Source: Gemmataceae bacterium
GTDB lineage: Bacteria; Planctomycetota; Planctomycetia; Gemmatales; Gemmataceae
NCBI GenBank assembly: GCA_019694755.1
Contig: JAIBBI010000014.1
Location: 1-64,000, forward strand
Reading direction: 5' to 3'
DNA length: 64,000 bases
Made by a program: the position numbers and the translations under genes. Under the pieces are notes generated by a model. The model was not told where the DNA came from. It worked only from the letters and a program-made list of their open reading frames with translations, and ran no database searches. Of this stretch, positions 1-64,000 are shown piece by piece. How positions within the stretch are numbered: position 1 is the first letter of the stretch; the number at the start of each line of letters is the position of its first letter.

Positions 1-1254
1 GTCGTCGCCCGTGCCGAAGTCGAGGAAGCCGTTCAGGAGCAGCCCGGCGTTGTTCATGACGAACGTGTCATTGCCCGCGCCGAACGAGGCGTTCAGGTTG
101 TACGTCTGGGCCGCGAGCAGCGTCAGCGTGTCGACGCCGCCGCCCGTGCGGAAGTACAGGTTGCCGGACAGCGTGCTGTTCGCACCCATGGTCAGCGAGT
201 TGTTGCCGTTGCCCAGGAGGAAGTTGGCGCTGCCCGCAATGATGGACTGGACCGGAGTTGTCGCCAGGTTGTCGCTTCCATTGCCGGCCGTCACCGCCAG
301 GCTGCCGGCCAGGATGAGGTCGGACGCCAGATTGTAGGTGTTGTTGCCGTCTCCGGCGTTGATATTCAGGCTGCCGCTGATCGTCGAACCGCCGCCATTG
401 CCGCCCGAGCCGACCGTGAACGAGTCGTTGCCATTGCCCGCAAGCAACGTCACCGTACCGCCGACTTTCGCAGTGCCGGGCATCGCCACGCCGGCTCCGA
501 TCTCGAAAATATTGTTGCCCGCGCCGAGGTTGATCATCAGGTTTCCGGCAATCGTACTGTCGGACCCCATGCGGAGTACGTCGCTGCCTGCAGAGCTGGT
601 GAGCGTGACGTTTCCACCGACATTGCATCCGAGAGTGAAATCGTTGGCGAAGCCTTCATTGGCGCTGATGATTACGTTGCCGGCGATGTCGCAGGGTGCG
701 AGCGCATTGATGAAGTTACCGTTCGTAACGTTCAAGTTTCCGCCGATCTTGCACCGGCCGCTACCCATGAAGAAGTCGTCTGTCCCCGCGTCGAGATTGG
801 CGGTGATGCCGCTCGAAATCGTCAGCAGACCAGTGCCGTCAAAGGTCACGATGTCGTTGCCGGCCCCGGTCTGGAAGCTGATCGAACCATTAATGTTACC
901 GCCGTTGCCCTGCACATGGACGAAATCTGCGCCGTTGCCGGTGAGAATGGACACGGATCCGGTGTAGGTGAATGCGCCGATGTCGAGCGTGAAATCATCC
1001 GCGCTGTTCCCCATGCGGATGTTCAGGTTGCCCGGCACGTTGTAGGTACCGAGATTGGCTTGCGGGTTAGCACCGACCGTGTTGAGCACCTGGAACTGGT
1101 TGTCCGCCGTCGCCTTCACGACGAGCGTGTTGGCCACGTTGTCACCGGTCACGGTGAGGTTGCCGCCGACCAGGGAAACCGCAACCGCGGGTACTTCCCG
1201 CGATTCCAGAGCGAGGACTTGCAGGGCGGGGCGACGCTTGCCGAAACGGGACAT
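1..1254 (-). CDS. Surface beta-strand-repeat protein, C-terminus beyond window
   Basis: The reading frame is open from an ATG at 1254 to the left edge, 418 codons with no stop, so the C-terminus is missing. A Shine-Dalgarno AGGAG lies about 8 bases upstream. The N-terminus is a short basic stretch followed by LALESREVPAVAV, a variant of the L-E-x-R-x-x-P-A motif that opens many planctomycete surface proteins. The rest is a long series of beta-strand units of about 20-25 residues rich in G-N-G-N-D, G-D-G-N-N and G-A-G-N-D turns, like the RTX/haemolysin-type or autotransporter beta-repeats. It has no enzyme motif. It is a likely exported structural or adhesive protein, possibly calcium binding through the Asp/Asn turns (inference). 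It is related in build to the protein at 34233-35582. The family-level call is confident; the function is unknown. Confidence 0.8.
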   Translation of the reverse strand, partial: MSRFGKRRPALQVLALESREVPAVAVSLVGGNLTVTGDNVANTLVVKATADNQFQVLNTVGANPQANLGTYNVPGNLNIRMGNSADDFTLDIGAFTYTGSVSILTGNGADFVHVQGNGGNINGSISFQTGAGNDIVTFDGTGLLTISSGITANLDAGTDDFFMGSGRCKIGGNLNVTNGNFINALAPCDIAGNVIISANEGFANDFTLGCNVGGNVTLTSSAGSDVLRMGSDSTIAGNLMINLGAGNNIFEIGAGVAMPGTAKVGGTVTLLAGNGNDSFTVGSGGNGGGSTISGSLNINAGDGNNTYNLASDLILAGSLAVTAGNGSDNLATTPVQSIIAGSANFLLGNGNNSLTMGANSTLSGNLYFRTGGGVDTLTLLAAQTYNLNASFGAGNDTFVMNNAGLLLNGFLDFGTGDD

Positions 1255-1582
1255 GGAAAACAGCTCCTGAAATCGGGAAGAATACCACACCCACCAACCG
1301 TAAGGCTGGTTTCCGAGGCACGGTATTATTGGTTTGATCGCAATAACTTAAGTCAGTTTGTGCAGACATTACAGATCGCAATCAATGATCGCGTCGCGGA
1401 CACTGGGTAATTCGGTACGATCACTCCGATCATTGGGATTATGATCGATCTGACGACCGTACCGGTTTTGTCGGTTAAACAAATAGGACCGAATGGCTCG
1501 CACTTCTCGCATTTGGATTACTCCGGACTGGCCGCGCGCAGCCCGGCCCATCCAATAGAGCCGACGGGTCGGAGAACGAACC
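1255..1582. other. Divergent intergenic region
   Basis: This spacer of 328 bases lies between two divergent genes and is visibly richer in A+T than its neighbours around 1320-1490. It must hold the promoters of both genes. I see no convincing sigma-70 pair. It contains a perfect 7-bp inverted repeat listed separately. I see no RNA gene in it. Confidence 0.6.
1427..1447. repeat. Inverted repeat, possible operator
   Basis: CGATCAT, a 7-base gap TGGGATT, then ATGATCG form a perfect 7-bp dyad in the A+T-rich part of the divergent spacer, about 135 bases upstream of the aldolase-like gene. It has no T-run on either side, so it is not a terminator. A dimeric repressor site is the most natural reading, but no regulator gene is nearby. 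Confidence 0.35.
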
Positions 1583-2695
1583 ATGACCACCATCCCGCCC
1601 GCGCGGGTCGGCATGTCGATCGACCAGATCGACACCCCTGCCCTTGTCATTGACCTCGAGGCTTACGAACGCAACCTCGACCGCATGGCCGGTAAACTCC
1701 ACGGCTCGCCCGTTCGCCTGCGGGCTCACGCCAAGACGCATAAATGCGCGATCATCGCCCGACACCAGATGGCCCGCGGAGCGGTAGGCGTGTGCTGTCA
1801 GAAAGTAGCCGAGGCCGAGGCACTGATTCACGCCGGCGTCAATAACGTACTCGTCTCCAATCAGATCGTCAGTCCGCAGAAGATCGCCCGCCTCGTCGCA
1901 CTGGCGAAGCAGGCCACTGTTGCCGTCTGTGTCGATCACCCGGCCAACGTCCGGGACCTCGGCCGCGCGGCCGCTTCCGCAGACGTCCGCCTGCCCGTCC
2001 TCGTCGAGGTCGACATCGGTGCGGGTCGGTGCGGCACCGCACCCGGGCAACCCACTGTCGACCTGGCCCGCGCGATCGCCGCGGAGCCGTCGCTACGATT
2101 CGCCGGCATCCAGGCCTACCACGGAAAAGCCCAGCACATCTATGCACTCGCCGACCGCCGGGCGGCCATCGAGGCTTCCGTCATGCTGACCCGTCAGACC
2201 GTTGGGCATTTGAAGGCGGCGGGGTTCAACTCCCCGACCGTCACCGGCGCGGGCACCGGCACATACGAGCTGGAACTCGCCAGCGGGATCTACAACGAGC
2301 TCCAGGCCGGCTCCTACGTCTTCATGGACGTCGACTATGCGAAAGTCGAAGGCAGCCCGCACGAATTCGAGCACGCGCTGTTCGTGCTCTGTCAGGTGAT
2401 GAGCCGGCCGACGCCGGACCGGGCCGTCGTCGATGCCGGGCTGAAAGCCCACTCCGTTGACTCCGGGCTACCCCGTGTCCACGGCCGGCCCGATATCGAG
2501 TTCGTCGGCGCGTCGGACGAACACGGCACACTGAAGTTGCGCGACCCCGCAGCCGCGCCCGCGCTCGGCGATCTCCTTCGCCTCATCCCCGGCCACTGCG
2601 ACCCGACCGTCAACCTCTACGACTGGTACGTTTGCATTCGCAAGAACAAAGTCGAAGCCCTCTGGCCCATCATTGCCCGCGGCGCGATCACTTAA
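1583..2695 (+). CDS. D-threonine aldolase-like PLP enzyme (DSD1/alanine racemase fold)
   Basis: The 370-residue protein has the N-terminal alanine-racemase-type TIM barrel and C-terminal beta domain of the D-threonine aldolase/D-serine dehydratase family, at the family's usual length. The expected PLP lysine is K51 in HAKTHK. The metal pair of this family, His and Asp separated by one residue, is present as H338 and D340 in GHCDPTVN near the C-terminus. Known members cleave D-threonine to glycine and acetaldehyde, or dehydrate D-serine, in the cytoplasm. The sequence alone does not separate these activities. ATG start at 1583. The gene is monocistronic, with a terminator downstream shared with the convergent gene. 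The family call is strong; the substrate is uncertain. Confidence 0.85.
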   Translation: MTTIPPARVGMSIDQIDTPALVIDLEAYERNLDRMAGKLHGSPVRLRAHAKTHKCAIIARHQMARGAVGVCCQKVAEAEALIHAGVNNVLVSNQIVSPQKIARLVALAKQATVAVCVDHPANVRDLGRAAASADVRLPVLVEVDIGAGRCGTAPGQPTVDLARAIAAEPSLRFAGIQAYHGKAQHIYALADRRAAIEASVMLTRQTVGHLKAAGFNSPTVTGAGTGTYELELASGIYNELQAGSYVFMDVDYAKVEGSPHEFEHALFVLCQVMSRPTPDRAVVDAGLKAHSVDSGLPRVHGRPDIEFVGASDEHGTLKLRDPAAAPALGDLLRLIPGHCDPTVNLYDWYVCIRKNKVEALWPIIARGAIT

Positions 2696-2781
2696 CGCTC
2701 ACGCCCGCTCATTACAAGACTGCCAATCTGGCAGGAAATGTGGTGAAACGAAACGGGTGTGCGTGAAATGAAATGAAACGA

Positions 2782-2824
2782 AAGACCCGGCCCCTCGGTT
2801 GCACCGAAGATGAGGCCGGGTCTT
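2782..2824 (-). terminator. Terminator between convergent genes
   Basis: AAGACCCGGCC (2782-2792) pairs perfectly with GGCCGGGTCTT (2814-2824). Read on the minus strand the hairpin is followed by a T-rich tract, so it mainly ends the large gene at 2854. As it lies between two gene ends it may also work for the plus-strand aldolase gene. Confidence 0.7.
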
Positions 2825-2853
2825 GTGTTCTGGCTGACAAGTAAATCCTGCCG

Positions 2854-5823
2854 TCAGACTGATGTCAGAAAACGCAGACGGAACTGCATGAAGTCATCGG
2901 CATCGACTGTTCCCGATCCGTCGAAGCTGAAGATTGTGCTCGACTGTAGGAATGCCAGTCGGAACGCCATGAAGTCGGCCGCATTCACGGCCCGATTACC
3001 GTCGACATCGCCGAACAGGCGGTGGAAGGTGACGACGGCGTTGTCGCCCGGCGTCCCGTCCCCGTTGCCGTCGAGCGCGACGCCGCCGGTGCTCAACTTA
3101 CTCGCGAGCATGGTCAGCGTGTACGAACCGTCGGCCAGCGAACCGAATTCCGTGCCTGGTCCGCTGAACGTGAGCCGCGCCACCGTCTGAATCGAGGAAC
3201 TCGTCGACGTATCGACCGTCACCGCCACCGGGCCGTTCGGCCCGACGAGCAGAAACGCGTCGGACGGGTTGGTCGGCATGGCCATGGCGTGATCGAACAC
3301 GACCTGCACCTGCGTGACCCGCGACCGCTGCGCGGTGCCGTCACCGATGTTCGTGCCCTGTACCTGCGGCGCCCGCTGGACGATCGTGTAGCCTTCATCG
3401 GCTACGAAGTCACCATTCAAAAGCCCGGTTCCGCCCAGTTGCGCACCTGTGTCAGAGAAGATAGACCCGTCGTCCACGATGTCGAGACGGAGCGTACCGC
3501 TGCCGGCTCCCGAGTGGATGAGCACGTCGTAGACGCTCGGGTCGGCCGTCGTGTGAACGTGCTTGATCATCGCGCCGGCGATGTTCCCGGTGGTCACGAT
3601 CTTGAAGTCGGCCGCGTCGACGCCGGTGACCGGCCCGCTGAAATGCACTTCGAATTCCACTTCGCCGTCCGGCGCGGGGTTCGCATCGTGCAGGTGGATA
3701 TCCGAAACGGTAGGCACGGCGATTCGGATGGCCTTATTGTTGCCAACAATCGAGTTGGAGCCGCTATTGGACACGAGCAGCACGGTACCTGTTTGGCCGT
3801 TGGCCCGGATGCCGACGGTCGCGCTCGCGCCGTTCGCCGTTGAATCGCCCGAATCGATATCCGGGTAGTTCAGAATGATCTCGCCGGGCGTATTTCCTGT
3901 GTTGAGCTCGAGCGATGCCTGGAAGGTCATCGGAGAGGGCGAAGTCGAGTAGTGGTAGACCTGATTCCACTGGATGATCAGCCGCTCCGGCGTGCCGTCG
4001 GAGTTTGCATCGACGAACCGGTAAAGAGCATGCGGCGTCCCCGGCCCCTTAACGAGATCGTCCCAGAGGACGGCGATGGCCGGCGGGTAGACTGTCACGC
4101 TGTTGTAAGTCATGCCCTTCAAATCGCCGTTGTCGTAGGCCGAAGTCCCCTGGCCGAACGAGATCACGCCGTTGGTGGATACGTAGAGCTGATTCGCCCC
4201 GGTGTAGTTGACGCCGTACAGATTGAAGCTGTTGGTGCCGAGGGGTATGGCGGTGTTGGCATCGTCGGTACCCGAGAACGTGATTGCGGTCGAACCGGCC
4301 GCCCCGACGAGTTCCATGTTGGTGACGGGGACGTTGCTGGCGGAGTAACCGAACGCGTCCGGACCCGCAATTCCGGGAATCTGCACGTTGAACGCAATCG
4401 TGTAGCGGTCGCTGGCGTTCGAGAGGCCATCGTCGTTCTGGTCCACCGAGATCCCCGCCGGGTTGGTGACGGTGGGATCGATCACGATCGAATAGGCGCC
4501 GCCGGCAGTCAGAGGATTGGTGAAATTGATGATGAAGGCCGCGCTGGTGCCGCCGGACGTAGCCGGCGTAATGCTGGCGATGTTGCTCAGCAGGTTGGTG
4601 CCGCCCGGGCCGGTAAAGCTGTACACGTCGGCCACGGTGAACGACGCCGAGTCCATGGGCTGGGTGTACGTGATCTGCACGCTGCTGATCGGCGGCGCGA
4701 CCGAACCGGTCGGGCTGCCGCCCTGCACATGCGGCGCGGCGATCGTGAAGATGTTCTGGAACAGGTCGGCCGCCTCGCCGGCGACTCCGTTGTTATTCTG
4801 ATCCATTCGCTGGCCAGATGTGTTGAAAATATCAGGCCCGATTGCAATCTGGTATGTCCCGACCGCAGCCTGCAACGCGAAGTTGGCCCGGAACTTCACG
4901 CTGCTGATCTGCGTGATGCTCGTGATCGGGATCGCGCCGGCCGGGCCGGTCATCGTCACGTCGCTCGGGGTGAACGTCGTGGGATCGACCGCTTGGTTGA
5001 AGTTGAACTCAGCGTAACTTGTCGACGCAAAGCTCGCCCCCGTCGGCGTCGCGGACTGCACTCGGAAGCCGTACGTCGGCAGGGTCGTCAGCGAAATCGC
5101 CACGCGCGTGACGTTGTTGGTCTCGTCCAGTTCCAGGATGTGATTGCTCGGATCGGCGACGACCTCCAGCCAGTAATTGCCGTTCGGCAGGCCGGTAACA
5201 TCAATCGACTGGCCCGCGAGGCCCGAGCCGTACACATCGTTCCACCCGACCGAAATACCCTGCACCTGATTGCCGCAACTCGGATAGCCGGCCGACGCTG
5301 GAGAGCCGGGCAGGCTCGGTGCATAGTGATTGGAATCGAGCAGACAGAAGCTGGTCTTTGGGCCGACGGCGACAATGTCACCGACGCTGTTATCGGAAGG
5401 TCGCAACCGGAGTTGGCCCCATGCAAAATCATCGAAATGCACGTGACCATGAGCCGGGTGATATACGAAGTACCCCGCCGGGCGCGTCGTGAACGAGCCG
5501 TCGTCCCAGTAAATCTTCTGGTTGACCAGCTGTCGTTGCGTACCGTCCGGATCGGTTACATAGTTGGTCGTGCCGTTCAGTTCGAATGCGCCTTTGCCAC
5601 CGTTGGCCATCCCCGTGGAGAATCGGACTTCCCGGCCGCCGCTGGTCGTCGTGTTGACCGTCCAGCCACTGAGGTACGACTGAAGCACCTGGAGGTCAGG
5701 CAGCATCTGGTTGGCCGGGGTGACGCGGTCTTCGAGCGACTCCAATCGCATCGGACGTGGTACACGGACCAGGGGTTGACGACGCGGGGAACCGAAGAGG
5801 CTGGACAGCCAACGGTGAGACAT
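2854..5823 (-). CDS. Secreted lysyl-oxidase-like protein with nidogen-like, Ig-like and dockerin-like domains
   Basis: Numbered from the ATG at 5823 (989 residues); the frame opens 12 codons earlier at 5859, and neither start has a good ribosome site. Order of parts: basic leader; LESLEDRVTPA surface motif (about 28-38); lysyl oxidase domain (about 42-245); repeated Ig-like/Big_5-type domains; a nidogen-like segment around YVSTNGVISFG; more Ig-like repeats; and two dockerin-type EF-hand loops at the C-terminus (DVDGNRAVNAADF, DGSGTVDADDF). In the oxidase domain the copper motif HxxHxHxH is intact (H122, H125, H127, H129). K156 in PKTSFCLLD and Y198 align with the lysine and tyrosine that form the lysyl tyrosylquinone cofactor in animal enzymes. 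Family members oxidise lysine side chains to aldehydes that cross-link proteins. The oxidase family is clear; activity and substrate are inferred. Confidence 0.8.
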   Translation of the reverse strand: MSHRWLSSLFGSPRRQPLVRVPRPMRLESLEDRVTPANQMLPDLQVLQSYLSGWTVNTTTSGGREVRFSTGMANGGKGAFELNGTTNYVTDPDGTQRQLVNQKIYWDDGSFTTRPAGYFVYHPAHGHVHFDDFAWGQLRLRPSDNSVGDIVAVGPKTSFCLLDSNHYAPSLPGSPASAGYPSCGNQVQGISVGWNDVYGSGLAGQSIDVTGLPNGNYWLEVVADPSNHILELDETNNVTRVAISLTTLPTYGFRVQSATPTGASFASTSYAEFNFNQAVDPTTFTPSDVTMTGPAGAIPITSITQISSVKFRANFALQAAVGTYQIAIGPDIFNTSGQRMDQNNNGVAGEAADLFQNIFTIAAPHVQGGSPTGSVAPPISSVQITYTQPMDSASFTVADVYSFTGPGGTNLLSNIASITPATSGGTSAAFIINFTNPLTAGGAYSIVIDPTVTNPAGISVDQNDDGLSNASDRYTIAFNVQIPGIAGPDAFGYSASNVPVTNMELVGAAGSTAITFSGTDDANTAIPLGTNSFNLYGVNYTGANQLYVSTNGVISFGQGTSAYDNGDLKGMTYNSVTVYPPAIAVLWDDLVKGPGTPHALYRFVDANSDGTPERLIIQWNQVYHYSTSPSPMTFQASLELNTGNTPGEIILNYPDIDSGDSTANGASATVGIRANGQTGTVLLVSNSGSNSIVGNNKAIRIAVPTVSDIHLHDANPAPDGEVEFEVHFSGPVTGVDAADFKIVTTGNIAGAMIKHVHTTADPSVYDVLIHSGAGSGTLRLDIVDDGSIFSDTGAQLGGTGLLNGDFVADEGYTIVQRAPQVQGTNIGDGTAQRSRVTQVQVVFDHAMAMPTNPSDAFLLVGPNGPVAVTVDTSTSSSIQTVARLTFSGPGTEFGSLADGSYTLTMLASKLSTGGVALDGNGDGTPGDNAVVTFHRLFGDVDGNRAVNAADFMAFRLAFLQSSTIFSFDGSGTVDADDFMQFRLRFLTSV

Positions 5824-5929
5824 GATTGTGCCCGATCGAGGTAGGATGACGGAAATCATGGGTGAGCCGTCAATATCGCCGGTCCGGCGGGCCGTGTCAA
5901 GGACCGCCCCCCGGCGGACCGCGCAAAAA

Positions 5930-5963
5930 GAAACCGGCTGGGGTTCCTGCCCCGGCCGGTTTC
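5930..5963 (-). terminator. Intrinsic terminator of the TIGR03000 gene
   Basis: GAAACCGGCTGGGG (5930-5943), a 6-base loop, and CCCCGGCCGGTTTC (5950-5963) form a 14-bp stem with one wobble pair. On the minus strand it is followed by TTTTT, about 20 bases after the stop codon at 5984. Confidence 0.8.
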
Positions 5964-5983
5964 GAGTCTTTTGAGTCGACTGA

Positions 5984-6697
5984 TTACTTCTTCACGACCG
6001 CGTTAGGCGAGGTCGGTGAAAATGTCTCGCGGAACTCCTCGCCCGCCCGGACCAGCACCCGGCGGGTCTCGCTGATCTCCTGGCCGTCGCGGGTCCCTTC
6101 CACGCGGACGGTGTAGTAGTAGGTCTGGCCCGGTTCGAGTTCCGGCGTGCGGAAGTGACGAACGGTGTCGGTGCCGGCCATCGGCATGTCGTCGACGTAG
6201 ATCTTCGCCTGCGCCGGGACGTTGAGAATCAACTTGGCCGCTCCGGCCGGCTTGGCAGCCGGGGGAGCGTCGGCCGGCTTGGCGGCCGGCGGGGCGATCA
6301 TCGGGTTGCCGGCCGGGTGATACGGCTGGGCCGGGCCATACCAGATCGGCTGGCCGTAGCAGCCGCCGTAGCAGCCCGCAGTGTGAGCGATGCAGCCGAG
6401 GCACGAGCCGTAGCATCCGCCGTAGCAGGCGGTTCCGCCGTACTGGCCGAAGCAGCTCGAGTAGGCGTGGTAGCCGGCGCAGCCGTATTGGCCGTAAGCC
6501 ACGACGCCGTAGCATCCGTAAACGCCGTACCCGGCATCGCCACCCCAGCGCCAGCCGTGACGGTGACCGCCATAGCCCCACCCGCCGTAGGTATCGCAAC
6601 AGCCCACTTCGACCGGGGCCGACCGCCATTTCTTGTGAAACTCGACGGCATCCGGGCCTGTGGCCGCGAAGGCCGCCATCATCACGACGCTGTACAC
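5984..6697 (-). CDS. TIGR03000 protein with Cys/Gly/Tyr-rich domain
   Basis: I take the GTG at 6697 as start because GGGAGG lies 6 bases before it, and because the second copy of this family in the window also begins MYSVVMM. This gives 237 residues; an in-frame ATG 16 codons upstream has no such site. The N-terminal MYSVVMMAAFAATG is a weak, uncharged hydrophobic leader. Residues about 30-120 are rich in Gly, Tyr and Cys (11 Cys, many as CYGG). An Ala/Pro/Lys linker with AAKPA repeats follows, then the C-terminal TIGR03000 domain (about 160-237, starting ILNVPAQAKIYVDD), a planctomycete-specific beta domain of unknown role. Probably exported and disulphide-linked (inference). It has its own promoter and terminator. 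Confidence 0.8.
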   Translation of the reverse strand: MYSVVMMAAFAATGPDAVEFHKKWRSAPVEVGCCDTYGGWGYGGHRHGWRWGGDAGYGVYGCYGVVAYGQYGCAGYHAYSSCFGQYGGTACYGGCYGSCLGCIAHTAGCYGGCYGQPIWYGPAQPYHPAGNPMIAPPAAKPADAPPAAKPAGAAKLILNVPAQAKIYVDDMPMAGTDTVRHFRTPELEPGQTYYYTVRVEGTRDGQEISETRRVLVRAGEEFRETFSPTSPNAVVKK

Positions 6698-6786
6698 TCT
6701 GCACCTCCCAGGGCCGCGGAGACCCGGATACAACTCGTCCCGCACCGGACCGACGACAGCCCGGCAAACTATCGGGGCTACGCTAA

Positions 6787-6815
6787 ATGGTAAAAGTGCC
6801 GAGGATAAACGTCAA
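6787..6815 (-). promoter_or_regulatory. Sigma-70-like promoter for the TIGR03000 gene
   Basis: On the minus strand TTGACG (6815-6810) and TACCAT (6792-6787) are separated by exactly 17 bases, giving a leader of roughly 80 bases to the GTG start. The same arrangement precedes the second TIGR03000 gene at 58023-58051. Confidence 0.55.
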
Positions 6816-6907
6816 AGGCAATCTGCGGCGACTCTACCGACTGTCGTAGCGGTTGTACCCACCGTTTCGGAGAATCGGCGCAATCGGGCTATAGTCTGCC
6901 CCGGCCG

Positions 6908-9900
6908 CTATCGCGCCAGCGTCACATTGAAATACTTGGCTTGCGGGTGGTGAACCACCATCGCCGTGGTCGACTGTTCCGGCTCGAGCTGGAATTGCTC
7001 CGACAGGGCGATCCCGATCCGCTGCGGCTCCAGAAGCCGGAAAAGCCCCGCCTGATCCTCCAGCCGCGGGCACGCGGGATATCCGAACGAGTACCGGCAG
7101 CCGCGGTAATGCTTCTTGAAGAGCTTTTTCACGTCCGGGCTGTCCTTCCCGGCGATGCCCCACATCCTGCGAATCTCCCGGTGCGTCCATTCGGCCAGCG
7201 CCTCCGCAAACTCCACGCCCAGCCCGTGCAGGAACAGGTAATCCTGGTACTTGCCCGACTCCTTGAGTTCCCAGCACCGCCGCGAAACCTCGGCCCCAGC
7301 GGTGACGGCCATCATGGCCACGAAGTCGCCGGCATCGGGCCGGTGGTAGTCGCTCAGGCAGAGGTGCTCCCCGTGATCCTGACGCGGAAACGTGAACCGC
7401 TCGTCGCCCACCTTAAGATCATCACCGTCGGCCACTGCGGGGTAAAAACCGATGACGGACGCGGGCCGGAGAATGTTCTCGGCCAAGCACATCTCTTTGA
7501 GCCGAGCCAACGCGGGCTCGGCGATATCACGCATCTGCCGGGCGTACTCACGGGGCGGTACGCCGTTCTTGCGAAACTGCCACTGCGTGCCGAACAGCGT
7601 CCGCTCATTGAGAAACTCGAACACTTCGCCGACCGGAATATCGGTGAGCACCCGTGAGCCGACGAACGGCGCGGCCGGGATGTCGTCGTTGACCGGCAGA
7701 GTCCGCGCGTACAGGCTCCGCCGGATGTTCGCGTGGACTTCGCAGCAATCGACATCCTGTACGATGGGGTCACTGACGACCGCGGGCCGATTCCCCAGCC
7801 CCGCAATCACCGCGCTGCCCACCTGGCGGACTCGCTTTGCCGCAGCCAGATCGTCCATGATCCGCAGGCCCGCAAACGCGTCTTCGCCGTAGTAGAGCTG
7901 GCCTTTGTAGATTCGCCGCAAGTCTTCCTCGACATACCGTCGGTTCAGGGCCGCCCCACCCAGGATCACCGGCGGCGCGAGGCCACGCGAGTTAAGCGTG
8001 ATCAGGTCTTCTTTCATGACCACGGTGCTCTTTACGAGCAGGCCGCTCATGCCGATCGCGTCGGCCGACTGTTTCTGGAACTCGGAGATCATCGTTTCGA
8101 TCGGCTGCTTGATGCCGAGGTTGAACACCTTGTAGCCGTTATTGGACAGGATGATGTCGACGAGGTTTTTGCCGATGTCGTGAACATCGCCTTTGACCGT
8201 CGCGAGCACGATCCGGCCCTTCTCCGAGCCTTCGAACTTCTCCATGAACGGTTCGAGTTGGCCGACTGCCTCCTTCATCACTTCTGCCGACTGAAGCACG
8301 AACGGCAACTGCATCTGGCCGCTGCCGAACAGTTCGCCCACCACCTTCATCCCCTCGAGCAGGATGTTGTTGATGATCTCGAGCGGCGGGTATTTCCCCC
8401 GGGCGGTTTCGAGGTCGGCCGAGAGCGTCTCGCGCCGACCCTGAATGATCGCCTGCCGCAGTCGCTCCTCGATGGTGTCGCCGAGCGACGCGCCCGACTT
8501 CGCGGCCGAGGCCTTCTTGTCTCCGTAATGACCGATAAGCTGCTGCAGCGGGTCGCCCGTGCTGCGATCGTCGAACAGCAGTCGACGGCAAAGTTCCTGC
8601 CCCTCGGGATCGATCTGTGCAAGCGGAATGATCTTCGCCGCGTGGAGAATGGCCGAGTCGAGCCCCGCCTCCATCGCGAAGTGCAGGTACATCGAGTTCA
8701 GCACCTGCCGGGTGTACGGCGTCAGCCCGAAGCTGCAATTGGACAGCCCCACGTGCGTCATCGCACCGGGCAACTTGTCCTTGATCATCTTGATGGCGTC
8801 GAAAGTCGCCATCGCGCTTTTGCGGGTCTGCTCCTGCCCGGTGGTCAGCGGGAAGACGAGCGGGTCGAACAGCAAATCGGTCGGCGGGATGCCGAACTCC
8901 TGCGTGCAGATGTCGTAGATCCGCTTGGCAACCTGGAACTTCCACTCGGCCGTGTCCGCCTGGCCCACTTCGTCGATCGTCAGTGCGACCAGTGCTGCTC
9001 CGTACCGTCGAGCCAGGGCGCAGATTTTGTCCAGCTTGTGCCGGCCGTCTTCGAGGTTGATCGAGTTGATGATTGCCTTGCCCGAAATCAGCTTCAGCGT
9101 GCTCTCGAGCACAGACACTTCGGTGGTATCGATCATCAGCGGCTTGGTGATGACGGCGTTGTACCGCTTCACCGTTTCCTGCATGTCGCGGACTTCGTCG
9201 CGGCCGACATACGCAGTGCAGACATCGAGGACGTGGACCCCTTCGCGCTCCTGCTCGCGGGCCATCTCGACGAGGCCGGTCCAATCCTCGGCTTCGAGCA
9301 GTTGCTTGAACTTCTTCGAGCCGTTGGTGTTGGTCCGCTCTCCGACGAGCAAAGGCCGCGGCTCCTGTGCCAACTCCACCGCCCCGAACAGGCTGGACAG
9401 TGAGGGCACGGATTTCGGCGATCGCGTGGCCGGAGTCAACTTGTGGACACGGTCGGCCACCGCTTTGAGGTGCTCGGCCGTCGTCCCGCAGCAGCCGCCG
9501 ACGATGTTCACGCCAAACTCGGTCACGAATCGTGCCTGCCAGTCGGCCAGTTCATCCGGCTGGAGTGGAAAGTACGTCTCCTCGCCTCGCTTCTCTGGCA
9601 AGCCGGCGTTTGGCAGGACGCTGATCTTGCGCGTGCAATATTGACTCAGGTGGGCCACCGAACTCAGCATCAAGTCCGGGCCGACGGCGCAATTGAGCCC
9701 GATGACATCGATCTCGGGGAACGACTCAAGTGTTGTCAACGCGCCGGCGATATCGGTGCCCGGCAACATCCGGCCGTCCTGCTGCACCGTGACCTGCACC
9801 ATCAGCGGCAGCCGGACGCCCCGCTCGCGCATCACGTCCAGTGCGGTAATGATGACCGCCTTGGCCTGGAGGATGTCGAACACCGTCTCGATGAGCAGTG

Positions 9901-10378
9901 CGTCGACTTCACCGTCGATGAGGCCGTGGATCTGCTCGGAATAGGCGGCCACCAGATCGTCGAACGTGATGTAGATGGAGTCCTGAAGGATCGACGGCAT
10001 CTTGGTGCCGGGCCCGATCGACCCGACCACGAATCGCGGCTGGTCCGGCGTCGAAAACTCGGCCGCAGCCTCGCGGGCCAGTTGCGCCCCCAACCGATTG
10101 ATCTCCCGGCAGCGGTCGCCGAGGCCGAACTCCGCGAGGACGTGCTTCGAGCCGTTGAATGTATTCGTCTCCACCGCGTCGCAACCTGCCGCGAAGAACC
10201 CGCGGTGTATGTCCCGAATCCAGTCGGGCCGGGACAGCGTGACGGCGTCGGACAAGTTCGTCAGGTGGTCGCCACCCCAATCGGCCGGCTTTGGGTGCAT
10301 TCGGTGGATCGAAGTGCCCATCGCCCCGTCGAGGACAACCACGCGGCGGTCGAGCAATTCGAGAAAAAGAGACTTCAT
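6908..10378 (-). CDS. metH: Cobalamin-dependent methionine synthase
   Basis: The 1156-residue protein has all four MetH modules. The homocysteine-binding barrel carries zinc ligands C230 (GLNC) and C296/C297 (GGCCGTT). The methyltetrahydrofolate (pterin) barrel spans about 340-610. The cobalamin module follows (about 640-870) with DVHDIGK, where H733 is the lower cobalt ligand. The reactivation domain ends with YSFGYPACP for AdoMet binding. It transfers a methyl group from 5-methyl-THF to homocysteine in the cytoplasm. It is slightly shorter than the E. coli enzyme but lacks nothing essential. The start ATG has only a weak ribosome site. I found no convincing cobalamin or SAM riboswitch in the roughly 210 bases between it and the divergent DNA glycosylase gene. 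Confidence 0.97.
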   Translation of the reverse strand: MKSLFLELLDRRVVVLDGAMGTSIHRMHPKPADWGGDHLTNLSDAVTLSRPDWIRDIHRGFFAAGCDAVETNTFNGSKHVLAEFGLGDRCREINRLGAQLAREAAAEFSTPDQPRFVVGSIGPGTKMPSILQDSIYITFDDLVAAYSEQIHGLIDGEVDALLIETVFDILQAKAVIITALDVMRERGVRLPLMVQVTVQQDGRMLPGTDIAGALTTLESFPEIDVIGLNCAVGPDLMLSSVAHLSQYCTRKISVLPNAGLPEKRGEETYFPLQPDELADWQARFVTEFGVNIVGGCCGTTAEHLKAVADRVHKLTPATRSPKSVPSLSSLFGAVELAQEPRPLLVGERTNTNGSKKFKQLLEAEDWTGLVEMAREQEREGVHVLDVCTAYVGRDEVRDMQETVKRYNAVITKPLMIDTTEVSVLESTLKLISGKAIINSINLEDGRHKLDKICALARRYGAALVALTIDEVGQADTAEWKFQVAKRIYDICTQEFGIPPTDLLFDPLVFPLTTGQEQTRKSAMATFDAIKMIKDKLPGAMTHVGLSNCSFGLTPYTRQVLNSMYLHFAMEAGLDSAILHAAKIIPLAQIDPEGQELCRRLLFDDRSTGDPLQQLIGHYGDKKASAAKSGASLGDTIEERLRQAIIQGRRETLSADLETARGKYPPLEIINNILLEGMKVVGELFGSGQMQLPFVLQSAEVMKEAVGQLEPFMEKFEGSEKGRIVLATVKGDVHDIGKNLVDIILSNNGYKVFNLGIKQPIETMISEFQKQSADAIGMSGLLVKSTVVMKEDLITLNSRGLAPPVILGGAALNRRYVEEDLRRIYKGQLYYGEDAFAGLRIMDDLAAAKRVRQVGSAVIAGLGNRPAVVSDPIVQDVDCCEVHANIRRSLYARTLPVNDDIPAAPFVGSRVLTDIPVGEVFEFLNERTLFGTQWQFRKNGVPPREYARQMRDIAEPALARLKEMCLAENILRPASVIGFYPAVADGDDLKVGDERFTFPRQDHGEHLCLSDYHRPDAGDFVAMMAVTAGAEVSRRCWELKESGKYQDYLFLHGLGVEFAEALAEWTHREIRRMWGIAGKDSPDVKKLFKKHYRGCRYSFGYPACPRLEDQAGLFRLLEPQRIGIALSEQFQLEPEQSTTAMVVHHPQAKYFNVTLAR

Positions 10379-10588
10379 AGGTGCAGGTGACTCAATGTGC
10401 TGAGACTATTGATGCTAAAGGTCCGTCGGACTGTTGTCGAGGCGACATCGCAGGCCCCATCGACAATCACCGGCCAACGCAGAGTATTATAGGAGCAAGG
10501 GAGTTAGGGCGGAATCGTGGCCCGACTACTCGATCGGACCGCGCGCCCTAAAGCAGCACTGTCAATCACTCGCAAGGGAGGCAGCGAG

Positions 10589-11398
10589 GTGCCCGCGGAT
10601 CCGGAATCACTGCGTCGGGCCCGCCAGAGCCTTGAGGCTCTGCGGTCTGCCGGGATCGAGTGGGTCCCGCGGGCTGTCGCGCAACCACCCGTAAACCGGC
10701 CCGCACCTTCCGTAAAGCCTCCCACGCCCGAACCACCCCCGGCGACCCCCACCATGCCGCGGCCAGCCGCAACGACCAACCCCGTCACGCCCGACCAGCG
10801 GCGCATCCGCCTTCAGGAGTTGGCGGAAGTCGTCTCACGCTGCGCCCGGTGCCCGGAACTCTGCTCGACACGTACGCAGACTGTGTTCGGCGTCGGTCCG
10901 ATTGACGTCGAACTTTGCTGCATCGGTGAAGCCCCGGGGGCCGACGAAGACGCCCAAGGCGAGCCGTTCGTCGGCAAGGCGGGCCAACTGCTGAACGACA
11001 TCCTCAAGGCCAGCGGCTTCGCCCGGTCCGAGGTTTACATCTGCAACATTCTCAAGTGTCGGCCGCCGGGCAACCGCACCCCGAAGCCCGAGGAGTCGGA
11101 CAACTGCCGGGAGTATCTGCACGAGCAACTCGCGCTCGTCCGGCCCAAGTTCATGGTGGCGTGGGGCGGAACCGCGGCCCAGAACCTGCTCAAGGTCACG
11201 ACCCCGATCGGCAAGCTCCGCGGCCAACTCCACGAGTTCCAAGGCATTCCCCTGCTCGTGACCTACCACCCTGCCTATCTGCTTCCGCACCGCAACCCGG
11301 CGATGAAGAAGGAGGTCTGGAAGGATATGCAACTGCTCGTGAAGAAAATGGGGCGGTCGCTCCCGGAATCGAGCCGTAAGTACGCCTCGGAATCCTGA
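10589..11398 (+). CDS. Family 4 uracil-DNA glycosylase (Fe-S type)
   Basis: The protein excises uracil from DNA. I choose the GTG at 10589 because GGGAGG sits 7 bases upstream; an earlier in-frame GTG at 10517 lacks this and would add 24 low-complexity residues. From here it has 269 residues: a Pro/Ala-rich N-terminal tail (about 1-68) and then the glycosylase domain. Four cysteines in the family 4 pattern (C85, C88, C157, C173) can hold a 4Fe-4S cluster. The active-site motifs GEAPG (113-117) and TYHPAYL (225-231) are present, as is the CRPPGNR loop. The stop codon lies 2 bases from the end of the convergent phosphatase gene. The family is confident. Confidence 0.92.
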
Positions 11399-11400
11399 CG

Positions 11401-13080
11401 TCACACCGCGTGGAGGACGACGACGGTGACGTTGTCAGCCGCGCCGTAAAGGTTGGCGAGATTCACCAGTCGCCGGGCCGCCGATTCGGCCGAGTTCGAT
11501 CGCTCCAGCACGGCCTGAATTGTCGGCGGCTTGAGCATTCCCGTCAGTCCGTCGCTGCAAACGATCACCCAGTCGCCCGTCTCGAAGGGCGAAACCACGA
11601 CCTGCGGATCGATGTCGGACCAGCCGCCGACCGCCTGCTGCAGTTCGGCCCGGCGAGGATGGACCTCGGCCTGCTCGAGCGTAATGTCGCCGAGTTCGAC
11701 GAGGCGATTGACGTAGGTCTGATCCGTGGTCAACTGCGTGAGCTTGCCGCGCGAGAAGCGATAAGTCCGGCTATCGCCGACGTGGCCAATCACGAGATGC
11801 TTGCCGTCGGTGTAAACTACTTCGACGGTGCAACCCATCCCGCGTCGGCCGATGCCCTGCCGCGAAGCGAGATAGACTGCCTTGTTCGCTTCGCGGATCG
11901 CGTCGACGACTTTCGTCCGGTACGACTGCGGCGTGGGGATCACCGGCGGGGTACCCGGTTCCAATCCGAACTGCCCGAACGGGGGAAGCGACCCGAGCGT
12001 CTCATGGACCGACCGGATGGCGAGCGCTGCTGCCACCTCGCCGGCCGCGCTGCCGCCCATGCCGTCGGCCAGCAGCACGAGCGCGCAATCGCTGAGTTCG
12101 TCCTGACCGCCGACCGAGTTCTTCAGCACGGCGAAGGCGTCTTCGTTGCCGGTGCGGACCATGCCTGTCGTCGACCAAGCGGCAATTTGCAGCCGCGACC
12201 GCCCGAGCGTCCGCTGGCACTGATCCAGCAAAGCAATCAACTCGTGAAAGCCGCTGGGGTCTTCGGCCCCACCCTCGGATGTGGGAAACCGACGATCGAC
12301 GTCGGCGGTGAAGGTCTTGCTCAGCAGTCGCCCGAGGTGAGGATGGACATCGGGAAACCGCTCAAGATACGACTTCGGCACGCCCGGCGCGTGGAAGTCG
12401 AGGTCGGTGAGTTCACGCCCGAGCAGAAGCGCGTAGATCATCGCCCCGAAGCAATACAAGTCGGACCGGGCATCGATCCATGCTCCCGTAAGCAATTCCG
12501 GCGCTGTGGAATACGTACCGAGCACGGGCACGTCGGCGGGTACGGGTAGCGGAAGGAGGTTACCGGTGTCGGTGAATACGACCTGACCGTTAGGCAGCAG
12601 CACGACCTGATCGGGTCGAAGGTTCTCGAGGATCGCGCCGGCCGCGTGCAGCACCTGCAGCAAGTCGGCGAGCTGAATCAGCCAGCCGAACTTCTCGGCG
12701 ACGGGCCAGGCGGGGTCTTCCCACGCGTCCCAGAGGTTAACGCCGACGGGCACTTCGAGGACAATGTAGCCGTACCCCTGATCGTTGAACCGCGCGAGGA
12801 CCCGGGGGAGGCCGAGGTGTCGGCAGCGGGTGCGGAGCCGTTCTTCCCACGCGAGGCTCGGCCAGACCGATCCGTCGCCCGGGATCGGCAGGTCGTCGCC
12901 GGGGGGAAGTGGTTCACGGACGAGTTGCACGAAGTCGAGCGACTCAAGACTTTCATCGCGGGCCAGAAACCGCTCGAGTCCGCAGCGATTGGACAGCAAC
13001 TCGACAAGACGATACCGGCCCGCCAGGAGCGGCCCCTCCGGCGGTGCGGCTGCTTCAACCAGGACAGGAATTGCGGACAT
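11401..13080 (-). CDS. Pseudokinase-PP2C phosphatase fusion
   Basis: 559 residues in two halves. Residues about 20-290 follow the protein kinase fold, but the catalytic loop HRDLKPxN reads LENLRPDQ (151-158), so the catalytic Asp is lost. No lysine stands in the VAIK position (VQLVRE, 51-56). The DFG site is DTG (171-173). Activation-segment landmarks (GTYSTAPELL) and the DLYCFGAMIYALL helix remain. Residues about 300-559 form a PP2C-type Ser/Thr phosphatase with metal aspartates in NEDAF (D314), LLADGMGG (D339), CSDGLTG and GAADNVT (D549). It therefore probably removes phosphate from Ser/Thr, with the dead kinase half as a sensor or docking module (inference). The FHA gene lies 23 bases upstream. 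A good SD (CGGAG) precedes the ATG. Confidence 0.85.
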   Translation of the reverse strand: MSAIPVLVEAAAPPEGPLLAGRYRLVELLSNRCGLERFLARDESLESLDFVQLVREPLPPGDDLPIPGDGSVWPSLAWEERLRTRCRHLGLPRVLARFNDQGYGYIVLEVPVGVNLWDAWEDPAWPVAEKFGWLIQLADLLQVLHAAGAILENLRPDQVVLLPNGQVVFTDTGNLLPLPVPADVPVLGTYSTAPELLTGAWIDARSDLYCFGAMIYALLLGRELTDLDFHAPGVPKSYLERFPDVHPHLGRLLSKTFTADVDRRFPTSEGGAEDPSGFHELIALLDQCQRTLGRSRLQIAAWSTTGMVRTGNEDAFAVLKNSVGGQDELSDCALVLLADGMGGSAAGEVAAALAIRSVHETLGSLPPFGQFGLEPGTPPVIPTPQSYRTKVVDAIREANKAVYLASRQGIGRRGMGCTVEVVYTDGKHLVIGHVGDSRTYRFSRGKLTQLTTDQTYVNRLVELGDITLEQAEVHPRRAELQQAVGGWSDIDPQVVVSPFETGDWVIVCSDGLTGMLKPPTIQAVLERSNSAESAARRLVNLANLYGAADNVTVVVLHAV

Positions 13081-13103
13081 GCTATCTCCGCCGTGGCCGC
13101 CAG

Positions 13104-13736
13104 TCAGGCGACCACGCGCAGTTGTATCGTGCCGACTTGGACGATGTCATTGATCGCCAGCGCCCGCTTCTGCCCAGGGGCGACGCGAATGCGATTCACG
13201 AAGGTGCCGTTCAGGCTGTTGAGGTCTTCGATCTCCAATACGCCTTCACGAAAGTGGATTGCAGCGTGCTTGCGACTGGTCCAGATGCGGTCGGCCGGCT
13301 CCTGATCTTCGAGGTCGATATCGATGGGCGCGTCGTCGCGGCGGCCCATGTAGTTCGCCCCCTCGTACACCGGGTACTCGAGATTGATCTTCTGCCCGCG
13401 GAGAACCCGCAGCCGGGGCCGGGTGCCGGGCGGAAGCGCCGCCGGGTGCGGCGCGATGCGGCGGGCCGGCGAGACCAGCAGCTTGGCCGACGAGCTATTT
13501 GCACTCGCGGCCGACAGCAATCGCACGGGAACGCGCACGGCCGGGGTCATCGCCTCGGCCACGGGAGTCGCCTGCGTCGAACGGACATCAGGTTCGATGT
13601 AGTCGGAAAGCTGGATCTCGGCGGTGGTCTTCGGCGACCGGCGGGCGAGCCGAATCGGCACAGTCATCGGCAGGTCGTCGTCTCCCGGCAGCACGGCCGG
13701 CGGGACTACCGGATATGTCGGGGCATTGCTTGCCAT
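13104..13736 (-). CDS. FHA-domain protein
   Basis: 210 residues: an unordered N-terminal half rich in Pro, Ala and Thr, then a C-terminal forkhead-associated domain (about 108-208). It has the family landmarks: GRR at the first phosphate-contact loop, SRKHAAI, and NSLNGTFVN. FHA domains bind phosphothreonine peptides, so this is a reader of kinase signals rather than an enzyme. The Thr-rich N-terminal half contains possible phospho-sites. It sits first in a two-gene operon with the pseudokinase-PP2C fusion. The domain is certain; partners are unknown. Confidence 0.88.
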   Translation of the reverse strand: MASNAPTYPVVPPAVLPGDDDLPMTVPIRLARRSPKTTAEIQLSDYIEPDVRSTQATPVAEAMTPAVRVPVRLLSAASANSSSAKLLVSPARRIAPHPAALPPGTRPRLRVLRGQKINLEYPVYEGANYMGRRDDAPIDIDLEDQEPADRIWTSRKHAAIHFREGVLEIEDLNSLNGTFVNRIRVAPGQKRALAINDIVQVGTIQLRVVA

Positions 13737-13883
13737 AATTGACCTGGAGCTCAGCCCATCGAAACGCTCTCCCGAGCCTTCCGACAGTAGGGGACTTTCC
13801 TATTGCACCAACCCTAGGTCACACCTGCCCCGGACGCCAGTAAAACTGGTGAGCCGGGTCAGGCTGGGCTCCGCCCCCCCCTC

Positions 13884-16067
13884 CTACTTGATGAACAACA
13901 TTTCCCGGTAGGTGGGAAGCGGCCAGAGGTCGTCGGCCACGACGACTTCCAGTTGATCCCCGGCCGCACGCACGGCGTTCATGGTCGGCACTATGGAATC
14001 GCGGGCAAACCGCGCGTGGGTCAGCGGGTCATGGCTGGCAGGGGCCGCGAGTGCGAAATCGAGGTCGGCCGTGGCCCGCTGCAATTCGTTAATCATCCCT
14101 GTCAGTTGGCGGAGCAACTCCTGCTGCGGCGCGTTCTCCACCCCGGCGGAGCGTGTCGCCAGCACCGCGCCGGCCACTTGGGTCTGATACCGCAGGGCGG
14201 CCGGGAGGATCATCGTCCGGGCCATCATGGCCGTCAGCCGGGCTTCCACCACGATCGTCTTCACGTAACTCTCGCACATGATGTTGTGCCTGCTCTGCAA
14301 TTCGCGATCGGTGTACACCTTGTACTTGCTGAACAGAGCGGCCGTCTCGGCCCGGGCGAGCACCGGAATCGCGTCGACGGTGTTGCGCAGGTTCGGGAGC
14401 CCGCGGCGCTCGGCCTCAGCGTGCCACTCGGCCGAGTAGCCGTCGCCGTTGAACAGGACCTTTTTCGATTCCTTGATGATGATCGGCAGGATCTCGCGGA
14501 TGCCGTCGAGCAGTGACACGCCGTGCGCGACGCGGTGCTCCAAGTGGCTGGCGATGGCGTCAAGCGACTCGGCGACAATGGTGTTGAGGACGGTGTTCGG
14601 CCCGGCAATCGACTGCGACCCGCCAACCGCACGGAATTCGAATTTGTTGCCGGTGAATGCGAAGGGGCTCGTCCGGTTCCGGTCGCCGGCGTCTTTCGGA
14701 AGGTTTGGCAATACGCCGACGCCGACCTCCATCAGCCCGCCCGCCTTCGTGGATCGCGGATAGCCCTGATCGAGCTGATCCATGATGTCCTGGAGCTGAT
14801 CGCCCAGGAAGATCGACACGATCGCCGGGGGAGCTTCGTTGGCCCCCAGTCGGTGGTCGTTGCCGGCGTGTGCGACCGAAACGCGGAGCAGGTCCGGATA
14901 CCGCGCCACCGCCCGGATCACGGCCACGCAGAAGACGAGGAATTGTGCGTTGTCGTGCGGCGTGTCGCCCGGCTTCAGCAGGTTTTCGCCGGTATCCGTC
15001 GCCATGGACCAGTTGTTGTGCTTGCCCGAGCCATTGATCCCCGCGAACGGCTTCTCGTGAAACAGGCAGGCCAGCCCGTACTTCGGCGCGGTCCGCCGGA
15101 GGACTTCCATCGTGAGCATCTGATGATCGGTGACGAGATTCGCCTCTTCGAAGAGCGGCGCGATCTCGTATTGGCTCGGCGCGACTTCGTTGTGCCGGGT
15201 CTTCACCGGTACGCCGAGTTTGAAGAGCTGGGCTTCGCAGTCGGCCATGTAGGCCAGCACCCGTTCGGGAATCGCGCCGAAGTACTGATCCTCCAGTTCC
15301 TGCCCCTTCGGCGGGGCCGCCCCGAACAGTGCCCGGCCCGCGTTGATCAGATCGGGCCGGGCGTAAAAGAAGTTCTTGTCGATCAGGAAGTATTCCTGCT
15401 CGGGGCCGACGGTGGCAAACACCTTGCGGACGTCGTTGCGACCGAACAACTTCAGAATCCGGAGGGCCTGCTGCGACAACGCCTGCATCGACCGGAGGAG
15501 CGGCGTCTTGGTGTCGAGCGCGTCGCCCGTCCACGAGACGAACGCGGTCGGGATGACCAGCGTGGAGCCGTTCGGGCTTTCGAAGATGAATGCCGGGCTG
15601 GTCGGGTCCCATGCCGTGTAGCCGCGGGCCTCGAAGGTCGCGCGGATGCCGCCGGACGGGAACGAGCTGGCATCGGGCTCACCTTTCACGAGTTCCTTAC
15701 CCGAAAACTCGCAGATCGCCCGGCCGTCCCCGGTCGGGGAGAGGAAGCTGTCATGCTTCTCGGCCGTGAGGCCGGTCATCGGTTGAAACAGGTGCGTAAA
15801 GTGGGTCGCCCCCTGGGCGATTGCCCAATCCTTCATGGCCGTGGCCACCGCATCGGCAACGCTGGGATCCAGCGGTTCGCCGAGCCGGATCGTCTGCTGT
15901 AAGGCACGGAAGACAGGCTTGGGCAGGACTTCCCGCTGCACGGCTTCACTGAAAACGTGGGCCCCGAAGGTGTCTTTCAGATGCCGTTCCTTGAACGACA
16001 CGTTCTGAAGCTGATAGCTGGCCGAAGCAATCGTCTGAATGGCCGCTTGGCGCGCAGTCGCACTCAT
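13884..16067 (-). CDS. glnN: Glutamine synthetase type III
   Basis: The enzyme makes glutamine from glutamate, ammonia and ATP. I start at the ATG at 16067, preceded by GGAGG about 8 bases away, giving 727 residues, the usual size of the long GSIII class; the frame stays open 37 codons further upstream without a ribosome site. Diagnostic segments include the N-terminal [15 protein letters not shown], the [13 protein letters not shown] loop, the ATP-binding [15 protein letters not shown] and the catalytic [16 protein letters not shown]. Type III enzymes form dodecamers unrelated in sequence detail to type I. The gene stands alone and no PII or nitrogen regulator is adjacent. Confidence 0.95.
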
Positions 16068-16228
16068 GTTCGCAGCACCTCCGGAGATAAGTGGAGAGTC
16101 GAACGGAGCTTGTCCAACGCCGCAAGCCCGGCCTCGTGGAGAGAGGCGGCCGGGGGTCCATTGCGCGCCGGCGGACAATCCGATGAGGGAGGGATAGGAC
16201 TATTCGCCCGCATGACAACTCTGGCCGG

Positions 16229-17656
16229 CTACGGTTCGCCGGCCGTACCTTCCGGAGTCACGCGGCACAGCCGGATTGTCGGCATACGCACACCCGTTTC
16301 CACCGGGTGGCCCGCGATCACCAGCACCCGCTGACCGGCTGCAACGGCATTCGCCAGCGTCGCCGACCGCACGGCAGCGTCGATCCGGTCCGCACCGGCC
16401 GGGAGCTCGACCGGCAACGGAACTGCTTTCACTCCCCAGACCATGGACAGTCGGCGACGAATGGCCTCGTCCGGCACCGGTGCGACGATGGCCGCCCGGG
16501 GCCGATGGCGGGCGACTTCGCGGACCGTCTTTCCGGTGAGTGTGGGGACGATGAGCGCTTCCGCACCCGAAGCCTCGGCAAGGTGGCAGAACGCCGCCGC
16601 CACTTCGTCGTCGAGCGATTCGTACGGACTGGCGGCCGTTGCCCGGCGGTTGCTGATGCCCCGCTCGGCCTCGCGGACGATGCGGTCCATGTACTCGACG
16701 GCCTCCACCGGATACTGCCCGACCGCGGTCTCGCCGCTCAACATCACGGCATCAGTCCCGTCGTACACCGAGTTCGCGACGTCGCTGGCCTCGGCCCGGG
16801 TAGGCCGCGGGTTGTTCCGCATCGAGTCGAGCATGTCGGTCGCGGTAATCACCGGCTTGCCCCAGGCGCGGGCCTCCCGGATGACCCGCTTTTGCAACAT
16901 TGGCACGGTCTCGAGCGGCAATTCGACGCCGAGATCACCTCGCGCCACCATCAGCCCATCAAACGCGGCGACGATGCGGGGCAGATTATCGATGGCTTCG
17001 GGACGCTCGATCTTCGCCAGGACCGGCACTTCCAGGCCGAACTCGCGTGCAGCCTTTCGCAATTCGTCGGCCGCGCCCGCCGAGCGGACAAACGACAACG
17101 CCAGCCAGTCGGCCCCCATGCGTGCCGATGCCGCCAGCGCGATTTGGTCGCCGGGCGTTACGGCGGGGATCGCCAGCGGACTGTCCGGGAGGTTGATGCC
17201 CTTTTTGGGGCTCAGCACGCCGCCTACCAGAACGCATGCCGATACCCGCCCGGCTCCTACGGTATCGACGCGCAATTGAAAGCGGCCGTCGTCGAGCAGG
17301 ATGCGATGCCCGGTTTTGACGCCGTCGAGGAGTTCCGGCTCCGTGACGCCGATCTCATCGGCAACGGGATTCTGGGAGAAGGTGATGCGACTTCCCGGAA
17401 CGAGGTCTCGCGGGGCCGTCAGCAATACCCGGCACTTCGGGCCGGGCAGGTCGGCGAGGACGGCAACGGTCTTGCCCAGCCGGCCGGCACGTTCACGCAA
17501 GTCGCGGACCCGCAGGATCGACTCGTCAGCACTACCGTGCGATAGATTGATGCGGGCGACGTCCAGACCCGCGTTCAGGAGGGCGTCGAGCACGCCCGGC
17601 CGATCGGTCGCGGGACCGAGGGTCGCGACGATCCGCACCCGCCTGCCGTCTGTCAT
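16229..17656 (-). CDS. pyk: Pyruvate kinase
   Basis: 475 residues from an ATG at 17656 with GGGGAG upstream; the frame continues upstream across the divergent gene's start region but that part is not coding. It has the N-terminal RVRIVATLGPA, NLSHG, the metal/phosphate loop around LVARGDLGVELPLE (here MVARGDLGVE), the signature TATDMLDSM and the allosteric-domain entry SGETAVGQYPVEAV. It transfers phosphate from PEP to ADP in glycolysis. A divergent gene starts only 60 bases away, so the two promoters overlap. Length and motifs are complete. Confidence 0.96.
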   Translation of the reverse strand: MTDGRRVRIVATLGPATDRPGVLDALLNAGLDVARINLSHGSADESILRVRDLRERAGRLGKTVAVLADLPGPKCRVLLTAPRDLVPGSRITFSQNPVADEIGVTEPELLDGVKTGHRILLDDGRFQLRVDTVGAGRVSACVLVGGVLSPKKGINLPDSPLAIPAVTPGDQIALAASARMGADWLALSFVRSAGAADELRKAAREFGLEVPVLAKIERPEAIDNLPRIVAAFDGLMVARGDLGVELPLETVPMLQKRVIREARAWGKPVITATDMLDSMRNNPRPTRAEASDVANSVYDGTDAVMLSGETAVGQYPVEAVEYMDRIVREAERGISNRRATAASPYESLDDEVAAAFCHLAEASGAEALIVPTLTGKTVREVARHRPRAAIVAPVPDEAIRRRLSMVWGVKAVPLPVELPAGADRIDAAVRSATLANAVAAGQRVLVIAGHPVETGVRMPTIRLCRVTPEGTAGEP

Positions 17657-17716
17657 TTCGCTCCCCTTCTGATTCGCCCGTTCCTGTGTAAAGTAGCGGA
17701 GCCGAGGACTCGAACC

Positions 17717-19222
17717 ATGCGCTTTTTGCTTTCGATACTGGTCTGGACCGCAATGGCCGTTCGCGGGCTTCACGGCGCGGACCCGATTCTGGACGGCAAA
17801 CCACTGTCCGCATGGCTCGACTCGCTGAAGAGCGACGATCTCGCCGAACGGCGCGGCGCGGCCAACGTCCTTTCGCAGAAGCTCACACTCGATGCCCGCG
17901 ACGCGGCCGCCCCGTTGGCTCAGGCGCTCAAGGACCCGGATCGCAAGGTCCGGCTCGCCGTGAGCAAGTCCATCTACCGACTCGGCCAGGACGGCCAGCG
18001 CGCCGCCGTCGAGATGCTGCTCAACGAGATCCTGCAAAAGGACAACGCTGACAAGGTCGTCTCCGCGCGGGCGTTGGCGCACCTCGGAACGGTTGCCCGG
18101 CCGGCCGGAGCGCAACTCGTGCAGTTCCTTGAACAGCGGACCCACGAGAGGAATGTCCAGGCCGCATGCGTCCGCGCACTATGTGCGATGGAGCCCAAGA
18201 TCGGCAGGACTTTTCTCGACCCGGCCATCAACGCCCTCAAGGACTCCGATGTCAGCGTGCGTGTCGACTGTGCGGAAGCGCTCGGCGAAATTGGACCGCA
18301 GGGGATGTCGCGAAGCCTGCCGGCGCTCACGGTCACGCTGAAGGACTCCGCGCCGGAAGTTCGCATCGCGGCCGCACGGGCCGTTGTGAAGATCGACCGC
18401 CGCGAAGTCGCCAAATGCGTCGCACCACTCGTGTCAGTCCTGAAAGACCCGGCCGTGCCGGCTCCTGTGCGGACCGCTGCGGCGGAGTGCCTTGGCGAGT
18501 TCGGCCCCGCGGCACGTCCCGGTATCGATCAGCTCAAGGCCGGCGTAAAAGACTCGGACCCCGAGGTCCGACATGCGGCGGCCGTCGCACTGTTTCTGCT
18601 CGACGGGAAGAACGCGTCGGCCGTCGTGGTACCCATCCTCGCCGCCGACATGAAAGACAACGCCGCCGCCGTACGGCAGAGCGCGGCCAACGCCCTCCGG
18701 CAACTCGGCCCCGAGGCGAAGGCGGCCGTCCCCGCACTGCTAGCCAGCCTCAAAAGCGACGGCGGGAATTTCGCCGTGTACTCGCTCGTCCTCGACACGA
18801 TTGCCCGCGTCGGCGAACCGGCCGTCCCGGGGCTGACCGACCTGCTGAACGACCCTGCCACCGACCCGGCCCTGACGCGGGCCGCATTGGAAGCGGTAAT
18901 CAAGATTGGCAAATCAGCCGGCACGGCCGCGCCGGCGATCGTCGCCATCTTGCGCGACCGGAGAAAGGCGCTCCTCCACAAGTCGGCCGTGCAGGCACTG
19001 GCAAAAATGGGGCCGGCCGGCTTCGCAGCCGTCCGGCCACTGCTGGCCGATGCCGACGCACGCATGCGATTGCTGGGCGTGCAGACGGCCGCGGAACTCG
19101 GCAGTGACGCGAAGCCCGCGCTCACCGAGCTGAAGAACCTGGCCAAATCCGATTCGGACGAAGCCGTTCGCCAGGCGGCCGGCCAGGCGGTAAAAAAGGT
19201 CGATCCGTTCGGCACTCCGTGA
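17717..19222 (+). CDS. Secreted HEAT-repeat protein
   Basis: 501 residues. The N-terminus MRFLLSILVWTAMAVRGLHG is a clear Sec signal peptide, cut near residue 20. The rest is a solenoid of about twelve HEAT-type helical repeats of 35-40 residues, recognised by recurrent D-P-(D/E)-x-x-V-R-x-A-A-A-x-A-L-x-x-(L/I)-G. Such repeats bind proteins and have no catalysis. Secreted HEAT proteins are abundant in planctomycetes, partners mostly unknown. The downstream oxidoreductase starts 26 bases after the stop, so the two may be co-transcribed. Confidence 0.8.
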   Translation: MRFLLSILVWTAMAVRGLHGADPILDGKPLSAWLDSLKSDDLAERRGAANVLSQKLTLDARDAAAPLAQALKDPDRKVRLAVSKSIYRLGQDGQRAAVEMLLNEILQKDNADKVVSARALAHLGTVARPAGAQLVQFLEQRTHERNVQAACVRALCAMEPKIGRTFLDPAINALKDSDVSVRVDCAEALGEIGPQGMSRSLPALTVTLKDSAPEVRIAAARAVVKIDRREVAKCVAPLVSVLKDPAVPAPVRTAAAECLGEFGPAARPGIDQLKAGVKDSDPEVRHAAAVALFLLDGKNASAVVVPILAADMKDNAAAVRQSAANALRQLGPEAKAAVPALLASLKSDGGNFAVYSLVLDTIARVGEPAVPGLTDLLNDPATDPALTRAALEAVIKIGKSAGTAAPAIVAILRDRRKALLHKSAVQALAKMGPAGFAAVRPLLADADARMRLLGVQTAAELGSDAKPALTELKNLAKSDSDEAVRQAAGQAVKKVDPFGTP

Positions 19223-19248
19223 AACACCTGTTCGAGAGGACGAAACTC

Positions 19249-20373
19249 ATGTCGCGACCGGTTCGCATCGCCATCGTCGGCCTCGGGTTCGGCGCGGAGT
19301 TCATTCCGATCTATCAGGCCCACCCGGAAGCCGAGATGTACGCCATCTGCCGGCGCAGCCAGACCGAACTCGATCAGTGCGGTGACAAGTTCGGCATCAA
19401 GAAGCGTTATTCTGATTACACAGAGTTGCTCCGCGATCCGAACGTCGACGCGGTCCACATCAACAGCCCGATTCCCGATCACGCCCCGCAGGCCATCGCC
19501 GCCCTGGAAGCGGGCAAGCATGTCGCCTGCACCGTACCGATGGGCGTCTCCAAGGACGAGTGCCGGAGGATCGTGGAGCTGCAGCGGAAGACCGGCAAGG
19601 TTTACATGATGATGGAGACCGTGGTTTACAGTCGGGAGTATCTCTTCGCTAAAGACCTTTACGATCGCGGCGTTCTGGGCCGGGTTCAGTTCCTTCGGGG
19701 CAGCCACCAGCAGGACATGGACGGCTGGCCCAATTACTGGCCCGGGTTGCCGCCCATGTGGTATGCCACGCACTGCGTCAGCCCCTGCCTGGCCCTGCTC
19801 AGCGACCCGGCCGCGGGCAAGGTCGCGCTGGCCGACAGTGTCGTGTGCCACGGCTCGGGCCGGATTCGTGAGGAGTTGATTCCCAAGTACAACAGCCCCT
19901 TCGCAGTGGAGACTGCGACGTTTACGATCAAGGACTCGGATGTCGTCGCCGAGGTGACTCGCTCGCTCTTCGACACGGCCCGCCAGTATCGCGAGAGCTT
20001 TGATGTGACGGCATCCAACGTCAGCTTCGAATGGCAGCAGTGCGAAGGCGAAGACCCGGTCCTGCACATGCGCGGCCTGCCCGAGCCGCAGATTCCGCGC
20101 CGCGTCAAGGTGCCGGACTTTGCAGGCCGGCTCCCCGAACCGATTCGGCCGTTCACCGGCGCGATCCACGATGCGACGCACCTCAGTTTCCTGCAGGGCG
20201 CGGGGCACGGCGGCAGCCATCCGCACCTGGCCCACAACTTCCTGATGGCCGTGCTCGGCCGGCAGCCGGCCTTCCCCGATGCGGTCACCAGCGCAAACTG
20301 GACGATGGTCGGCCTCTGTGCCCACGAGTCGGCCATGAGCCGCGGCGCACGGGTCGCCATCCCCACCTACTGA
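19249..20373 (+). CDS. Gfo/Idh/MocA family oxidoreductase, TVP variant
   Basis: 374 residues from the ATG at 19249, preceded by AGAGGA; a GTG at 19219 overlapping the previous stop is less likely because the Rossmann strand begins at RIAIVGLGFG, right after the chosen start. The N-terminal NAD(P)-binding fold (1-120) is followed by the family's alpha/beta substrate domain. The conserved E-K-P motif with its catalytic lysine reads T-V-P (95-97, ACTVPMG), so the usual hydride-transfer lysine is absent; TVP variants form a recognisable subgroup. It probably oxidises or epimerises a sugar or polyol, but the substrate cannot be read. The sugar 3-epimerase-like gene follows 42 bases later. Confidence 0.85.
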   Translation: MSRPVRIAIVGLGFGAEFIPIYQAHPEAEMYAICRRSQTELDQCGDKFGIKKRYSDYTELLRDPNVDAVHINSPIPDHAPQAIAALEAGKHVACTVPMGVSKDECRRIVELQRKTGKVYMMMETVVYSREYLFAKDLYDRGVLGRVQFLRGSHQQDMDGWPNYWPGLPPMWYATHCVSPCLALLSDPAAGKVALADSVVCHGSGRIREELIPKYNSPFAVETATFTIKDSDVVAEVTRSLFDTARQYRESFDVTASNVSFEWQQCEGEDPVLHMRGLPEPQIPRRVKVPDFAGRLPEPIRPFTGAIHDATHLSFLQGAGHGGSHPHLAHNFLMAVLGRQPAFPDAVTSANWTMVGLCAHESAMSRGARVAIPTY

Positions 20374-20415
20374 TCGCAAGCTCGACTGACCTGCACCAAC
20401 ACGCGGAGCCACGCC

Positions 20416-21261
20416 ATGAAATACGGATTCAACCTTCTCCTCTGGTCGACCCACGTCACGGCCGAGTTGTTTCCGCTGTTCGACAAGTTGAAGTCGGCGG
20501 GGTACGACGGCGTCGAACTCCCGCTCTTCGAAGGTGACGCAGCCCACTACAAGACCGTGCGTAAAGCGCTCGATTCCGCCGGGCTGGCCTGCTCCGCGGT
20601 TACGGTCGTCCCTCCGGACGCCAGCCCGATCAGCCCCGATGCTGCGGTCCGGAAGAAGGCCGGGGAACATCTCCGCTGGGCCATCGAGATGACTTCAATC
20701 TGCGGTGGCGATGTGTTGTGCGGGCCGATCCACTCGCCGCTGGCGGTGTTCACCGGCACGGGGCCGACCGCGGACGAAAAGGCCCGGGCCGCGGATGTAC
20801 TTCGCGGCGCGGCCGAAGTGGCCGCGAGCCAGCACGTCCTGCTCGCCGTCGAATACTTGAACCGCTTCGAGTGCTACTTCCTGACCACGGCCGAGGAGAC
20901 AGTCGCACTGGTCCGCGCGGTCAACCACCCGCACTTCCGGTGCATGTACGACACGTTTCACGCCAACATCGAGGAGAAGGCGGCCGGGAGCGCAATCGAG
21001 ACCGTCGCGCCGTTCCTGCGCCATGTCCACATCAGCGAGAACGACCGCGGCACGCCGGGCACGGGCCACGTCGCCTGGGCCGAGACGTTCCGCGCGCTGA
21101 AGGCCGCCCGGTACGACGGATGGCTGACGGTCGAGGCCTTTGGCCGGGCGCTGCCCGCGCTGGCCGCGGCCACGAAGATCTGGCGCGACTTGTTCCCCAA
21201 TCCTGAAAGCGTCTACGAGGGCGCGATCAAGTTCATGAAGGAGTCGTGGGCCAGGGCGTAG
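20416..21261 (+). CDS. Sugar 3-epimerase-like TIM barrel (DTE/DPE family)
   Basis: 281 residues forming a xylose-isomerase-type TIM barrel. The four metal ligands of D-tagatose/D-psicose 3-epimerases are all in place: E146 (AVEYLN), D179 (MYDTFH), H205 (HVHISEND) and E240 (TVEAFG). Their spacings of 33, 26 and 35 residues equal those I know for the Agrobacterium D-psicose 3-epimerase (E152, D185, H211, E246). This supports C3 (or C2) epimerisation of a ketose or keto-inositol. Together with the adjacent oxidoreductase it suggests a two-step sugar or inositol conversion (inference). Start ATG has GGAG 8 bases before it. It ends 3 bases from the convergent lipoprotein gene. Confidence 0.85.
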   Translation: MKYGFNLLLWSTHVTAELFPLFDKLKSAGYDGVELPLFEGDAAHYKTVRKALDSAGLACSAVTVVPPDASPISPDAAVRKKAGEHLRWAIEMTSICGGDVLCGPIHSPLAVFTGTGPTADEKARAADVLRGAAEVAASQHVLLAVEYLNRFECYFLTTAEETVALVRAVNHPHFRCMYDTFHANIEEKAAGSAIETVAPFLRHVHISENDRGTPGTGHVAWAETFRALKAARYDGWLTVEAFGRALPALAAATKIWRDLFPNPESVYEGAIKFMKESWARA

Positions 21262-21264
21262 CCG

Positions 21265-21423
21265 TTACTTGGCGCCGCCTTCCAGCTTGCCGCGAATCTC
21301 CCGCCCCTGCTTGGCTTCCTTCTCCAGGGCATCGGGGTTCGCGACCGGCTTGGGCGGTTGCCCGCCGCACCCGACGAGAAACACGACGAGAAGTAGCCCG
21401 GCCACAATGCGACAGGATGACAT
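21265..21423 (-). CDS. Small lipoprotein (52 residues)
   Basis: A short ATG-started frame with AGGAA 7 bases upstream. It begins MSSCRIVAGLLLVVFLVGC, a lipoprotein signal peptide with lipobox LVGC (C19), followed by a charged tail of 33 residues (GGQPPKPVANPD, then Lys/Glu-rich). It starts 15 bases after the DUF1559 stop and so forms an operon with it. Tiny lipoproteins behind DUF1559 genes are a frequent planctomycete arrangement. I infer an envelope location; the function is unknown. Confidence 0.75.
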   Translation of the reverse strand: MSSCRIVAGLLLVVFLVGCGGQPPKPVANPDALEKEAKQGREIRGKLEGGAK

Positions 21424-21438
21424 GTCGAGATTCCTGAG

Positions 21439-22464
21439 TTAGTCGATGTTGGCAGTTTCGCCGCCCGAGCGAGTACCGATGGCCGTCCAGATGTCGACGC
21501 CGACATTGTTGCCGACAAACTTCACCGCTCCGTCGAGGAACAGCACGTTGACGCCGCCGGGGTGTCGGCTGGTCGCCGGGGCGACCATCAGGCCGTACTG
21601 CCCGGGGCGGTAACAGACGGAATTGGGTGACAGCAGGTGATTGTACATCGACCGCCACATGGTCCCTTCGGTGAAGGGATACCCGCGGTAGCGCCATTGA
21701 TAGGTTCCAAAGGCCGGCGGGCTTAGTGTCTTCCAGTTCAGCCCCTGAAAGTAGGTCCGGGCCGCGGCCACTGTTGTCCCGCCCGGCATGGACGTATCGA
21801 AGCAATCGGAAAGCGGGTCGGCCGGGGGATTGGGTACGTTGGTATTCGCCCAGCCGTTGCACGATTCCGAATACGACGCGGTGTTGCTCAGGCCGTCCTG
21901 AAAGTCCGTGGAACGAAACGTGCGGATCTTGGTCGAAGGCGCACCGAGCAGATCGCCCGTGTTCGTGTTCGTCATCGCGAAGGCGCCGTCCCAGCCAGTG
22001 ATCTTGTTCCAAGTGCCGGCATTCAGCTTGTAGTTGGAGAACCCGTAAGCCGTGGCCGCGCCGGATTGCGCGTCGGACGGGCAGAGGAAAACGGGGCTGT
22101 GCGACCCCGAAAAATTGGAGTAGGTGTCGACGTAGGTGTTCACCATGTTTCCGCCGGCCGCCTGCTGAATCTGGCCGTGAACCGCCAGTTGCTCGAGATA
22201 GGGAAGCAGTAGCGAATTCGCGCCGATGTAACTCTTGGACACGGTTCCCGGTGGAAACTCGCCGAATTCGGTGTGATACGCGCCCAAGGCCAGGCCGAAC
22301 TGCTTGAGATTGTTGGAGCAGCGGACCCGCGATGCCGCCTCGCGCACTTTCTGCACCGCGGGCAATAGCAGCCCGATCAGTATGGCAATGATGGCGATGA
22401 CGACCAGAAGTTCGATGAGCGTGAACGCGCCACGGCGCCGATTCGCGGTAGTTTTCACGACCAT
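21439..22464 (-). CDS. DUF1559 pseudopilin, H-X9-DG type
   Basis: 341 residues from the ATG at 22464. The N-terminus [21 protein letters not shown] is a type IV prepilin leader. Cleavage after A13 would leave F at +1 and the conserved Glu at +5. The hydrophobic helix is followed by the DUF1559 globular domain ([22 protein letters not shown]). The C-terminal [12 protein letters not shown] matches the H-X9-DG processing-associated motif exactly. These are very numerous in planctomycetes and are thought to be surface or periplasmic pseudopilins. The ribosome site directly before the ATG is poor and an AGGAG lies further upstream, so the exact start is uncertain. The lipoprotein gene follows in the same operon. 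Confidence 0.9.
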
Positions 22465-22684
22465 TGCCCTGCCAATTGATAGCTCCTGCGCGCATCTTAC
22501 CCCGGTGCATGCTGCCGGACAACACCCGAGTGAAAGCATGAACCAGTCTAACCCCGGCGAACAAACACGGGCGTGTAAAATTTTCAAAGCCGGGCTTTGA
22601 CCTTTCAGCCCGCCGCTCGTCGGACTAGACTTCCGGGCGGTGGCAACCGATATAATCGGAAGTGCTGCGCGCGGAGACTGTGCG

Positions 22685-23692
22685 ATGAATCGACGGATGT
22701 TCGGGTGGGCGGTCTTCCTGATGCTTTCATCGGTGGGGTCGGCCCAGGAACCCGTCGGTTGGGCGCACAAACTCCTGGCGGTGGACGGCAAGCCCGTCAT
22801 CGAGCACGACTTCGGAACCGCGCCGCGCGGCACGCAACTCCAGCAACGCTTCCCCGTTACCAACATCTACAGCGTCCCGCTGACCTTTCAGCTCCGCGTC
22901 TCGTGCGACTGCACGACCGTGACCATGAACCGGCAGACGCTCCAGCCGAAGGAGACAGGCTATCTGGATGTCCTGATGGACACCCGCCGATTTGCCGGCC
23001 CCAAGGTCGTCACCGTCTTCATGACGGTAGTCCACCCGCAGTACACCTCGACAGCCGTGTTCAACGTGAAGGCGGTCTGCCGCACGGACGTGACGTTGAA
23101 CCCGGGCGCGGTTAACTTCGGCATCGTGCCACGCGGACAGACCCCCACTGCGGCCGTCGACGTGGATTACGCCGGCGCGCTCAACTGGCAGGTCACCGGC
23201 GTCCCGGCTAGCGACCTTTTCAAGATCGACGTAACAGAGCGGTACCGTCAGCCGGGTCGGGTCGGCTACCGGATTCAACTTACCCTGAAGCCAGACGCTC
23301 CCGCCGGCTCCTACAAGCAGGAACTCGCCCTGACGACTAATGACCCCGGTAGCCCGTCGCTGCCCGTGCCGTTCGAGTTGACCGTGCAGTCGTCACTGGC
23401 CGTGTTTCCGGATACCGTCCGCTTCGGCTCGACTAAAGTCGGCGTGGCCAGCGACTACAAGGTCAGCGTCCGCGGCGCTGGCAAGCCGTTCCGTATCACT
23501 GGAGTCGACGGACTGGGTGATGGCGTTGCCATCGTGGAGCCGATCCCGTCGACCGACGCCAAGCCAGTCCACATTCTCACCATTCGTTACCTGCCGTCAG
23601 CAGCGGGCAACCTCGGTAAGAAGATCACCTTCCAGACCGACATCGGCACGACCGCACAATTGACGATCGAGGGCACGGCAGCCGCGCAGTAA
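22685..23692 (+). CDS. Secreted DUF1573 protein
   Basis: 335 residues from the ATG at 22685, which has GGAG 8 bases upstream. [21 protein letters not shown] is a Sec signal peptide. The mature part has the DUF1573 domain (about 45-150), with [18 protein letters not shown] and a CDCT motif, then further Ig-like beta domains of the ASH type. DUF1573 proteins are exported and lack an assigned activity. The next gene starts 9 bases after the stop, so they may be co-transcribed. Divergent from the DUF1559 gene with 220 bases between. Confidence 0.82.
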
Positions 23693-23701
23693 CATGAGGG
23701 G

Positions 23702-25687
23702 ATGAGTTCCCCGAATCGTCTGGCGGCCGAATCGTCGCTGTATCTGCGTCAGCATGCCAACAACCCGGTGGATTGGTATCCCTGGGGCCCTGAGGCAATC
23801 GCGCACGCACGAACGCTGGACCGGCCGATCTTCCTTTCCATCGGCTACTCCGCCTGTCACTGGTGTCATGTGATGGAACGCGAGAGCTTCGAGAGCGAAG
23901 CGATTGCCACCATCCTGAACGAGCACTTCGTCTGCATCAAGGTCGATCGCGAAGAGCGGCCGGACATCGACGACATCTACATGAAGTCGGTTCAGTTGCT
24001 GAACCACGGCCAGGGCGGCTGGCCAATGTCCGTGTGGCTGACGCCGGACCTCAAGCCGTTCTACGCAGGTACGTACTTCCCGCCTGACGACAGGTACGGC
24101 CGACCCGGCTTCCCGCGATTGCTCGTCGCGCTCGCCCAGGCGTGGCGTGACCGGCGCGACGACCTTGTTCGGACGTCCGGGGATATCACCGATCACCTTC
24201 GCGAATTCGTGAAATCGCCATCGAGCGAGGCGACGCTGCACGGCCCTATCCTGCCGATTGCGGCCCAACAAATCGCTAAGCACTTTGAGCCTCGCTATGG
24301 CGGATTCGGTTCCGCGCCGAAGTTTCCGCATGCACTCGACCTCTCTGTGATGCTCCGTTACTGGAAGCGGACGGGCGACGGCCAGGCGATGACCATTGTG
24401 CGCACAACATTGGATCACATGGCCCGCGGCGGCATATACGATCAGCTTGGCGGCGGATTCCACCGGTACAGCGTCGACGCGAAGTGGCTCATCCCGCACT
24501 TCGAAAAGATGCTGTACGACAACGCTCTGCTGTCAGCGGTCTACATGGAGGCGCATCAGGCGACCGGCGAGCCGTTTTATAGGCAGATCGCCGAGGAGAC
24601 ACTGGATTACGTCCGTCGTGAAATGACGAGTCCCACCGGCGGGTTCTACTCGACGCAGGATGCCGACAGCGAAGGCGAAGAAGGCAAATTCTTCGTCTGG
24701 TCGCTCAATGAAGTGCGATCCGTTCTCGGCCCCGATGCCGACTACGCGGCAGAAACGTGGGGCATCACCGAATCGGGCAACTTCGAAGGCCACACGATCC
24801 TGACGCGATCCAGTACGCTGCCGGACGACGACCGGTATCGCGCCGTCCGTCATCGCCTATGGCAAGCCCGGGAGCCCCGCGTCAAACCGGGCCGCGACGA
24901 GAAGATGATCGCCGCTTGGAACGGGCTGATGATCGCTGCCTTCGCCCGGATCGGCAGCGCGCTCGACCGCGGGGATTACACAACTGCCGCGGTACGAGCG
25001 GCGGAGTTCGTCGAAAGCCGACTTGTCGCGCCGGATGGCCGCCTCATGCGGACTTGCGGCGACAACATCGCTGCCAGGATCCCCGGCTTCCTCGAGGACT
25101 ATGCAGCCATCGCGCTGGCATACTCACACCTGTTCGATGCGACACTGGACGAGCGATGGCTGACTCGGGCCTCAGAATTGCTCCGAACGATAACCGCGCT
25201 ATTCGCGGACCCGACCGGCGGGTACTTCTCGACTCCCGCGGAACAGGCCGACCTGATCTTCCGCCCCAAGGATGTCCACGACGGCTCGACTCCCTCGGGT
25301 AACGCCCTGGCAGCTACGGCGTTTATCCGAGTCGGGCACCAGGCGGGCGACGTTGGACTCCTCCACCAGGGTCGGGCCGTGCTGTCGTCGCTTCGCGGAA
25401 CGATGGAAGCGCACCCGACTACTTGTGGACAATTGCTCATCGCCTCAGACCTGGCCGAGGGGCCGGTGCAGGAAGTCACGATCGTGGGTGATGCGACCCA
25501 TGAGCATTATCGAACAGTACTGTGCGAAGCCCGTGCGGCATTTTCGCCCAACCGTGTGTTCGCTTCCGCGTCGGGTCGTCCGGCACAGGGACCGATGACA
25601 CTTTACCTGTGTGAAAACGCAACATGTCGGGAGCCGGTGTGCGATCCTGCCGCAGCAGTGAAAATGCTCCGGGCGGACGAGTCGTGA
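23702..25687 (+). CDS. YyaL/DUF255 thioredoxin-fold and glucosidase-fold protein
   Basis: 661 residues, the normal length of this family (bacterial YyaL, human SPATA20). Residues about 5-165 form the DUF255 thioredoxin-like domain, with [18 protein letters not shown] and the CHWCHVM motif (C52, C55) in the place of the thioredoxin CxxC. The remainder is an (alpha/alpha)6 barrel like N-acylglucosamine 2-epimerase, with [12 protein letters not shown] and [14 protein letters not shown]. No signal peptide, so cytoplasmic. The family is widespread but its reaction is not established. Complete and unremarkable. Confidence 0.9.
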
Positions 25688-25855
25688 GCGTCTTGGCGGT
25701 TGTAGAGCCGAATGGCAGATTCAATTTGACTCAAGTCCCCGGTACATCGCGCCTGACCCACGCCGGCCGACCGATCTATCTTTCGCAAAGAACCCGCGCG
25801 GCCGATGCGACCTGAGCAGGATGCGAAGGCCGAGTCTGCCGGACGAGGCATTCCC

Positions 25856-27118
25856 ATGCGGTCGCTCTGGTTGCGCTCGATTGCACTGTTGTCATTGACC
25901 TGTCTGACGGTTGTCGCGGCCGAGCCGGTCGAGCTGCCGGCCGTCGAGATCACCGTGGTCGCGCCACCGGCCGTCGTCGTCCCGCCGAATCCGCTCCCTC
26001 TTGACTCGAGTTCGGTTTCGATCTCCGCGAAGTTGCCAGCCGAACTGCCGCCCGCTTCGGCGTGCGGCCCCTGCACCCAATTCCTGCCCGCCCCTTGCGA
26101 TGTCTGCACACCTCGCCCCCGCACTTGGGCCGAGCTGGGTTTCATCGCCTGGGTGCTTCCCGACTCGAACAACGCCATGCCCCTATTCACCCAGGGCCCG
26201 GCCGGCCCGGGCGCGGGATACATCGGTCAGCCCGGGACCACAGTGATTCCCGGGTGCGACTCGCTCGACCCGTCGCTGGCCCAGGGTTTCCGAATGGCCG
26301 CGGGTGGCTGGCTCGACGAACGCCAAAGTCGTGGGGTCGAAGTGGGTGGCTTCGTGCTGGAGCGCGTCACCGGCTCATTCTCGGCGGGCACGGGTCCCAA
26401 CGATGCGCAAGGCATCTACCGACCATTCCGTGTCGATGTCGGCCGCGGGCCGATTGAATCGGCGCTGACAGTCACAAACCCGCCGGGCCTGTCCGGGACG
26501 GTCGGGGCGCAAACCACGATGCAACTCTGGGGCCTTGACGGCGGCCTCGTCTTTAACCATTGCGACTCGTACCCCTGCCGGTTCGACAGCATCCTCGGCC
26601 TCCGGTATGCCGACGTGACGGAGTCGCTTTCCATCACCTCCTCGGTTGGGAACGTCAACACGATCGACGACTTCTCCGCCCGCACGCAGTTCTACGGCCC
26701 GCAGATCGGCGGCCGGGTCAGTTTCGATCGCGGGCGACTCGGCCTCACGTCAACGTTAATGGTCGGTCTCGGGATATCCCACGAGACGCTCTCCGTCACG
26801 GGCCAGACGATCACCGGCGGAGTGGTGACCGGAACCGGTTTCCTCGCCAACGCCGGCAACTCGGGCCGGTACGTCCGCGACCGCTTTGCCGCCCTGCCGG
26901 AATGGGGATTCCGAATCAACTACCGCATGAATGAAATGACGTATGCTTCCATCGGATACGACCTGTTCTACCTCTCCGACGCATTGCGACCCGGCGATCA
27001 GCTCCAGCGAGACTTCCGTATCAGCAACACTGGTATGATGGTCGGGAACGCTCCGCCGCTCACCAGCACGGACTACCTCGCGCACGGGCTGACCCTGGCG
27101 CTGGGTCTGAAATACTAA
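25856..27118 (+). CDS. BBP7-family outer-membrane beta-barrel protein
   Basis: 420 residues from the ATG at 25856 (GAGG 7 bases upstream); an ATG-less extension of 17 codons is rejected because the signal peptide begins MRSLWLRSIALLSLTCLTVVAAE. A Pro/Val-rich linker with a CGPC and CDVC pair follows. The barrel starts at WAELGFIAWVLPDSNN and shows alternating beta strands with aromatic ends (GFRINYRMNEMTYASIGYDLFYLS), ending in GLKY. BBP7 barrels are planctomycete-specific predicted outer-membrane proteins, probably pores. A second BBP7 gene lies at 32727. Confidence 0.85.
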   Translation: MRSLWLRSIALLSLTCLTVVAAEPVELPAVEITVVAPPAVVVPPNPLPLDSSSVSISAKLPAELPPASACGPCTQFLPAPCDVCTPRPRTWAELGFIAWVLPDSNNAMPLFTQGPAGPGAGYIGQPGTTVIPGCDSLDPSLAQGFRMAAGGWLDERQSRGVEVGGFVLERVTGSFSAGTGPNDAQGIYRPFRVDVGRGPIESALTVTNPPGLSGTVGAQTTMQLWGLDGGLVFNHCDSYPCRFDSILGLRYADVTESLSITSSVGNVNTIDDFSARTQFYGPQIGGRVSFDRGRLGLTSTLMVGLGISHETLSVTGQTITGGVVTGTGFLANAGNSGRYVRDRFAALPEWGFRINYRMNEMTYASIGYDLFYLSDALRPGDQLQRDFRISNTGMMVGNAPPLTSTDYLAHGLTLALGLKY

Positions 27119-27134
27119 CGCCGGGCAGACCCGA

Positions 27135-28307
27135 TTGATCCGCATCACCCGACTCCTGGCCCACGTTGTCACGCTGCCGCTCAAGCGAGCGGTCAGGCAT
27201 GCGTCCCACGTGCGCACGACGACCGAAAACATCGTCGTTCAGTGCGAACTCTCCGACGGCTCCATCGGCTGGGGCGAGGGTGTGCCCCGTGAATACGTGA
27301 CCGGCGAGTCGGCCGACTCGGCCATCGACCTCCTCGCCGCGGCCGATCTCGTTCGACAATGCCCCGATTGCCCCGACTTCGCGGCCGCCGTCCGGCTCGC
27401 CGAAGCGATTGCCCTGCCGGCCGTGCCCGGAGACGACCGCGGCTGCCAGGGCAACGCCGCCCGGTGTGCCCTCGAACTGGCCGTCCTCGATGCTTTCGGC
27501 CGGGCCTTCGGCGAGAACTTCTCGGCCGTCGTCACCGTAGCGACTCCCAACTTGTTGAAATTTGTGCCCGAAGTCCGCTACTCCGGCGTGATCACCTCGA
27601 GCCGCGGGCTTAAGCTGCGTATCGCGAGCTTCGGATACCGGCTGACCGGGTTCCGGCAAATGAAGGTGAAAGTGGGCATTGCCGGCTACGATGACCCGAC
27701 CCGGCTCAAAACCATCCGCCGATGGGCTGGACACGGCATGGGTGTGCGGGTCGATGCCAACGAAGCCTGGAGCCCGGACGAATGTGCCGGCCGTATCGCT
27801 GCGCTGGAACAAGTCGGCCTCGAGTGCGTCGAGCAACCGGTGCCACACGAAGCTGTCTCGTCACTCGCAGAAGTCCGAAAGTCGACAACCGTGCCCATCA
27901 TGCTCGACGAATCGCTCTGCTCAATGACAGATGCCGGGCGGGCCATTGACGGCGGATGGTGCGACCGGTTCAACCTTCGCCTTTCGAAGTGCGGCGGGTT
28001 CATTCCGTGTCTCCGGCTCGCACAGCGGGCCGAACAGGCCGGGCTGAGCTACCAACTCGGCTGCCAGGTCGGCGAGTCGGCGATTCTGTCTGCGGCCGGC
28101 CGGCACTTCGCGTGCAACGTCCGCGGACTGACAGCCATCGAAGGCTCGTTTGATCGGCACTTGATGGGCGAGACACTGGCCTTCGAAGACCTGACTTTCG
28201 GACGTGGCGGCCGGGCCCCGGCGTTGACGGGCAGCGGGCACGGTGCGTGGGTCGATGGTGATGCCGTGGCCCGATACGCCCGACGAACGGAGGCGATCCG
28301 TGTCTGA
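27135..28307 (+). CDS. Enolase-superfamily enzyme, MLE/dipeptide epimerase subgroup
   Basis: 390 residues from a TTG start, 16 bases after the barrel gene. It has the muconate-lactonising-enzyme active site: the K177-V-K179 pair, metal ligands D207 (RVDANEAW), E233 (CVEQP) and D258 (MLDES), and K285 (LRLSKCGG) on the other face. Two lysines on opposite faces fit 1,1-proton transfer, as in L-Ala-D/L-Glu epimerases, or cycloisomerisation. The loop at 150-165 is longer than usual. The stop overlaps the start of the hydrolase gene, so the two are translationally coupled. Murein peptide or cyclic substrate cannot be decided from sequence. Confidence 0.85.
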   Translation: MIRITRLLAHVVTLPLKRAVRHASHVRTTTENIVVQCELSDGSIGWGEGVPREYVTGESADSAIDLLAAADLVRQCPDCPDFAAAVRLAEAIALPAVPGDDRGCQGNAARCALELAVLDAFGRAFGENFSAVVTVATPNLLKFVPEVRYSGVITSSRGLKLRIASFGYRLTGFRQMKVKVGIAGYDDPTRLKTIRRWAGHGMGVRVDANEAWSPDECAGRIAALEQVGLECVEQPVPHEAVSSLAEVRKSTTVPIMLDESLCSMTDAGRAIDGGWCDRFNLRLSKCGGFIPCLRLAQRAEQAGLSYQLGCQVGESAILSAAGRHFACNVRGLTAIEGSFDRHLMGETLAFEDLTFGRGGRAPALTGSGHGAWVDGDAVARYARRTEAIRV

Positions 28308-29127
28308 ACCCGTGATCGCCGACTACGCCGCGTCCGACGGGTTCATTGGCAAGTATCGCCGGTACGCGCCCGTCGGGGAACCGCGGGGCGAGATCGTCGC
28401 CGTTCACGGCATCCAGAGCCACGGCGGCTGGTACGACACCAGCAGCCGGATGCTGGCAGACCGAGGCTGGGGCGTGTCGTTTCTCGACCGTCGCGGCAGC
28501 GGTTTAAATCTCGAACGTCGCGGCGACTGCCCGAGCTTCCGCCGGCTGCTCGACGACATCGGCGAGTTCGTCCACGGGATTGATCGCCGCCCTATCGTGC
28601 TCATGGGCGTGTCGTGGGGTGGCAAGCTGGCCGCCGCTTTTCCACGACGCTTCCCGGATACCGTCGACGGCTTGGTCCTGGTCGCGCCCGGGATCAAGCC
28701 GCAGGTAAAGCCGCCGGCCTTGACGCGAATGACTCTGCTCGTCCGCCGGCTGATCCAGCCGACGCGACTCGTGCCGATCCCGCTGAGTGATCCCGACCTG
28801 TTCACGGCCAATCCCGAGCGCCGCGAGTTCATCCGCACCGACCCGCTGGCGCTGCACCGCGCCACCACACGTTTCCTCATCGAGAGCCGTCGACTCGATG
28901 TGCATCTTCGCTTCGCGGCCCGCAAGGTGCGAGTGCCGACGTTGGTCCTGCTCGCCGGGGAAGATCGCATCATCAATAACCGTCGCACCCGTAAATTCTC
29001 GCAGCGGTTCCGCGGCGACACCACGGTTCATGAATTCCCCGGCGCTCACCACACACTCGAATTCGAGCCCGGCGGCCCGGTGTTTGTGGAGGTTCTCGAA
29101 CAGTGGCTGAACCGATGGAAGGCCTAG
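28300..29127 (+). CDS. Alpha/beta hydrolase (monoacylglycerol-lipase/S33-like)
   Basis: 275 residues from GTG at 28300, which overlaps the previous stop by 8 bases and has GGAGG 7 bases upstream; an in-frame ATG 19 codons earlier is inside the previous gene and lacks a site. The catalytic triad is S105 (GVSWGG), D222 (AGEDRI) and H250 or H251 (GAHHTLEFE). VHGIQSHGGWY forms the oxyanion loop, typical of the Hydrolase_4 group that includes monoacylglycerol lipases. No signal peptide, so cytoplasmic. Tight coupling to the enolase-type enzyme suggests a shared substrate pathway (inference). Confidence 0.85.
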   Translation: MSEPVIADYAASDGFIGKYRRYAPVGEPRGEIVAVHGIQSHGGWYDTSSRMLADRGWGVSFLDRRGSGLNLERRGDCPSFRRLLDDIGEFVHGIDRRPIVLMGVSWGGKLAAAFPRRFPDTVDGLVLVAPGIKPQVKPPALTRMTLLVRRLIQPTRLVPIPLSDPDLFTANPERREFIRTDPLALHRATTRFLIESRRLDVHLRFAARKVRVPTLVLLAGEDRIINNRRTRKFSQRFRGDTTVHEFPGAHHTLEFEPGGPVFVEVLEQWLNRWKA

Positions 29128-29143
29128 TTCGTAAGTTGTCCCG

Positions 29144-29881
29144 ATGATCGAAGTGGACGGCCTCTGCAAGTGGTTTCACGGTGCCGGCAGCGACAAATTC
29201 CGCGCCGTCGACGACGTGCGGTTCGTCGTGAAGCCGGGCGAAGTCCTCGGGCTGCTCGGCCCCAACGGTGCGGGCAAGACCACGACCCTGCGAATGCTCT
29301 GCACTGTGTTGAAGCCTTCGGCCGGGACCGCCCGCGTGGCGGGGTACGACATCGTCACGCAGGCGGGGCAGGTCCGGCACAACATCGGATTCCTGTCCGC
29401 GAATACCGGCGTCTACGATCGCATGACGGCCCGGGAAATGGTCGCCTATTACGGACGCCTGCACGGCCTCGAAGGCGACCCGCTCGACCGCCGGCTCGAC
29501 GAGTTGTTTGCAACTTTGCAGATGAACGACTTTCGCGACCGGCGCGGCGGGCAACTCAGCACCGGGATGCGTCAGAAGGTTTCCATCGCCCGGGCCCTGG
29601 TCCACAATCCGCCGGTCCTGATCTTCGACGAACCTACGGCCGGGCTCGACATACTCGTCCAGCGTGCGGTGCTCAATCAGGTATCCTTGCTCAGAGAATC
29701 GGGCAAGAGCATCCTGTTTTCGACGCACATTGTTCGCGAAGTAGAAAAGGTATGCGACCGAGTCGCGATCGTCGCCCACGGCCGGGTCATCGACTGCGGG
29801 ACGCTCGCCGAACTGAGCGACCGGCACGGTGAGCGCGATGTCGAAGAACTGTTCTTCAAGCTGGTTGATACCCCGGCGTAA
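29144..29881 (+). CDS. ABC transporter ATP-binding protein, NatA-like
   Basis: 245 residues. Walker A is GPNGAGKTT (39-47), the signature reads LSTGMRQK (138-145) in place of LSGGQ, Walker B is LIFDEP (159-164) and the H-loop histidine is in STHIVREVEK. The LSTGM signature and the C-terminal ELSDRHGERDVEELFF fit the NatA/CcmA-like exporters that pair with an ABC-2 permease. No such permease lies next to it: the next gene is convergent and encodes a hydrolase. It is the third gene of the cluster, 16 bases after the hydrolase gene. Its ribosome site is weak. Confidence 0.88.
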   Translation: MIEVDGLCKWFHGAGSDKFRAVDDVRFVVKPGEVLGLLGPNGAGKTTTLRMLCTVLKPSAGTARVAGYDIVTQAGQVRHNIGFLSANTGVYDRMTAREMVAYYGRLHGLEGDPLDRRLDELFATLQMNDFRDRRGGQLSTGMRQKVSIARALVHNPPVLIFDEPTAGLDILVQRAVLNQVSLLRESGKSILFSTHIVREVEKVCDRVAIVAHGRVIDCGTLAELSDRHGERDVEELFFKLVDTPA

Positions 29882-29897
29882 CCACGCCACGACCGGG

Positions 29898-31358
29898 TCA
29901 TTTCCGGAACGTGCAGTCGAACCAAATCAGGCCGTTCATTCCGGCAGGGCCGGCTTCAAACCGCAGGGACTCGCCGCCCGGGATCGAGCCGATCACGTCG
30001 AAGTCGTCGGCATGGTGCCATTGCAGCTTCCAGGTCGACCCCCGCCAGTGAAGTTGCAGCTCCCGGTTGAGTTCCTTGATCTCTAGCTCCCCCAGCGCGG
30101 GGTGGGTATACCGCCCCGAGTATTCGGAGGTCGGCCTTGCGGGGTTGCCTTTCTGTCGGGTCCGCTCGTGCTCTTCCCGGGCCAGCCGGGCGACTTCGCT
30201 CTCTTTGGCCACGATTTGTCGGAGGTAGCCGTTCCAGTCGCGTGGGGCGATTTCCATGAGCCGATCCAGAATCGTGTTGATGACCGCAAGATTCATGCGC
30301 GTCTCGTGGCGATTGGAGAGCACGCCGACGGCGATGCCCAGCCGGGGAGCGACCGACAGTTGGATGCGATACCCGTCGATCACGCCGGTGTGTGAGTAAA
30401 GAAGGATGCCGCGATAGTCCTGGATGACCCAGCCGAGACCGTAGCTCATCAGGTTCGTCTCGGGGTGCGTGGCCGCGGTCAGGCCGACCAATCGCTGCGC
30501 GACCTGGGGCGAGTGCGTCTCGCCCATCCGCTCTGCCGAGATGATTCGCTTACCGCGGGCCTCACCGTCGCCGAGTTGAAACTGCAGCCACGCAGCCAGG
30601 TCCCGGGCCGAGCCGTACACGGAGCCGGCCGGGTTCGGCTCCATCTGAGGATATTCGGGGATAACTTCGAGGACGCCCTGACTGTTCACGCGGTGCGGGC
30701 TCGATTTGTTTGCCCCGGCCGGCGTCGTGCAACTCGCCGTCGTCATTCCGATGGGCTCGAAGAGCTTCTTGCGGACGAGCTCGTCCCATGATGATCCACC
30801 CGCTCGGGCGGCAGCTAACCCCGCGGCCGTCACCATAACGCTCTGGTAATGAAACTGCGAGCGAAACGGGTGGGCCGGCGGCAGCAATCCCGCCCGCCGG
30901 ACGACCTCCGCCTGCGGCCAGGGAGACCGGTACCAGAGTTCGTCGTGGCTGGCGAGACCCGTCCGATGACAAAGCAAGTCACGAATCGTCACGCCTTGAT
31001 TCGCCAGGGGGTCGGTCAGGTAAAAGTCGGGGAGATGCTTGCGAACCGGATCATCCCACTGCATCTTCCCCGCGTCGACGAGTTGGCCTATTAACGTCGC
31101 CGTCAACGCCTTGGTACACGACGACCACGGGAAGATCGACTCGTCGGTCACCATGTCCGGTGAGCCCAGCGTCCGGACGCCGTGCCCTTTGACATAGATC
31201 GGCGCGGTCCGGGAGCAGATGACGACAGCTGCTCCGGGTACGTTCCACACGCGGAGAGCGTCTGCGACGATCGTATCGACGGCTTTCGCATCAAATAGCT
31301 GTGCCGAAGCAGAACCGGAAGCCACAACAAACGCGAGCAGGCCGATGACGGGTTTCAT
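29898..31358 (-). CDS. Exported serine beta-lactamase-like hydrolase
   Basis: 486 residues with a signal peptide (MKPVIGLLAFVVASGSASAQ). The class C beta-lactamase/DD-peptidase fold follows; the SxxK nucleophile motif is S80-C-T-K83 and the second motif site reads YQS where class C enzymes have YxN. The HTG loop is replaced by SHTGV. A C-terminal extension after about residue 390 resembles the beta domain found on many such esterases. These proteins may be esterases, peptidases or lactamases, so a resistance role should not be assumed. The ATG has no strong ribosome site. Confidence 0.83.
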   Translation of the reverse strand: MKPVIGLLAFVVASGSASAQLFDAKAVDTIVADALRVWNVPGAAVVICSRTAPIYVKGHGVRTLGSPDMVTDESIFPWSSCTKALTATLIGQLVDAGKMQWDDPVRKHLPDFYLTDPLANQGVTIRDLLCHRTGLASHDELWYRSPWPQAEVVRRAGLLPPAHPFRSQFHYQSVMVTAAGLAAARAGGSSWDELVRKKLFEPIGMTTASCTTPAGANKSSPHRVNSQGVLEVIPEYPQMEPNPAGSVYGSARDLAAWLQFQLGDGEARGKRIISAERMGETHSPQVAQRLVGLTAATHPETNLMSYGLGWVIQDYRGILLYSHTGVIDGYRIQLSVAPRLGIAVGVLSNRHETRMNLAVINTILDRLMEIAPRDWNGYLRQIVAKESEVARLAREEHERTRQKGNPARPTSEYSGRYTHPALGELEIKELNRELQLHWRGSTWKLQWHHADDFDVIGSIPGGESLRFEAGPAGMNGLIWFDCTFRK

Positions 31359-31374
31359 GAGGTGATTTTACGCA

Positions 31375-31407
31375 AACAGGGCCCGCGGAGTGACCGCAGG
31401 CCCTGTT
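31375..31407 (-). terminator. Hairpin after the Gly-rich gene
   Basis: AACAGGGCC and GGCCCTGTT enclose a further partial stem (CGCGG/CCGCA). On the minus strand only a short T-run follows. It lies between the Gly-rich gene (ending 31434) and the start of the hydrolase gene, and so most likely separates the two transcripts. Confidence 0.55.
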
Positions 31408-31433
31408 CGATTGTTTCAGATTGTGGAACCGGT

Positions 31434-32249
31434 TCAGACGCCGCTCATGCCGGCGAAGCCGACACCCTTGCCGCCGATTCCACCGCCGCCGAAGCCGCCG
31501 ACACCACCGCCGACGCCACCGACGCCGCCGATGCCGCCCACGCCGCCGACACCACCGCCGAATCCGCCCTGAAGGCTACCCGCGCCGCCGTTAATCTGCT
31601 GGCCGGCCACGCCGGCACCGCTGATCTGCCCGCCGGTCGTACCACCGAAGTATCCGACCGGTACCTGCGGGAAGCCAAACGCACCACCGGCAATTGCGAA
31701 GTTCTGGCCCTGGGCCGCGAGTCCGCCACCGATGCCGACACCACCCGATTGACCAGCCGCACCGCCGATGCCTCCGGAGAATCCACCGACGCCACCGCCG
31801 ATGCCGCCACCGATGCCGCCAGCGATACCGCCACCGATGCCGCCCGCCGCTCCACCAATCCCGCCTGCAGCACCGCCGGCGATCCCACCAGCTCCCGCAG
31901 CACCACCGGCAACGCTTCCGGCAATTCCCTGACCGCCATTAGCGCCGAGGTTGAAGAATTGCGGAGTCTGACCGTTGACCGCAGGTCGCGGCAGCCGCGG
32001 GACATTCGGCATGATCGCGGTGGGCTTGGGGAACCCGCCGAAGAACGTCGTCGGCGTGGTCGGGAGGCTGAAGGCGTTGCCAATCCCACGTTGGGCCAGC
32101 GGCGTGCCGCGGACCGGGATGGCCGAACCGGCTTGGAAGGTTACGGAATTGGCCGGAACCGACTGGGCCCGGACAAAGCTCATGGCCGTCGAGATGCCCA
32201 CGGCTGCGACGCCGGCCAGGATCAGATTGCGGGTGCGAAACAGGTTCAT
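31434..32249 (-). CDS. Exported glycine-rich protein
   Basis: 271 residues from the ATG at 32249, with GGGAG 8 bases upstream. MNLFRTRNLILAGVAAVGISTAMSFVRAQ is a signal peptide cut after about 29. A Pro-containing region (30-105) is followed by about 165 residues made almost only of Gly, Ala, Ile and Val in GGIGG, GGVGG and AGG repeats, ending GKGVGFAGMSGV. The DNA under it is correspondingly repetitive (31450-31930). No domain is recognised. Low-complexity Gly-rich exported proteins may form fibres or matrix (inference). It is divergent from the second BBP7 gene and has its own promoter. Confidence 0.75.
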   Translation of the reverse strand: MNLFRTRNLILAGVAAVGISTAMSFVRAQSVPANSVTFQAGSAIPVRGTPLAQRGIGNAFSLPTTPTTFFGGFPKPTAIMPNVPRLPRPAVNGQTPQFFNLGANGGQGIAGSVAGGAAGAGGIAGGAAGGIGGAAGGIGGGIAGGIGGGIGGGVGGFSGGIGGAAGQSGGVGIGGGLAAQGQNFAIAGGAFGFPQVPVGYFGGTTGGQISGAGVAGQQINGGAGSLQGGFGGGVGGVGGIGGVGGVGGGVGGFGGGGIGGKGVGFAGMSGV

Positions 32250-32384
32250 CGTCGTGGCTCCCGGTGACGGTCGGATTCGGGCCGATCGTCTGAATTCAGA
32301 TTCATCCCCCCGGCGATCACACAGATCCGGGGTCAGGCGGAGGTGCGAAAATGGGCCGGACAAGTGTCCGCAACCGTCTAGGTA

Positions 32385-32414
32385 AGGATAAACCCCGGTT
32401 GCCCCGTCCGTCAA
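32385..32414 (-). promoter_or_regulatory. Promoter for the Gly-rich gene
   Basis: On the minus strand TTGACG (32414-32409) and TATCCT (32390-32385) are 18 bases apart. The start codon at 32249 lies about 130 bases downstream. Confidence 0.45.
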
Positions 32415-32562
32415 GCACTCAGAGGAGACGCGTGGGCAGGTAAAACTTGCACAAATCGGTTTGACGAGGTTAGCCGGGTCGGCCGGATCAGGCCGGAATG
32501 ACCGAAATCTGCCGGGAATTCGAGGGGATCGGCGCGGGTCGGCGACTTTCCATTTTTTTTAC

Positions 32563-32590
32563 TTGACAGGATCAGCCGCCGCGTTATTGT
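32563..32590 (+). promoter_or_regulatory. Promoter for the second BBP7 gene
   Basis: A consensus -35 TTGACA (32563-32568) and TATTGT (32585-32590) are separated by 16 bases, with an A+T-rich tract (TTTTTTTTA) just upstream that could act as an UP element. The leader to the ATG at 32727 is about 130 bases. Confidence 0.6.
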
Positions 32591-32726
32591 CCCCGGCTCC
32601 TCGTGGCACAGGGTTGGACGACTGCGCCGGAGCCACGCGCTCCGGTACAGGGGGGAAAATTGTCCGCAGGACCCGCCACGGGGCTGCAGGGGGATCGACG
32701 CACCGTCGAATCGTCAGGGAGGATCT

Positions 32727-33986
32727 ATGCGTAGGACGACCGCCTACACGGCCGTGCTATTGGCAGCGGGGGCCCTCGGGGGGGGTGCCTTCGGCCAGAG
32801 CCTTGCGGGGGGCCAAAATCTCGACCTCGCGCCGGCCGACCCGATCGTCCCACTCCCACTGGGCCATGCCCGGATGGAATCAGTGGGCGGGTTGTACACC
32901 GGCATCGAGTTTGTCATGTATCGCATGACGAACCCACTTAAAAACCAGGTTATCGCGACCCGCGGCTTCATCGATGTCGATGGCGCTGTCACGGGCGACC
33001 TGAACGGCACTGTCGTTAACACCGACACCCAGCCGCCGTTCATCATTCGCGGACCGCTCGTTCCAGGCACCGTCTACGGCAGCCAGAACGTTGCACTGCA
33101 AACCTCGGACTTGAAGCAGCAGGAGTCGTTCCAGCCCGGCTGGGCGGTGACTATGGGCTACAAGTTCGACAGCGGCAGCAAGCTCGAAGTGAAGTGGACC
33201 CACATCCTTCAGCACACCACTCAGGCCAACGCCTCGCTGGTGCCGCCGAACTATGCTGTTGGCCCACTGCTCGCGGACTCGTTCTTGTTTTCACCGGTAT
33301 TCAATTACCCGGTGGAGTTTACGGGAGCGGCCCAGGAAACGGCGATCGGCAATCCGAACTCGCTGGCCGGCATCTGGAATGGTGCCATCAACATGAATAT
33401 CTCGTTCGAACAGCGATACGACCAGTGGGATATCGCCGGATCCGTGCCCTGGTTCCAGAACGACGTCTGCCGCATCTATGGTCGGTCCGGTGCCCGCTTC
33501 GCCTGGATCTTTGAACGGTTCCGATGGCGGACCGTCAGTGCCGACTTCAGCGGCAACAGCGGCCCGCAGGATGTCGCGAACTACACCAACACGGTTTCCA
33601 ACCGCATGTACGGTGCGTTCGTCGGCCTCGGCGTGGACCACTACCTCGGCTACGGCTTCGCGGTCGCCCTCGAAGGCGACGCGGCTGCAATGGTCGACAT
33701 CGCCAAGATGCGGGCCAACTTCGTCCGCGGCGACAAGGAAATCCAATCGAAAAGGTCCATCAACCAGTTCCAGTTCACGCCGGAAGTCAACGCCAACGTG
33801 AACTTGTACTGGTACCCGATCGAAGGCATCCAGGTCCGGGCGGGCTACAACTTCCTGTCGTTCTTCAACACGATCGCCATGGATCAGCCGGTGGCCTTCG
33901 ATTTCCGGAACCTCGACCCGAACTGGCAGAGCCGCGGCTCCCGGTTCCTCGACGGGTTCAATGCCGGTATCGCCCTGATCTTCTAG
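32727..33986 (+). CDS. BBP7-like outer-membrane beta-barrel protein
   Basis: 419 residues with a strong ribosome site (GGGAGG) before the ATG. The signal peptide is MRRTTAYTAVLLAAGALGGGAFGQ. The mature chain alternates hydrophobic and polar residues with aromatic girdles (GWAVTMGYKFDSGSKLEVKWTH, VNLYWYPIEGIQVRAGYNFL) and ends in phenylalanine, as outer-membrane porins do. It resembles the planctomycete BBP7 group. With a consensus promoter, good ribosome site and perfect terminator it is probably highly expressed, and could be a major surface or pore protein (inference). Monocistronic. Confidence 0.82.
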   Translation: MRRTTAYTAVLLAAGALGGGAFGQSLAGGQNLDLAPADPIVPLPLGHARMESVGGLYTGIEFVMYRMTNPLKNQVIATRGFIDVDGAVTGDLNGTVVNTDTQPPFIIRGPLVPGTVYGSQNVALQTSDLKQQESFQPGWAVTMGYKFDSGSKLEVKWTHILQHTTQANASLVPPNYAVGPLLADSFLFSPVFNYPVEFTGAAQETAIGNPNSLAGIWNGAINMNISFEQRYDQWDIAGSVPWFQNDVCRIYGRSGARFAWIFERFRWRTVSADFSGNSGPQDVANYTNTVSNRMYGAFVGLGVDHYLGYGFAVALEGDAAAMVDIAKMRANFVRGDKEIQSKRSINQFQFTPEVNANVNLYWYPIEGIQVRAGYNFLSFFNTIAMDQPVAFDFRNLDPNWQSRGSRFLDGFNAGIALIF

Positions 33987-34018
33987 ACCCGGCAACTAAA
34001 AACACTCGACCCTTGCAG

Positions 34019-34051
34019 CGCCCGATGGCTCCCCAGCCATCGGGCGTTTTT
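34019..34051 (+). terminator. Intrinsic terminator of the BBP7 gene
   Basis: CGCCCGATGGCT, a CCCC loop and AGCCATCGGGCG form a perfect 12-bp stem followed by TTTTT, 33 bases after the stop codon. Confidence 0.92.
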
Positions 34052-34232
34052 CCGTTTGCAGCGATCACTCCTTCTGTAGCGATTATTCCGGTCAAGTAAT
34101 TTGGAGCTTTGCCCCGTTCCTCTTTTGTCCGACCCTGCGATCACCGACAATCGAAGCCTCAAAACGTCTCCCCATCCAAATTCCGCCATTTCTCGCGGAA
34201 CCGGGCCCGTTTTGCTACCCCCGAGGAATTCC

Positions 34233-35582
34233 ATGCGCAACCAACGATCCAGTCTTGCCTTACTCCGACTCGAAGACCGCCTGACGCCTGCCGCGTCGAT
34301 CCAGTTGACCGGCGGAAACCTCCTTGTCCGCGGCGACAACACGCCGAATCTGCTCGAACTCACCGCGAACGGCAATGTCGTAACCGTGCGGGCCAACGAC
34401 ATCGTCCTCGGGACGTATGCGGTAACCGGCAACATTTCCGTGTTCGGCGGCAACTCCCCCGACCAGATCTTTATCCGCGTTAACGGCGTGTTTCCGGGCG
34501 ATGTCTCCATCAACACCGGCAACGGAAACGACGTCGTGGATTTCGACGGAGGCAACGGCGCGGGCACCGTCAACGGCCGGATGTCGATCCTCCTCGGTGC
34601 GGGCGACGATGAAGTCCGCCTGGGCGGCCGCGCAGGCCTGAACGTCGGCGGCCCGCTGTTCGTCGACGGCGGCGCGGGCTTTGATACGTTCGGTGGCCAG
34701 GGCGTCCCGCAGCGTACTGCCGGCAACCCAAAGATCGCCAACCGCCCCGACGGCAATGTCCTGTTCGGATTCGTCAAGATCTCCGGCAACACGACCATGA
34801 ACGGCGTCAACGGCTTCGGTAGCAACGGAGACGCACCGGGCGATTCATCGTTCGGCGGCCCCTTTGTCCTGAGCTGGGCCAACGAAGGGACCGACGGCTA
34901 CTTTCTCCCCAACAACACGACCTTCAACGGCGATGTCGTCGTCTCGGCCGGTCCGGGCAACGACCAACTCACACCTATCTTCGGCAACGAGTTCAAGGGA
35001 AACACGACCTTCTTGGCCGGAGCGGGCAACAACTCCAGTGAGCCGTACGGCGAAAACTACTTCCGCGGCGCATTTACCTACATCGGCGGCAACGGCGCGG
35101 ACACTCTACTCCTTGGCGAACCGCACGGTGGAAACGTCAACCTGTTCCTGGGGGACGGGAACAATCAGGCGGCAACGCTTTTGGGCGCGCCTCGCGGCAC
35201 CGGACTCCCGGCTGGCAATCTTGTCATCGCCGGGGATCTCATCGTCCGCGGTGGCAACGGCACGGACGGTTTCAACCTGTTTCAGGCGACTGTCAGCGGA
35301 AACGTGAACGTCGACCTCGGCAACGGCGACAACTCGGCCAACTTCCAGTCGATCATCTCCGGTTCCGTCCGCTACACCGGCGGCGGCGGTATTGATACTG
35401 TCGAAGTCGGCGGGGCGAACAGTTTCGCGCTGACCGTCAACCTCGGTGCGGGGGCCGACGTGTTCCGTTTCACAGCCGGGACGACTGTCGGCAGCGCTTC
35501 CATCGACTTCGGTGCGGGAGCAGACTCGTACTTCGACAACGGTGTCGTGGTCTTCTGGAACTACCGACTGCTCAATCTGTAA
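34233..35582 (+). CDS. Surface beta-strand-repeat protein
   Basis: 449 residues from the ATG at 34233, with GAGGA upstream; the frame is open 44 codons further but that stretch covers the leader. The N-terminus RNQRSSLALLRLEDRLTPAAS carries the L-E-D-R-x-T-P-A motif of planctomycete surface proteins. The remainder repeats beta units with G-N-G-N-D, G-A-G-D-D and G-G-N-G-A-D turns like RTX-type repeats, e.g. INTGNGNDVVDFDGGNG. No catalytic motif. Probably exported and structural, possibly calcium dependent (inference). It is a close structural parallel of the partial protein at the left edge. Confidence 0.82.
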   Translation: MRNQRSSLALLRLEDRLTPAASIQLTGGNLLVRGDNTPNLLELTANGNVVTVRANDIVLGTYAVTGNISVFGGNSPDQIFIRVNGVFPGDVSINTGNGNDVVDFDGGNGAGTVNGRMSILLGAGDDEVRLGGRAGLNVGGPLFVDGGAGFDTFGGQGVPQRTAGNPKIANRPDGNVLFGFVKISGNTTMNGVNGFGSNGDAPGDSSFGGPFVLSWANEGTDGYFLPNNTTFNGDVVVSAGPGNDQLTPIFGNEFKGNTTFLAGAGNNSSEPYGENYFRGAFTYIGGNGADTLLLGEPHGGNVNLFLGDGNNQAATLLGAPRGTGLPAGNLVIAGDLIVRGGNGTDGFNLFQATVSGNVNVDLGNGDNSANFQSIISGSVRYTGGGGIDTVEVGGANSFALTVNLGAGADVFRFTAGTTVGSASIDFGAGADSYFDNGVVVFWNYRLLNL

Positions 35583-35605
35583 TCGAATCAGGATCTGTAA
35601 ATCTC

Positions 35606-35643
35606 GGGGCCTGCCGGTCGATCCGGCAGGCCCCGCCTGTTTT
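35606..35643 (+). terminator. Intrinsic terminator
   Basis: GGGGCCTGCCGG, loop TCGAT and CCGGCAGGCCCC form a perfect 12-bp stem, then GCCTGTTTT. It ends the surface protein gene before the convergent tRNA gene. Confidence 0.85.
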
Positions 35644-35657
35644 GCGACTTGAAATAC

Positions 35658-35731
35658 TACCCCCGGCTGGATTCGAACCAGCACTCGCCCGCTTAGAAGG
35701 CGGGAGCATTATCCAGTTATGCTACGGGGGC
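35658..35731 (-). tRNA. tRNA-Arg (anticodon UCU)
   Basis: The 74-base cloverleaf reads on the minus strand. Acceptor arms GCCCCCG/CGGGGGT close with a terminal G-U pair. The D stem is GCAT/ATGC, the anticodon stem CCCGC/GCGGG with loop CTTCTAA (anticodon TCT, reading AGA), and the T arm GCTGG-TTCGAAT-CCAGC. The discriminator base is A and the CCA end is not encoded. It lies directly behind the MlaE gene on the same strand. Confidence 0.95.
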
Positions 35732-35750
35732 CGAGAACTCTGCCGGTATG

Positions 35751-36512
35751 TTATCCGGGCAGCACCAGTTGGAAAAGCCGGACCAGAAGCACGTCGGCGA
35801 GCAAAACACCAAGGGTCGCCGTCACCACGCCACGCGTTGCTGCCGTGCCTACGGCATCCGACCCGCCGCTCGCCCGAAGCCCGTGGTAGCAGCCGGCACA
35901 GCCCGTGATAAACCCGAATACCAGCGTCTTCAGAGTGTGCGGGATCACGTCATTCAATTGCAGTTCCCGGATCGCTGCCGTCCGAAAGCTGAGCCAGCCC
36001 GTGCCCGAGGTCATGGACTCAGCGAGAAAACTGCTCGTCAGCGCGAGATAGTCGATCAGGATCGTCACGAGCGGGAGTATCAGGACACAGGCGAGAACTC
36101 GCGGCCCGACCAGTGTTCTGCCGATCGGTCGACCGAGTACCGACAGGGCATCGACCTGCTCCGACACCGTCATGGCTCCCAATTCCGCACCGAGGGCGGC
36201 ACCCGCCCGGCCTGCTACGATCAGCCCGGCTCCGATCGGGCCGAGTTCGACCACCACGGCGAGGGCAAGATAGCTGGGCAGCAGTTGCACGGCCGACGGC
36301 CCGCCGAACCGGACGAGCACGCCGCGAAAGTGCATCCACACGACGATGCCGAGCGCCAGGCCGGCGACGATCGCAAGGGGCGCGGCCCCGAGCAACTGAC
36401 GGGAAAACTGCCGAGCCAGTTCGCGCCATTGGGTGATCGCAGCACAACTGTCGAAGAACGAGCGGACGCAAAACGCGGAGAACCGGCCAAGAAACTCCAG
36501 GAATCCGGTCAT
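35751..36512 (-). CDS. mlaE: MlaE-type ABC transporter permease
   Basis: 253 residues from the ATG at 36512, which overlaps the methyltransferase stop as ATGA. It has the five to six hydrophobic segments of MlaE and its hallmark stretch LGPIGAGLIVAGRAGAALGAELGAMTVSEQVDAL. In other bacteria MlaE works with an MlaF ATPase and an MlaD substrate-binding protein to move phospholipids between inner and outer membranes. Neither partner is in this window; the next gene downstream is a tRNA. The family is confident, the transported lipid inferred. Confidence 0.88.
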   Translation of the reverse strand: MTGFLEFLGRFSAFCVRSFFDSCAAITQWRELARQFSRQLLGAAPLAIVAGLALGIVVWMHFRGVLVRFGGPSAVQLLPSYLALAVVVELGPIGAGLIVAGRAGAALGAELGAMTVSEQVDALSVLGRPIGRTLVGPRVLACVLILPLVTILIDYLALTSSFLAESMTSGTGWLSFRTAAIRELQLNDVIPHTLKTLVFGFITGCAGCYHGLRASGGSDAVGTAATRGVVTATLGVLLADVLLVRLFQLVLPG

Positions 36513-37165
36513 CGCACGGCAGCCCAGGTCCAGTGACGGTCGCTGGTGGCCTGAACGGTGTCCGGCGCAAATCCGAGCGAAGCGACCAGTTCGCGGACCT
36601 CCGCAAGCGTCAGCGAGGCATGAAGGGAATCGGCGAAAAGCTGCCGCTGCCGATCGTTGGCCCCGGCAGCATGGAGGTCCACAAGTCGCCGGAGTTCCGG
36701 GTGATCGGTCGGCCGCATCAGGTCGCGGACGAAGAGGCATCCGCCGGAGGCGCAAACACGGACCATCTCGCGCAAGGCCGCCGCGGGCTCCGGAATGTGA
36801 TGGATGATCGAATTGGACACGACGCCGCCGAACTCCCCGTCGGCGTAAGGCAGCCCCTTGGCATCGACGAGTTTCGGGAAGATGCGATTCACGAGGCCGG
36901 CGAGTGCGACGTTTCGGTCGGCCAGCTTGAGCATGGAGGGGGCGAGGTCGACTGCGGTGAAGACGGGTCGGGAATCCTGCCGGCAGATTTCGATCGGAAT
37001 CTGGGCAGTTCCGGTCCCGACATCGAGCAACGGGTTCTTGCTATTCCAGAGGCGCAAGAAATCGGCGGCAAACGCCCGGTTCACCGCCGAATGGTCCATC
37101 TGGTCGTATTCGAGCGCCTCGCCCTCGGAATCCATAACCTCGGGTTCGAGAACGCGGGGAATCAT
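36509..37165 (-). CDS. Class I SAM-dependent methyltransferase
   Basis: 218 residues with the AdoMet-binding core. Motif I is LLDVGTGTAQIPIEI, the acidic residue after strand 2 is in TAVDLAPSML, the post-strand-4 segment is GGVVSNSIIHHIPEP and the later strand is SGGCLFVRDLMRP. It is like the UbiE/type 11 group, whose substrates are often quinones or lipids, but no substrate motif is diagnostic. It starts 4 bases after the 123-residue protein and overlaps MlaE by ATGA, so the three are translationally coupled. Confidence 0.85.
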   Translation of the reverse strand: MIPRVLEPEVMDSEGEALEYDQMDHSAVNRAFAADFLRLWNSKNPLLDVGTGTAQIPIEICRQDSRPVFTAVDLAPSMLKLADRNVALAGLVNRIFPKLVDAKGLPYADGEFGGVVSNSIIHHIPEPAAALREMVRVCASGGCLFVRDLMRPTDHPELRRLVDLHAAGANDRQRQLFADSLHASLTLAEVRELVASLGFAPDTVQATSDRHWTWAAVR

Positions 37166-37169
37166 TGGC

Positions 37170-37541
37170 TCAGCCAGCGAGTGGGCATTCGGTGCGGCGC
37201 GACTTCTCGGCCCGGAAAAGACCGGCCAACTCCTGGCGGAGTGGCCAATTCTGGCCGCCGTGATCGTCCCATTCCCGGATAACCTTTGACGTGGCCGGAT
37301 TCAGCCCGGCGACCCGGGTGAGCCAGAGAATCCCGGCGTCCATGGTCCGGTGGCAGACGGCCGGGTGGTTCCACCCGATATGAGAGGCCAGGCAGCCCAT
37401 CGGTATCGCCCCGGTAAACCGGCCGTGGACCAGCATCGGGCTGCCTTTTTCGAGCAAATCGATGAGCCGGTCGAGGCCGGCGTCGGTGACGTGCGGTAGC
37501 CAGCGGGCGTGGAGTTCGGAAACACATTCGCCGGGAATCAT
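37170..37541 (-). CDS. Conserved protein of unknown function
   Basis: 123 residues from the ATG at 37541, chosen because GGAGGG lies 7 bases upstream; in-frame ATGs further up (37556, 37646, 37736) have no ribosome site and would translate a G/C-tract spacer. The sequence begins MIPGECVSELHARWLPHVTDAGLDRLIDLLEKGSPMLVHGRF and continues with CHRTMDAGILWLTRVAGLNPATSKVIREWD. It is mixed alpha/beta with conserved His, Cys and Trp residues, no signal peptide and no membrane segment. I recognise no domain. First gene of the operon with a methyltransferase and MlaE. Confidence 0.65.
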   Translation of the reverse strand: MIPGECVSELHARWLPHVTDAGLDRLIDLLEKGSPMLVHGRFTGAIPMGCLASHIGWNHPAVCHRTMDAGILWLTRVAGLNPATSKVIREWDDHGGQNWPLRQELAGLFRAEKSRRTECPLAG

Positions 37542-37689
37542 CGAACCGCCCTCCATGCTGTACAGATGTACCGTTTCGGCGGTAACTCCGTGAGAGCCAA
37601 TGACCTGTGGAAACCGACCTATTTTTTCGCCGAAGAGTCGCCCCATCGACGAACGTCGAACCGTTCCACCGGCCGGAACGTCACTATAT

Positions 37690-37709
37690 CCCCCCCCGCC
37701 CGGGGGGGG
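37690..37709. repeat. C8-G-C3-G8 tract, hairpin-forming
   Basis: Eight C, one G, three C and eight G run in succession, giving a self-complementary homopolymer tract. Such tracts slip during replication and may also form a very stable hairpin in the leader of the leftward operon. Confidence 0.7.
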
Positions 37710-37743
37710 AAGCAAAGTATCGCGGTTTTTCGACATTATTTTT

Positions 37744-37768
37744 TAAGTCGTTACTGGGTAATGACTTA
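37744..37768. repeat. AT-rich inverted repeat
   Basis: TAAGTCGTTAC, gap TGG, GTAATGACTTA: 10 of 11 positions pair. It is flanked by A/T runs on both sides, not by a one-sided T-run, so a binding site is as likely as a terminator. Confidence 0.5.
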
Positions 37769-37880
37769 CAAAAATGGCCAGATTTGCAGCCTTGTCCCGC
37801 GTGCCCCGCCGGGCTACGGGCGGGCTTCCGGAACCGTGTGATACTATCGCAATATGTCCATGTAGAAATATCTCGATTAT

Positions 37881-38933
37881 TCACTCATTCCCCGCGCCGG
37901 GGCGCAGCCCGCGGACCACCCGACCCGCCCGCCACATCTCGCTGTCCGCAATCGCCGCCAGCTCGCGCTCCAGCTCCTGCCGATAGCCCGGCCGACCGTT
38001 GGCCTCGAGCGCACGCCGGGCCTCCTCACCGCTCGCCACGCTCCCGTACAGCTTCTCGACCACCGGCTTCACCGCGTCTCGGAATGCCGTAAACCAGTCG
38101 AGCGCGCCCCGCTGTGCTGTCGTCGAACAGTTGGCGTACATCCACTCCATTCCTTTCTCGGCAATCAACGGGTACAGCGACTGCGTGGCCTCCTCGACGG
38201 TCTCGTTGAACGCCTCGCTGGGGGTGTGCCCGTGAGCCCGCAACACTTCGTACTGAGCCAGCCAGAGCCCGTAGATTGCCCCCATCAACACACCACGCTC
38301 GCCGACGAGGTCGGCAACGACCTCCCGGTCAAACGTCGTCTCGTACATGAACACCGAACCGATCGCCACGCCCACGGCCAGAGTCCGTTCGCGGGCCCGA
38401 CCGGTCGCGTCGTGCAGCACGGCAAAGCTGGCATTAATCCCCTGCCCCTCGACAAACATCCGCCGCAGCGTCGTGCCCGACCCCTTGGGCGCGACCATGA
38501 CCACGTCGATGCCTTCGGGGGGCACTACGCCCGTCTGGTCTTGGAACACGATCGAGAATCCGTGGGCAAACATCAGCGCCTTGCCCGGCGTCAGGAGCGG
38601 CCGCAGCTTCGGCCAGAATTCCTTCTGCCCGGCATCGGAAAGCAGGTACAGCACGATCGAGCCTCGCTCGGCCGCCTCTTCGAGGGAAACAAGCGTCTTA
38701 CCCGGCACCCAGCCGTCGCCTTCCGCCAGGCTCCAGCCGGGCGACTCCCGCCGGAGGCCGACAACGACGTTGACCCCGTTGTCTCGCATGTTCAGCGATT
38801 GCCCGCGCCCCTGGACGCCGTACCCCAGCACGGCCACCGTCTCCGGGCCCAGGATTTCTCGAAGTTTTTCCGGCGGGTAATCGCCTCGCTCTACGACGGT
38901 TTCGCGGAAGTCACCGATCTGAATGTCTCGCAT
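37881..38933 (-). CDS. ilvC: Ketol-acid reductoisomerase
   Basis: 350 residues, class I type. The NADP-binding turn is GYGVQGRGQSLNMRDNG, followed by VVVGLRRESPGWSLAEGDGW, whose Arg/Ser residues suit NADPH. The C-terminal knotted domain has ETTFDREVVADLVGERGVLMGAI, with the metal-binding Asp and Glu, and VEEATQSLYPLIAEKGMEWMY. It catalyses the alkyl migration and reduction step of valine/isoleucine synthesis. IlvB/IlvN are not adjacent. It lies 33 bases after the Sm-like small gene and is probably co-transcribed with it. Confidence 0.93.
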   Translation of the reverse strand: MRDIQIGDFRETVVERGDYPPEKLREILGPETVAVLGYGVQGRGQSLNMRDNGVNVVVGLRRESPGWSLAEGDGWVPGKTLVSLEEAAERGSIVLYLLSDAGQKEFWPKLRPLLTPGKALMFAHGFSIVFQDQTGVVPPEGIDVVMVAPKGSGTTLRRMFVEGQGINASFAVLHDATGRARERTLAVGVAIGSVFMYETTFDREVVADLVGERGVLMGAIYGLWLAQYEVLRAHGHTPSEAFNETVEEATQSLYPLIAEKGMEWMYANCSTTAQRGALDWFTAFRDAVKPVVEKLYGSVASGEEARRALEANGRPGYRQELERELAAIADSEMWRAGRVVRGLRPGAGNE

Positions 38934-38966
38934 GCCTGTTTCCCGAATGTGGACTTCCGACCCGCA

Positions 38967-39230
38967 TCACCCGTCGACAACGTCTTCCAAGCGGCTGATG
39001 CCGACGATGTCGCGCCGGTTGATCAGTACCCGCTTGCGATTCCGCTTGATGCCCGTCGCCTTCGACTCCGCGACGTAGTTCTCCCGCGAAGTCTCGGTAT
39101 CGCGGAGGTCGTGGAGGTCAGCATTGCGCACGTCGAGAAAAGTCTCGTCCGCAGCCGTCAGCGTCCCGAGGCACACGTATGCGCTGACCAGATCGATGAC
39201 GATTTTCTGACCGAGGAACTCATTCAGCAC
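38967..39230 (-). CDS. Small Sm-like (LSm/Hfq-fold-like) protein
   Basis: 87 residues from a GTG start with GGGAGGG nine bases upstream. After the helix-like MLNEFLGQK come short strands: IVIDLVSAYVCLGTLTAADETFLDVRNADLHDL, a charged linker (RDTETSRENYVAESKATGIKR) and RVLINRRDIVGISRL. A strand, G-x-L turn and x-D-x-x-x-L-x-L pattern followed by a final R-x-x-I-x-x-I strand is how Sm folds look; the match is by eye only. The linker is rich in basic and acidic residues. No signal peptide. It sits directly upstream of ilvC. Role unknown; an RNA-binding role is a guess. Confidence 0.55.
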   Translation of the reverse strand: MLNEFLGQKIVIDLVSAYVCLGTLTAADETFLDVRNADLHDLRDTETSRENYVAESKATGIKRNRKRVLINRRDIVGISRLEDVVDG

Positions 39231-39252
39231 GGCCCACCCTCCCGAAACGAAA

Positions 39253-39288
39253 CCGGGCCGACAATATCCTACGGTATTGCCGGCCCGG
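39253..39288 (-). terminator. Hairpin terminator after the DHS-like gene
   Basis: CCGGGCCGACAATA (39253-39266) pairs with TATTGCCGGCCCGG (39275-39288) over 14 positions. The one non-Watson-Crick position is U-G in minus-strand RNA but A-C in plus-strand RNA, supporting minus-strand function. TTTCGTTT follows on the minus strand. Confidence 0.7.
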
Positions 39289-39312
39289 CTGATTTGATCT
39301 GTCGCTACCGAC

Positions 39313-40371
39313 TCAGGAGCCGACGGCGACCTGATCGAGAATCTTGTTCCACCGCCGGGCTTCCCGCTTCTTCCACGCCCCCTTGTGATAGCCGTAGCCC
39401 ACGATCAGCGGCACCGCCAGCGTGGCCTCGCTGTACACCATCTGCTCGTAGGCGAGGTCGACCTTGCCCCAGCTCGACGCTTCCTTGAGCGTGCTGCCGC
39501 TCAGGGCCCCGTCGCGGACGTCGGCGACGGTGACCTGGATGGCGTACTTGTGCATCGGGGCTTCGTGGCCGAGGATGTCGGCCGCCACCACGATGTCCTG
39601 AGCGAAGTTTTTCGGCACGCCGCCGCCGACCATCAGCAGGCCGGTCACCGGGTTGGCGATCTTGAGCTTGGTCAGCTCGTAGAAGTCTTTGGCCGAGTCG
39701 ATGGCGACTTTCGCTCCATCGCCACGGGCGTGCTGGTGAGCCACCAGGCCAAAACCCGCCGAGCAGTCGCTGAACGCCGGGCAGAAGATCGGCACGTCGT
39801 TCTTGTACGCCTCGTACACGATGCTGTCGGGCGTCTTGCAGCCCTTGCGCTCCAGATATTCGCCCATCGCCCGGATGAACTCGCGGGACGAGTGCGGCCG
39901 GGGCTCGAGCTCATCGGCGATTTCCCGGGTGGTGTCGTCGCAGACGCGGAGTTCGTCTTCGTCGATTAGTGTGTCGTAAATGCGGTCGATCTGCAGGTCG
40001 CGCAGCTCGGCATCGTACATGCCGCTCCGCAGCCGTTCTTCGCCGACGTAGTGTCTGTAACCCAAGGCCTCGAAGAAGTCCTGGTCCACGATGTTGGCGC
40101 CGGTACTCACTATGGCGTCGACCATCCGGCTGCGAACTGCCTCGGCAAACACCTTTTTCAGGCCAGCGCTGATCAGGGACCCCGCGAGGCACAGGATCAC
40201 GCCGCAATCCGGGTCACGGAGCATGCGGTCGTTGATGTCAGCGGCTCGGGCCAGATCGCGGGCCGTAAAAGCCATGTTGCGCATGGCGTCGACCAGCGGC
40301 ACGACGTTGTGTTTGGTGATGTCGAAATGATCGATGGGCGTGGCCAGGTACTCTTTCTTCTTCCCCTTCAT
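39313..40371 (-). CDS. Deoxyhypusine synthase-like protein
   Basis: 352 residues from the ATG at 40371 (GGAG 7 bases upstream; an ATG 6 codons earlier is less likely). It matches the deoxyhypusine synthase family over its whole length: NAD-binding segments (GVILCLAGSLISAG, STGANIVDQDFFEALG), NDVPIFCPAFSDCSAGFGLV, and the active-site motif ASSWGKV, where K303 corresponds to the catalytic lysine that takes the butylamine group from spermidine. Archaeal and eukaryotic enzymes modify IF5A. Bacteria lack IF5A, and bacterial homologues are thought to act on other amines, e.g. homospermidine synthesis. No polyamine gene is nearby. The fold is sure, the reaction open. Confidence 0.85.
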   Translation of the reverse strand: MKGKKKEYLATPIDHFDITKHNVVPLVDAMRNMAFTARDLARAADINDRMLRDPDCGVILCLAGSLISAGLKKVFAEAVRSRMVDAIVSTGANIVDQDFFEALGYRHYVGEERLRSGMYDAELRDLQIDRIYDTLIDEDELRVCDDTTREIADELEPRPHSSREFIRAMGEYLERKGCKTPDSIVYEAYKNDVPIFCPAFSDCSAGFGLVAHQHARGDGAKVAIDSAKDFYELTKLKIANPVTGLLMVGGGVPKNFAQDIVVAADILGHEAPMHKYAIQVTVADVRDGALSGSTLKEASSWGKVDLAYEQMVYSEATLAVPLIVGYGYHKGAWKKREARRWNKILDQVAVGS

Positions 40372-40440
40372 CGCAGACTCCACAGGCACGGACGCCCGGG
40401 ATTATCCACAGCCCCGGACGCCGTTGTCTTATGGAGCCGG

Positions 40441-41406
40441 TCAGGCCGCGGCGCGAAGTTCGTAAGCCGCGACAGTCCGGTCGATGCCGTCTTCGAGCGG
40501 CGTCGCTTTGCCGGGGAATCCCGTCGCGCGGAGTTTTGAAAGGTCGGCCTGCGTGAAGTTCTGATACTGGCCGGCGATGTCGGCCGGGGTGGGGATGAAC
40601 TCGATCCGCGGCTTCCGGCACATCGCGGCGAACACGGCCGACGCGAGGTCGAAAAAGCTGCGGGCCTGACCGGTGCCGCTGTTGAAGATGCCGCCGGGCG
40701 AGTTCTTCCACAGCCAGAGCATGTGATCGATGCAATCCTCGACATGGACGAAGTCGCGCTGTTGGCCACCGTCCGGAATCCGCGGGTCCGTCGAGGCAAA
40801 CAGCCGCATCCCTCCCGTCTGCCGGATCTGGCAGAACGTCTGCCAGACGACGCTGGCCATTCGCCCCTTGTGGGTCTCGCGCGGGCCGTAGACGTTGAAG
40901 AACTTGAGCCCGGCCCACCGTGGCGGCGTGTGCCGGCCGCCGGCAACCTCGCTTAGCACCCATGCGTCGAAGTCGTTCTTGCTCCGCCCGTAGAGATTGA
41001 GCGGGTGTAAGTCGCCCGGCAGCGTCCGGTCGTCGAATCCGCGGGAACCGTCGCCGTAGGTGGCCGCACTGCTCGCGTAAATGAACGGCACACCCGCCGC
41101 GGCACACCAGGTCCAAAGCTTCTGCGAATACTGGATGTTGTTCGACTTCAGGAAGCCCCAGTTGGTTTCCGTCGTCCGGCTGCACGCGCCGAGGTGAAAC
41201 ACCGCTTCGGGCTTCAGCCGGCCCAGCGCAAGTTCGTCGAGGAAGTCGTCGTGCCCGATGTACTGGAATCGTGGCAGGCCCGCGAGATTGGCCGCCTTGC
41301 CCGCGTTCAGAGAGCGGTCGACCAGCAGGAGTTCCTGCCCGGCAGCCGAGAGCCGGTGTGCCAGTGTCGATCCGATGAATCCGCCGGCCCCGGTCACTGC
41401 AATCAT
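40441..41406 (-). CDS. hldD: ADP-L-glycero-D-manno-heptose 6-epimerase
   Basis: 321 residues from the ATG at 41406, with GGGAGG nine bases upstream. It is a short-chain dehydrogenase with the NADP-binding TGAGGFIGS and catalytic Y139-x3-K143 (YGRSK). HldD-specific stretches include GHDDFLDEL, LGACSRTTETNWGF and QRDFVHVEDCIDHMLWLW. It makes the heptose used in the inner core of lipopolysaccharide, supporting a Gram-negative-type outer membrane. Other heptose genes are not in the window. It is divergent from the lipase-like lipoprotein gene. Confidence 0.92.
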   Translation of the reverse strand: MIAVTGAGGFIGSTLAHRLSAAGQELLLVDRSLNAGKAANLAGLPRFQYIGHDDFLDELALGRLKPEAVFHLGACSRTTETNWGFLKSNNIQYSQKLWTWCAAAGVPFIYASSAATYGDGSRGFDDRTLPGDLHPLNLYGRSKNDFDAWVLSEVAGGRHTPPRWAGLKFFNVYGPRETHKGRMASVVWQTFCQIRQTGGMRLFASTDPRIPDGGQQRDFVHVEDCIDHMLWLWKNSPGGIFNSGTGQARSFFDLASAVFAAMCRKPRIEFIPTPADIAGQYQNFTQADLSKLRATGFPGKATPLEDGIDRTVAAYELRAAA

Positions 41407-41538
41407 GCGGCCCGCCTCCCTGCGAGTCAGTTTCGCACAACGTAATCGACGCCCGGGCGGATGACAACGCCGAATCTGCCCCAGACCCCCGAATTGTTCA
41501 ACTTGACACCCGGAGCAGTCCCGTCTATTCCCGGGCCC

Positions 41539-43377
41539 ATGTTCCGGGTCCGGGCTGCATTTGTTGCTGCGCTCGTTGCGCTGGCGGGCTGCAACGGCCT
41601 TTCGCTGCGGAAGGCGGACGGCGGGTCGGCCCTCGATTCCATGCAATCGGTCATGCGGCTTCACACTGCCGGGCCGGCCACACGGGAATACCTCAGCCGG
41701 ACCAACGCTAACCGCGACTTCTTCTTCGACCCCGCCATCGCCGCCGAGCGTCTGGGCGTTCCCGAGACTGCCGAGGGTCGGCTCGCGCTCGCCGAACTTT
41801 GCGAACTGGCGGGCCGCGAAGCGGAATTCTGGTCGCCGTCCAAAGCGCTGAATTACTATCTCGATGCCGCTTATTACTCGTCGCGGGCGCTTTTCGACGA
41901 CGACGGGATCACACTCGAACGCCGGGCCGATGCCGCCGACCTTTACAATCGCGCCGTCGCCCGGTTCCTGCGGAAGTCGGCCGGGCGCAAGCTCCTGCCG
42001 GGCGACGACTGGCAACGCAAGTTGGAACAACAGGAGATCGCCGTCCAGGTCCGGCGCGACGACTCTGTCTGGACGCCAGAGCCATTTGATGAGTTGAAGT
42101 TTGCCGACGACTACATGGCGATCGGCGTGCCGGCCCGCCGCCGGGACGGCCTCGGCGTGCCGCTGCTCGCCGTCCGCAAGCGCTGGTGGCGCGACCCCGA
42201 GCGGCAGGCCGCCCCGGAGAAGTTCTTCACGCCCGTGCAGGTGTATCCCGTCACGGCCATCCTGCGGTTTCTCCCGCCCGATCGCCCGGGGCGACCGCCG
42301 GCCATGCTGGAACTGCACGACCCCGTCCGGTTCGACGGCGTCGAATACGCGTACCGCAAGGTGCCGCTCGCCGCCGACTTCACGACACCGCTCGTGTATC
42401 AGGTCACCCAGAGCGACCTCGACCGGATAACGTACATCGGCCTCGTGAACCCGCAGACGGAGGAGCACAAGACGGGGCTGTATCTCACGCATCCGTACGA
42501 GCGCGGCAAGATTCCGGTCGTGCTGATCCACGGGCTCTGGAGCAGCCCGAAGACGTGGACGCGGACGCTGAACGACCTGCGCGCCGACCCGGCGATCCGC
42601 AACCGTTACCAGTTCTTCACCTTCCAGTACCCGACGGGCAACCCGTTCATCACCTCGGCCGCCCAGTTCCGTGCCGCGCTGCGGGATGTCCGCGACTGTT
42701 ACGATCCCGACAAGACGGACCCGGCCTGGGATCAGATGGTCATCGTCGGCCACAGCATGGGCGGCCTCATCGCCAAGACCATGGTCACGAGTTCGGACGA
42801 CGCTGTCTGGAAGATCGTCAGCCCCCGGCCGTTCGAGGACCTCAAAGCCGACGCAATCCAGAAGGCGTACTTCCAGGAAACGTTCTTCTTTCAGCCCAAT
42901 CCTTCGGTCAAGCGTGTGGTGTTCGTGGCGACGCCTCACCGCGGCAGCATGCTGGGCAACAACTGGGTCGGGCAGATCGGCGACCGCCTGATCCGCCGGC
43001 CGAACGTACTCGTCGAGGCGCACGACGCGCTCATCCGCGACAACGGCGACAAGTTTTTCACTGACACGTTCCTGGCCGGCGTGCCGTCGAGCGTCCGCCT
43101 GCTCAAAATGCACTCACCCCTGCTGCAAACGGTCAACGAATTGCCGTACGCCCCGAACGTGGCCAGACACTCGATCATCGCCAGCGTCGCGCCCGTACCC
43201 GTGGACATGTCGACTGACGGCGTCGTGCCGTACGAAAGCTCGCACCTCGAGAATGTGAACTCGGAGAAGGTCGTAACTGGCAACCACGCCTGCCTCGATC
43301 AGGCCGACACGATCGAGGAGATTCGCCGGATCCTGCTCCTGCATTTGGAAGAAGCCCAAAAGCAGGCCCGTCGCTGA
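41539..43377 (+). CDS. Lipase-like alpha/beta hydrolase lipoprotein
   Basis: 612 residues from the ATG at 41539. MFRVRAAFVAALVALAGC is a lipoprotein signal with lipobox LAGC; an in-frame ATG 26 codons upstream would bury this signal. A helical N-terminal half (about 20-330) of unknown type is followed by an alpha/beta hydrolase with HGLWSSPKTW (oxyanion region) and nucleophile GHSMGG. Acid and base are probably in TDGVVPYESSH and GNHACLDQAD. It resembles PGAP1-like or triacylglycerol lipases. Envelope-located hydrolysis of a lipid or ester is likely; the substrate is unknown. Divergent from hldD with 132 bases between. Confidence 0.82.
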   Translation: MFRVRAAFVAALVALAGCNGLSLRKADGGSALDSMQSVMRLHTAGPATREYLSRTNANRDFFFDPAIAAERLGVPETAEGRLALAELCELAGREAEFWSPSKALNYYLDAAYYSSRALFDDDGITLERRADAADLYNRAVARFLRKSAGRKLLPGDDWQRKLEQQEIAVQVRRDDSVWTPEPFDELKFADDYMAIGVPARRRDGLGVPLLAVRKRWWRDPERQAAPEKFFTPVQVYPVTAILRFLPPDRPGRPPAMLELHDPVRFDGVEYAYRKVPLAADFTTPLVYQVTQSDLDRITYIGLVNPQTEEHKTGLYLTHPYERGKIPVVLIHGLWSSPKTWTRTLNDLRADPAIRNRYQFFTFQYPTGNPFITSAAQFRAALRDVRDCYDPDKTDPAWDQMVIVGHSMGGLIAKTMVTSSDDAVWKIVSPRPFEDLKADAIQKAYFQETFFFQPNPSVKRVVFVATPHRGSMLGNNWVGQIGDRLIRRPNVLVEAHDALIRDNGDKFFTDTFLAGVPSSVRLLKMHSPLLQTVNELPYAPNVARHSIIASVAPVPVDMSTDGVVPYESSHLENVNSEKVVTGNHACLDQADTIEEIRRILLLHLEEAQKQARR

Positions 43378-43467
43378 CCGGCCGCGTTCCGACAAGTTGG
43401 TCTCGCCAGAATTCCGACGCCCGGTGTACATTTCCCGGCTCATGGGATGACACTCGGGAGTTTCGCG

Positions 43468-44289
43468 ATGCGCTATCTTGCCGCTTTGTTGATACTGGGT
43501 CCGTGGGCCACTGACATTCCGGCCCAACAGACGCCGCCCGGACCGCTCGACGGCGTCTGGGAAATCACCGCCCTCATCGACGACGGCGAAGTCGTCTCCA
43601 ATGATATCGTTCGCAAATCGCTTACTTCCGACGGACGGATGACCGTCCGCGGACAGACTCTGTCGTTTACTAAGACCAACGGCCAGCCGAAGACCGTGCT
43701 GTTCACGGTCGACACGCAGACGAATCCGCAATCCATTGATCTCGGCGGCGCGGACAAGACCGGCGGCCGGGGCATCTATGTCTTGGCAGGCGACACGCTC
43801 ATGGTCTGCGTCAGTGGTCCCGAAGTCGGAGTCCGTCCGACCTCGTTCGGATCGAAGGCCGGCTCGCACGCCATGCTGATGACGTTGCAGCGCGTCAAAG
43901 ACCCGCAGGTCAGCACGTCGCAGACGATCCCATTGCCGCCCCCGCCGGTCATCAAGCGGACGCCCGACGACGACATCCGCCGAATCCTGATCGGCACCTG
44001 GGGTCATCAGGACAGCGACAAGGTGGAATTGGGCACGTTCAATGCCGACGGTTCGTTTAGCATGACCCGCACGTGGAAGAAGGCGTTCCGCAAGTTTTTC
44101 GACGATGACGAACGCTTCAGCGGCGACTGGCGACTGGAGAACGGCAACCTCGTCGTGCGGATCACGGCGTCGACCGAGTCAAAGGTGCGTGGCCAGGTCT
44201 ACAACTACCGCGTCAGCAGTATCAACGATCGCGAAATGGTCCTGCTCGACCCGGCCGGCGCGGTCCGCCGGGAGTGGAAGACCCGATAG
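43468..44289 (+). CDS. Exported TIGR03067-domain protein
   Basis: 273 residues; the ATG at 43468 has GGGAG 8 bases upstream. MRYLAALLILGPWATDIPAQ is a signal peptide. The first half is the planctomycete TIGR03067 domain (LDGVWEITALIDDGEVVSNDI, GGRGIYVLAGDTLMVCV, RPTSFGSKAGSHAMLMTLQR). After a Pro linker a lipocalin-like half begins DDDIRRILIGTWGHQDSDKVELGTFNADGSF. Both halves suggest small beta-barrels that could hold a ligand. No function is established. It ends 6 bases from the convergent PP2C gene. Confidence 0.82.
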   Translation: MRYLAALLILGPWATDIPAQQTPPGPLDGVWEITALIDDGEVVSNDIVRKSLTSDGRMTVRGQTLSFTKTNGQPKTVLFTVDTQTNPQSIDLGGADKTGGRGIYVLAGDTLMVCVSGPEVGVRPTSFGSKAGSHAMLMTLQRVKDPQVSTSQTIPLPPPPVIKRTPDDDIRRILIGTWGHQDSDKVELGTFNADGSFSMTRTWKKAFRKFFDDDERFSGDWRLENGNLVVRITASTESKVRGQVYNYRVSSINDREMVLLDPAGAVRREWKTR

Positions 44290-44295
44290 GCCTGG

Positions 44296-45582
44296 CTACT
44301 TGTATTTGTCCCAAACCGGGTTGAAGACCTCGCCTTTTTGCCGGCCCGAGTTGAACCGGCTGACGATGGCGTGCATGGCCCGGCAATGGGCCCGAAATGA
44401 CGTGGCGAGGTCACCGGCCGTGCGGGCCCGGTCGGCCTCGCCGCGAAACTTCGAATACTCGGCCGAGGACTCGGCCTTGGCCGTCTCTGAGAGGCGGTCC
44501 AGTACGGCCTCCTCCGCCTTCATCATCTTGTCCAACAGGCCCTGCTCAACCCTGCACTCGGTCCGGGCGTAAACGTGCAGTGTCCCGGGTTCATCCTCGA
44601 AGAAATCCGTCTCGTTTGCCTTTCGCATCTGGACCATCAGGCCGCCCAGTCCGACGGCTACGGCCAGCACACCGAGGATGAACGCGAAGAATGCCGCGTC
44701 GGGCATCCCCAGCGCCCAGAACACGACGGTAAGCGATGCGAGCACGATCCCGCCGGCCATCGACCAGACCGACCAGGGGACTTGCGGCCAGCCTTTTCCG
44801 GATGCGGCCTTCGACTCGGCCCCGGTCGGACCGCCCGCACGGACAATCATTACGGTAATGTTGTCCGGACCGCCCCGAAGGTTAGCCAATTCGACGAGGA
44901 AGTTGCTCGCCTCTTCCGGGGGCAGTGCGCTCAGGATCGAGCCGATCTCGTAGTCGGACAACTGGCCGGAGAGCCCGTCACTGCAGATCAGGAAGGTGTC
45001 GCCCGGAAGGATCGGGTGCGGCCCCTCAACATCGACTTCGACCACTGGCTCGGGCCCGAGCGACCGCAGGATCACGTTCGACCGCACGCCCTGCAGCTCT
45101 TCGGGCCGCATGCCCTGCCGTTTGGCCAGTTCCCAGACTGCACTGTGGTCAAAGGTAAGCTGTTCAATTACCCCGTCGCGGAGCCGATAGACGCGACTAT
45201 CACCGACATGACCGATGTACGCCCCTTCGGGCCGAATCCAGAGCGTCGAGGCGGTCGTACCCAGCCCTCGAAACTCCGGATTCTCCTGGCCGATGGCGTG
45301 AATGCCGGCGTTGGTCTCCAGAAACGCCCGGCGGATGGCCGCGGACGGCCCTTCCGAAGCGTGCTTCGGAACGAGGTGGGGAATGTCGCGGACGGCCTTG
45401 GCGGCAGCCTTCTCGCCGACGGCATGTCCGCCCATCCCGTCGGCAACGATGAAAATGTGGCCCTGTTCGCGCCAGCGAACGGCATCGGAACTGCGATGCA
45501 CCCCGAGCGCATCCTGGTTGTGCGAACGGCGGATGCCGACGTCCGTACGAAACGCATGCTCGATTGGATCGAATCCGATCAC
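44296..45582 (-). CDS. Membrane-anchored PP2C-type protein phosphatase
   Basis: 428 residues from a GTG start with GGGAA upstream. The PP2C domain (about 8-248) has the metal residues D24 (HNQDA), D48 (VADGMGG), D202 (CSDGLSG) and D240 (GPDNIT), plus GHVGDSRVYR. Two membrane segments (about 274-291 and 296-318) and a cytoplasmic C-terminal helical tail (about 320-428) follow. It removes phosphate from Ser/Thr residues, likely at the inner face of the membrane. Bacterial relatives (PrpC/Stp1) counter Ser/Thr kinases; the kinase at 49705 is a possible partner but is not co-transcribed. Confidence 0.9.
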   Translation of the reverse strand: MIGFDPIEHAFRTDVGIRRSHNQDALGVHRSSDAVRWREQGHIFIVADGMGGHAVGEKAAAKAVRDIPHLVPKHASEGPSAAIRRAFLETNAGIHAIGQENPEFRGLGTTASTLWIRPEGAYIGHVGDSRVYRLRDGVIEQLTFDHSAVWELAKRQGMRPEELQGVRSNVILRSLGPEPVVEVDVEGPHPILPGDTFLICSDGLSGQLSDYEIGSILSALPPEEASNFLVELANLRGGPDNITVMIVRAGGPTGAESKAASGKGWPQVPWSVWSMAGGIVLASLTVVFWALGMPDAAFFAFILGVLAVAVGLGGLMVQMRKANETDFFEDEPGTLHVYARTECRVEQGLLDKMMKAEEAVLDRLSETAKAESSAEYSKFRGEADRARTAGDLATSFRAHCRAMHAIVSRFNSGRQKGEVFNPVWDKYK

Positions 45583-45739
45583 AGGATTCCCGGTCCGGCG
45601 GTTGTTCGGGGGCTGCCCGGCGGGTGGGCCGTGAGGAAATTATGGTCCCCGCCCCCTCAAACCGCAAGCCGTCTGGCCCGCACGAACCGAACCGTCCGTC
45701 TGGCCGGCCCCTCTTATCCCGAGAAGCCCCCCGGCCCCC

Positions 45740-45770
45740 TTGCACCCGGGCCGACCGGCGCGTATATATT
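45740..45770 (+). promoter_or_regulatory. Promoter for tRNA-Asn
   Basis: TTGCAC (45740-45745), 17 bases, then TATATA (45763-45768), in a G+C-rich surrounding. The tRNA begins 12 bases after the -10 element, so transcription would start essentially at the mature 5' end. Confidence 0.6.
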
Positions 45771-45779
45771 TCGAAGTAT

Positions 45780-45851
45780 TCCGCGGTAGCTCAGCGGTAG
45801 AGCAGCCGGCTGTTAACCGGCGGGTCCAAGGTTCGAATCCTTGCCGCGGAG
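45780..45851 (+). tRNA. tRNA-Asn (anticodon GUU)
   Basis: The 72-base cloverleaf has acceptor arms TCCGCGG/CCGCGGA, D arm GCTC-AGCGGTA-GAGC, anticodon stem CCGGC/GCCGG around loop TGTTAAC region (anticodon GTT), and T arm CAAGG-TTCGAAT-CCTTG. The discriminator base is G and CCA is not encoded. A strong terminator follows directly, so the gene is monocistronic. Confidence 0.95.
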
Positions 45852-45858
45852 TCTTTTG

Positions 45859-45900
45859 CCACCGCCGCGACCAACTTGGTCGTGGCGGTGGTTTTTTTTT
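45859..45900 (+). terminator. Intrinsic terminator of tRNA-Asn
   Basis: CCACCGCC(G)CGACC and GGTCG(T)GGCGGTGG form a 14-bp stem with a short AACTT loop, followed by nine T. It lies 8 bases behind the tRNA. Confidence 0.93.
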
Positions 45901-46135
45901 GATCAGTTTTTGATTCAGGGTCCGGCGGGGTGTGTGGTCGAAGAGTCCGTGGCCCTTTTCGTTGATTGGCTCGAAATCCCGTCGACGTGAGTCGTAGCAT
46001 CTGCCGAACCGCCGACTATGGCTCGCTCTGATCGCAAAATCGACCCTTCAAGGTACCATTTGTCGCAGTGGAAAGTCAACAAAGACCACATATTCCTAGT
46101 TGTAAATCAGCACTTTCGAATCCGGGGGTTGGCCG

Positions 46136-47170
46136 ATGAGTAACTCCAATCCACTCGAGATGCATGGCATCGAGTTCGCCGAGTTCTGCGGTGGCAATTG
46201 CGACGACCTCGAGCGCCTGTTTCTGAGTTTTGGCTTCTCGAAAACCCACCGCCACCCCACGAAGGCCATTGAGCATTTCCGTCAGAACGACATTCACTTT
46301 CTGCTGAACCGCGAACGAGCAGGCTTTTCGGCCGAGTTCGGCAAACGGCACGGGCCGTCCATCTGTTCGATGGGCTGGCGGGTGGCTGATGCCGGGTTTG
46401 CCTTGACTGAAGCGGTTCGCCGCGGCGCCCGCCAGGCCGACGACGCCCACCGGGATCTGCCGTACCCCGCAATCTACGGAATCGGAGAAAGCCTCATTTA
46501 CTTCATTGATCGATTCGGAGCGAAAGGCGACATCTACTCCCGGGACTTTGCTCCGCTCACGCCACCGGTCGCACGGCCGGAAAAGGGATTCCTGGCCATC
46601 GATCATCTCACCAACAACGTCCCGGCCGGCACCATGAAACAGTGGGCCGACTTCTACAAAGGTGTCTTCGGATTCACCGAAGTCCGGTACTTCGACATTA
46701 AAGGGGTCAAGACGGGGCTGACCTCGTACGCCCTGCGATCGCCGGACGGCAGTTTCTGCATCCCCATTAACGAACCGAAATCCGACAAAGACCAGATCGC
46801 CGAATACCTGCGCGAGTACAGCGGCCCGGGCGTCCAGCATCTGGCATTCTCGACCAATGACATTCTTGCTTCGCTAGACGCCCTCCAGGGATCGAACATC
46901 GAGACTCTGGCGATCGACGCCGACTATTACGAAGCGGCCCGTCAGCGCGTTCCGCAGGTCGTCGAAGACTGGGCCCGAATCCAGAAGCACCAGGTCCTCG
47001 TCGACGGCGATCCGGACGGCTACCTGTTGCAGATCTTCACCAAGAACATCATTGGGCCGATCTTCATCGAGATCATCCAGCGAAAAAACAACCTGGGGTT
47101 CGGCGAAGGCAACTTCACGGCGCTGTTCCGGTCGATCGAAAAGGACCAGGAGCGTCGCGGCGTGATCTGA
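46136..47170 (+). CDS. hppD: 4-Hydroxyphenylpyruvate dioxygenase
   Basis: 344 residues with two VOC modules. The C-terminal one carries the iron ligands H157 (IDHLTNN), H235 (VQHLAFST) and E312 (IFIEIIQRK), and the C-terminal GFGEGNFTALFRSIE helix that closes the active site. It converts 4-hydroxyphenylpyruvate to homogentisate in tyrosine breakdown. The window has no homogentisate dioxygenase or fumarylacetoacetase, so the rest of the pathway is elsewhere. Another VOC gene starts 11 bases later. A poor ribosome site (G-run) precedes the ATG. Confidence 0.95.
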   Translation: MSNSNPLEMHGIEFAEFCGGNCDDLERLFLSFGFSKTHRHPTKAIEHFRQNDIHFLLNRERAGFSAEFGKRHGPSICSMGWRVADAGFALTEAVRRGARQADDAHRDLPYPAIYGIGESLIYFIDRFGAKGDIYSRDFAPLTPPVARPEKGFLAIDHLTNNVPAGTMKQWADFYKGVFGFTEVRYFDIKGVKTGLTSYALRSPDGSFCIPINEPKSDKDQIAEYLREYSGPGVQHLAFSTNDILASLDALQGSNIETLAIDADYYEAARQRVPQVVEDWARIQKHQVLVDGDPDGYLLQIFTKNIIGPIFIEIIQRKNNLGFGEGNFTALFRSIEKDQERRGVI

Positions 47171-47181
47171 TCGGGGGCCGT

Positions 47182-47721
47182 ATGCTGATCGAGCGCATCC
47201 ACCACGTCGCGTACCGCTGCAACGACGCGCGGGAAACCGTCCACTTCTACCGCGACTTGCTGGAGATGGAGTTTCTACTGGCAATCTCCGAAGACCGGGT
47301 GCCTTCGACCAAGGAACCCGACCCGTACATGCATGTATTTCTCGATGCCGGGCAGGGCAACGTCCTGGCGTTTTTTGAACTGCCGAACTCACCGGCCATG
47401 GGTCGGGATCCGAATACTCCGAACTGGGTACAGCACATCGCATTCAAAGTCAGGGATGTCGCGACCCTGAATAAAGTCCGCCAGCGGTTGCAGGATCGCG
47501 GCATCGAGGTCGTCGGCCCCACCAATCACGAACTTTTCCAATCGATCTACTTCTTCGACCCGAACGGGCACCGCATCGAATTGGCCGCAGACACCACGAC
47601 GCCGGAGGCGCTGGCTCAACTCAAGAGCATTGCCGACCAGATGCTCGACGACTGGACCCGCAGCAAGCGGACGGTGCGGCACGCCGCCTGGCTCCACGAA
47701 AAGGAACTGGGAGCCGGCTGA
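47182..47721 (+). CDS. VOC-family metalloenzyme, glyoxalase-like
   Basis: 179 residues with one VOC domain (1-140) and a short helical tail. All four metal positions of the glyoxalase I type are present: H8 (IHHVAYR), E66 (FFELP), H85 (VQHIAFKV) and E133 (HRIELAAD). Such 2-His/2-Glu sites serve lyases, epimerases and dioxygenases. Placed 11 bases behind hppD it is very probably co-transcribed, and may act on a related aromatic or keto compound (inference). Function cannot be fixed from sequence. Confidence 0.82.
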   Translation: MLIERIHHVAYRCNDARETVHFYRDLLEMEFLLAISEDRVPSTKEPDPYMHVFLDAGQGNVLAFFELPNSPAMGRDPNTPNWVQHIAFKVRDVATLNKVRQRLQDRGIEVVGPTNHELFQSIYFFDPNGHRIELAADTTTPEALAQLKSIADQMLDDWTRSKRTVRHAAWLHEKELGAG

Positions 47722-47866
47722 ATCGAGCCGACACACCAATGGCCGGAACGGTTTGGCGGTCCGGAAATCGCGAATATCAGGCGACCGGTTGCCGGCAGTG
47801 CGGGGCCAGCGTAGTAAGCCCTCTGTCTCCCGATCTGCACAATTCTCCCTCTGGAGCGGCACGAAC

Positions 47867-49036
47867 ATGCGAACTTTCGTTGGCCTCGTGATGGCGGGTG
47901 CACTCGCCTTCTGCGTCGGGGCGCAGGATCCCGACACCGCAAAGAAGAAAGCGGATGAACCGAAGAAGAAGGAAGTCCGCAAGGCCCCCGAAATCACCCT
48001 CAAGGTCGGCGACGCGGCCCCCGCGATCAAAGCCGACAAGTGGATGCAGTGTCCCGAGATCAAGGAACTCCGGGCCGGCAACGTCTACGTCATGGAGTTC
48101 TGGGCGACTTGGTGCGGGCCGTGCATCGTCATGATGCCGCACCTGTCGGAACTGCATGAGCAGTACAAGAACAAGGGCGTCACTATTATCGGGTACACGG
48201 CAAAGGACCCGAACAACTCCGAGAAGAAGGTTGACGATTTCATCAAGAAGCGCGGCGAGAAGCTGGGCTACGGGTTCGCCTACTCCGACAACCGCGACAC
48301 GTACGACGCCTGGATGCGGGCGGCCGGGCAGAATGGCATTCCCTGCTCCTTTGTCGTGGGCAAGGACGGCAAGATCGCCTACATCGGCCACCCGATGTTC
48401 CTCGACGCGGTCCTGCCCCGGGTGGTCTCGGGCGCCTGGAAGCTGCCGGAAGACCTGGAACGCATCGAAGTGATTAAGAAGGAATACTCGGAAGCCTCGC
48501 GGGCCCTGGCCGGTGCGGACGCGGAAGAGGGGCTGAAGAAGTTCGACGAGTTCCTGTCGAAGTACCCGGAAATGGGAAAGATCCCCTACGCGCAGGGCCC
48601 CCGCCTTCGGGCCATGATCAAGGCCGACAAGAAGGATGAAGCCAAGGCGTTCGCGACGAAGCTGATCGCCAGCGCGGCCAAGGCCGACGACGAAGGAATG
48701 ATCAACACCGTCGCCAGCACTCTGATCGGCCCGGGAGCCAAGGATAACCCTGAGCTGGTGAAGCTGGCCCGTGACGCCGCGGACAAGCTGGTAAAAATGG
48801 TGGGCGACAGCGACCCCCGCGGGCAGATGACGCTTGCGCTCGTGCTCTTCGCCGACGGCGACAAGGACAAGGCCAAGACCGTCGCCGAGAAGGCGGTTGA
48901 ATTGGCCCCTGAAAATGCCCGCGAATTCTACAAAGACCGCCTCGCCGACGTGCTCGGCATCGAGCGGAAGGCCAAGCTGAAGGCGGTTCCGATCACGCCA
49001 CCGAAGAAGGCCGAGAAGCGGGGCGACGGCAACTGA
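47867..49036 (+). CDS. Exported TlpA/ResA-like thioredoxin protein
   Basis: 389 residues from the ATG at 47867. A signal peptide (MRTFVGLVMAGALAFCVGAQ) is followed by a Lys-rich linker. The thioredoxin/AhpC-TSA domain (about 43-195) has active site W82-C-G-P-C86 and the cis-Pro region GIPCSFVVGKDGK. The C-terminal half (about 200-389) is helical and Lys/Ala-rich, like TPR-type repeats, and ends in a basic tail. It should exchange disulphides outside the cytoplasm. It is complete and stands alone; the ECF gene follows after 34 bases. Confidence 0.86.
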   Translation: MRTFVGLVMAGALAFCVGAQDPDTAKKKADEPKKKEVRKAPEITLKVGDAAPAIKADKWMQCPEIKELRAGNVYVMEFWATWCGPCIVMMPHLSELHEQYKNKGVTIIGYTAKDPNNSEKKVDDFIKKRGEKLGYGFAYSDNRDTYDAWMRAAGQNGIPCSFVVGKDGKIAYIGHPMFLDAVLPRVVSGAWKLPEDLERIEVIKKEYSEASRALAGADAEEGLKKFDEFLSKYPEMGKIPYAQGPRLRAMIKADKKDEAKAFATKLIASAAKADDEGMINTVASTLIGPGAKDNPELVKLARDAADKLVKMVGDSDPRGQMTLALVLFADGDKDKAKTVAEKAVELAPENAREFYKDRLADVLGIERKAKLKAVPITPPKKAEKRGDGN

Positions 49037-49070
49037 GCCCGACCCGAGACGGGTCGGCTATCATTCCAGT

Positions 49071-49637
49071 ATGTCCGATGTGACACAACTCATCGAGGCC
49101 GCGGCTGCCGGTGACCGGCAGGCCGCGGCCGACTTGCTTCCACTCGTGTACGACGAGTTGCGCAAGCTGGCCGCGGGGCAGATGTCGCGCGAGAAGCCGG
49201 GCCAGACGCTGAGCGCGACTGCTTTGGTTCATGAGGCGTACCTTCGGCTGATCGGCCCCGCCGATTCGCCGGACAGCGATTTTGCGAATCGCCGACACTT
49301 CTTCGCGGCGGCCGCCGAGGCGATGCGGCGGATCCTCGTCGATCGGGCCCGTGCCCGCCAGGCACAGAAACGCGGCGGCGACGGGAAGCGACTGCCGATC
49401 GATCTCGACATGCTCGGCGGACAGTATTCCGATGCCGAGATCATCGACACCGATTCCGTCGTCGACGCCCTCGCGGCCGAGGATCCCGACGCCGCGGAAT
49501 TGGTCCGGCTTCACGTTTTTGTCGGCCTTTCCGTCGAGGAGGCCGGGCAGGCGCTCGGCATGGGGAGATCGACAGCGTACCGCAACTGGGACTTCGCCCG
49601 CGCCTGGCTCCGCGATGCCGTGAAACGATGGGAATGA
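49071..49637 (+). CDS. ECF-type RNA polymerase sigma factor (Sigma70_ECF/TIGR02999-like)
   Basis: 188 residues. Region 2 has LLPLVYDELRKLAAGQMSRE and ATALVHEAYLRLIG, with the RRHFFAAAAEAMRRILVDRARA segment typical of the planctomycete-rich PF07638 class. Region 4 has LSVEEAGQALGMGRSTAYRNWDFARAWL. It directs RNA polymerase to promoters I cannot name. No anti-sigma factor is adjacent. Instead a Ser/Thr kinase gene follows 67 bases later, a pairing repeated in planctomycetes where kinase signalling is thought to replace the anti-sigma factor. Confidence 0.9.
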   Translation: MSDVTQLIEAAAAGDRQAAADLLPLVYDELRKLAAGQMSREKPGQTLSATALVHEAYLRLIGPADSPDSDFANRRHFFAAAAEAMRRILVDRARARQAQKRGGDGKRLPIDLDMLGGQYSDAEIIDTDSVVDALAAEDPDAAELVRLHVFVGLSVEEAGQALGMGRSTAYRNWDFARAWLRDAVKRWE

Positions 49638-49704
49638 CCCGCCCCGGGACGAATCCCCGCCCGAATCCGCATGGAAGAGAGACACGGTTTTCCGGAGGAC
49701 GGCC

Positions 49705-52700
49705 ATGGCCGCCGACCCGCGGCGCGTGAAGCAGATCTACCTGGCCGTTTCCGACGCGCCGGCCGACGAGCAAGAAGCGATCCTGAGCCGCGAGTGCGCC
49801 GGCGATCCCGCGCTCCGCGGTCGCGTGGAAGCGCTGCTCCGCGCCCGCGACGCCTCCGGCAGCTTCCTCGCTTCACCGGCGGCGACCACGGCCAGCCCGC
49901 CCGGGCGGGACAGGTCGCCTGGCGGACCGCCGGCCCACGAATCCGGCGACGTCATTGCCGGGCGGTACACACTCACCCGCCGCATCGGCGAAGGTGGAAT
50001 GGGCGAGGTCTGGGCCGCCCAGCAATCGGAGCCGGTGAAACGGCAGGTTGCCCTCAAGCTGATCCGCGCGGGCATGGGCAGCCGGGCGGTGTTACAGCGG
50101 TTCGAAGCCGAGCGGCAGGCCCTCGCCCTCATGGACCATCCGAACATCGCCCGGGTCCTCGACGGCGGCATGACCGGGCAAAGCCGGCCGTTCTTCGTGA
50201 TGGAGCTGGTCGACGGCCTGCCCCTCAACGCATTCTGCGACGACGCCCAGCTGAATATCCGAACCCGACTCGAGTTGTTCGTCGCCATCTGCCAGGCGGT
50301 GCAGCATGCGCACCAGAAGGGGATCGTTCACCGCGATATCAAACCGGCCAACGTCCTTGTGGCGATGGTCGACGGCCGACCAGTGCCGAAGGTAATCGAC
50401 TTCGGAGTGGCCAAGGCGATCGGCTTCGACCTGACGGAACAGACGATGGCCACCCAGCACGGCACTGTCGTCGGCACGCTGGAGTACATGTCGCCCGAGC
50501 AGGCGGGCCTCAGCGATGAATTCGTCGACACCCGCACCGACATCTATTCGCTGGGCGTCGTGCTGTACGAATTGCTGACCGGCCTTCGGCCGATCGACGG
50601 AGCCCGGCTGAATCGGGCCGCACTCGGCGAGATGCTCCGCATCATTCAACACGAGGAGCCGTCCAAGCCGAGTACGCGATTGTCGACGAACGAGTCGCTT
50701 CCGTCGCTCGCGGCCGTCCGGCAGACCGACCCGCGAACGCTGACGGCGATGCTCCGCGGCGAACTCGACTGGGTCGTGATGAAGTGTCTGGAGAAACAGC
50801 GCGACCGGCGGTATGAGACGGCCAACGGCCTCGCCCGGGACGTTCAGCGGTACTTGTCGAACGAACCAGTCGAGGCTCGACCCGCGAGTGCGGGCTACCG
50901 TGTCCGCAAGTTCCTTCAGCGAAACAAAGTTCCAGCTCTGGCTGCGGGGCTGATCCTGCTCACGCTGGTCGGTGGATTGGTCGGCACGTCAATCGGACTG
51001 TACCGGGCGGAGCGGGCCCGGGCGGCCGAACAACGGCAACTGGCCCGAGCGGAGGGTATTGCCGCGTTCATGAAGGCGACACTTGGCGGAGCAGGCCCGG
51101 CCGTCGCCAAGGGCCGAGACAGCAAGCTGCTCAAAGATCTGATGGACGATGCCGCCCGGCGTATTGCCGAAGGGAGGCTTGAGGGCGATCCGGAAGCTGA
51201 AGCCGAGCTGCGGCGGACGATCGGAAATGTGTACGAATCACTCGGCGAACATGGCGCGGCGGAGGAGCAATTGCGCAAGGCCGGTACTCTGATTGCTGCA
51301 AAGTTCGGCCCGGATAGCGAGCGCGGAGACGAGGCACAGGTCGATCTCGCGCTCTGCCTCCATCACAGCGGACAATACGGCGAAGCGCATGCCACCGCGA
51401 CGCGAGTGGTGTCAAATGCCGGGAAGCGGGGCAAGCCGGACACCGAGTGGGTGGCGGCCGCGCTCGATATCATCGGTCACACTGAGTACAACCGCTCCGG
51501 CGGCAACCTGGATGCCGCGGAAAAGGCCCATCGCCGCGCGCTGGAGATCCGACGCGGCATTTACCCGTCCGGGACGATCGCCATCGGCAGAAGCCTGAAT
51601 TCGATCGGGTTTGTCTTGCGGGAGCAGGGCCGACATTCGGACGCCGAGCCGATCTGCAAGGAGGCGCTGGACATTCACCGCAGAAACTTCGGTCCGTTGC
51701 ACCCGGAGACGATCTCCGCGGCGTGCAACCTGTGCGACTGCCTCGACGTGATGGGCAGACTCGACGACGCCGAAACGCTGATCCGCCCCGTCCTGGCCGA
51801 CGCGGAGAAACTCCTCGGCCCGAATCATGCCGGATACGCAGACGTGTTGTGGCGGCTGGGCGTAATACTTGCGAAGAGGGAAGACGGTGCCGGGGCGTTG
51901 CCGTTGGACGAGCGATGTCTGGAGATTCGCCGGAAGGTTTACCCCGGCCCCCACCGCGACGTCGCCAGTGCGATAGCGTCGGTGGGTCGGGACAAGAGCA
52001 AACTGGGCGACCATACCGGCGCGGAGGCGATGTATCGCGAGTCGCTCGAAATGAGGCGGAGTCTTTTTCCCGCGGGATCACCAGCCATCGCGTCCAGCCT
52101 CGACGACCTCGGCCATTGCCAACTCGCCCTGGGCCGCACGGCCGAAGCCGTGAAAACACTAACCGATGCCATTGAAATTCGGCGAGCGACACGGGCCGGT
52201 ACTCTGGAACTCGCCAATTCAATCAACGGACTTGCCGTGGCCCGGGAACGGCTCAATGAACTCGATCCTGCCATCGACCTGTACCGGGAGGCGATCGATC
52301 TGGCGACGAAAAACCTCGGTCCGGATCACATCGATGTCGCGATGTATCTGTCGCGCGTCGGTGCGGCGCAGTTCCGCAAGGGGCAGAAGCCGGAGGCCGA
52401 GCAGACGCTGCGGAATGCCGTCACCATCGCCCGCAAGACAAGCCCTGCAAACACCAAAACTCTCGGTTGTCTCGGCAACCTTTCATTCGTCCTCGAGGAC
52501 CGTGGCAAACTCACCGACGCGGAGACGATACATCGGGAGTTTCTCGAAATTCAGAGCAGGATTTCCGGACCAAACAGCCCGCCCATGATGGCCGGGCTTG
52601 GTAGACTAGCGGCCAACCTTCAGAAGCAGAACCGTACGACCGACGCCGAGATCTGTTGGCGTGAATGCCTGGCATTGCGCGAGAAGTTCGAGCCCGATCA

Positions 52701-52953
52701 TTGGGCAACTTTTAACACGAAGTCGATCATCGGCGGATTGCTCATCGAGCAGAAGAAGTATGCCGAAGCCGAGCCGTTGCTGGTGTCCGGCTACGAGGGG
52801 CTGAAGAAGCGGGCGGAGAAAATCCCCCCGGCGAACCGGGTCGGTCTCGGAAAGGCTGTCGAGCGACTTGTGAGACTGTACGACGAGACCGGCCGGCCCG
52901 AGGAGTCGGCCAAATGGCGGGCCGAACAGGGCACCATGAAGCCTTCAAAGTGA
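49705..52953 (+). CDS. Membrane Ser/Thr protein kinase with TPR repeats
   Basis: 1082 residues with a strong ribosome site (GGAGGAC). The Hanks-type kinase domain (about 86-385) has GEGGMG (95-100), the ATP lysine K118 (VALK), HRD (209-211, HRDIKPAN), DFG (232-234) and SPE (263-265), all intact. One membrane helix lies at about 409-432. The outer part (about 450-1080) is built of some twelve TPRs of the kinesin-light-chain type, e.g. HRRALEIRRGIYP and YRESLEMRRSLFPAG. It phosphorylates Ser/Thr inside and probably senses protein ligands outside. The ECF sigma factor upstream is its likely target (family knowledge plus context). Confidence 0.93.
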   Translation: MAADPRRVKQIYLAVSDAPADEQEAILSRECAGDPALRGRVEALLRARDASGSFLASPAATTASPPGRDRSPGGPPAHESGDVIAGRYTLTRRIGEGGMGEVWAAQQSEPVKRQVALKLIRAGMGSRAVLQRFEAERQALALMDHPNIARVLDGGMTGQSRPFFVMELVDGLPLNAFCDDAQLNIRTRLELFVAICQAVQHAHQKGIVHRDIKPANVLVAMVDGRPVPKVIDFGVAKAIGFDLTEQTMATQHGTVVGTLEYMSPEQAGLSDEFVDTRTDIYSLGVVLYELLTGLRPIDGARLNRAALGEMLRIIQHEEPSKPSTRLSTNESLPSLAAVRQTDPRTLTAMLRGELDWVVMKCLEKQRDRRYETANGLARDVQRYLSNEPVEARPASAGYRVRKFLQRNKVPALAAGLILLTLVGGLVGTSIGLYRAERARAAEQRQLARAEGIAAFMKATLGGAGPAVAKGRDSKLLKDLMDDAARRIAEGRLEGDPEAEAELRRTIGNVYESLGEHGAAEEQLRKAGTLIAAKFGPDSERGDEAQVDLALCLHHSGQYGEAHATATRVVSNAGKRGKPDTEWVAAALDIIGHTEYNRSGGNLDAAEKAHRRALEIRRGIYPSGTIAIGRSLNSIGFVLREQGRHSDAEPICKEALDIHRRNFGPLHPETISAACNLCDCLDVMGRLDDAETLIRPVLADAEKLLGPNHAGYADVLWRLGVILAKREDGAGALPLDERCLEIRRKVYPGPHRDVASAIASVGRDKSKLGDHTGAEAMYRESLEMRRSLFPAGSPAIASSLDDLGHCQLALGRTAEAVKTLTDAIEIRRATRAGTLELANSINGLAVARERLNELDPAIDLYREAIDLATKNLGPDHIDVAMYLSRVGAAQFRKGQKPEAEQTLRNAVTIARKTSPANTKTLGCLGNLSFVLEDRGKLTDAETIHREFLEIQSRISGPNSPPMMAGLGRLAANLQKQNRTTDAEICWRECLALREKFEPDHWATFNTKSIIGGLLIEQKKYAEAEPLLVSGYEGLKKRAEKIPPANRVGLGKAVERLVRLYDETGRPEESAKWRAEQGTMKPSK

Positions 52954-53196
52954 TTCGCGTCGCTTCCGGCCAGTCACAATACTCACTCCGATCATGAAGG
53001 TTGTCCACGCGGGCTTTTCGGAACTGAGCGCGCTTCATTGCCATGTTTCTGACTCGAAGCGCAACCACAGTGTTGCTACACTCACGGAAAATCGAGGGAC
53101 CGCTGCAATACGATCGGGGCACGTCGTGTCCCGGTGATCCCCGCCCGCATCGACATCGACGGAACCGCACCACAATTGCTCACTTCGAGGCCGGAA

Positions 53197-53523
53197 ATGC
53201 TTGCCGTGCTGGAACTATGGGACTTTGTCTGGATCGCGCTCATCGTCAGCCTGCTGGCGGGCGGATCGACGGCAATTCGGCAATTCAGCCGGGCCGACGC
53301 ACGCAGACTCATGCGCATCGAATCCAAAGTCGACATGTTGCTGAAGCACGCCGGGCTCGAATTCACCAGGCCGGCCGACGGTACGCTGTCGGACGAAGTG
53401 AAAGCCCTGGCCATGAATCCCGCGAAGAAGATCGCGGCGATCAAGCTTTATCGCGAACAGACGGGCGTCGGCCTGGCAGAAGCGAAAGAGGCGATCGAGC
53501 GGTTTACCGGCGAGATCGAATAG
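53197..53523 (+). CDS. Membrane-anchored ribosomal L7/L12 C-domain-like protein
   Basis: 108 residues from the ATG at 53197, which has GAGG 6 bases upstream; an earlier ATG 21 codons up would place a polar stretch before the helix. Residues about 8-24 form a membrane helix (VWIALIVSLLAGG). A coiled-coil-like segment (SRADARRLMRIESKVDMLLKHAG) and then KKIAAIKLYREQTGVGLAEAKEAIE (about 77-101) follow; the latter matches the helix-turn-helix of the L7/L12 C-terminal domain. Such proteins recur next to other genes in bacteria without a known function. It ends 8 bases from the convergent Ig-like gene. Confidence 0.75.
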   Translation: MLAVLELWDFVWIALIVSLLAGGSTAIRQFSRADARRLMRIESKVDMLLKHAGLEFTRPADGTLSDEVKALAMNPAKKIAAIKLYREQTGVGLAEAKEAIERFTGEIE

Positions 53524-53531
53524 GTGTCGGG

Positions 53532-54959
53532 CTACGGCTTCTTGTCGAGTGGGCGGACGTCGTCGAGTTCGGCACGTGGCCGATTGAGGTCCACGGTCAC
53601 GAGTTGCGGATGCGTGGCCGAGCCGATGTTTTTCGCCTTGTCCACCGCCTGGGCCCGAACATAGAACTGGAACGGCCCGGCATCCGGTACGGCCCAGACG
53701 TATCGCCCCTTCGAGTCGAGGTCGCCGATGATCGGCTCCCAGTCGGCCCCGTCGCGGGTTTTGCACCAGAGCAACGTCACCGGTCGGTCGCCCAGGTTCT
53801 TGTCCTTCGACGTCCACTCGATCGTGACATTGCGAACATCCTGGGCCGAACCCGGAAACACGTTGACCGTGACTTCCGGTTTGGTGGTGTCGACCTCCAC
53901 CAACTTGCGCGGCGGATCGCCGGGTTTCGGGTCGGGGTCGCCGATACCGACACCCGAGCGGACCACGACAGTGAAGCCGTAGAGCCCTTCGCCTGGTGCG
54001 GCATAGCTGAAGAGTTTGCTGATCGTTTCGCCGTCCCCCGGCGTCGCGGGTAGCGAGGCGTTGTCGTCGGAGCCCCGCGGGATCTTCTGCCAATGCCGAC
54101 CCTGATCGCGAGTCACCCAAAGTTCCATGACGGGGACGCCCGACACGCCGACGTTGGAGATGCGAAAGGGAATCGCGAGCTGAGTCGTGTTGATGTAATT
54201 GATTCCGGGCCGGCCCGGGTTGGTCGCAGGTTGGTTATTGCCCCCGGGCGACGACGGCGGGGGCGGCAAATCGGACGCACCGGAGTTATTGCTCGTGGCC
54301 GCGGCATTGCCCCCGCCCGGGCTCAACGACAGCGTCGCTTCGGCCTCGTTCCCGGCAAGGTCGGCGACGCGCAGCCGGACTTCGATGCGCGGCGCGGTCG
54401 TGAGTTGGAAGAACTGCGTTCCGGTGGGCTCGGCCCGGACAACCTGCGGCACCCAGTCGGAAACGCCGGGCACGCGATACTCGAAGGCGAATCGGTTCTT
54501 GTCCAGATTCTCTTCGCGAATGTCCCATTCGACGCCGACCTTGCTGGCTTCGGTTTGAGTGAGTGCTCGGAGCTGAATCAGCGGAGCGCGCCGGTCGAGG
54601 TGAACGACGAGGCCGGGCTGAAGTTGCTCGACCGACGGCGGGCTGGCGGTACCTGCCTGGTCGATGGAGCGGACGGCAAACCAGTACGCACCGTCGCTGG
54701 GGGCGCTGTAGCGGAAACGGTTGTCTTCCTTACGCCCGCTGATCTGCTGCTGGGTGACGTAGGTCCATGTCCTGCCCCGGTCCGTGGAGACGTATAACTC
54801 GACATCGCGGACGCGGGAACCGAGCACGCTGGACGAGAACGGGATCGAGAGACCGGGGAGCTTCGTGTGAAACTCCGGGACGCCGGCGGGCGGCTGCTGG
54901 GCCCGCGCACCGGACGCGGCGGCGAGCAGCATGCCGAGAGCGACGGCGCGGGTCAACAT
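53532..54959 (-). CDS. Exported Ig/FN3-like beta-sandwich protein
   Basis: 475 residues from the ATG at 54959 with a good ribosome site (GGGAGGAG). Signal peptide: MLTRAVALGMLLAAASGARA. Four or five beta-sandwich modules follow, recognised by repeated DVELYVSTDRGRTWTYVTQQ, PVMELWVTRDQGRHWQKIPR and VTIEWTSKDKNLGDRPVTLLW, with a Gly/Asn/Pro-rich linker near 220-255. The STDRG-x-TW pattern is like BNR/sialidase-type repeats, but no catalytic set is visible. Similar exported proteins are common in planctomycetes. Function unknown. Confidence 0.75.
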   Translation of the reverse strand: MLTRAVALGMLLAAASGARAQQPPAGVPEFHTKLPGLSIPFSSSVLGSRVRDVELYVSTDRGRTWTYVTQQQISGRKEDNRFRYSAPSDGAYWFAVRSIDQAGTASPPSVEQLQPGLVVHLDRRAPLIQLRALTQTEASKVGVEWDIREENLDKNRFAFEYRVPGVSDWVPQVVRAEPTGTQFFQLTTAPRIEVRLRVADLAGNEAEATLSLSPGGGNAAATSNNSGASDLPPPPSSPGGNNQPATNPGRPGINYINTTQLAIPFRISNVGVSGVPVMELWVTRDQGRHWQKIPRGSDDNASLPATPGDGETISKLFSYAAPGEGLYGFTVVVRSGVGIGDPDPKPGDPPRKLVEVDTTKPEVTVNVFPGSAQDVRNVTIEWTSKDKNLGDRPVTLLWCKTRDGADWEPIIGDLDSKGRYVWAVPDAGPFQFYVRAQAVDKAKNIGSATHPQLVTVDLNRPRAELDDVRPLDKKP

Positions 54960-55100
54960 CGCGGACGCTCCTCCCTGCTGTCCGCGCGATCCCCCGGCCG
55001 GCGGCGCGGACTCCGACCGGCATGCTTGTCATCGAATCAACAGGCCGGAGAACTTCAGCAAAACCGGCAACGCGGCGAACCTGCGCCGTTTCGCCAGTCG

Positions 55101-56639
55101 TTACGACTGTTCCACGCAGGCATCGTCCCAACCGAAGACGTTGTTGATCGTCGCCGGCGGAAACCACGCCAGTAGCAGCGCGAACATGTACATGCTGAAG
55201 ATGTTGAGCCCCATCAGGATCGCGATCCCCATGTGCAGCAGGATCGCGCACGCGACCACAACGGGTCGCAACCGCGTCCAGACCACGAACGGAAAGGCGA
55301 TCTCAAGTAGAAGCGTGAACACGACGACGCCCGTGTTGAACAGTTCGAAGGCGATGCGATGCTCGCACATCCAGCGGACGAAGTCGCGGTAAAGCGACAT
55401 GTGCATCGGGCTGAACTCGGGATTGTTGAGGCAGCCGAACAGAGCAGTGCCGTTCCACCAGCTCGGCCCCTTGAGCTTGGAGAGCCCGGCCGACATGTAC
55501 ATGAAGCAGTACTGCACCTGGAATACGCGGATTACAAACCCGGCCGAGATGCTGGGCCGGACCGGCGGGGCCTGTTCGCCGCGCTCCTGCGCCCGCTTCC
55601 GCTCCAACCAGCGGTCGACCGACCACCGCGCACCGCACGGGCTGAACATCAGGTAGAAGTGGGCGAGGTTCATCATCGTGTCCTGGCCGAAGAGGTACGG
55701 CTGAGCGCGATGAATGTACGCCAGGCCGACAAACCATGTGAGCACGTTGGATACCCGCGTCTGCCAGCCGACGAGGAACGCAATGATCGCCAGAATGTGC
55801 AGCCCGTGCAGCAGCCAGAGGATGCGAAGATCCGTGACGTGGAACCACGGCGAGAATTGACTCATGCCCACCGTGTGCGTCACCGATTTCGGAATCGCCC
55901 AGGTCATGAAGTAGGCCATGAATTCGTCGCGCTCGGCCGGGCTCATTCCCTGGAGGTTGCGGACGAAGTCCTGGAACGCCTGCCAATCGATGGGCGAGGT
56001 ATCGAGCAGAAGCTGAACGAGAATCCGGCGATCGTCCTTACCCGCGGGCAGCAGGTCCTGGAACCGTTTCGCCTCGGCCGCGAAGCTCTGCCGCGATTCG
56101 AGCGTGGTCTGGCGCAGGAAGAATTTGGGTAGCAGGCTCTTTTCTTCCTCGGGGAGCTTCTCGTCGAGGAGCGCCTGGAGCGACGCGTCGCGCTCGGCTT
56201 TGTCCGTGGGCATGTCGCGGAGGTAGCGGAGCAACTCGTCGCGCTCGTTGCCGGCAAGCCCGAGACTGTGCATGAACATCAGCACCCGGTCCGGCTCGGG
56301 CGATTTCAGGATGTTGAACATCAGGTCGCGGACGAGGTTCCGCTGCCGTTTGTCGAGCGGCATGCGGAAGTAGTAGTTCTCCTCGGTCCAGTCCCAGCGG
56401 ACGCGCAGGTGAGGGAGTTCGCGGCGGGTGAGGTTGCTCTCCGTCTGATCGCACCAGCCCTTGGGCCCGAAAAACGCCTCGAGGTCGAAGGTGTACGCCA
56501 CGTGGACGTAGAGCGTCAGAAGGCCGACGACGATCCGCATGAAGCAGAGCGGCGTCGGGTCGGCGGGCGTAAACCAGAACCAGGACCACCCCGCCCACAT
56601 CCGGCGAATCAGACCGACATCGTCACTTGCTGCGTGCAT
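55101..56639 (-). CDS. HTTM-domain membrane protein
   Basis: 512 residues from the ATG at 56639 with GAGGAGGA upstream. Hydrophobic segments occur near the start (CFMRIVVGLLTLYVHVAY), in the middle (LLHGLHILAIIAFLVGW and following) and at the end (IAILMGLNIFSMYMFALLLAW). The HTTM (horizontally transferred transmembrane) domain is shared with vitamin K-dependent gamma-carboxylase; HRAQPYLFGQDTMMNLAHFYLMFSPCGARWSVD is the most conserved part. A soluble insertion (about 100-240, charged helices) is unusual. It overlaps the upstream membrane gene by 17 bases. Bacterial HTTM functions are mostly unknown. Confidence 0.85.
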   Translation of the reverse strand: MHAASDDVGLIRRMWAGWSWFWFTPADPTPLCFMRIVVGLLTLYVHVAYTFDLEAFFGPKGWCDQTESNLTRRELPHLRVRWDWTEENYYFRMPLDKRQRNLVRDLMFNILKSPEPDRVLMFMHSLGLAGNERDELLRYLRDMPTDKAERDASLQALLDEKLPEEEKSLLPKFFLRQTTLESRQSFAAEAKRFQDLLPAGKDDRRILVQLLLDTSPIDWQAFQDFVRNLQGMSPAERDEFMAYFMTWAIPKSVTHTVGMSQFSPWFHVTDLRILWLLHGLHILAIIAFLVGWQTRVSNVLTWFVGLAYIHRAQPYLFGQDTMMNLAHFYLMFSPCGARWSVDRWLERKRAQERGEQAPPVRPSISAGFVIRVFQVQYCFMYMSAGLSKLKGPSWWNGTALFGCLNNPEFSPMHMSLYRDFVRWMCEHRIAFELFNTGVVVFTLLLEIAFPFVVWTRLRPVVVACAILLHMGIAILMGLNIFSMYMFALLLAWFPPATINNVFGWDDACVEQS

Positions 56640-57792
56640 CGGTGTCCTCCTCGAACGGATCGCTGCCGGCGTGCCGGGCCAGGTAGTTATCGACTTCCAC
56701 GGGAGCGCCCTTCTGGCGGGCGATGCCGGCCAGAGAAGGAGTCTTGCGGACAATCGGGACCAGCCAGAATAATGTCGGGTCGTACGGGTCGTTGAGGTTT
56801 CCGTCGACGTCGTATTCGCCGAGGAAGTAAGGCAGGTAGGTCCACTTGGCAAACGGGTCCTCGCCCGCCCGGAACATTCCGACATCGAGCGGTTGGTGCA
56901 TGACGCGGTACAGGCGGATCGACTTGACCTTCTCCGCCCCGCCGTACATCTGCCCCACGTGCCGGACGTAAGAAGCGATCCAGCGGCGGACGTTGTCCTG
57001 CGGCAGGCGGTACTGTGACTGCGTGGGAATCTCCGGGTGCATCGGAATCTGCTGCACGGCCTGATACCGGCGGTCCAGCGCCTGCTGCGGGACGGCGGCG
57101 AGGGAATAGTTCTGATTAGCCGACTCGGTGATAGACAGCCGGCGGAAGTACTCGACGCCGAGGGGATCGAGCCGGGTCTCGGGCTTCCGCGGAATCTTGA
57201 ACCACGCTTTCCGCCCGTCGTGGCCTTCGATGCAGAACCAGAGCAGGTTCGCGGGACCGGGTTCGGGCGAGTAAAACTGATAGGCATTGTTGGTGTAGCA
57301 GAACACCAGATGCGGCCGGAATAGCGTGGTCCACGACCAGAGCGAGATCCACGACTGGGGCGCGGGCGAAGTAATCGAGGCCATGACGCCACAGAAGTGG
57401 AAAGCGACGAGACCACTGACGAAAAGTCGGCGGCCGGTTCGCGGCATCAGAAGCACGAGCGACGCAACAAGGGCGACCGCTGTCATGACGCCGGTCAACA
57501 GGTGGTACGAATCCCACGCGACGTGGCAGCCCAGCCAAGCGAGTGCACTTGCGCCCGCCCCGAGAAGCAACCCGGGAATCGAGCGGGGTTTGCGGGCAAT
57601 TCCGATACCGGTGACGATCAAGCCGAAAACGATGACGGCCATGGCCGCGACCGAGACATAGCCCGGCGGATCGTTCGTGCGGAATGGGGCACCGAGTACG
57701 CCCCCGGCTGCCGTGACGACCAAGCCGATGATCGCCGCCCGATCCGGGTTCGAGAAGTCTCCCCGGCCGGGATCGGCCGACGGCTCATTCAT
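56623..57792 (-). CDS. Membrane protein of unknown function, HTTM partner
   Basis: 389 residues from the ATG at 57792 (GGGAG upstream). Four to five membrane helices in residues 20-160 (e.g. VAAMAVIVFGLIVTGIGIA, LLTGVMTAVALVASLVLLM) are followed by a soluble C-terminal domain with FYSPEPGPANLLWFCIEGHDG, PETRLDPLGVEYFRRLS and RVMHQPLDVGMFRAGEDPFAKW. No recognised domain. It ends inside the start of the HTTM gene, so both are made together. HTTM proteins often have such an adjacent soluble or membrane partner (observation of mine, not a known complex). Confidence 0.75.
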   Translation of the reverse strand: MNEPSADPGRGDFSNPDRAAIIGLVVTAAGGVLGAPFRTNDPPGYVSVAAMAVIVFGLIVTGIGIARKPRSIPGLLLGAGASALAWLGCHVAWDSYHLLTGVMTAVALVASLVLLMPRTGRRLFVSGLVAFHFCGVMASITSPAPQSWISLWSWTTLFRPHLVFCYTNNAYQFYSPEPGPANLLWFCIEGHDGRKAWFKIPRKPETRLDPLGVEYFRRLSITESANQNYSLAAVPQQALDRRYQAVQQIPMHPEIPTQSQYRLPQDNVRRWIASYVRHVGQMYGGAEKVKSIRLYRVMHQPLDVGMFRAGEDPFAKWTYLPYFLGEYDVDGNLNDPYDPTLFWLVPIVRKTPSLAGIARQKGAPVEVDNYLARHAGSDPFEEDTDARSK

Positions 57793-58231
57793 GGTGTTTT
57801 CTCCCTCGCAAGTCGCGCGACTGTTTAGCGTATCGGCCCTCGACTTGGCGTGAACCCTTGAAATTCGGTCGCCAGCTACCGGTTTCCACCCAATAACGGG
57901 AGAGAAATAGGATCAAGACTTGCGCGGTCCGATTCCGCCGGTACGGCACGCGCGGAACTGTCAGCAAAAAACGTTCCACGAATGGTAGTTTAAACAAACT
58001 GGGGAATCTATTACTTGGGGCCTTGACATTGGGCTTTGCCATTTTTACCATCTTCACCATCCAGTTGAGTTGACTCAATCGGAAAAGTTGCCCCGACGCC
58101 TTCGCAGGCGGGGCGTTCAAGGACTGGACCCCGGACGTGCCTGCCGCACCCCAAACAACCTAAGAACCGGTTCCGGATATGCCGCGGTTGGCATCATCCG
58201 GGTTCATGAGTTTCCTCCAGGAGGTAAGTGC
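57793..58231. other. Divergent intergenic region
   Basis: The spacer of 439 bases is A+T-rich between about 57900 and 58070. It contains the promoter of the rightward TIGR03000 gene and a very good ribosome site (AGGAGGT) just before its ATG. The untranslated leader would be about 170 bases, long enough for regulation, but I recognise no riboswitch. A leftward promoter for the HTTM operon must also lie here but is not clear. Confidence 0.6.
58023..58051 (+). promoter_or_regulatory. Sigma-70-like promoter for the second TIGR03000 gene
   Basis: TTGACA (58023-58028), 17 bases, TACCAT (58046-58051). It has the same -10 and the same spacer length as the promoter of the first TIGR03000 gene, with TTTTACCAT in common. 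Confidence 0.6.
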
Positions 58232-58897
58232 ATGTACAGTGTCGTAATGATGATGGTGATGAGCGGCGCGCCCGAAATGCCGTCGTTCGGTGGCAACCGC
58301 GGTTGCCACGGCTGCAACGGCTGCCAGGGCGTTGCGGTGAGCTGCTACGGTGGCTGTCACGGCGGTTGCCGTGGTGTCGCCAATGGCTGCGTGGGCTGCA
58401 ACGGCGGTTGCCGTGGCTACGCCTGCAATGGCTGCTACGGCGGCAACTCGTGCAACGGCTGCCACGGCGGTCACGGTCTCTTCAGCCGCTTCCGCAACCG
58501 CGGTTGCCACGGCGGCAACTCGTGCTGCGGCTGCCACGGCGGCAACGCCTGCTACGGCGGCTGCACCGGCGTGGTTGTCGGCTGCACCGGCGGCATGGCC
58601 TGCCAGGGTGGCGTGGTCGTCGGCGCGGTGGCCTCGGCTGACATGCCGGCTACCGTCTGCATCAACGTCCCCGCCAACGCGAAGGTGTTCTTTGACGGTG
58701 CGGCCACGACCGCGACCGGCAGCACCCGCAACTTCACGACCCCGGCCCTGACCGCCGGCGTGGAGCACAGCTACACCGTCACCGCCGAACTCGACGGCAA
58801 GAAGACCACGGCCCGCGTCCTCGCGGTTCGCGCTGGCGAAGTCGCCACGCTGACCCTGACCGACGCCGACTTCGCCACGACGGTCGCCAGCAAGTAA
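58232..58897 (+). CDS. TIGR03000 protein with Cys/Gly-rich repeats
   Basis: 221 residues from the ATG at 58232 (AGGAGGT 8 bases upstream). MYSVVMMMVMSGAP resembles the leader of the first copy and has no basic residues, so it is an unusual export signal if one at all. Residues about 25-125 are a Cys/Gly/Asn/His repeat (about 21 Cys, units such as CHGG, CNGG, CYGG), and can make many disulphides or bind metal (inference). Residues about 136-221 form the TIGR03000 domain, starting VCINVPANAKVFFDG. Strong promoter, ribosome site and terminator suggest high expression. Function is unknown. Confidence 0.83.
   Translation: MYSVVMMMVMSGAPEMPSFGGNRGCHGCNGCQGVAVSCYGGCHGGCRGVANGCVGCNGGCRGYACNGCYGGNSCNGCHGGHGLFSRFRNRGCHGGNSCCGCHGGNACYGGCTGVVVGCTGGMACQGGVVVGAVASADMPATVCINVPANAKVFFDGAATTATGSTRNFTTPALTAGVEHSYTVTAELDGKKTTARVLAVRAGEVATLTLTDADFATTVASK
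58290..58309. repeat. 20-base perfect palindrome inside the Cys-rich gene
   Basis: GTGGCAACCGCGGTTGCCAC is exactly self-complementary. A shorter 14-base version (58494-58507) lies in the second copy of the encoded peptide N-R-G-C-H-G. In mRNA it can fold into a hairpin about 60 bases after the start codon. Confidence 0.8.
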
Positions 58898-58925
58898 AAA
58901 ACTCTTCCATTATGAAATGGAACGG

Positions 58926-58964
58926 GCGGGGGTGATCCAGCGGATCACCCCCGCTTTCTTTTTC
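58926..58964 (+). terminator. Intrinsic terminator of the TIGR03000 gene
   Basis: GCGGGGGTGATCC, loop AGC and GGATCACCCCCGC make a perfect 13-bp stem followed by TTTCTTTTT, 28 bases after the stop codon. Confidence 0.93.
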
Positions 58965-59051
58965 TGTCCACTCTTCCGCCAGTTTCAACCCGCATTGAGT
59001 CGTCGGCCCGCCTGCGATATGATCGGTCACGTCGCCCGACCGGGTCTCGCC

Positions 59052-59600
59052 ATGGAAGCAACCGACGTCCGGCCCCGCGTGGGCAACCTGGTGTTTCAAC
59101 TCTACGATCGGCCGGTCCACCCCGAGCTTTTCGAGACGCTGTCGGTCCGTACCGTCGAGCGACGCGACTTCGTACTGACAGTCCGCATCACGCGCACCGG
59201 GCACGTCATGTCGTGGACGAACCGGTTCGGCCATTTCACAGAGGTGGCGGCGGCCGACGACGCGCCCCTGCCCGTCGGCCGGGCCCGCGTCAATCACCGG
59301 ATCCGCGGCGAACGCACGGCCTCCTTCATCTCGGGCAAACGCCTGCACTATCAGTGCAGCTTTCAGGTCGAGACACTGACCGAAGAAGTCTATTCCCACA
59401 TTCACGAAGAGATCCTGGGCGACAGCCTCAAGCGCGGGCTGCTGCACAACTTTCGGCCGCACAACCGCTGGGCGTTGTCGCCGCTCGGCTTCGTGACCAC
59501 CGAAAGCTGGGAAGGGAATCTCGTCATCGCCACCATTCATACGTTTCCCGACGAGCGGACCGTCGTGAAAACACAGTCGCTGATCGAACAGATCGGGTAG
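59052..59600 (+). CDS. DUF2617-like protein
   Basis: 182 residues from the ATG at 59052; other ATGs and GTGs upstream would extend it into the terminator, and no ribosome site is strong, so the start is uncertain. It has the segments I associate with DUF2617: VGNLVFQLYDRPVHPELFE, RDFVLTVRITRTGHVMSW, FQVETLTEEVYSHIHEEI and IHTFPDERTVVKTQS. No membrane or signal segment, so cytoplasmic. Its function is unknown. It is the first of a rightward run, with eda 31 bases later. Confidence 0.7.
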   Translation: MEATDVRPRVGNLVFQLYDRPVHPELFETLSVRTVERRDFVLTVRITRTGHVMSWTNRFGHFTEVAAADDAPLPVGRARVNHRIRGERTASFISGKRLHYQCSFQVETLTEEVYSHIHEEILGDSLKRGLLHNFRPHNRWALSPLGFVTTESWEGNLVIATIHTFPDERTVVKTQSLIEQIG

Positions 59601-59631
59601 TCGGCGGACCGCTCGGCCCGACAATAGCCGG

Positions 59632-60294
59632 ATGAGTCACGACGAACTACTTCGCGCCGTCCTCGACCGCGGACTGGTAGCGATCCTGCGCACGCCGACC
59701 AACGCAGGTATCGTCGAAGCCGCACACGCCATTCACGAAGCCGGCATTTCGCTCTTCGAAATCACGCTGACCATCCCCGACGCATTGAATGTGATCCGGA
59801 CCGTGCGCCGCGCGTTGCCGGCCAATGTCATCGTCGGTGCGGGCACCGTGCTCGACGAAGCGACCGCCCGGCTTGCCCTCGACGCGGGGGCCGAGATCCT
59901 CGTCTCGCCGACATTCGACCCCGCCGTCGTCCAAACGGCCCGACGGTTCGGGAAGATCTCCGTCCCCGGCGCGTTCACCCCGACTGAAATCCTTACCGCC
60001 TGGGATTGTGGCGCAGACATTGTGAAGGTGTTTCCCGCCGAAGTGCTCGGACCGCGGTTCTTCGATTCCGTGCGCCGGCCCATGCCCCAGGTTCGCCTGA
60101 TCCCGACGGGCAATCTGAGTCTCGAAATGGCCGAGGGGTTCCTGCATTCCGGGGCGGTGGGCATTGGCATCGGCGGCCCGCTCTCCGACGGGGCCGCCAT
60201 CGCGGCCGGGAAACTCGACGGCATCCAGGCGACCGCCCGGCAATACGTCGAACTCGTTCGCCGGCATCGGGCGGGGGCTGCGACATGCCGTTGA
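59632..60294 (+). CDS. eda: KDPG/KHG aldolase family protein
   Basis: 220 residues, a TIM barrel of the class I KDPG aldolase family. The Schiff-base lysine is K132 (DIVKVFPA) and the general base E43 (LFEITLT). Phosphate-binding loops IVGAGTV and LIPTGNLSLE and the end GIGIGGPLSD are present. It would cleave 2-keto-3-deoxy-6-phosphogluconate (Entner-Doudoroff), the galactonate analogue or 4-hydroxy-2-oxoglutarate; the sequence does not decide, and no edd gene is near. It overlaps nnrE by 10 bases. Confidence 0.9.
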   Translation: MSHDELLRAVLDRGLVAILRTPTNAGIVEAAHAIHEAGISLFEITLTIPDALNVIRTVRRALPANVIVGAGTVLDEATARLALDAGAEILVSPTFDPAVVQTARRFGKISVPGAFTPTEILTAWDCGADIVKVFPAEVLGPRFFDSVRRPMPQVRLIPTGNLSLEMAEGFLHSGAVGIGIGGPLSDGAAIAAGKLDGIQATARQYVELVRRHRAGAATCR

Positions 60295-60929
60295 CCCGCG
60301 CCGCAGTCCGCGAATTGGACCGCCGGGCGATTGAAGAGTTCGGCCTGCCCGGCATCGTGCTGATGGAAAACGCCGCACGGAATGCGGCCGAGTTGCTTGC
60401 ACGCCTGAATCCCGCGCGGGAGCGGGTCGCCATCGCCTGCGGCCCCGGAAACAATGGTGGCGACGGCTATGCAATGGCCCGGCACCTCGACCGACTCGGT
60501 CAGACCGCCCACGTCTTCGCCTTTGCGCCGCCGACCGCGGCCGATGCCGTCACCAATTACCGCGTCATCGACCGGATGGGCCTACCGATCACCGTCGGCC
60601 CCGCCGTGCCCGCGTTTGACCGCTTCGGGTGGATCGTCGACGCTCTGTTTGGCACGGGGCTGGATCGCCCGCTCACTTCGCCCTTCGACGCGGTCGTCCT
60701 GGCGATCAACTCCAGCGGCACGAAGGTCCTGGCCATCGACGTGCCCAGCGGTCTCGATGCCGACACCGGATTGCCACTGGGGCCTTGTGTGCACGCCACG
60801 CACACGCTGAGCCTCGTGGGCATGAAACAGGGCTTCCTGCACAACCACGCCCGCGACTACGTCGGCGAGTTGCATTTTGCCGACATTGGTGCGCCGCGCC
60901 GCCTCGTCGATCAGTTCCTCGGGGCATGA
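60285..60929 (+). CDS. nnrE: NAD(P)H-hydrate epimerase
   Basis: 214 residues with the YjeF_N fold: LTRAAVRELDRRAIEEFGLPGIVLMENAARNAA, the nucleotide-binding ACGPGNNGGDGYAMAR, WIVDALFGTGLDRPL and VLAIDVPSGLDADTG. It epimerises damaged NADHX/NADPHX for repair. The dehydratase (NnrD) domain often fused to it is absent, so this is the single-domain form; I see no nnrD in the window. Start overlaps the eda stop, and its own stop overlaps holA as ATGA, so the genes are coupled. Confidence 0.92.
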   Translation: MPLTRAAVRELDRRAIEEFGLPGIVLMENAARNAAELLARLNPARERVAIACGPGNNGGDGYAMARHLDRLGQTAHVFAFAPPTAADAVTNYRVIDRMGLPITVGPAVPAFDRFGWIVDALFGTGLDRPLTSPFDAVVLAINSSGTKVLAIDVPSGLDADTGLPLGPCVHATHTLSLVGMKQGFLHNHARDYVGELHFADIGAPRRLVDQFLGA

Positions 60930-61939
60930 CCATGGATGCCCTCGCTTATCTCGACAAAGCCAAGGCCATCGCACCCGCGCCGCTGCTCGTCGTGACCGGC
61001 GACGAAGACTTCCTGAAACGACTTGTCCGCTCGCGCGTGGTCGGCGAACTCCTCGAGGACGCTGACCCGGCTTTCGCGCTGACTACGTTCGAGGGGGAAT
61101 CAGCCGACTGGTCGAAGGTCCGCTCCGAACTCGACACGCTCCCGTTTCTCAGCCCCCGGCGGGTCGTCATCATCGAGCAGGCGGACCCGTTCGTCACCAA
61201 GTACCGGCCCAAACTCGAAGATTACGTGAAGGCGGCGAATGGCCCCGGCACGCTGATCCTGGACGTCCGCACCTGGCCGGCGAACACCAAGCTCGCGAAA
61301 GCAGTCCCCGAGACGGCGACCATAGTCGCCAAGGGGCCCTCGCGTCCGGCCGGCTGGTGCCGTGACTGGGCCAAGTCCACGTATCAAAAAGAACTCTCGG
61401 TCGACGCGGCCGACTGGCTCGTCGAACTTGTGGGACCGGTCCTCGGCCAACTCGATCAGGAAATCGCCAAGCTCGCGACCTTCGTCGGGGATAAGAAGCA
61501 GATCGGCAAGGACACGGTCGACCAGCTTGTCGGCCGGACTCGCGAAGCCGAGACGTTCAAGATCTTCGACGCCATCGGCGCGGGACGAGTCGGCGACGCG
61601 CTGACGATTCTCGGTCGGCTGCTGGAGCAGGACCACGCGCCCCTGGCGATTCTCGGCGCGTTCAGTTGGCAGATGCGCCGCCTAGCGGCCGTCAGCCGGG
61701 GAGTCCGCCGGGGGATGCCGATCACATCCGCGATGGCTGAGGCCGGCGTGCCACCCTTTGCCCGCGAGGGCGTCGAAAAGCAACTTCGGCATCTGGGCAA
61801 ACGCCGAATGGACCAGATCTACGACTGGCTCGTGGAAACGGACCTGGCATTCAAGGGGTCGAGCGCGTTGCCCGATCGATTGATCCTGGAACGGCTGGTG
61901 GTGAAACTCGCTCGCCCGGAAAGGCCGGCTGTCCGTTGA
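60926..61939 (+). CDS. holA: DNA polymerase III delta subunit
   Basis: 337 residues from the ATG at 60926, which overlaps the nnrE stop as ATGA (a second ATG two codons later is also possible). An N-terminal AAA+-like fold (PLLVVTGDEDFLKRLVRSRVV, LDTLPFLSPRRVVIIEQAD, GPGTLILDVRTWPANTKL) lacks a Walker A, as the delta subunit does. The helical collar domain follows (LELVGPVLGQLDQEIAKLATF, RTREAETFKIFDAI). It opens the beta sliding clamp in the clamp loader. Family identity is good. Confidence 0.88.
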   Translation: MTMDALAYLDKAKAIAPAPLLVVTGDEDFLKRLVRSRVVGELLEDADPAFALTTFEGESADWSKVRSELDTLPFLSPRRVVIIEQADPFVTKYRPKLEDYVKAANGPGTLILDVRTWPANTKLAKAVPETATIVAKGPSRPAGWCRDWAKSTYQKELSVDAADWLVELVGPVLGQLDQEIAKLATFVGDKKQIGKDTVDQLVGRTREAETFKIFDAIGAGRVGDALTILGRLLEQDHAPLAILGAFSWQMRRLAAVSRGVRRGMPITSAMAEAGVPPFAREGVEKQLRHLGKRRMDQIYDWLVETDLAFKGSSALPDRLILERLVVKLARPERPAVR

Positions 61940-62568
61940 CCGCACGCACCCGCATGTATCTGGTCCGCCACGGCGCGACCCCCGCCAATCTGCAAAAGCC
62001 GGCCCGCCTGCAGGGCCGCAGCGATGTAGCGCTCGACCCGCTCGGCGTGCGGCAGGCGGAGGCAACCCGCTCTGCCCTGGCCGAGGTGTCATTCGCGGCC
62101 ACATACTGCTCGCCGTTGATCCGCGCGGTACGCACGGCCGAGATCATCGCGCCATACCGGGAGCCTATCCCCGTCGATGCCCTGATTGAGTGCAACGTAG
62201 GCCGATGGGAGGGCGTCGACTGGGACACCATCCGCCGCGACGATGCCGAGGCGTTTGCCCGCTACATGGCGGACCCGGCTGCCGACGGGTATCCAGGCGG
62301 CGAAAACTTCGAGCAGGTTATCACCCGAGTCCTCCCGGCATTCGATGAGCTGTTCGCCCGACACGTCGGGGAGTCGTTTCTCGTCGTGTCGCATCACGTC
62401 GTCAACCGAACCTTCCTGGCCGCGACATTGGGACTGCCGATGAGGCACGGGCGGTCGGTATCGCTCGACAACTGCGGCGTATCCGTCGTGGTCGAAGACG
62501 CCGGCAAACGCAGGGTCAAGTCACTGAACCAGACGCTCCACCTCGGCCCGCTGCACGTCGACGAGTAA
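61936..62568 (+). CDS. Histidine phosphatase (phosphoglycerate-mutase-like)
   Basis: 210 residues from a TTG that overlaps the holA stop (TTGA); the first possible ATG is 6 codons later. The catalytic core is R11-H12-G13 (LVRHGATPAN), with the second histidine in LVVSHHVVNR and the acid in NVGRWEG. This fits CobC- or PhoE/GpmB-like phosphatases; the lack of long insertions argues against a true dPGM glycolytic enzyme. Last gene of the overlapping operon, 4 bases from a convergent gene. Confidence 0.87.
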   Translation: MTARTRMYLVRHGATPANLQKPARLQGRSDVALDPLGVRQAEATRSALAEVSFAATYCSPLIRAVRTAEIIAPYREPIPVDALIECNVGRWEGVDWDTIRRDDAEAFARYMADPAADGYPGGENFEQVITRVLPAFDELFARHVGESFLVVSHHVVNRTFLAATLGLPMRHGRSVSLDNCGVSVVVEDAGKRRVKSLNQTLHLGPLHVDE

Positions 62569-62572
62569 CGGA

Positions 62573-63214
62573 CTATTTTTCGAGGTGCGGGGCAAGGAGC
62601 TTGTTCCAGATTTCGTAGCCTTTGACCGACATGTGCAAGGTGTCGACGAGGTACAACTCCTTCCGGGGCTGGCCGTCCGGGCCGAGCATGCAGTCCCAGG
62701 TGTCGACGTAGATCTGCCGGGAGTCACCCTTCTGGACCTCGCGGACCAACTGGTTGCACTTCTGGAACTTCTCGCGGAACTCCCATCGCCGGGGGCTGGG
62801 CTTGATGCCGAGGAAGATAATCCGGGATTCGGGCAGCTTGCTCCGGACGGCCGCGACAAATGCCTTGTAATCGTCGCGAACGCGCTCGGGCGTCCGACCG
62901 CCGGCGATGTCGTTGTCGCCGGCATACAGCACGATCGTCGCCGGCTTGTACTTCGTCACGATGCGGTCGGCATATTGCACACTGTCGCTGAGTTGCGAGC
63001 CGCCGAACCCGCGGTTGACGTACTTCTTCCCGGGAAAACTCTCGTCGAGCTTCCACAGCCGGATGGTGCTGCTGCCGACGAAGACGACGCCGCCCGGCTC
63101 CGGCATCGCTTTCGCGTCTTTCTCCTCGAACGCCTTCATGGCCGACTCCCAGCGGGGGGCGTTCGGCTCGGGCGGCGTCTGCAGTATGAGAAAAGCGAGT
63201 GGCACGCACCACAT
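62573..63214 (-). CDS. Exported SGNH/GDSL-type esterase
   Basis: 213 residues from the ATG at 63214; the frame opens 55 codons earlier but that stretch overlaps mgtE. MWCVPLAFLILQ is a short leader. The SGNH blocks are V-F-V-G-S-S-T-I (nucleophile S48), NRGFGGSQLSD, LYAGDNDIAGG (block III GxND) and D-T-L-H-M-S near the end (Asp-His pair). Esterases of this type cleave acyl or acetyl groups from lipids or polysaccharides. The start lies 11 bases after the mgtE stop, so they may be co-transcribed. Substrate unknown. Confidence 0.85.
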   Translation of the reverse strand: MWCVPLAFLILQTPPEPNAPRWESAMKAFEEKDAKAMPEPGGVVFVGSSTIRLWKLDESFPGKKYVNRGFGGSQLSDSVQYADRIVTKYKPATIVLYAGDNDIAGGRTPERVRDDYKAFVAAVRSKLPESRIIFLGIKPSPRRWEFREKFQKCNQLVREVQKGDSRQIYVDTWDCMLGPDGQPRKELYLVDTLHMSVKGYEIWNKLLAPHLEK

Positions 63215-63225
63215 GGCTGCCCCGA

Positions 63226-64000
63226 TCAGTTGAGAAGGAAGGCCTTGGCGATGGAGAAATAGATCACGATGCCGGTCACATCGACAAAGGTGGCGACGAA
63301 CGGACTCGACGCGATGCCGGGGTCGACGCCGAACTGCCGGAACACGAGCGGCAGCATGGAGCCGATGATCGTGCCCCACAGACAGATGCCGAACACGGCC
63401 AGCGCGATGACGACGCCCAGACGCCAGCGGTCAACGGGCGGCTGGAGCAACTTGGCGTGTTCCGGTACTCGAAGAATCGTCGCGTCACCCTCGCGGACCA
63501 GATCGGGCGACGCCCCTCCGGGCAACGCGATCCGTCGGAAACTGTGTTCCGGGTAGATCAGCGCGGAACCTTCGGGGAGCTCGATGACGCCGTCCGCGCC
63601 CCGAGTGATCTCCTTACCGGCCGGCAGCTTGATCATGAGAGCCGCGTCCACGTCCTTGTCGCCGCCGCGAGTCGATTCCGGGGTCAGCGTACCGCGGACG
63701 AAGCCGATGCCGCCGAGCGTCAGCCCGAGCACCAGGCCCATCAGCAACTCATGGCGGAACACCCGCCACCAGTCACCCGGGCCGAGTTGCCCGAGGGCCA
63801 TGGCGCGGGTAATCAGCGTGGCGGCCTGCGAGCCGGAATTTCCGCCCGTCGAAATGCACAGCGGGACGAACAGGCTCAGCACCACAAGCTTTCCGATCTC
63901 GCCCTCGAAAAACGCCAGCGCGGTGAAGGTGAACAACTCCGCACCGAAGAGACACGACAGCCAGAACGCACGGGTCCGCCAGACGGTGACGAAGTCGGCT
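63226..64000 (-). CDS. mgtE: MgtE-type magnesium transporter, N-terminus beyond window
   Basis: The frame is open to the right edge (258 codons here), so the N-terminal and CBS domains are missing. The membrane domain is recognisable: LSLFVPLCISTGGNSGSQAATLITRAMALG, and DPGIASSPFVATFVDVTGIVIYFSIA, which carry the MgtE pore signatures. Between GIGFVRGTLTPEST and RWRLGVVIALAVFG there is an insertion of about 85 polar residues (MIKLPAGKEITRGADGVIELPEG, EHAKLLQPP) where MgtE normally has a short loop. It would move Mg2+ into the cell; whether the insertion regulates it is unknown. Confidence 0.87.
   Translation of the reverse strand, partial: ADFVTVWRTRAFWLSCLFGAELFTFTALAFFEGEIGKLVVLSLFVPLCISTGGNSGSQAATLITRAMALGQLGPGDWWRVFRHELLMGLVLGLTLGGIGFVRGTLTPESTRGGDKDVDAALMIKLPAGKEITRGADGVIELPEGSALIYPEHSFRRIALPGGASPDLVREGDATILRVPEHAKLLQPPVDRWRLGVVIALAVFGICLWGTIIGSMLPLVFRQFGVDPGIASSPFVATFVDVTGIVIYFSIAKAFLLN

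Follow-up and report, generated by a model that had tools for sequence, protein, structure and literature searches.

In animals, collagen is cross-linked by enzymes of the lysyl oxidase (LOX) type. To our knowledge, physiological roles of their prokaryotic counterparts have not been established. Bacterial and archaeal LOX are known from a 2015 survey (Grau-Bove et al. 2015, PMC4448552), whose bacterial members are mostly single-domain, do not include listed Planctomycetota and were stated to lack the first histidine of the copper motif. The closest tested prokaryotic case is HTU-LOX from the haloarchaeon Haloterrigena turkmenica, a secreted protein of 308 aa with an N-terminal hydrophobic/propeptide region, termed cryptic in the 2019 paper, which is Cu-dependent and BAPN-sensitive, oxidises lysine peptides, and has a relaxed specificity that takes in taurine, histamine, polymyxin and aminoglycosides (PMC6452851).

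Here we analyse a gene for a LOX surface protein in a stretch of 64,000 nucleotides from a Gemmataceae bacterium (contig JAIBBI010000014.1, positions 1 to 64,000), referred to hereafter as the window. Its product has the PF01186 domain, core histidines, Lys and Tyr of the surveyed bacterial LOX, but is a multidomain planctomycete protein. With HTU-LOX, which is active with Cu2+, it has in common the conserved copper histidines, the two residues of the lysyl tyrosylquinone (LTQ) cofactor and a predicted secreted location, while HTU-LOX is without its stalk or dockerin. Human LOXL2 resembles it in fold, in the HxxHxHxH motif, in the equivalents of Lys653 and Tyr689 and in a Cys pair flanking the Lys segment; however, identity is about 27%, the other animal cysteines are missing from the window protein, and LOXL2 has SRCR modules where the window protein has Ig and dockerin modules. 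Bacterial LOX being already known, the window protein is a well-preserved further example, and what is new here is its placement on a long-spacer branch of the family, the presence of three paralogues, one of them without most of the copper histidines, and a tag found in 113 copies.

The LOX domain and the layout of its gene

The window protein is, by sequence and predicted fold, a genuine lysyl-oxidase domain protein. Residues 131-258 match PF01186 at 52.2 bits (cut-off 20.4, E 7.7e-14), a profile that found no match in 14 control genomes. In a phmmer search against the PDB the sole match was human LOXL2 (5ze3, E 1.2e-7), whose His motif, Lys and Tyr line up with those of the window protein, and a profile of 35 relatives also had LOXL2 as its best match (E 3.4e-22). 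An AlphaFold model of window positions 5044-5715 (mean pLDDT 93.1, pTM 0.86) gave LOXL2 5ze3 first in VIA-align, with a Z of 17.3 and an rmsd of 2.5 A over 172 residues, followed by CARDB and glycosidase beta-sandwich domains at a Z of 8.3. The original prediction of a LOX domain with an intact copper motif in the spacing of animal LOX and both LTQ residues is thus borne out. The motif reads H134-P-A-H137-G-H139-V-H141, in which His137, His139 and His141 align with the copper-talon histidines H626, H628 and H630 of LOXL2 and His134 is also present; Lys168 lies within PKTSFCLLD, and Tyr210 within NDVYG, ahead of SIDVTG. The sole solved LOX structure, 5ze3, is reportedly a precursor state in which the Lys and Tyr are far apart, and the distance between the two in a model is therefore a poor test of the assignment. 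A CARDB match (PF07705, 25.1 bits, above cut-off) overlaps the LOX domain (window 5086-5703, minus strand); this overlap, together with the Z of 8.3, hints at a shared beta-sandwich origin of the two domains.

From the N- to the C-terminus the protein consists of a LESLEDRVTPA motif, the LOX domain, Big_5 Ig-like repeats, a nidogen-like stretch, a stretch with no named domain and, at the end, a dockerin-like tail of 62 aa (Table 1). Of the accessory parts originally proposed, the Ig-like one is recovered above its cut-off, and the others stand in part. The planctomycete surface motif is there to be read, but its profile match is weak; the nidogen-like stretch is sub-threshold, but a LOX-NIDO protein on a Verrucomicrobia contig (L035) passes at 27.1 bits; and the tail is a relative of type I dockerins by profile, although the window copy alone stays below the cut-off. 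The domains fused to LOX in other bacteria are dockerin, PPC, P-proprotein, subtilase with PKD and NIDO, and sugar dehydrogenase, and multidomain surface LOX are therefore common in these groups. One such fusion, to a glucose/sorbosone dehydrogenase domain, lies at 5198-7711 of a Candidatus Uhrbacteria contig (L037).

Table 1. Features of the LOX surface-protein gene, in window coordinates
Feature	Position	Strand	Basis
Promoter-like site TTGACA-17-GATATT	5872..5900	-	Consensus match only
LOX surface-protein gene	2854..5823	-	Frame open up to 5859; Met13 (5823) the likelier start
N-terminal planctomycete motif LESLEDRVTPA (residues 39-49)	5713..5745	-	Read in sequence; PF07595 at 14.5 bits, under its cut-off
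LOX catalytic domain (residues 53-258; PF01186 match 131-258)	5086..5703	-	Profile, LOXL2 alignment, model
Copper motif H134xxH137xH139xH141	5437..5460	-	LOXL2 alignment, conservation
Lys168, equivalent of LOXL2 Lys653 (LTQ)	5356..5358	-	Aligned to 5ze3; conserved 53/53
Cys172, presumed disulfide with Cys195	5344..5346	-	Only two Cys in protein; conserved 50/53
Cys195, presumed disulfide partner of Cys172	5275..5277	-	Conserved 50/53
Tyr210, equivalent of LOXL2 Tyr689 (LTQ)	5230..5232	-	Aligned to 5ze3; conserved 53/53
Big_5 Ig-like domain, best of three stretches (residues 265-355)	4795..5067	-	41.3 bits, above cut-off
Nidogen-like stretch (residues 556-648)	3916..4194	-	NIDO PF06119 at 20.3 bits, short of the cut-off of 25
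C-terminal dockerin-like tag (residues 940-1001)	2857..3042	-	PF00404 20.4 bits, below cut-off 22.9

The open reading frame (2854..5859, minus strand) encodes 1001 aa. Met13 is the likelier start, because the N-termini of the paralogues are of similar length and because the promoter-like site would leave Met1 almost leaderless; this agrees with the gene end given in the original prediction. A terminator-like hairpin (5930-5963, a consensus match scored on the plus strand) separates the gene from the TIGR03000 gene upstream, and its downstream neighbour is convergent. From these features and the promoter-like site, the hairpin and the site being consensus matches, the LOX gene appears to stand alone. 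Its neighbours encode a PF14031/PF01168 enzyme, the TIGR03000 protein and methionine synthase. The TIGR03000 protein, just upstream (5984-6745, minus strand), is rich in Gly, Tyr and Cys and carries this planctomycete domain at 79.3 bits. A further protein, cut off by the edge of the window (1-1290, minus strand), has an N-terminal LESREVPA motif and repetitive sequence; Pfam gave no confident match to this protein.

Conservation, paralogues and two LOX branches

Across the 53 aligned LOX domains Lys168, Tyr210 and Asp208 show no exception; for Tyr, this invariance is biased among loci L022-L062, which were found by a pattern containing it. Loci from HMM searches are free of this bias, and none of the patterns used in the collection scan contained Lys; the scan was built on a closer set of LOX, an alignment of all planctomycete LOX being too diverse. 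Three further loci checked apart by HMM (L018, L095 and L096) also retain Lys and Tyr. Among the 53 domains, the copper histidines were conserved in 48 (His137), 51 (His139) and 49 (His141) cases, and His134 in 38. This first histidine is present in the window protein and in most bacterial LOX examined, contrary to the earlier survey (PMC4448552). Some LOX-like domains (L001 1144-1842, L013, L015 and L090) have lost most of the copper-motif histidines and kept the cofactor Lys and Tyr.

The genome has three LOX copies, C254 (the window copy), C194 and C100, which are 56-64% identical to each other and, with an NG86 dN/dS of about 0.3-0.5 at a dS near saturation, are under purifying constraint. 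Loss of the histidines in close homologues, the observation that was to count against the assignment, is found in one of these paralogues: C100 reads DEDCGDMH in place of HPAHGHVH, so that one of the four copper-motif histidines is left, with Lys and Tyr still present. All four are kept in C194, and most relatives retain the motif as well. Since C100 is without most of this motif, the three copies cannot all be normal LOX.

Trees were built from 48 and then 53 LOX domains, with animal LOX represented by a fragment of one sequence (human LOXL2). In the 53-domain tree a 100/99 split places the window protein on the other side from the LOXL2 branch, within a larger branch that also holds Planctomycetota, Verrucomicrobia, Patescibacteria, Streptomyces, Chloroflexi and other loci, and in which many inner forks lack resolution. 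Also on the LOXL2 branch are some of the Planctomycetota loci and some of those found in the genomes or phyla of L036 (Verrucomicrobia) and L044 (Bacteroidota). The two branches differ in the spacer between Ala85 and the copper loop, which measures 22-30 residues in the LOXL2 branch (22 in LOXL2 itself) and 44-73 in the larger one (52 in the window protein). The window protein thus fails as an animal-type LOX both in its grouping and in its spacer. A reading of the first tree, in which planctomycete LOX alone were sister to animal LOX, was dropped when that branch also took in loci from the L036 and L044 genomes and from the two phyla. Nine bacterial loci with a short spacer (L004-L007, L083, L084, L088, L089 and L094) fall on the LOXL2 side of the split and are candidate members of the lineage nearest to animal LOX. 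Judged by the tree as a whole, the majority of the bacterial LOX in this analysis seem to lie outside the lineage that includes animal LOX. We know of no member of the long-spacer branch with a reported activity.

LOX was found in only one of 95 genomes of the same family (this genome), in 14 of 392 Planctomycetota genomes, and in 5 of 289 and 4 of 296 genomes of the L036 and L044 phyla, respectively. One hit in the L036-phylum search (L091) was rejected, its match being confined to a CARDB-like stretch. Phage records gave no LOX match, and plasmid records weak matches only (Streptomyces, Gemmatirosa). This patchy distribution suggests transfer and/or loss.

The dockerin-like tag and possible functions

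The C-terminal tag occurs in 113 copies in the genome (E <= 1e-8), the window copy and 112 other places, and a search of 15 relatives found none. In each of the 60 copies sampled the tag ends 0-4 residues before a stop codon, and 13 of 19 sampled tag-bearing proteins have an LExRxxPA-like motif at the N-terminus. As in GC-type dockerin domain-anchored proteins (NF041540) and type I dockerins (PF00404), the tag is a C-terminal module with two EF-hand-like loops; all eight members tested match both profiles, and the best copy matches PF00404 at an E of 1.9e-8. However, the window copy is below both cut-offs, and the cohesin profile PF00963 has no match in this genome, the assembly of which is about 97% complete. 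Modelling of the tag from a single sequence gave a poor result (pLDDT 52). The 19 sampled proteins average 1.25% Lys, the tag itself has about 0.3%, and the window protein has 10 Lys in 1001 residues. With these lysine-poor tagged proteins, and with neither Pfam collagen nor cohesin found in this genome, a cross-linking substrate is not obvious.

We consider it probable, from sequence, model and analogy, that the window protein is a secreted, cell-surface copper/LTQ amine oxidase of the lysyl-oxidase family. This reading is favoured because HTU-LOX, the closest tested prokaryotic case, behaves in this way, with a broad amine specificity (PMC6452851). In the proposed mechanism, Cu(II) would be bound by His137, His139 and His141, with His134 nearby; copper and O2 would oxidise Tyr210, and Lys168 would add to the oxidised Tyr210 to give a self-made LTQ. 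By analogy with known LOX chemistry, the cofactor would then oxidatively deaminate primary amines, whether small amines or lysine side chains within its reach, yielding aldehydes, H2O2 and ammonia, and cross-links between surface proteins could possibly form from such aldehydes. The Ig-like repeats would serve as a stalk and the dockerin-like tail as a genome-wide surface tag.

As to what such an enzyme would act upon, small or foreign amines are a realistic possibility, in which case the activity would serve nitrogen scavenging, H2O2 production or the inactivation of amine antibiotics and not cross-linking. The relaxed specificity of HTU-LOX points in this direction (PMC6452851), and the sporadic occurrence in the three phyla fits an accessory function, but the long adhesin-like stalks and the surface tag to which the domain is fused point to a target bound at the surface, and no transport or catabolic partner gene adjoins the locus. 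We are more doubtful that an active LOX cross-links lysines of a surface protein coat, in a form of matrix maturation, on proteins with the same dockerin-like tag. Animal and haloarchaeal LOX do oxidise lysine in proteins, and a tag common to the window protein and about 112 other places implies that all are probably delivered to the same site; against this stand the low lysine content of the sampled proteins and of the tag, the lack of Pfam collagen in the genome, and the absence of LOX from the other 94 genomes of the family, which makes it dispensable for a general coat. An adhesion module of the CARDB-like beta-sandwich type, non-catalytic and with LOX residues kept merely for structure, seems an improbable reading: the PF07705 overlap, the CARDB structures near the top after LOXL2 and the retention of Lys and Tyr in C100, L013, L015 and L090 despite the loss of most copper histidines all speak for it, but the window copy and C194 keep all four histidines, three of these are at least 90% conserved in the aligned set, and a Z near 8 may reflect a common fold only.

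Returning to the copper amine oxidase, one could go further and suppose that the surface-anchored LOX cross-links the organism's own tagged protein coat, with the paralogue that lacks the copper motif acting as a regulator or in a different chemistry, a speculation that we hold to be unlikely. If true, coat cross-linking by a surface LOX would be a prokaryotic parallel to the matrix maturation of animals. For the roles of prokaryotic LOX the genome offers a natural test set, with two intact, apparently surface-tethered LOX copies, one copy without the copper motif, and more than 100 candidate targets that carry the same tag.
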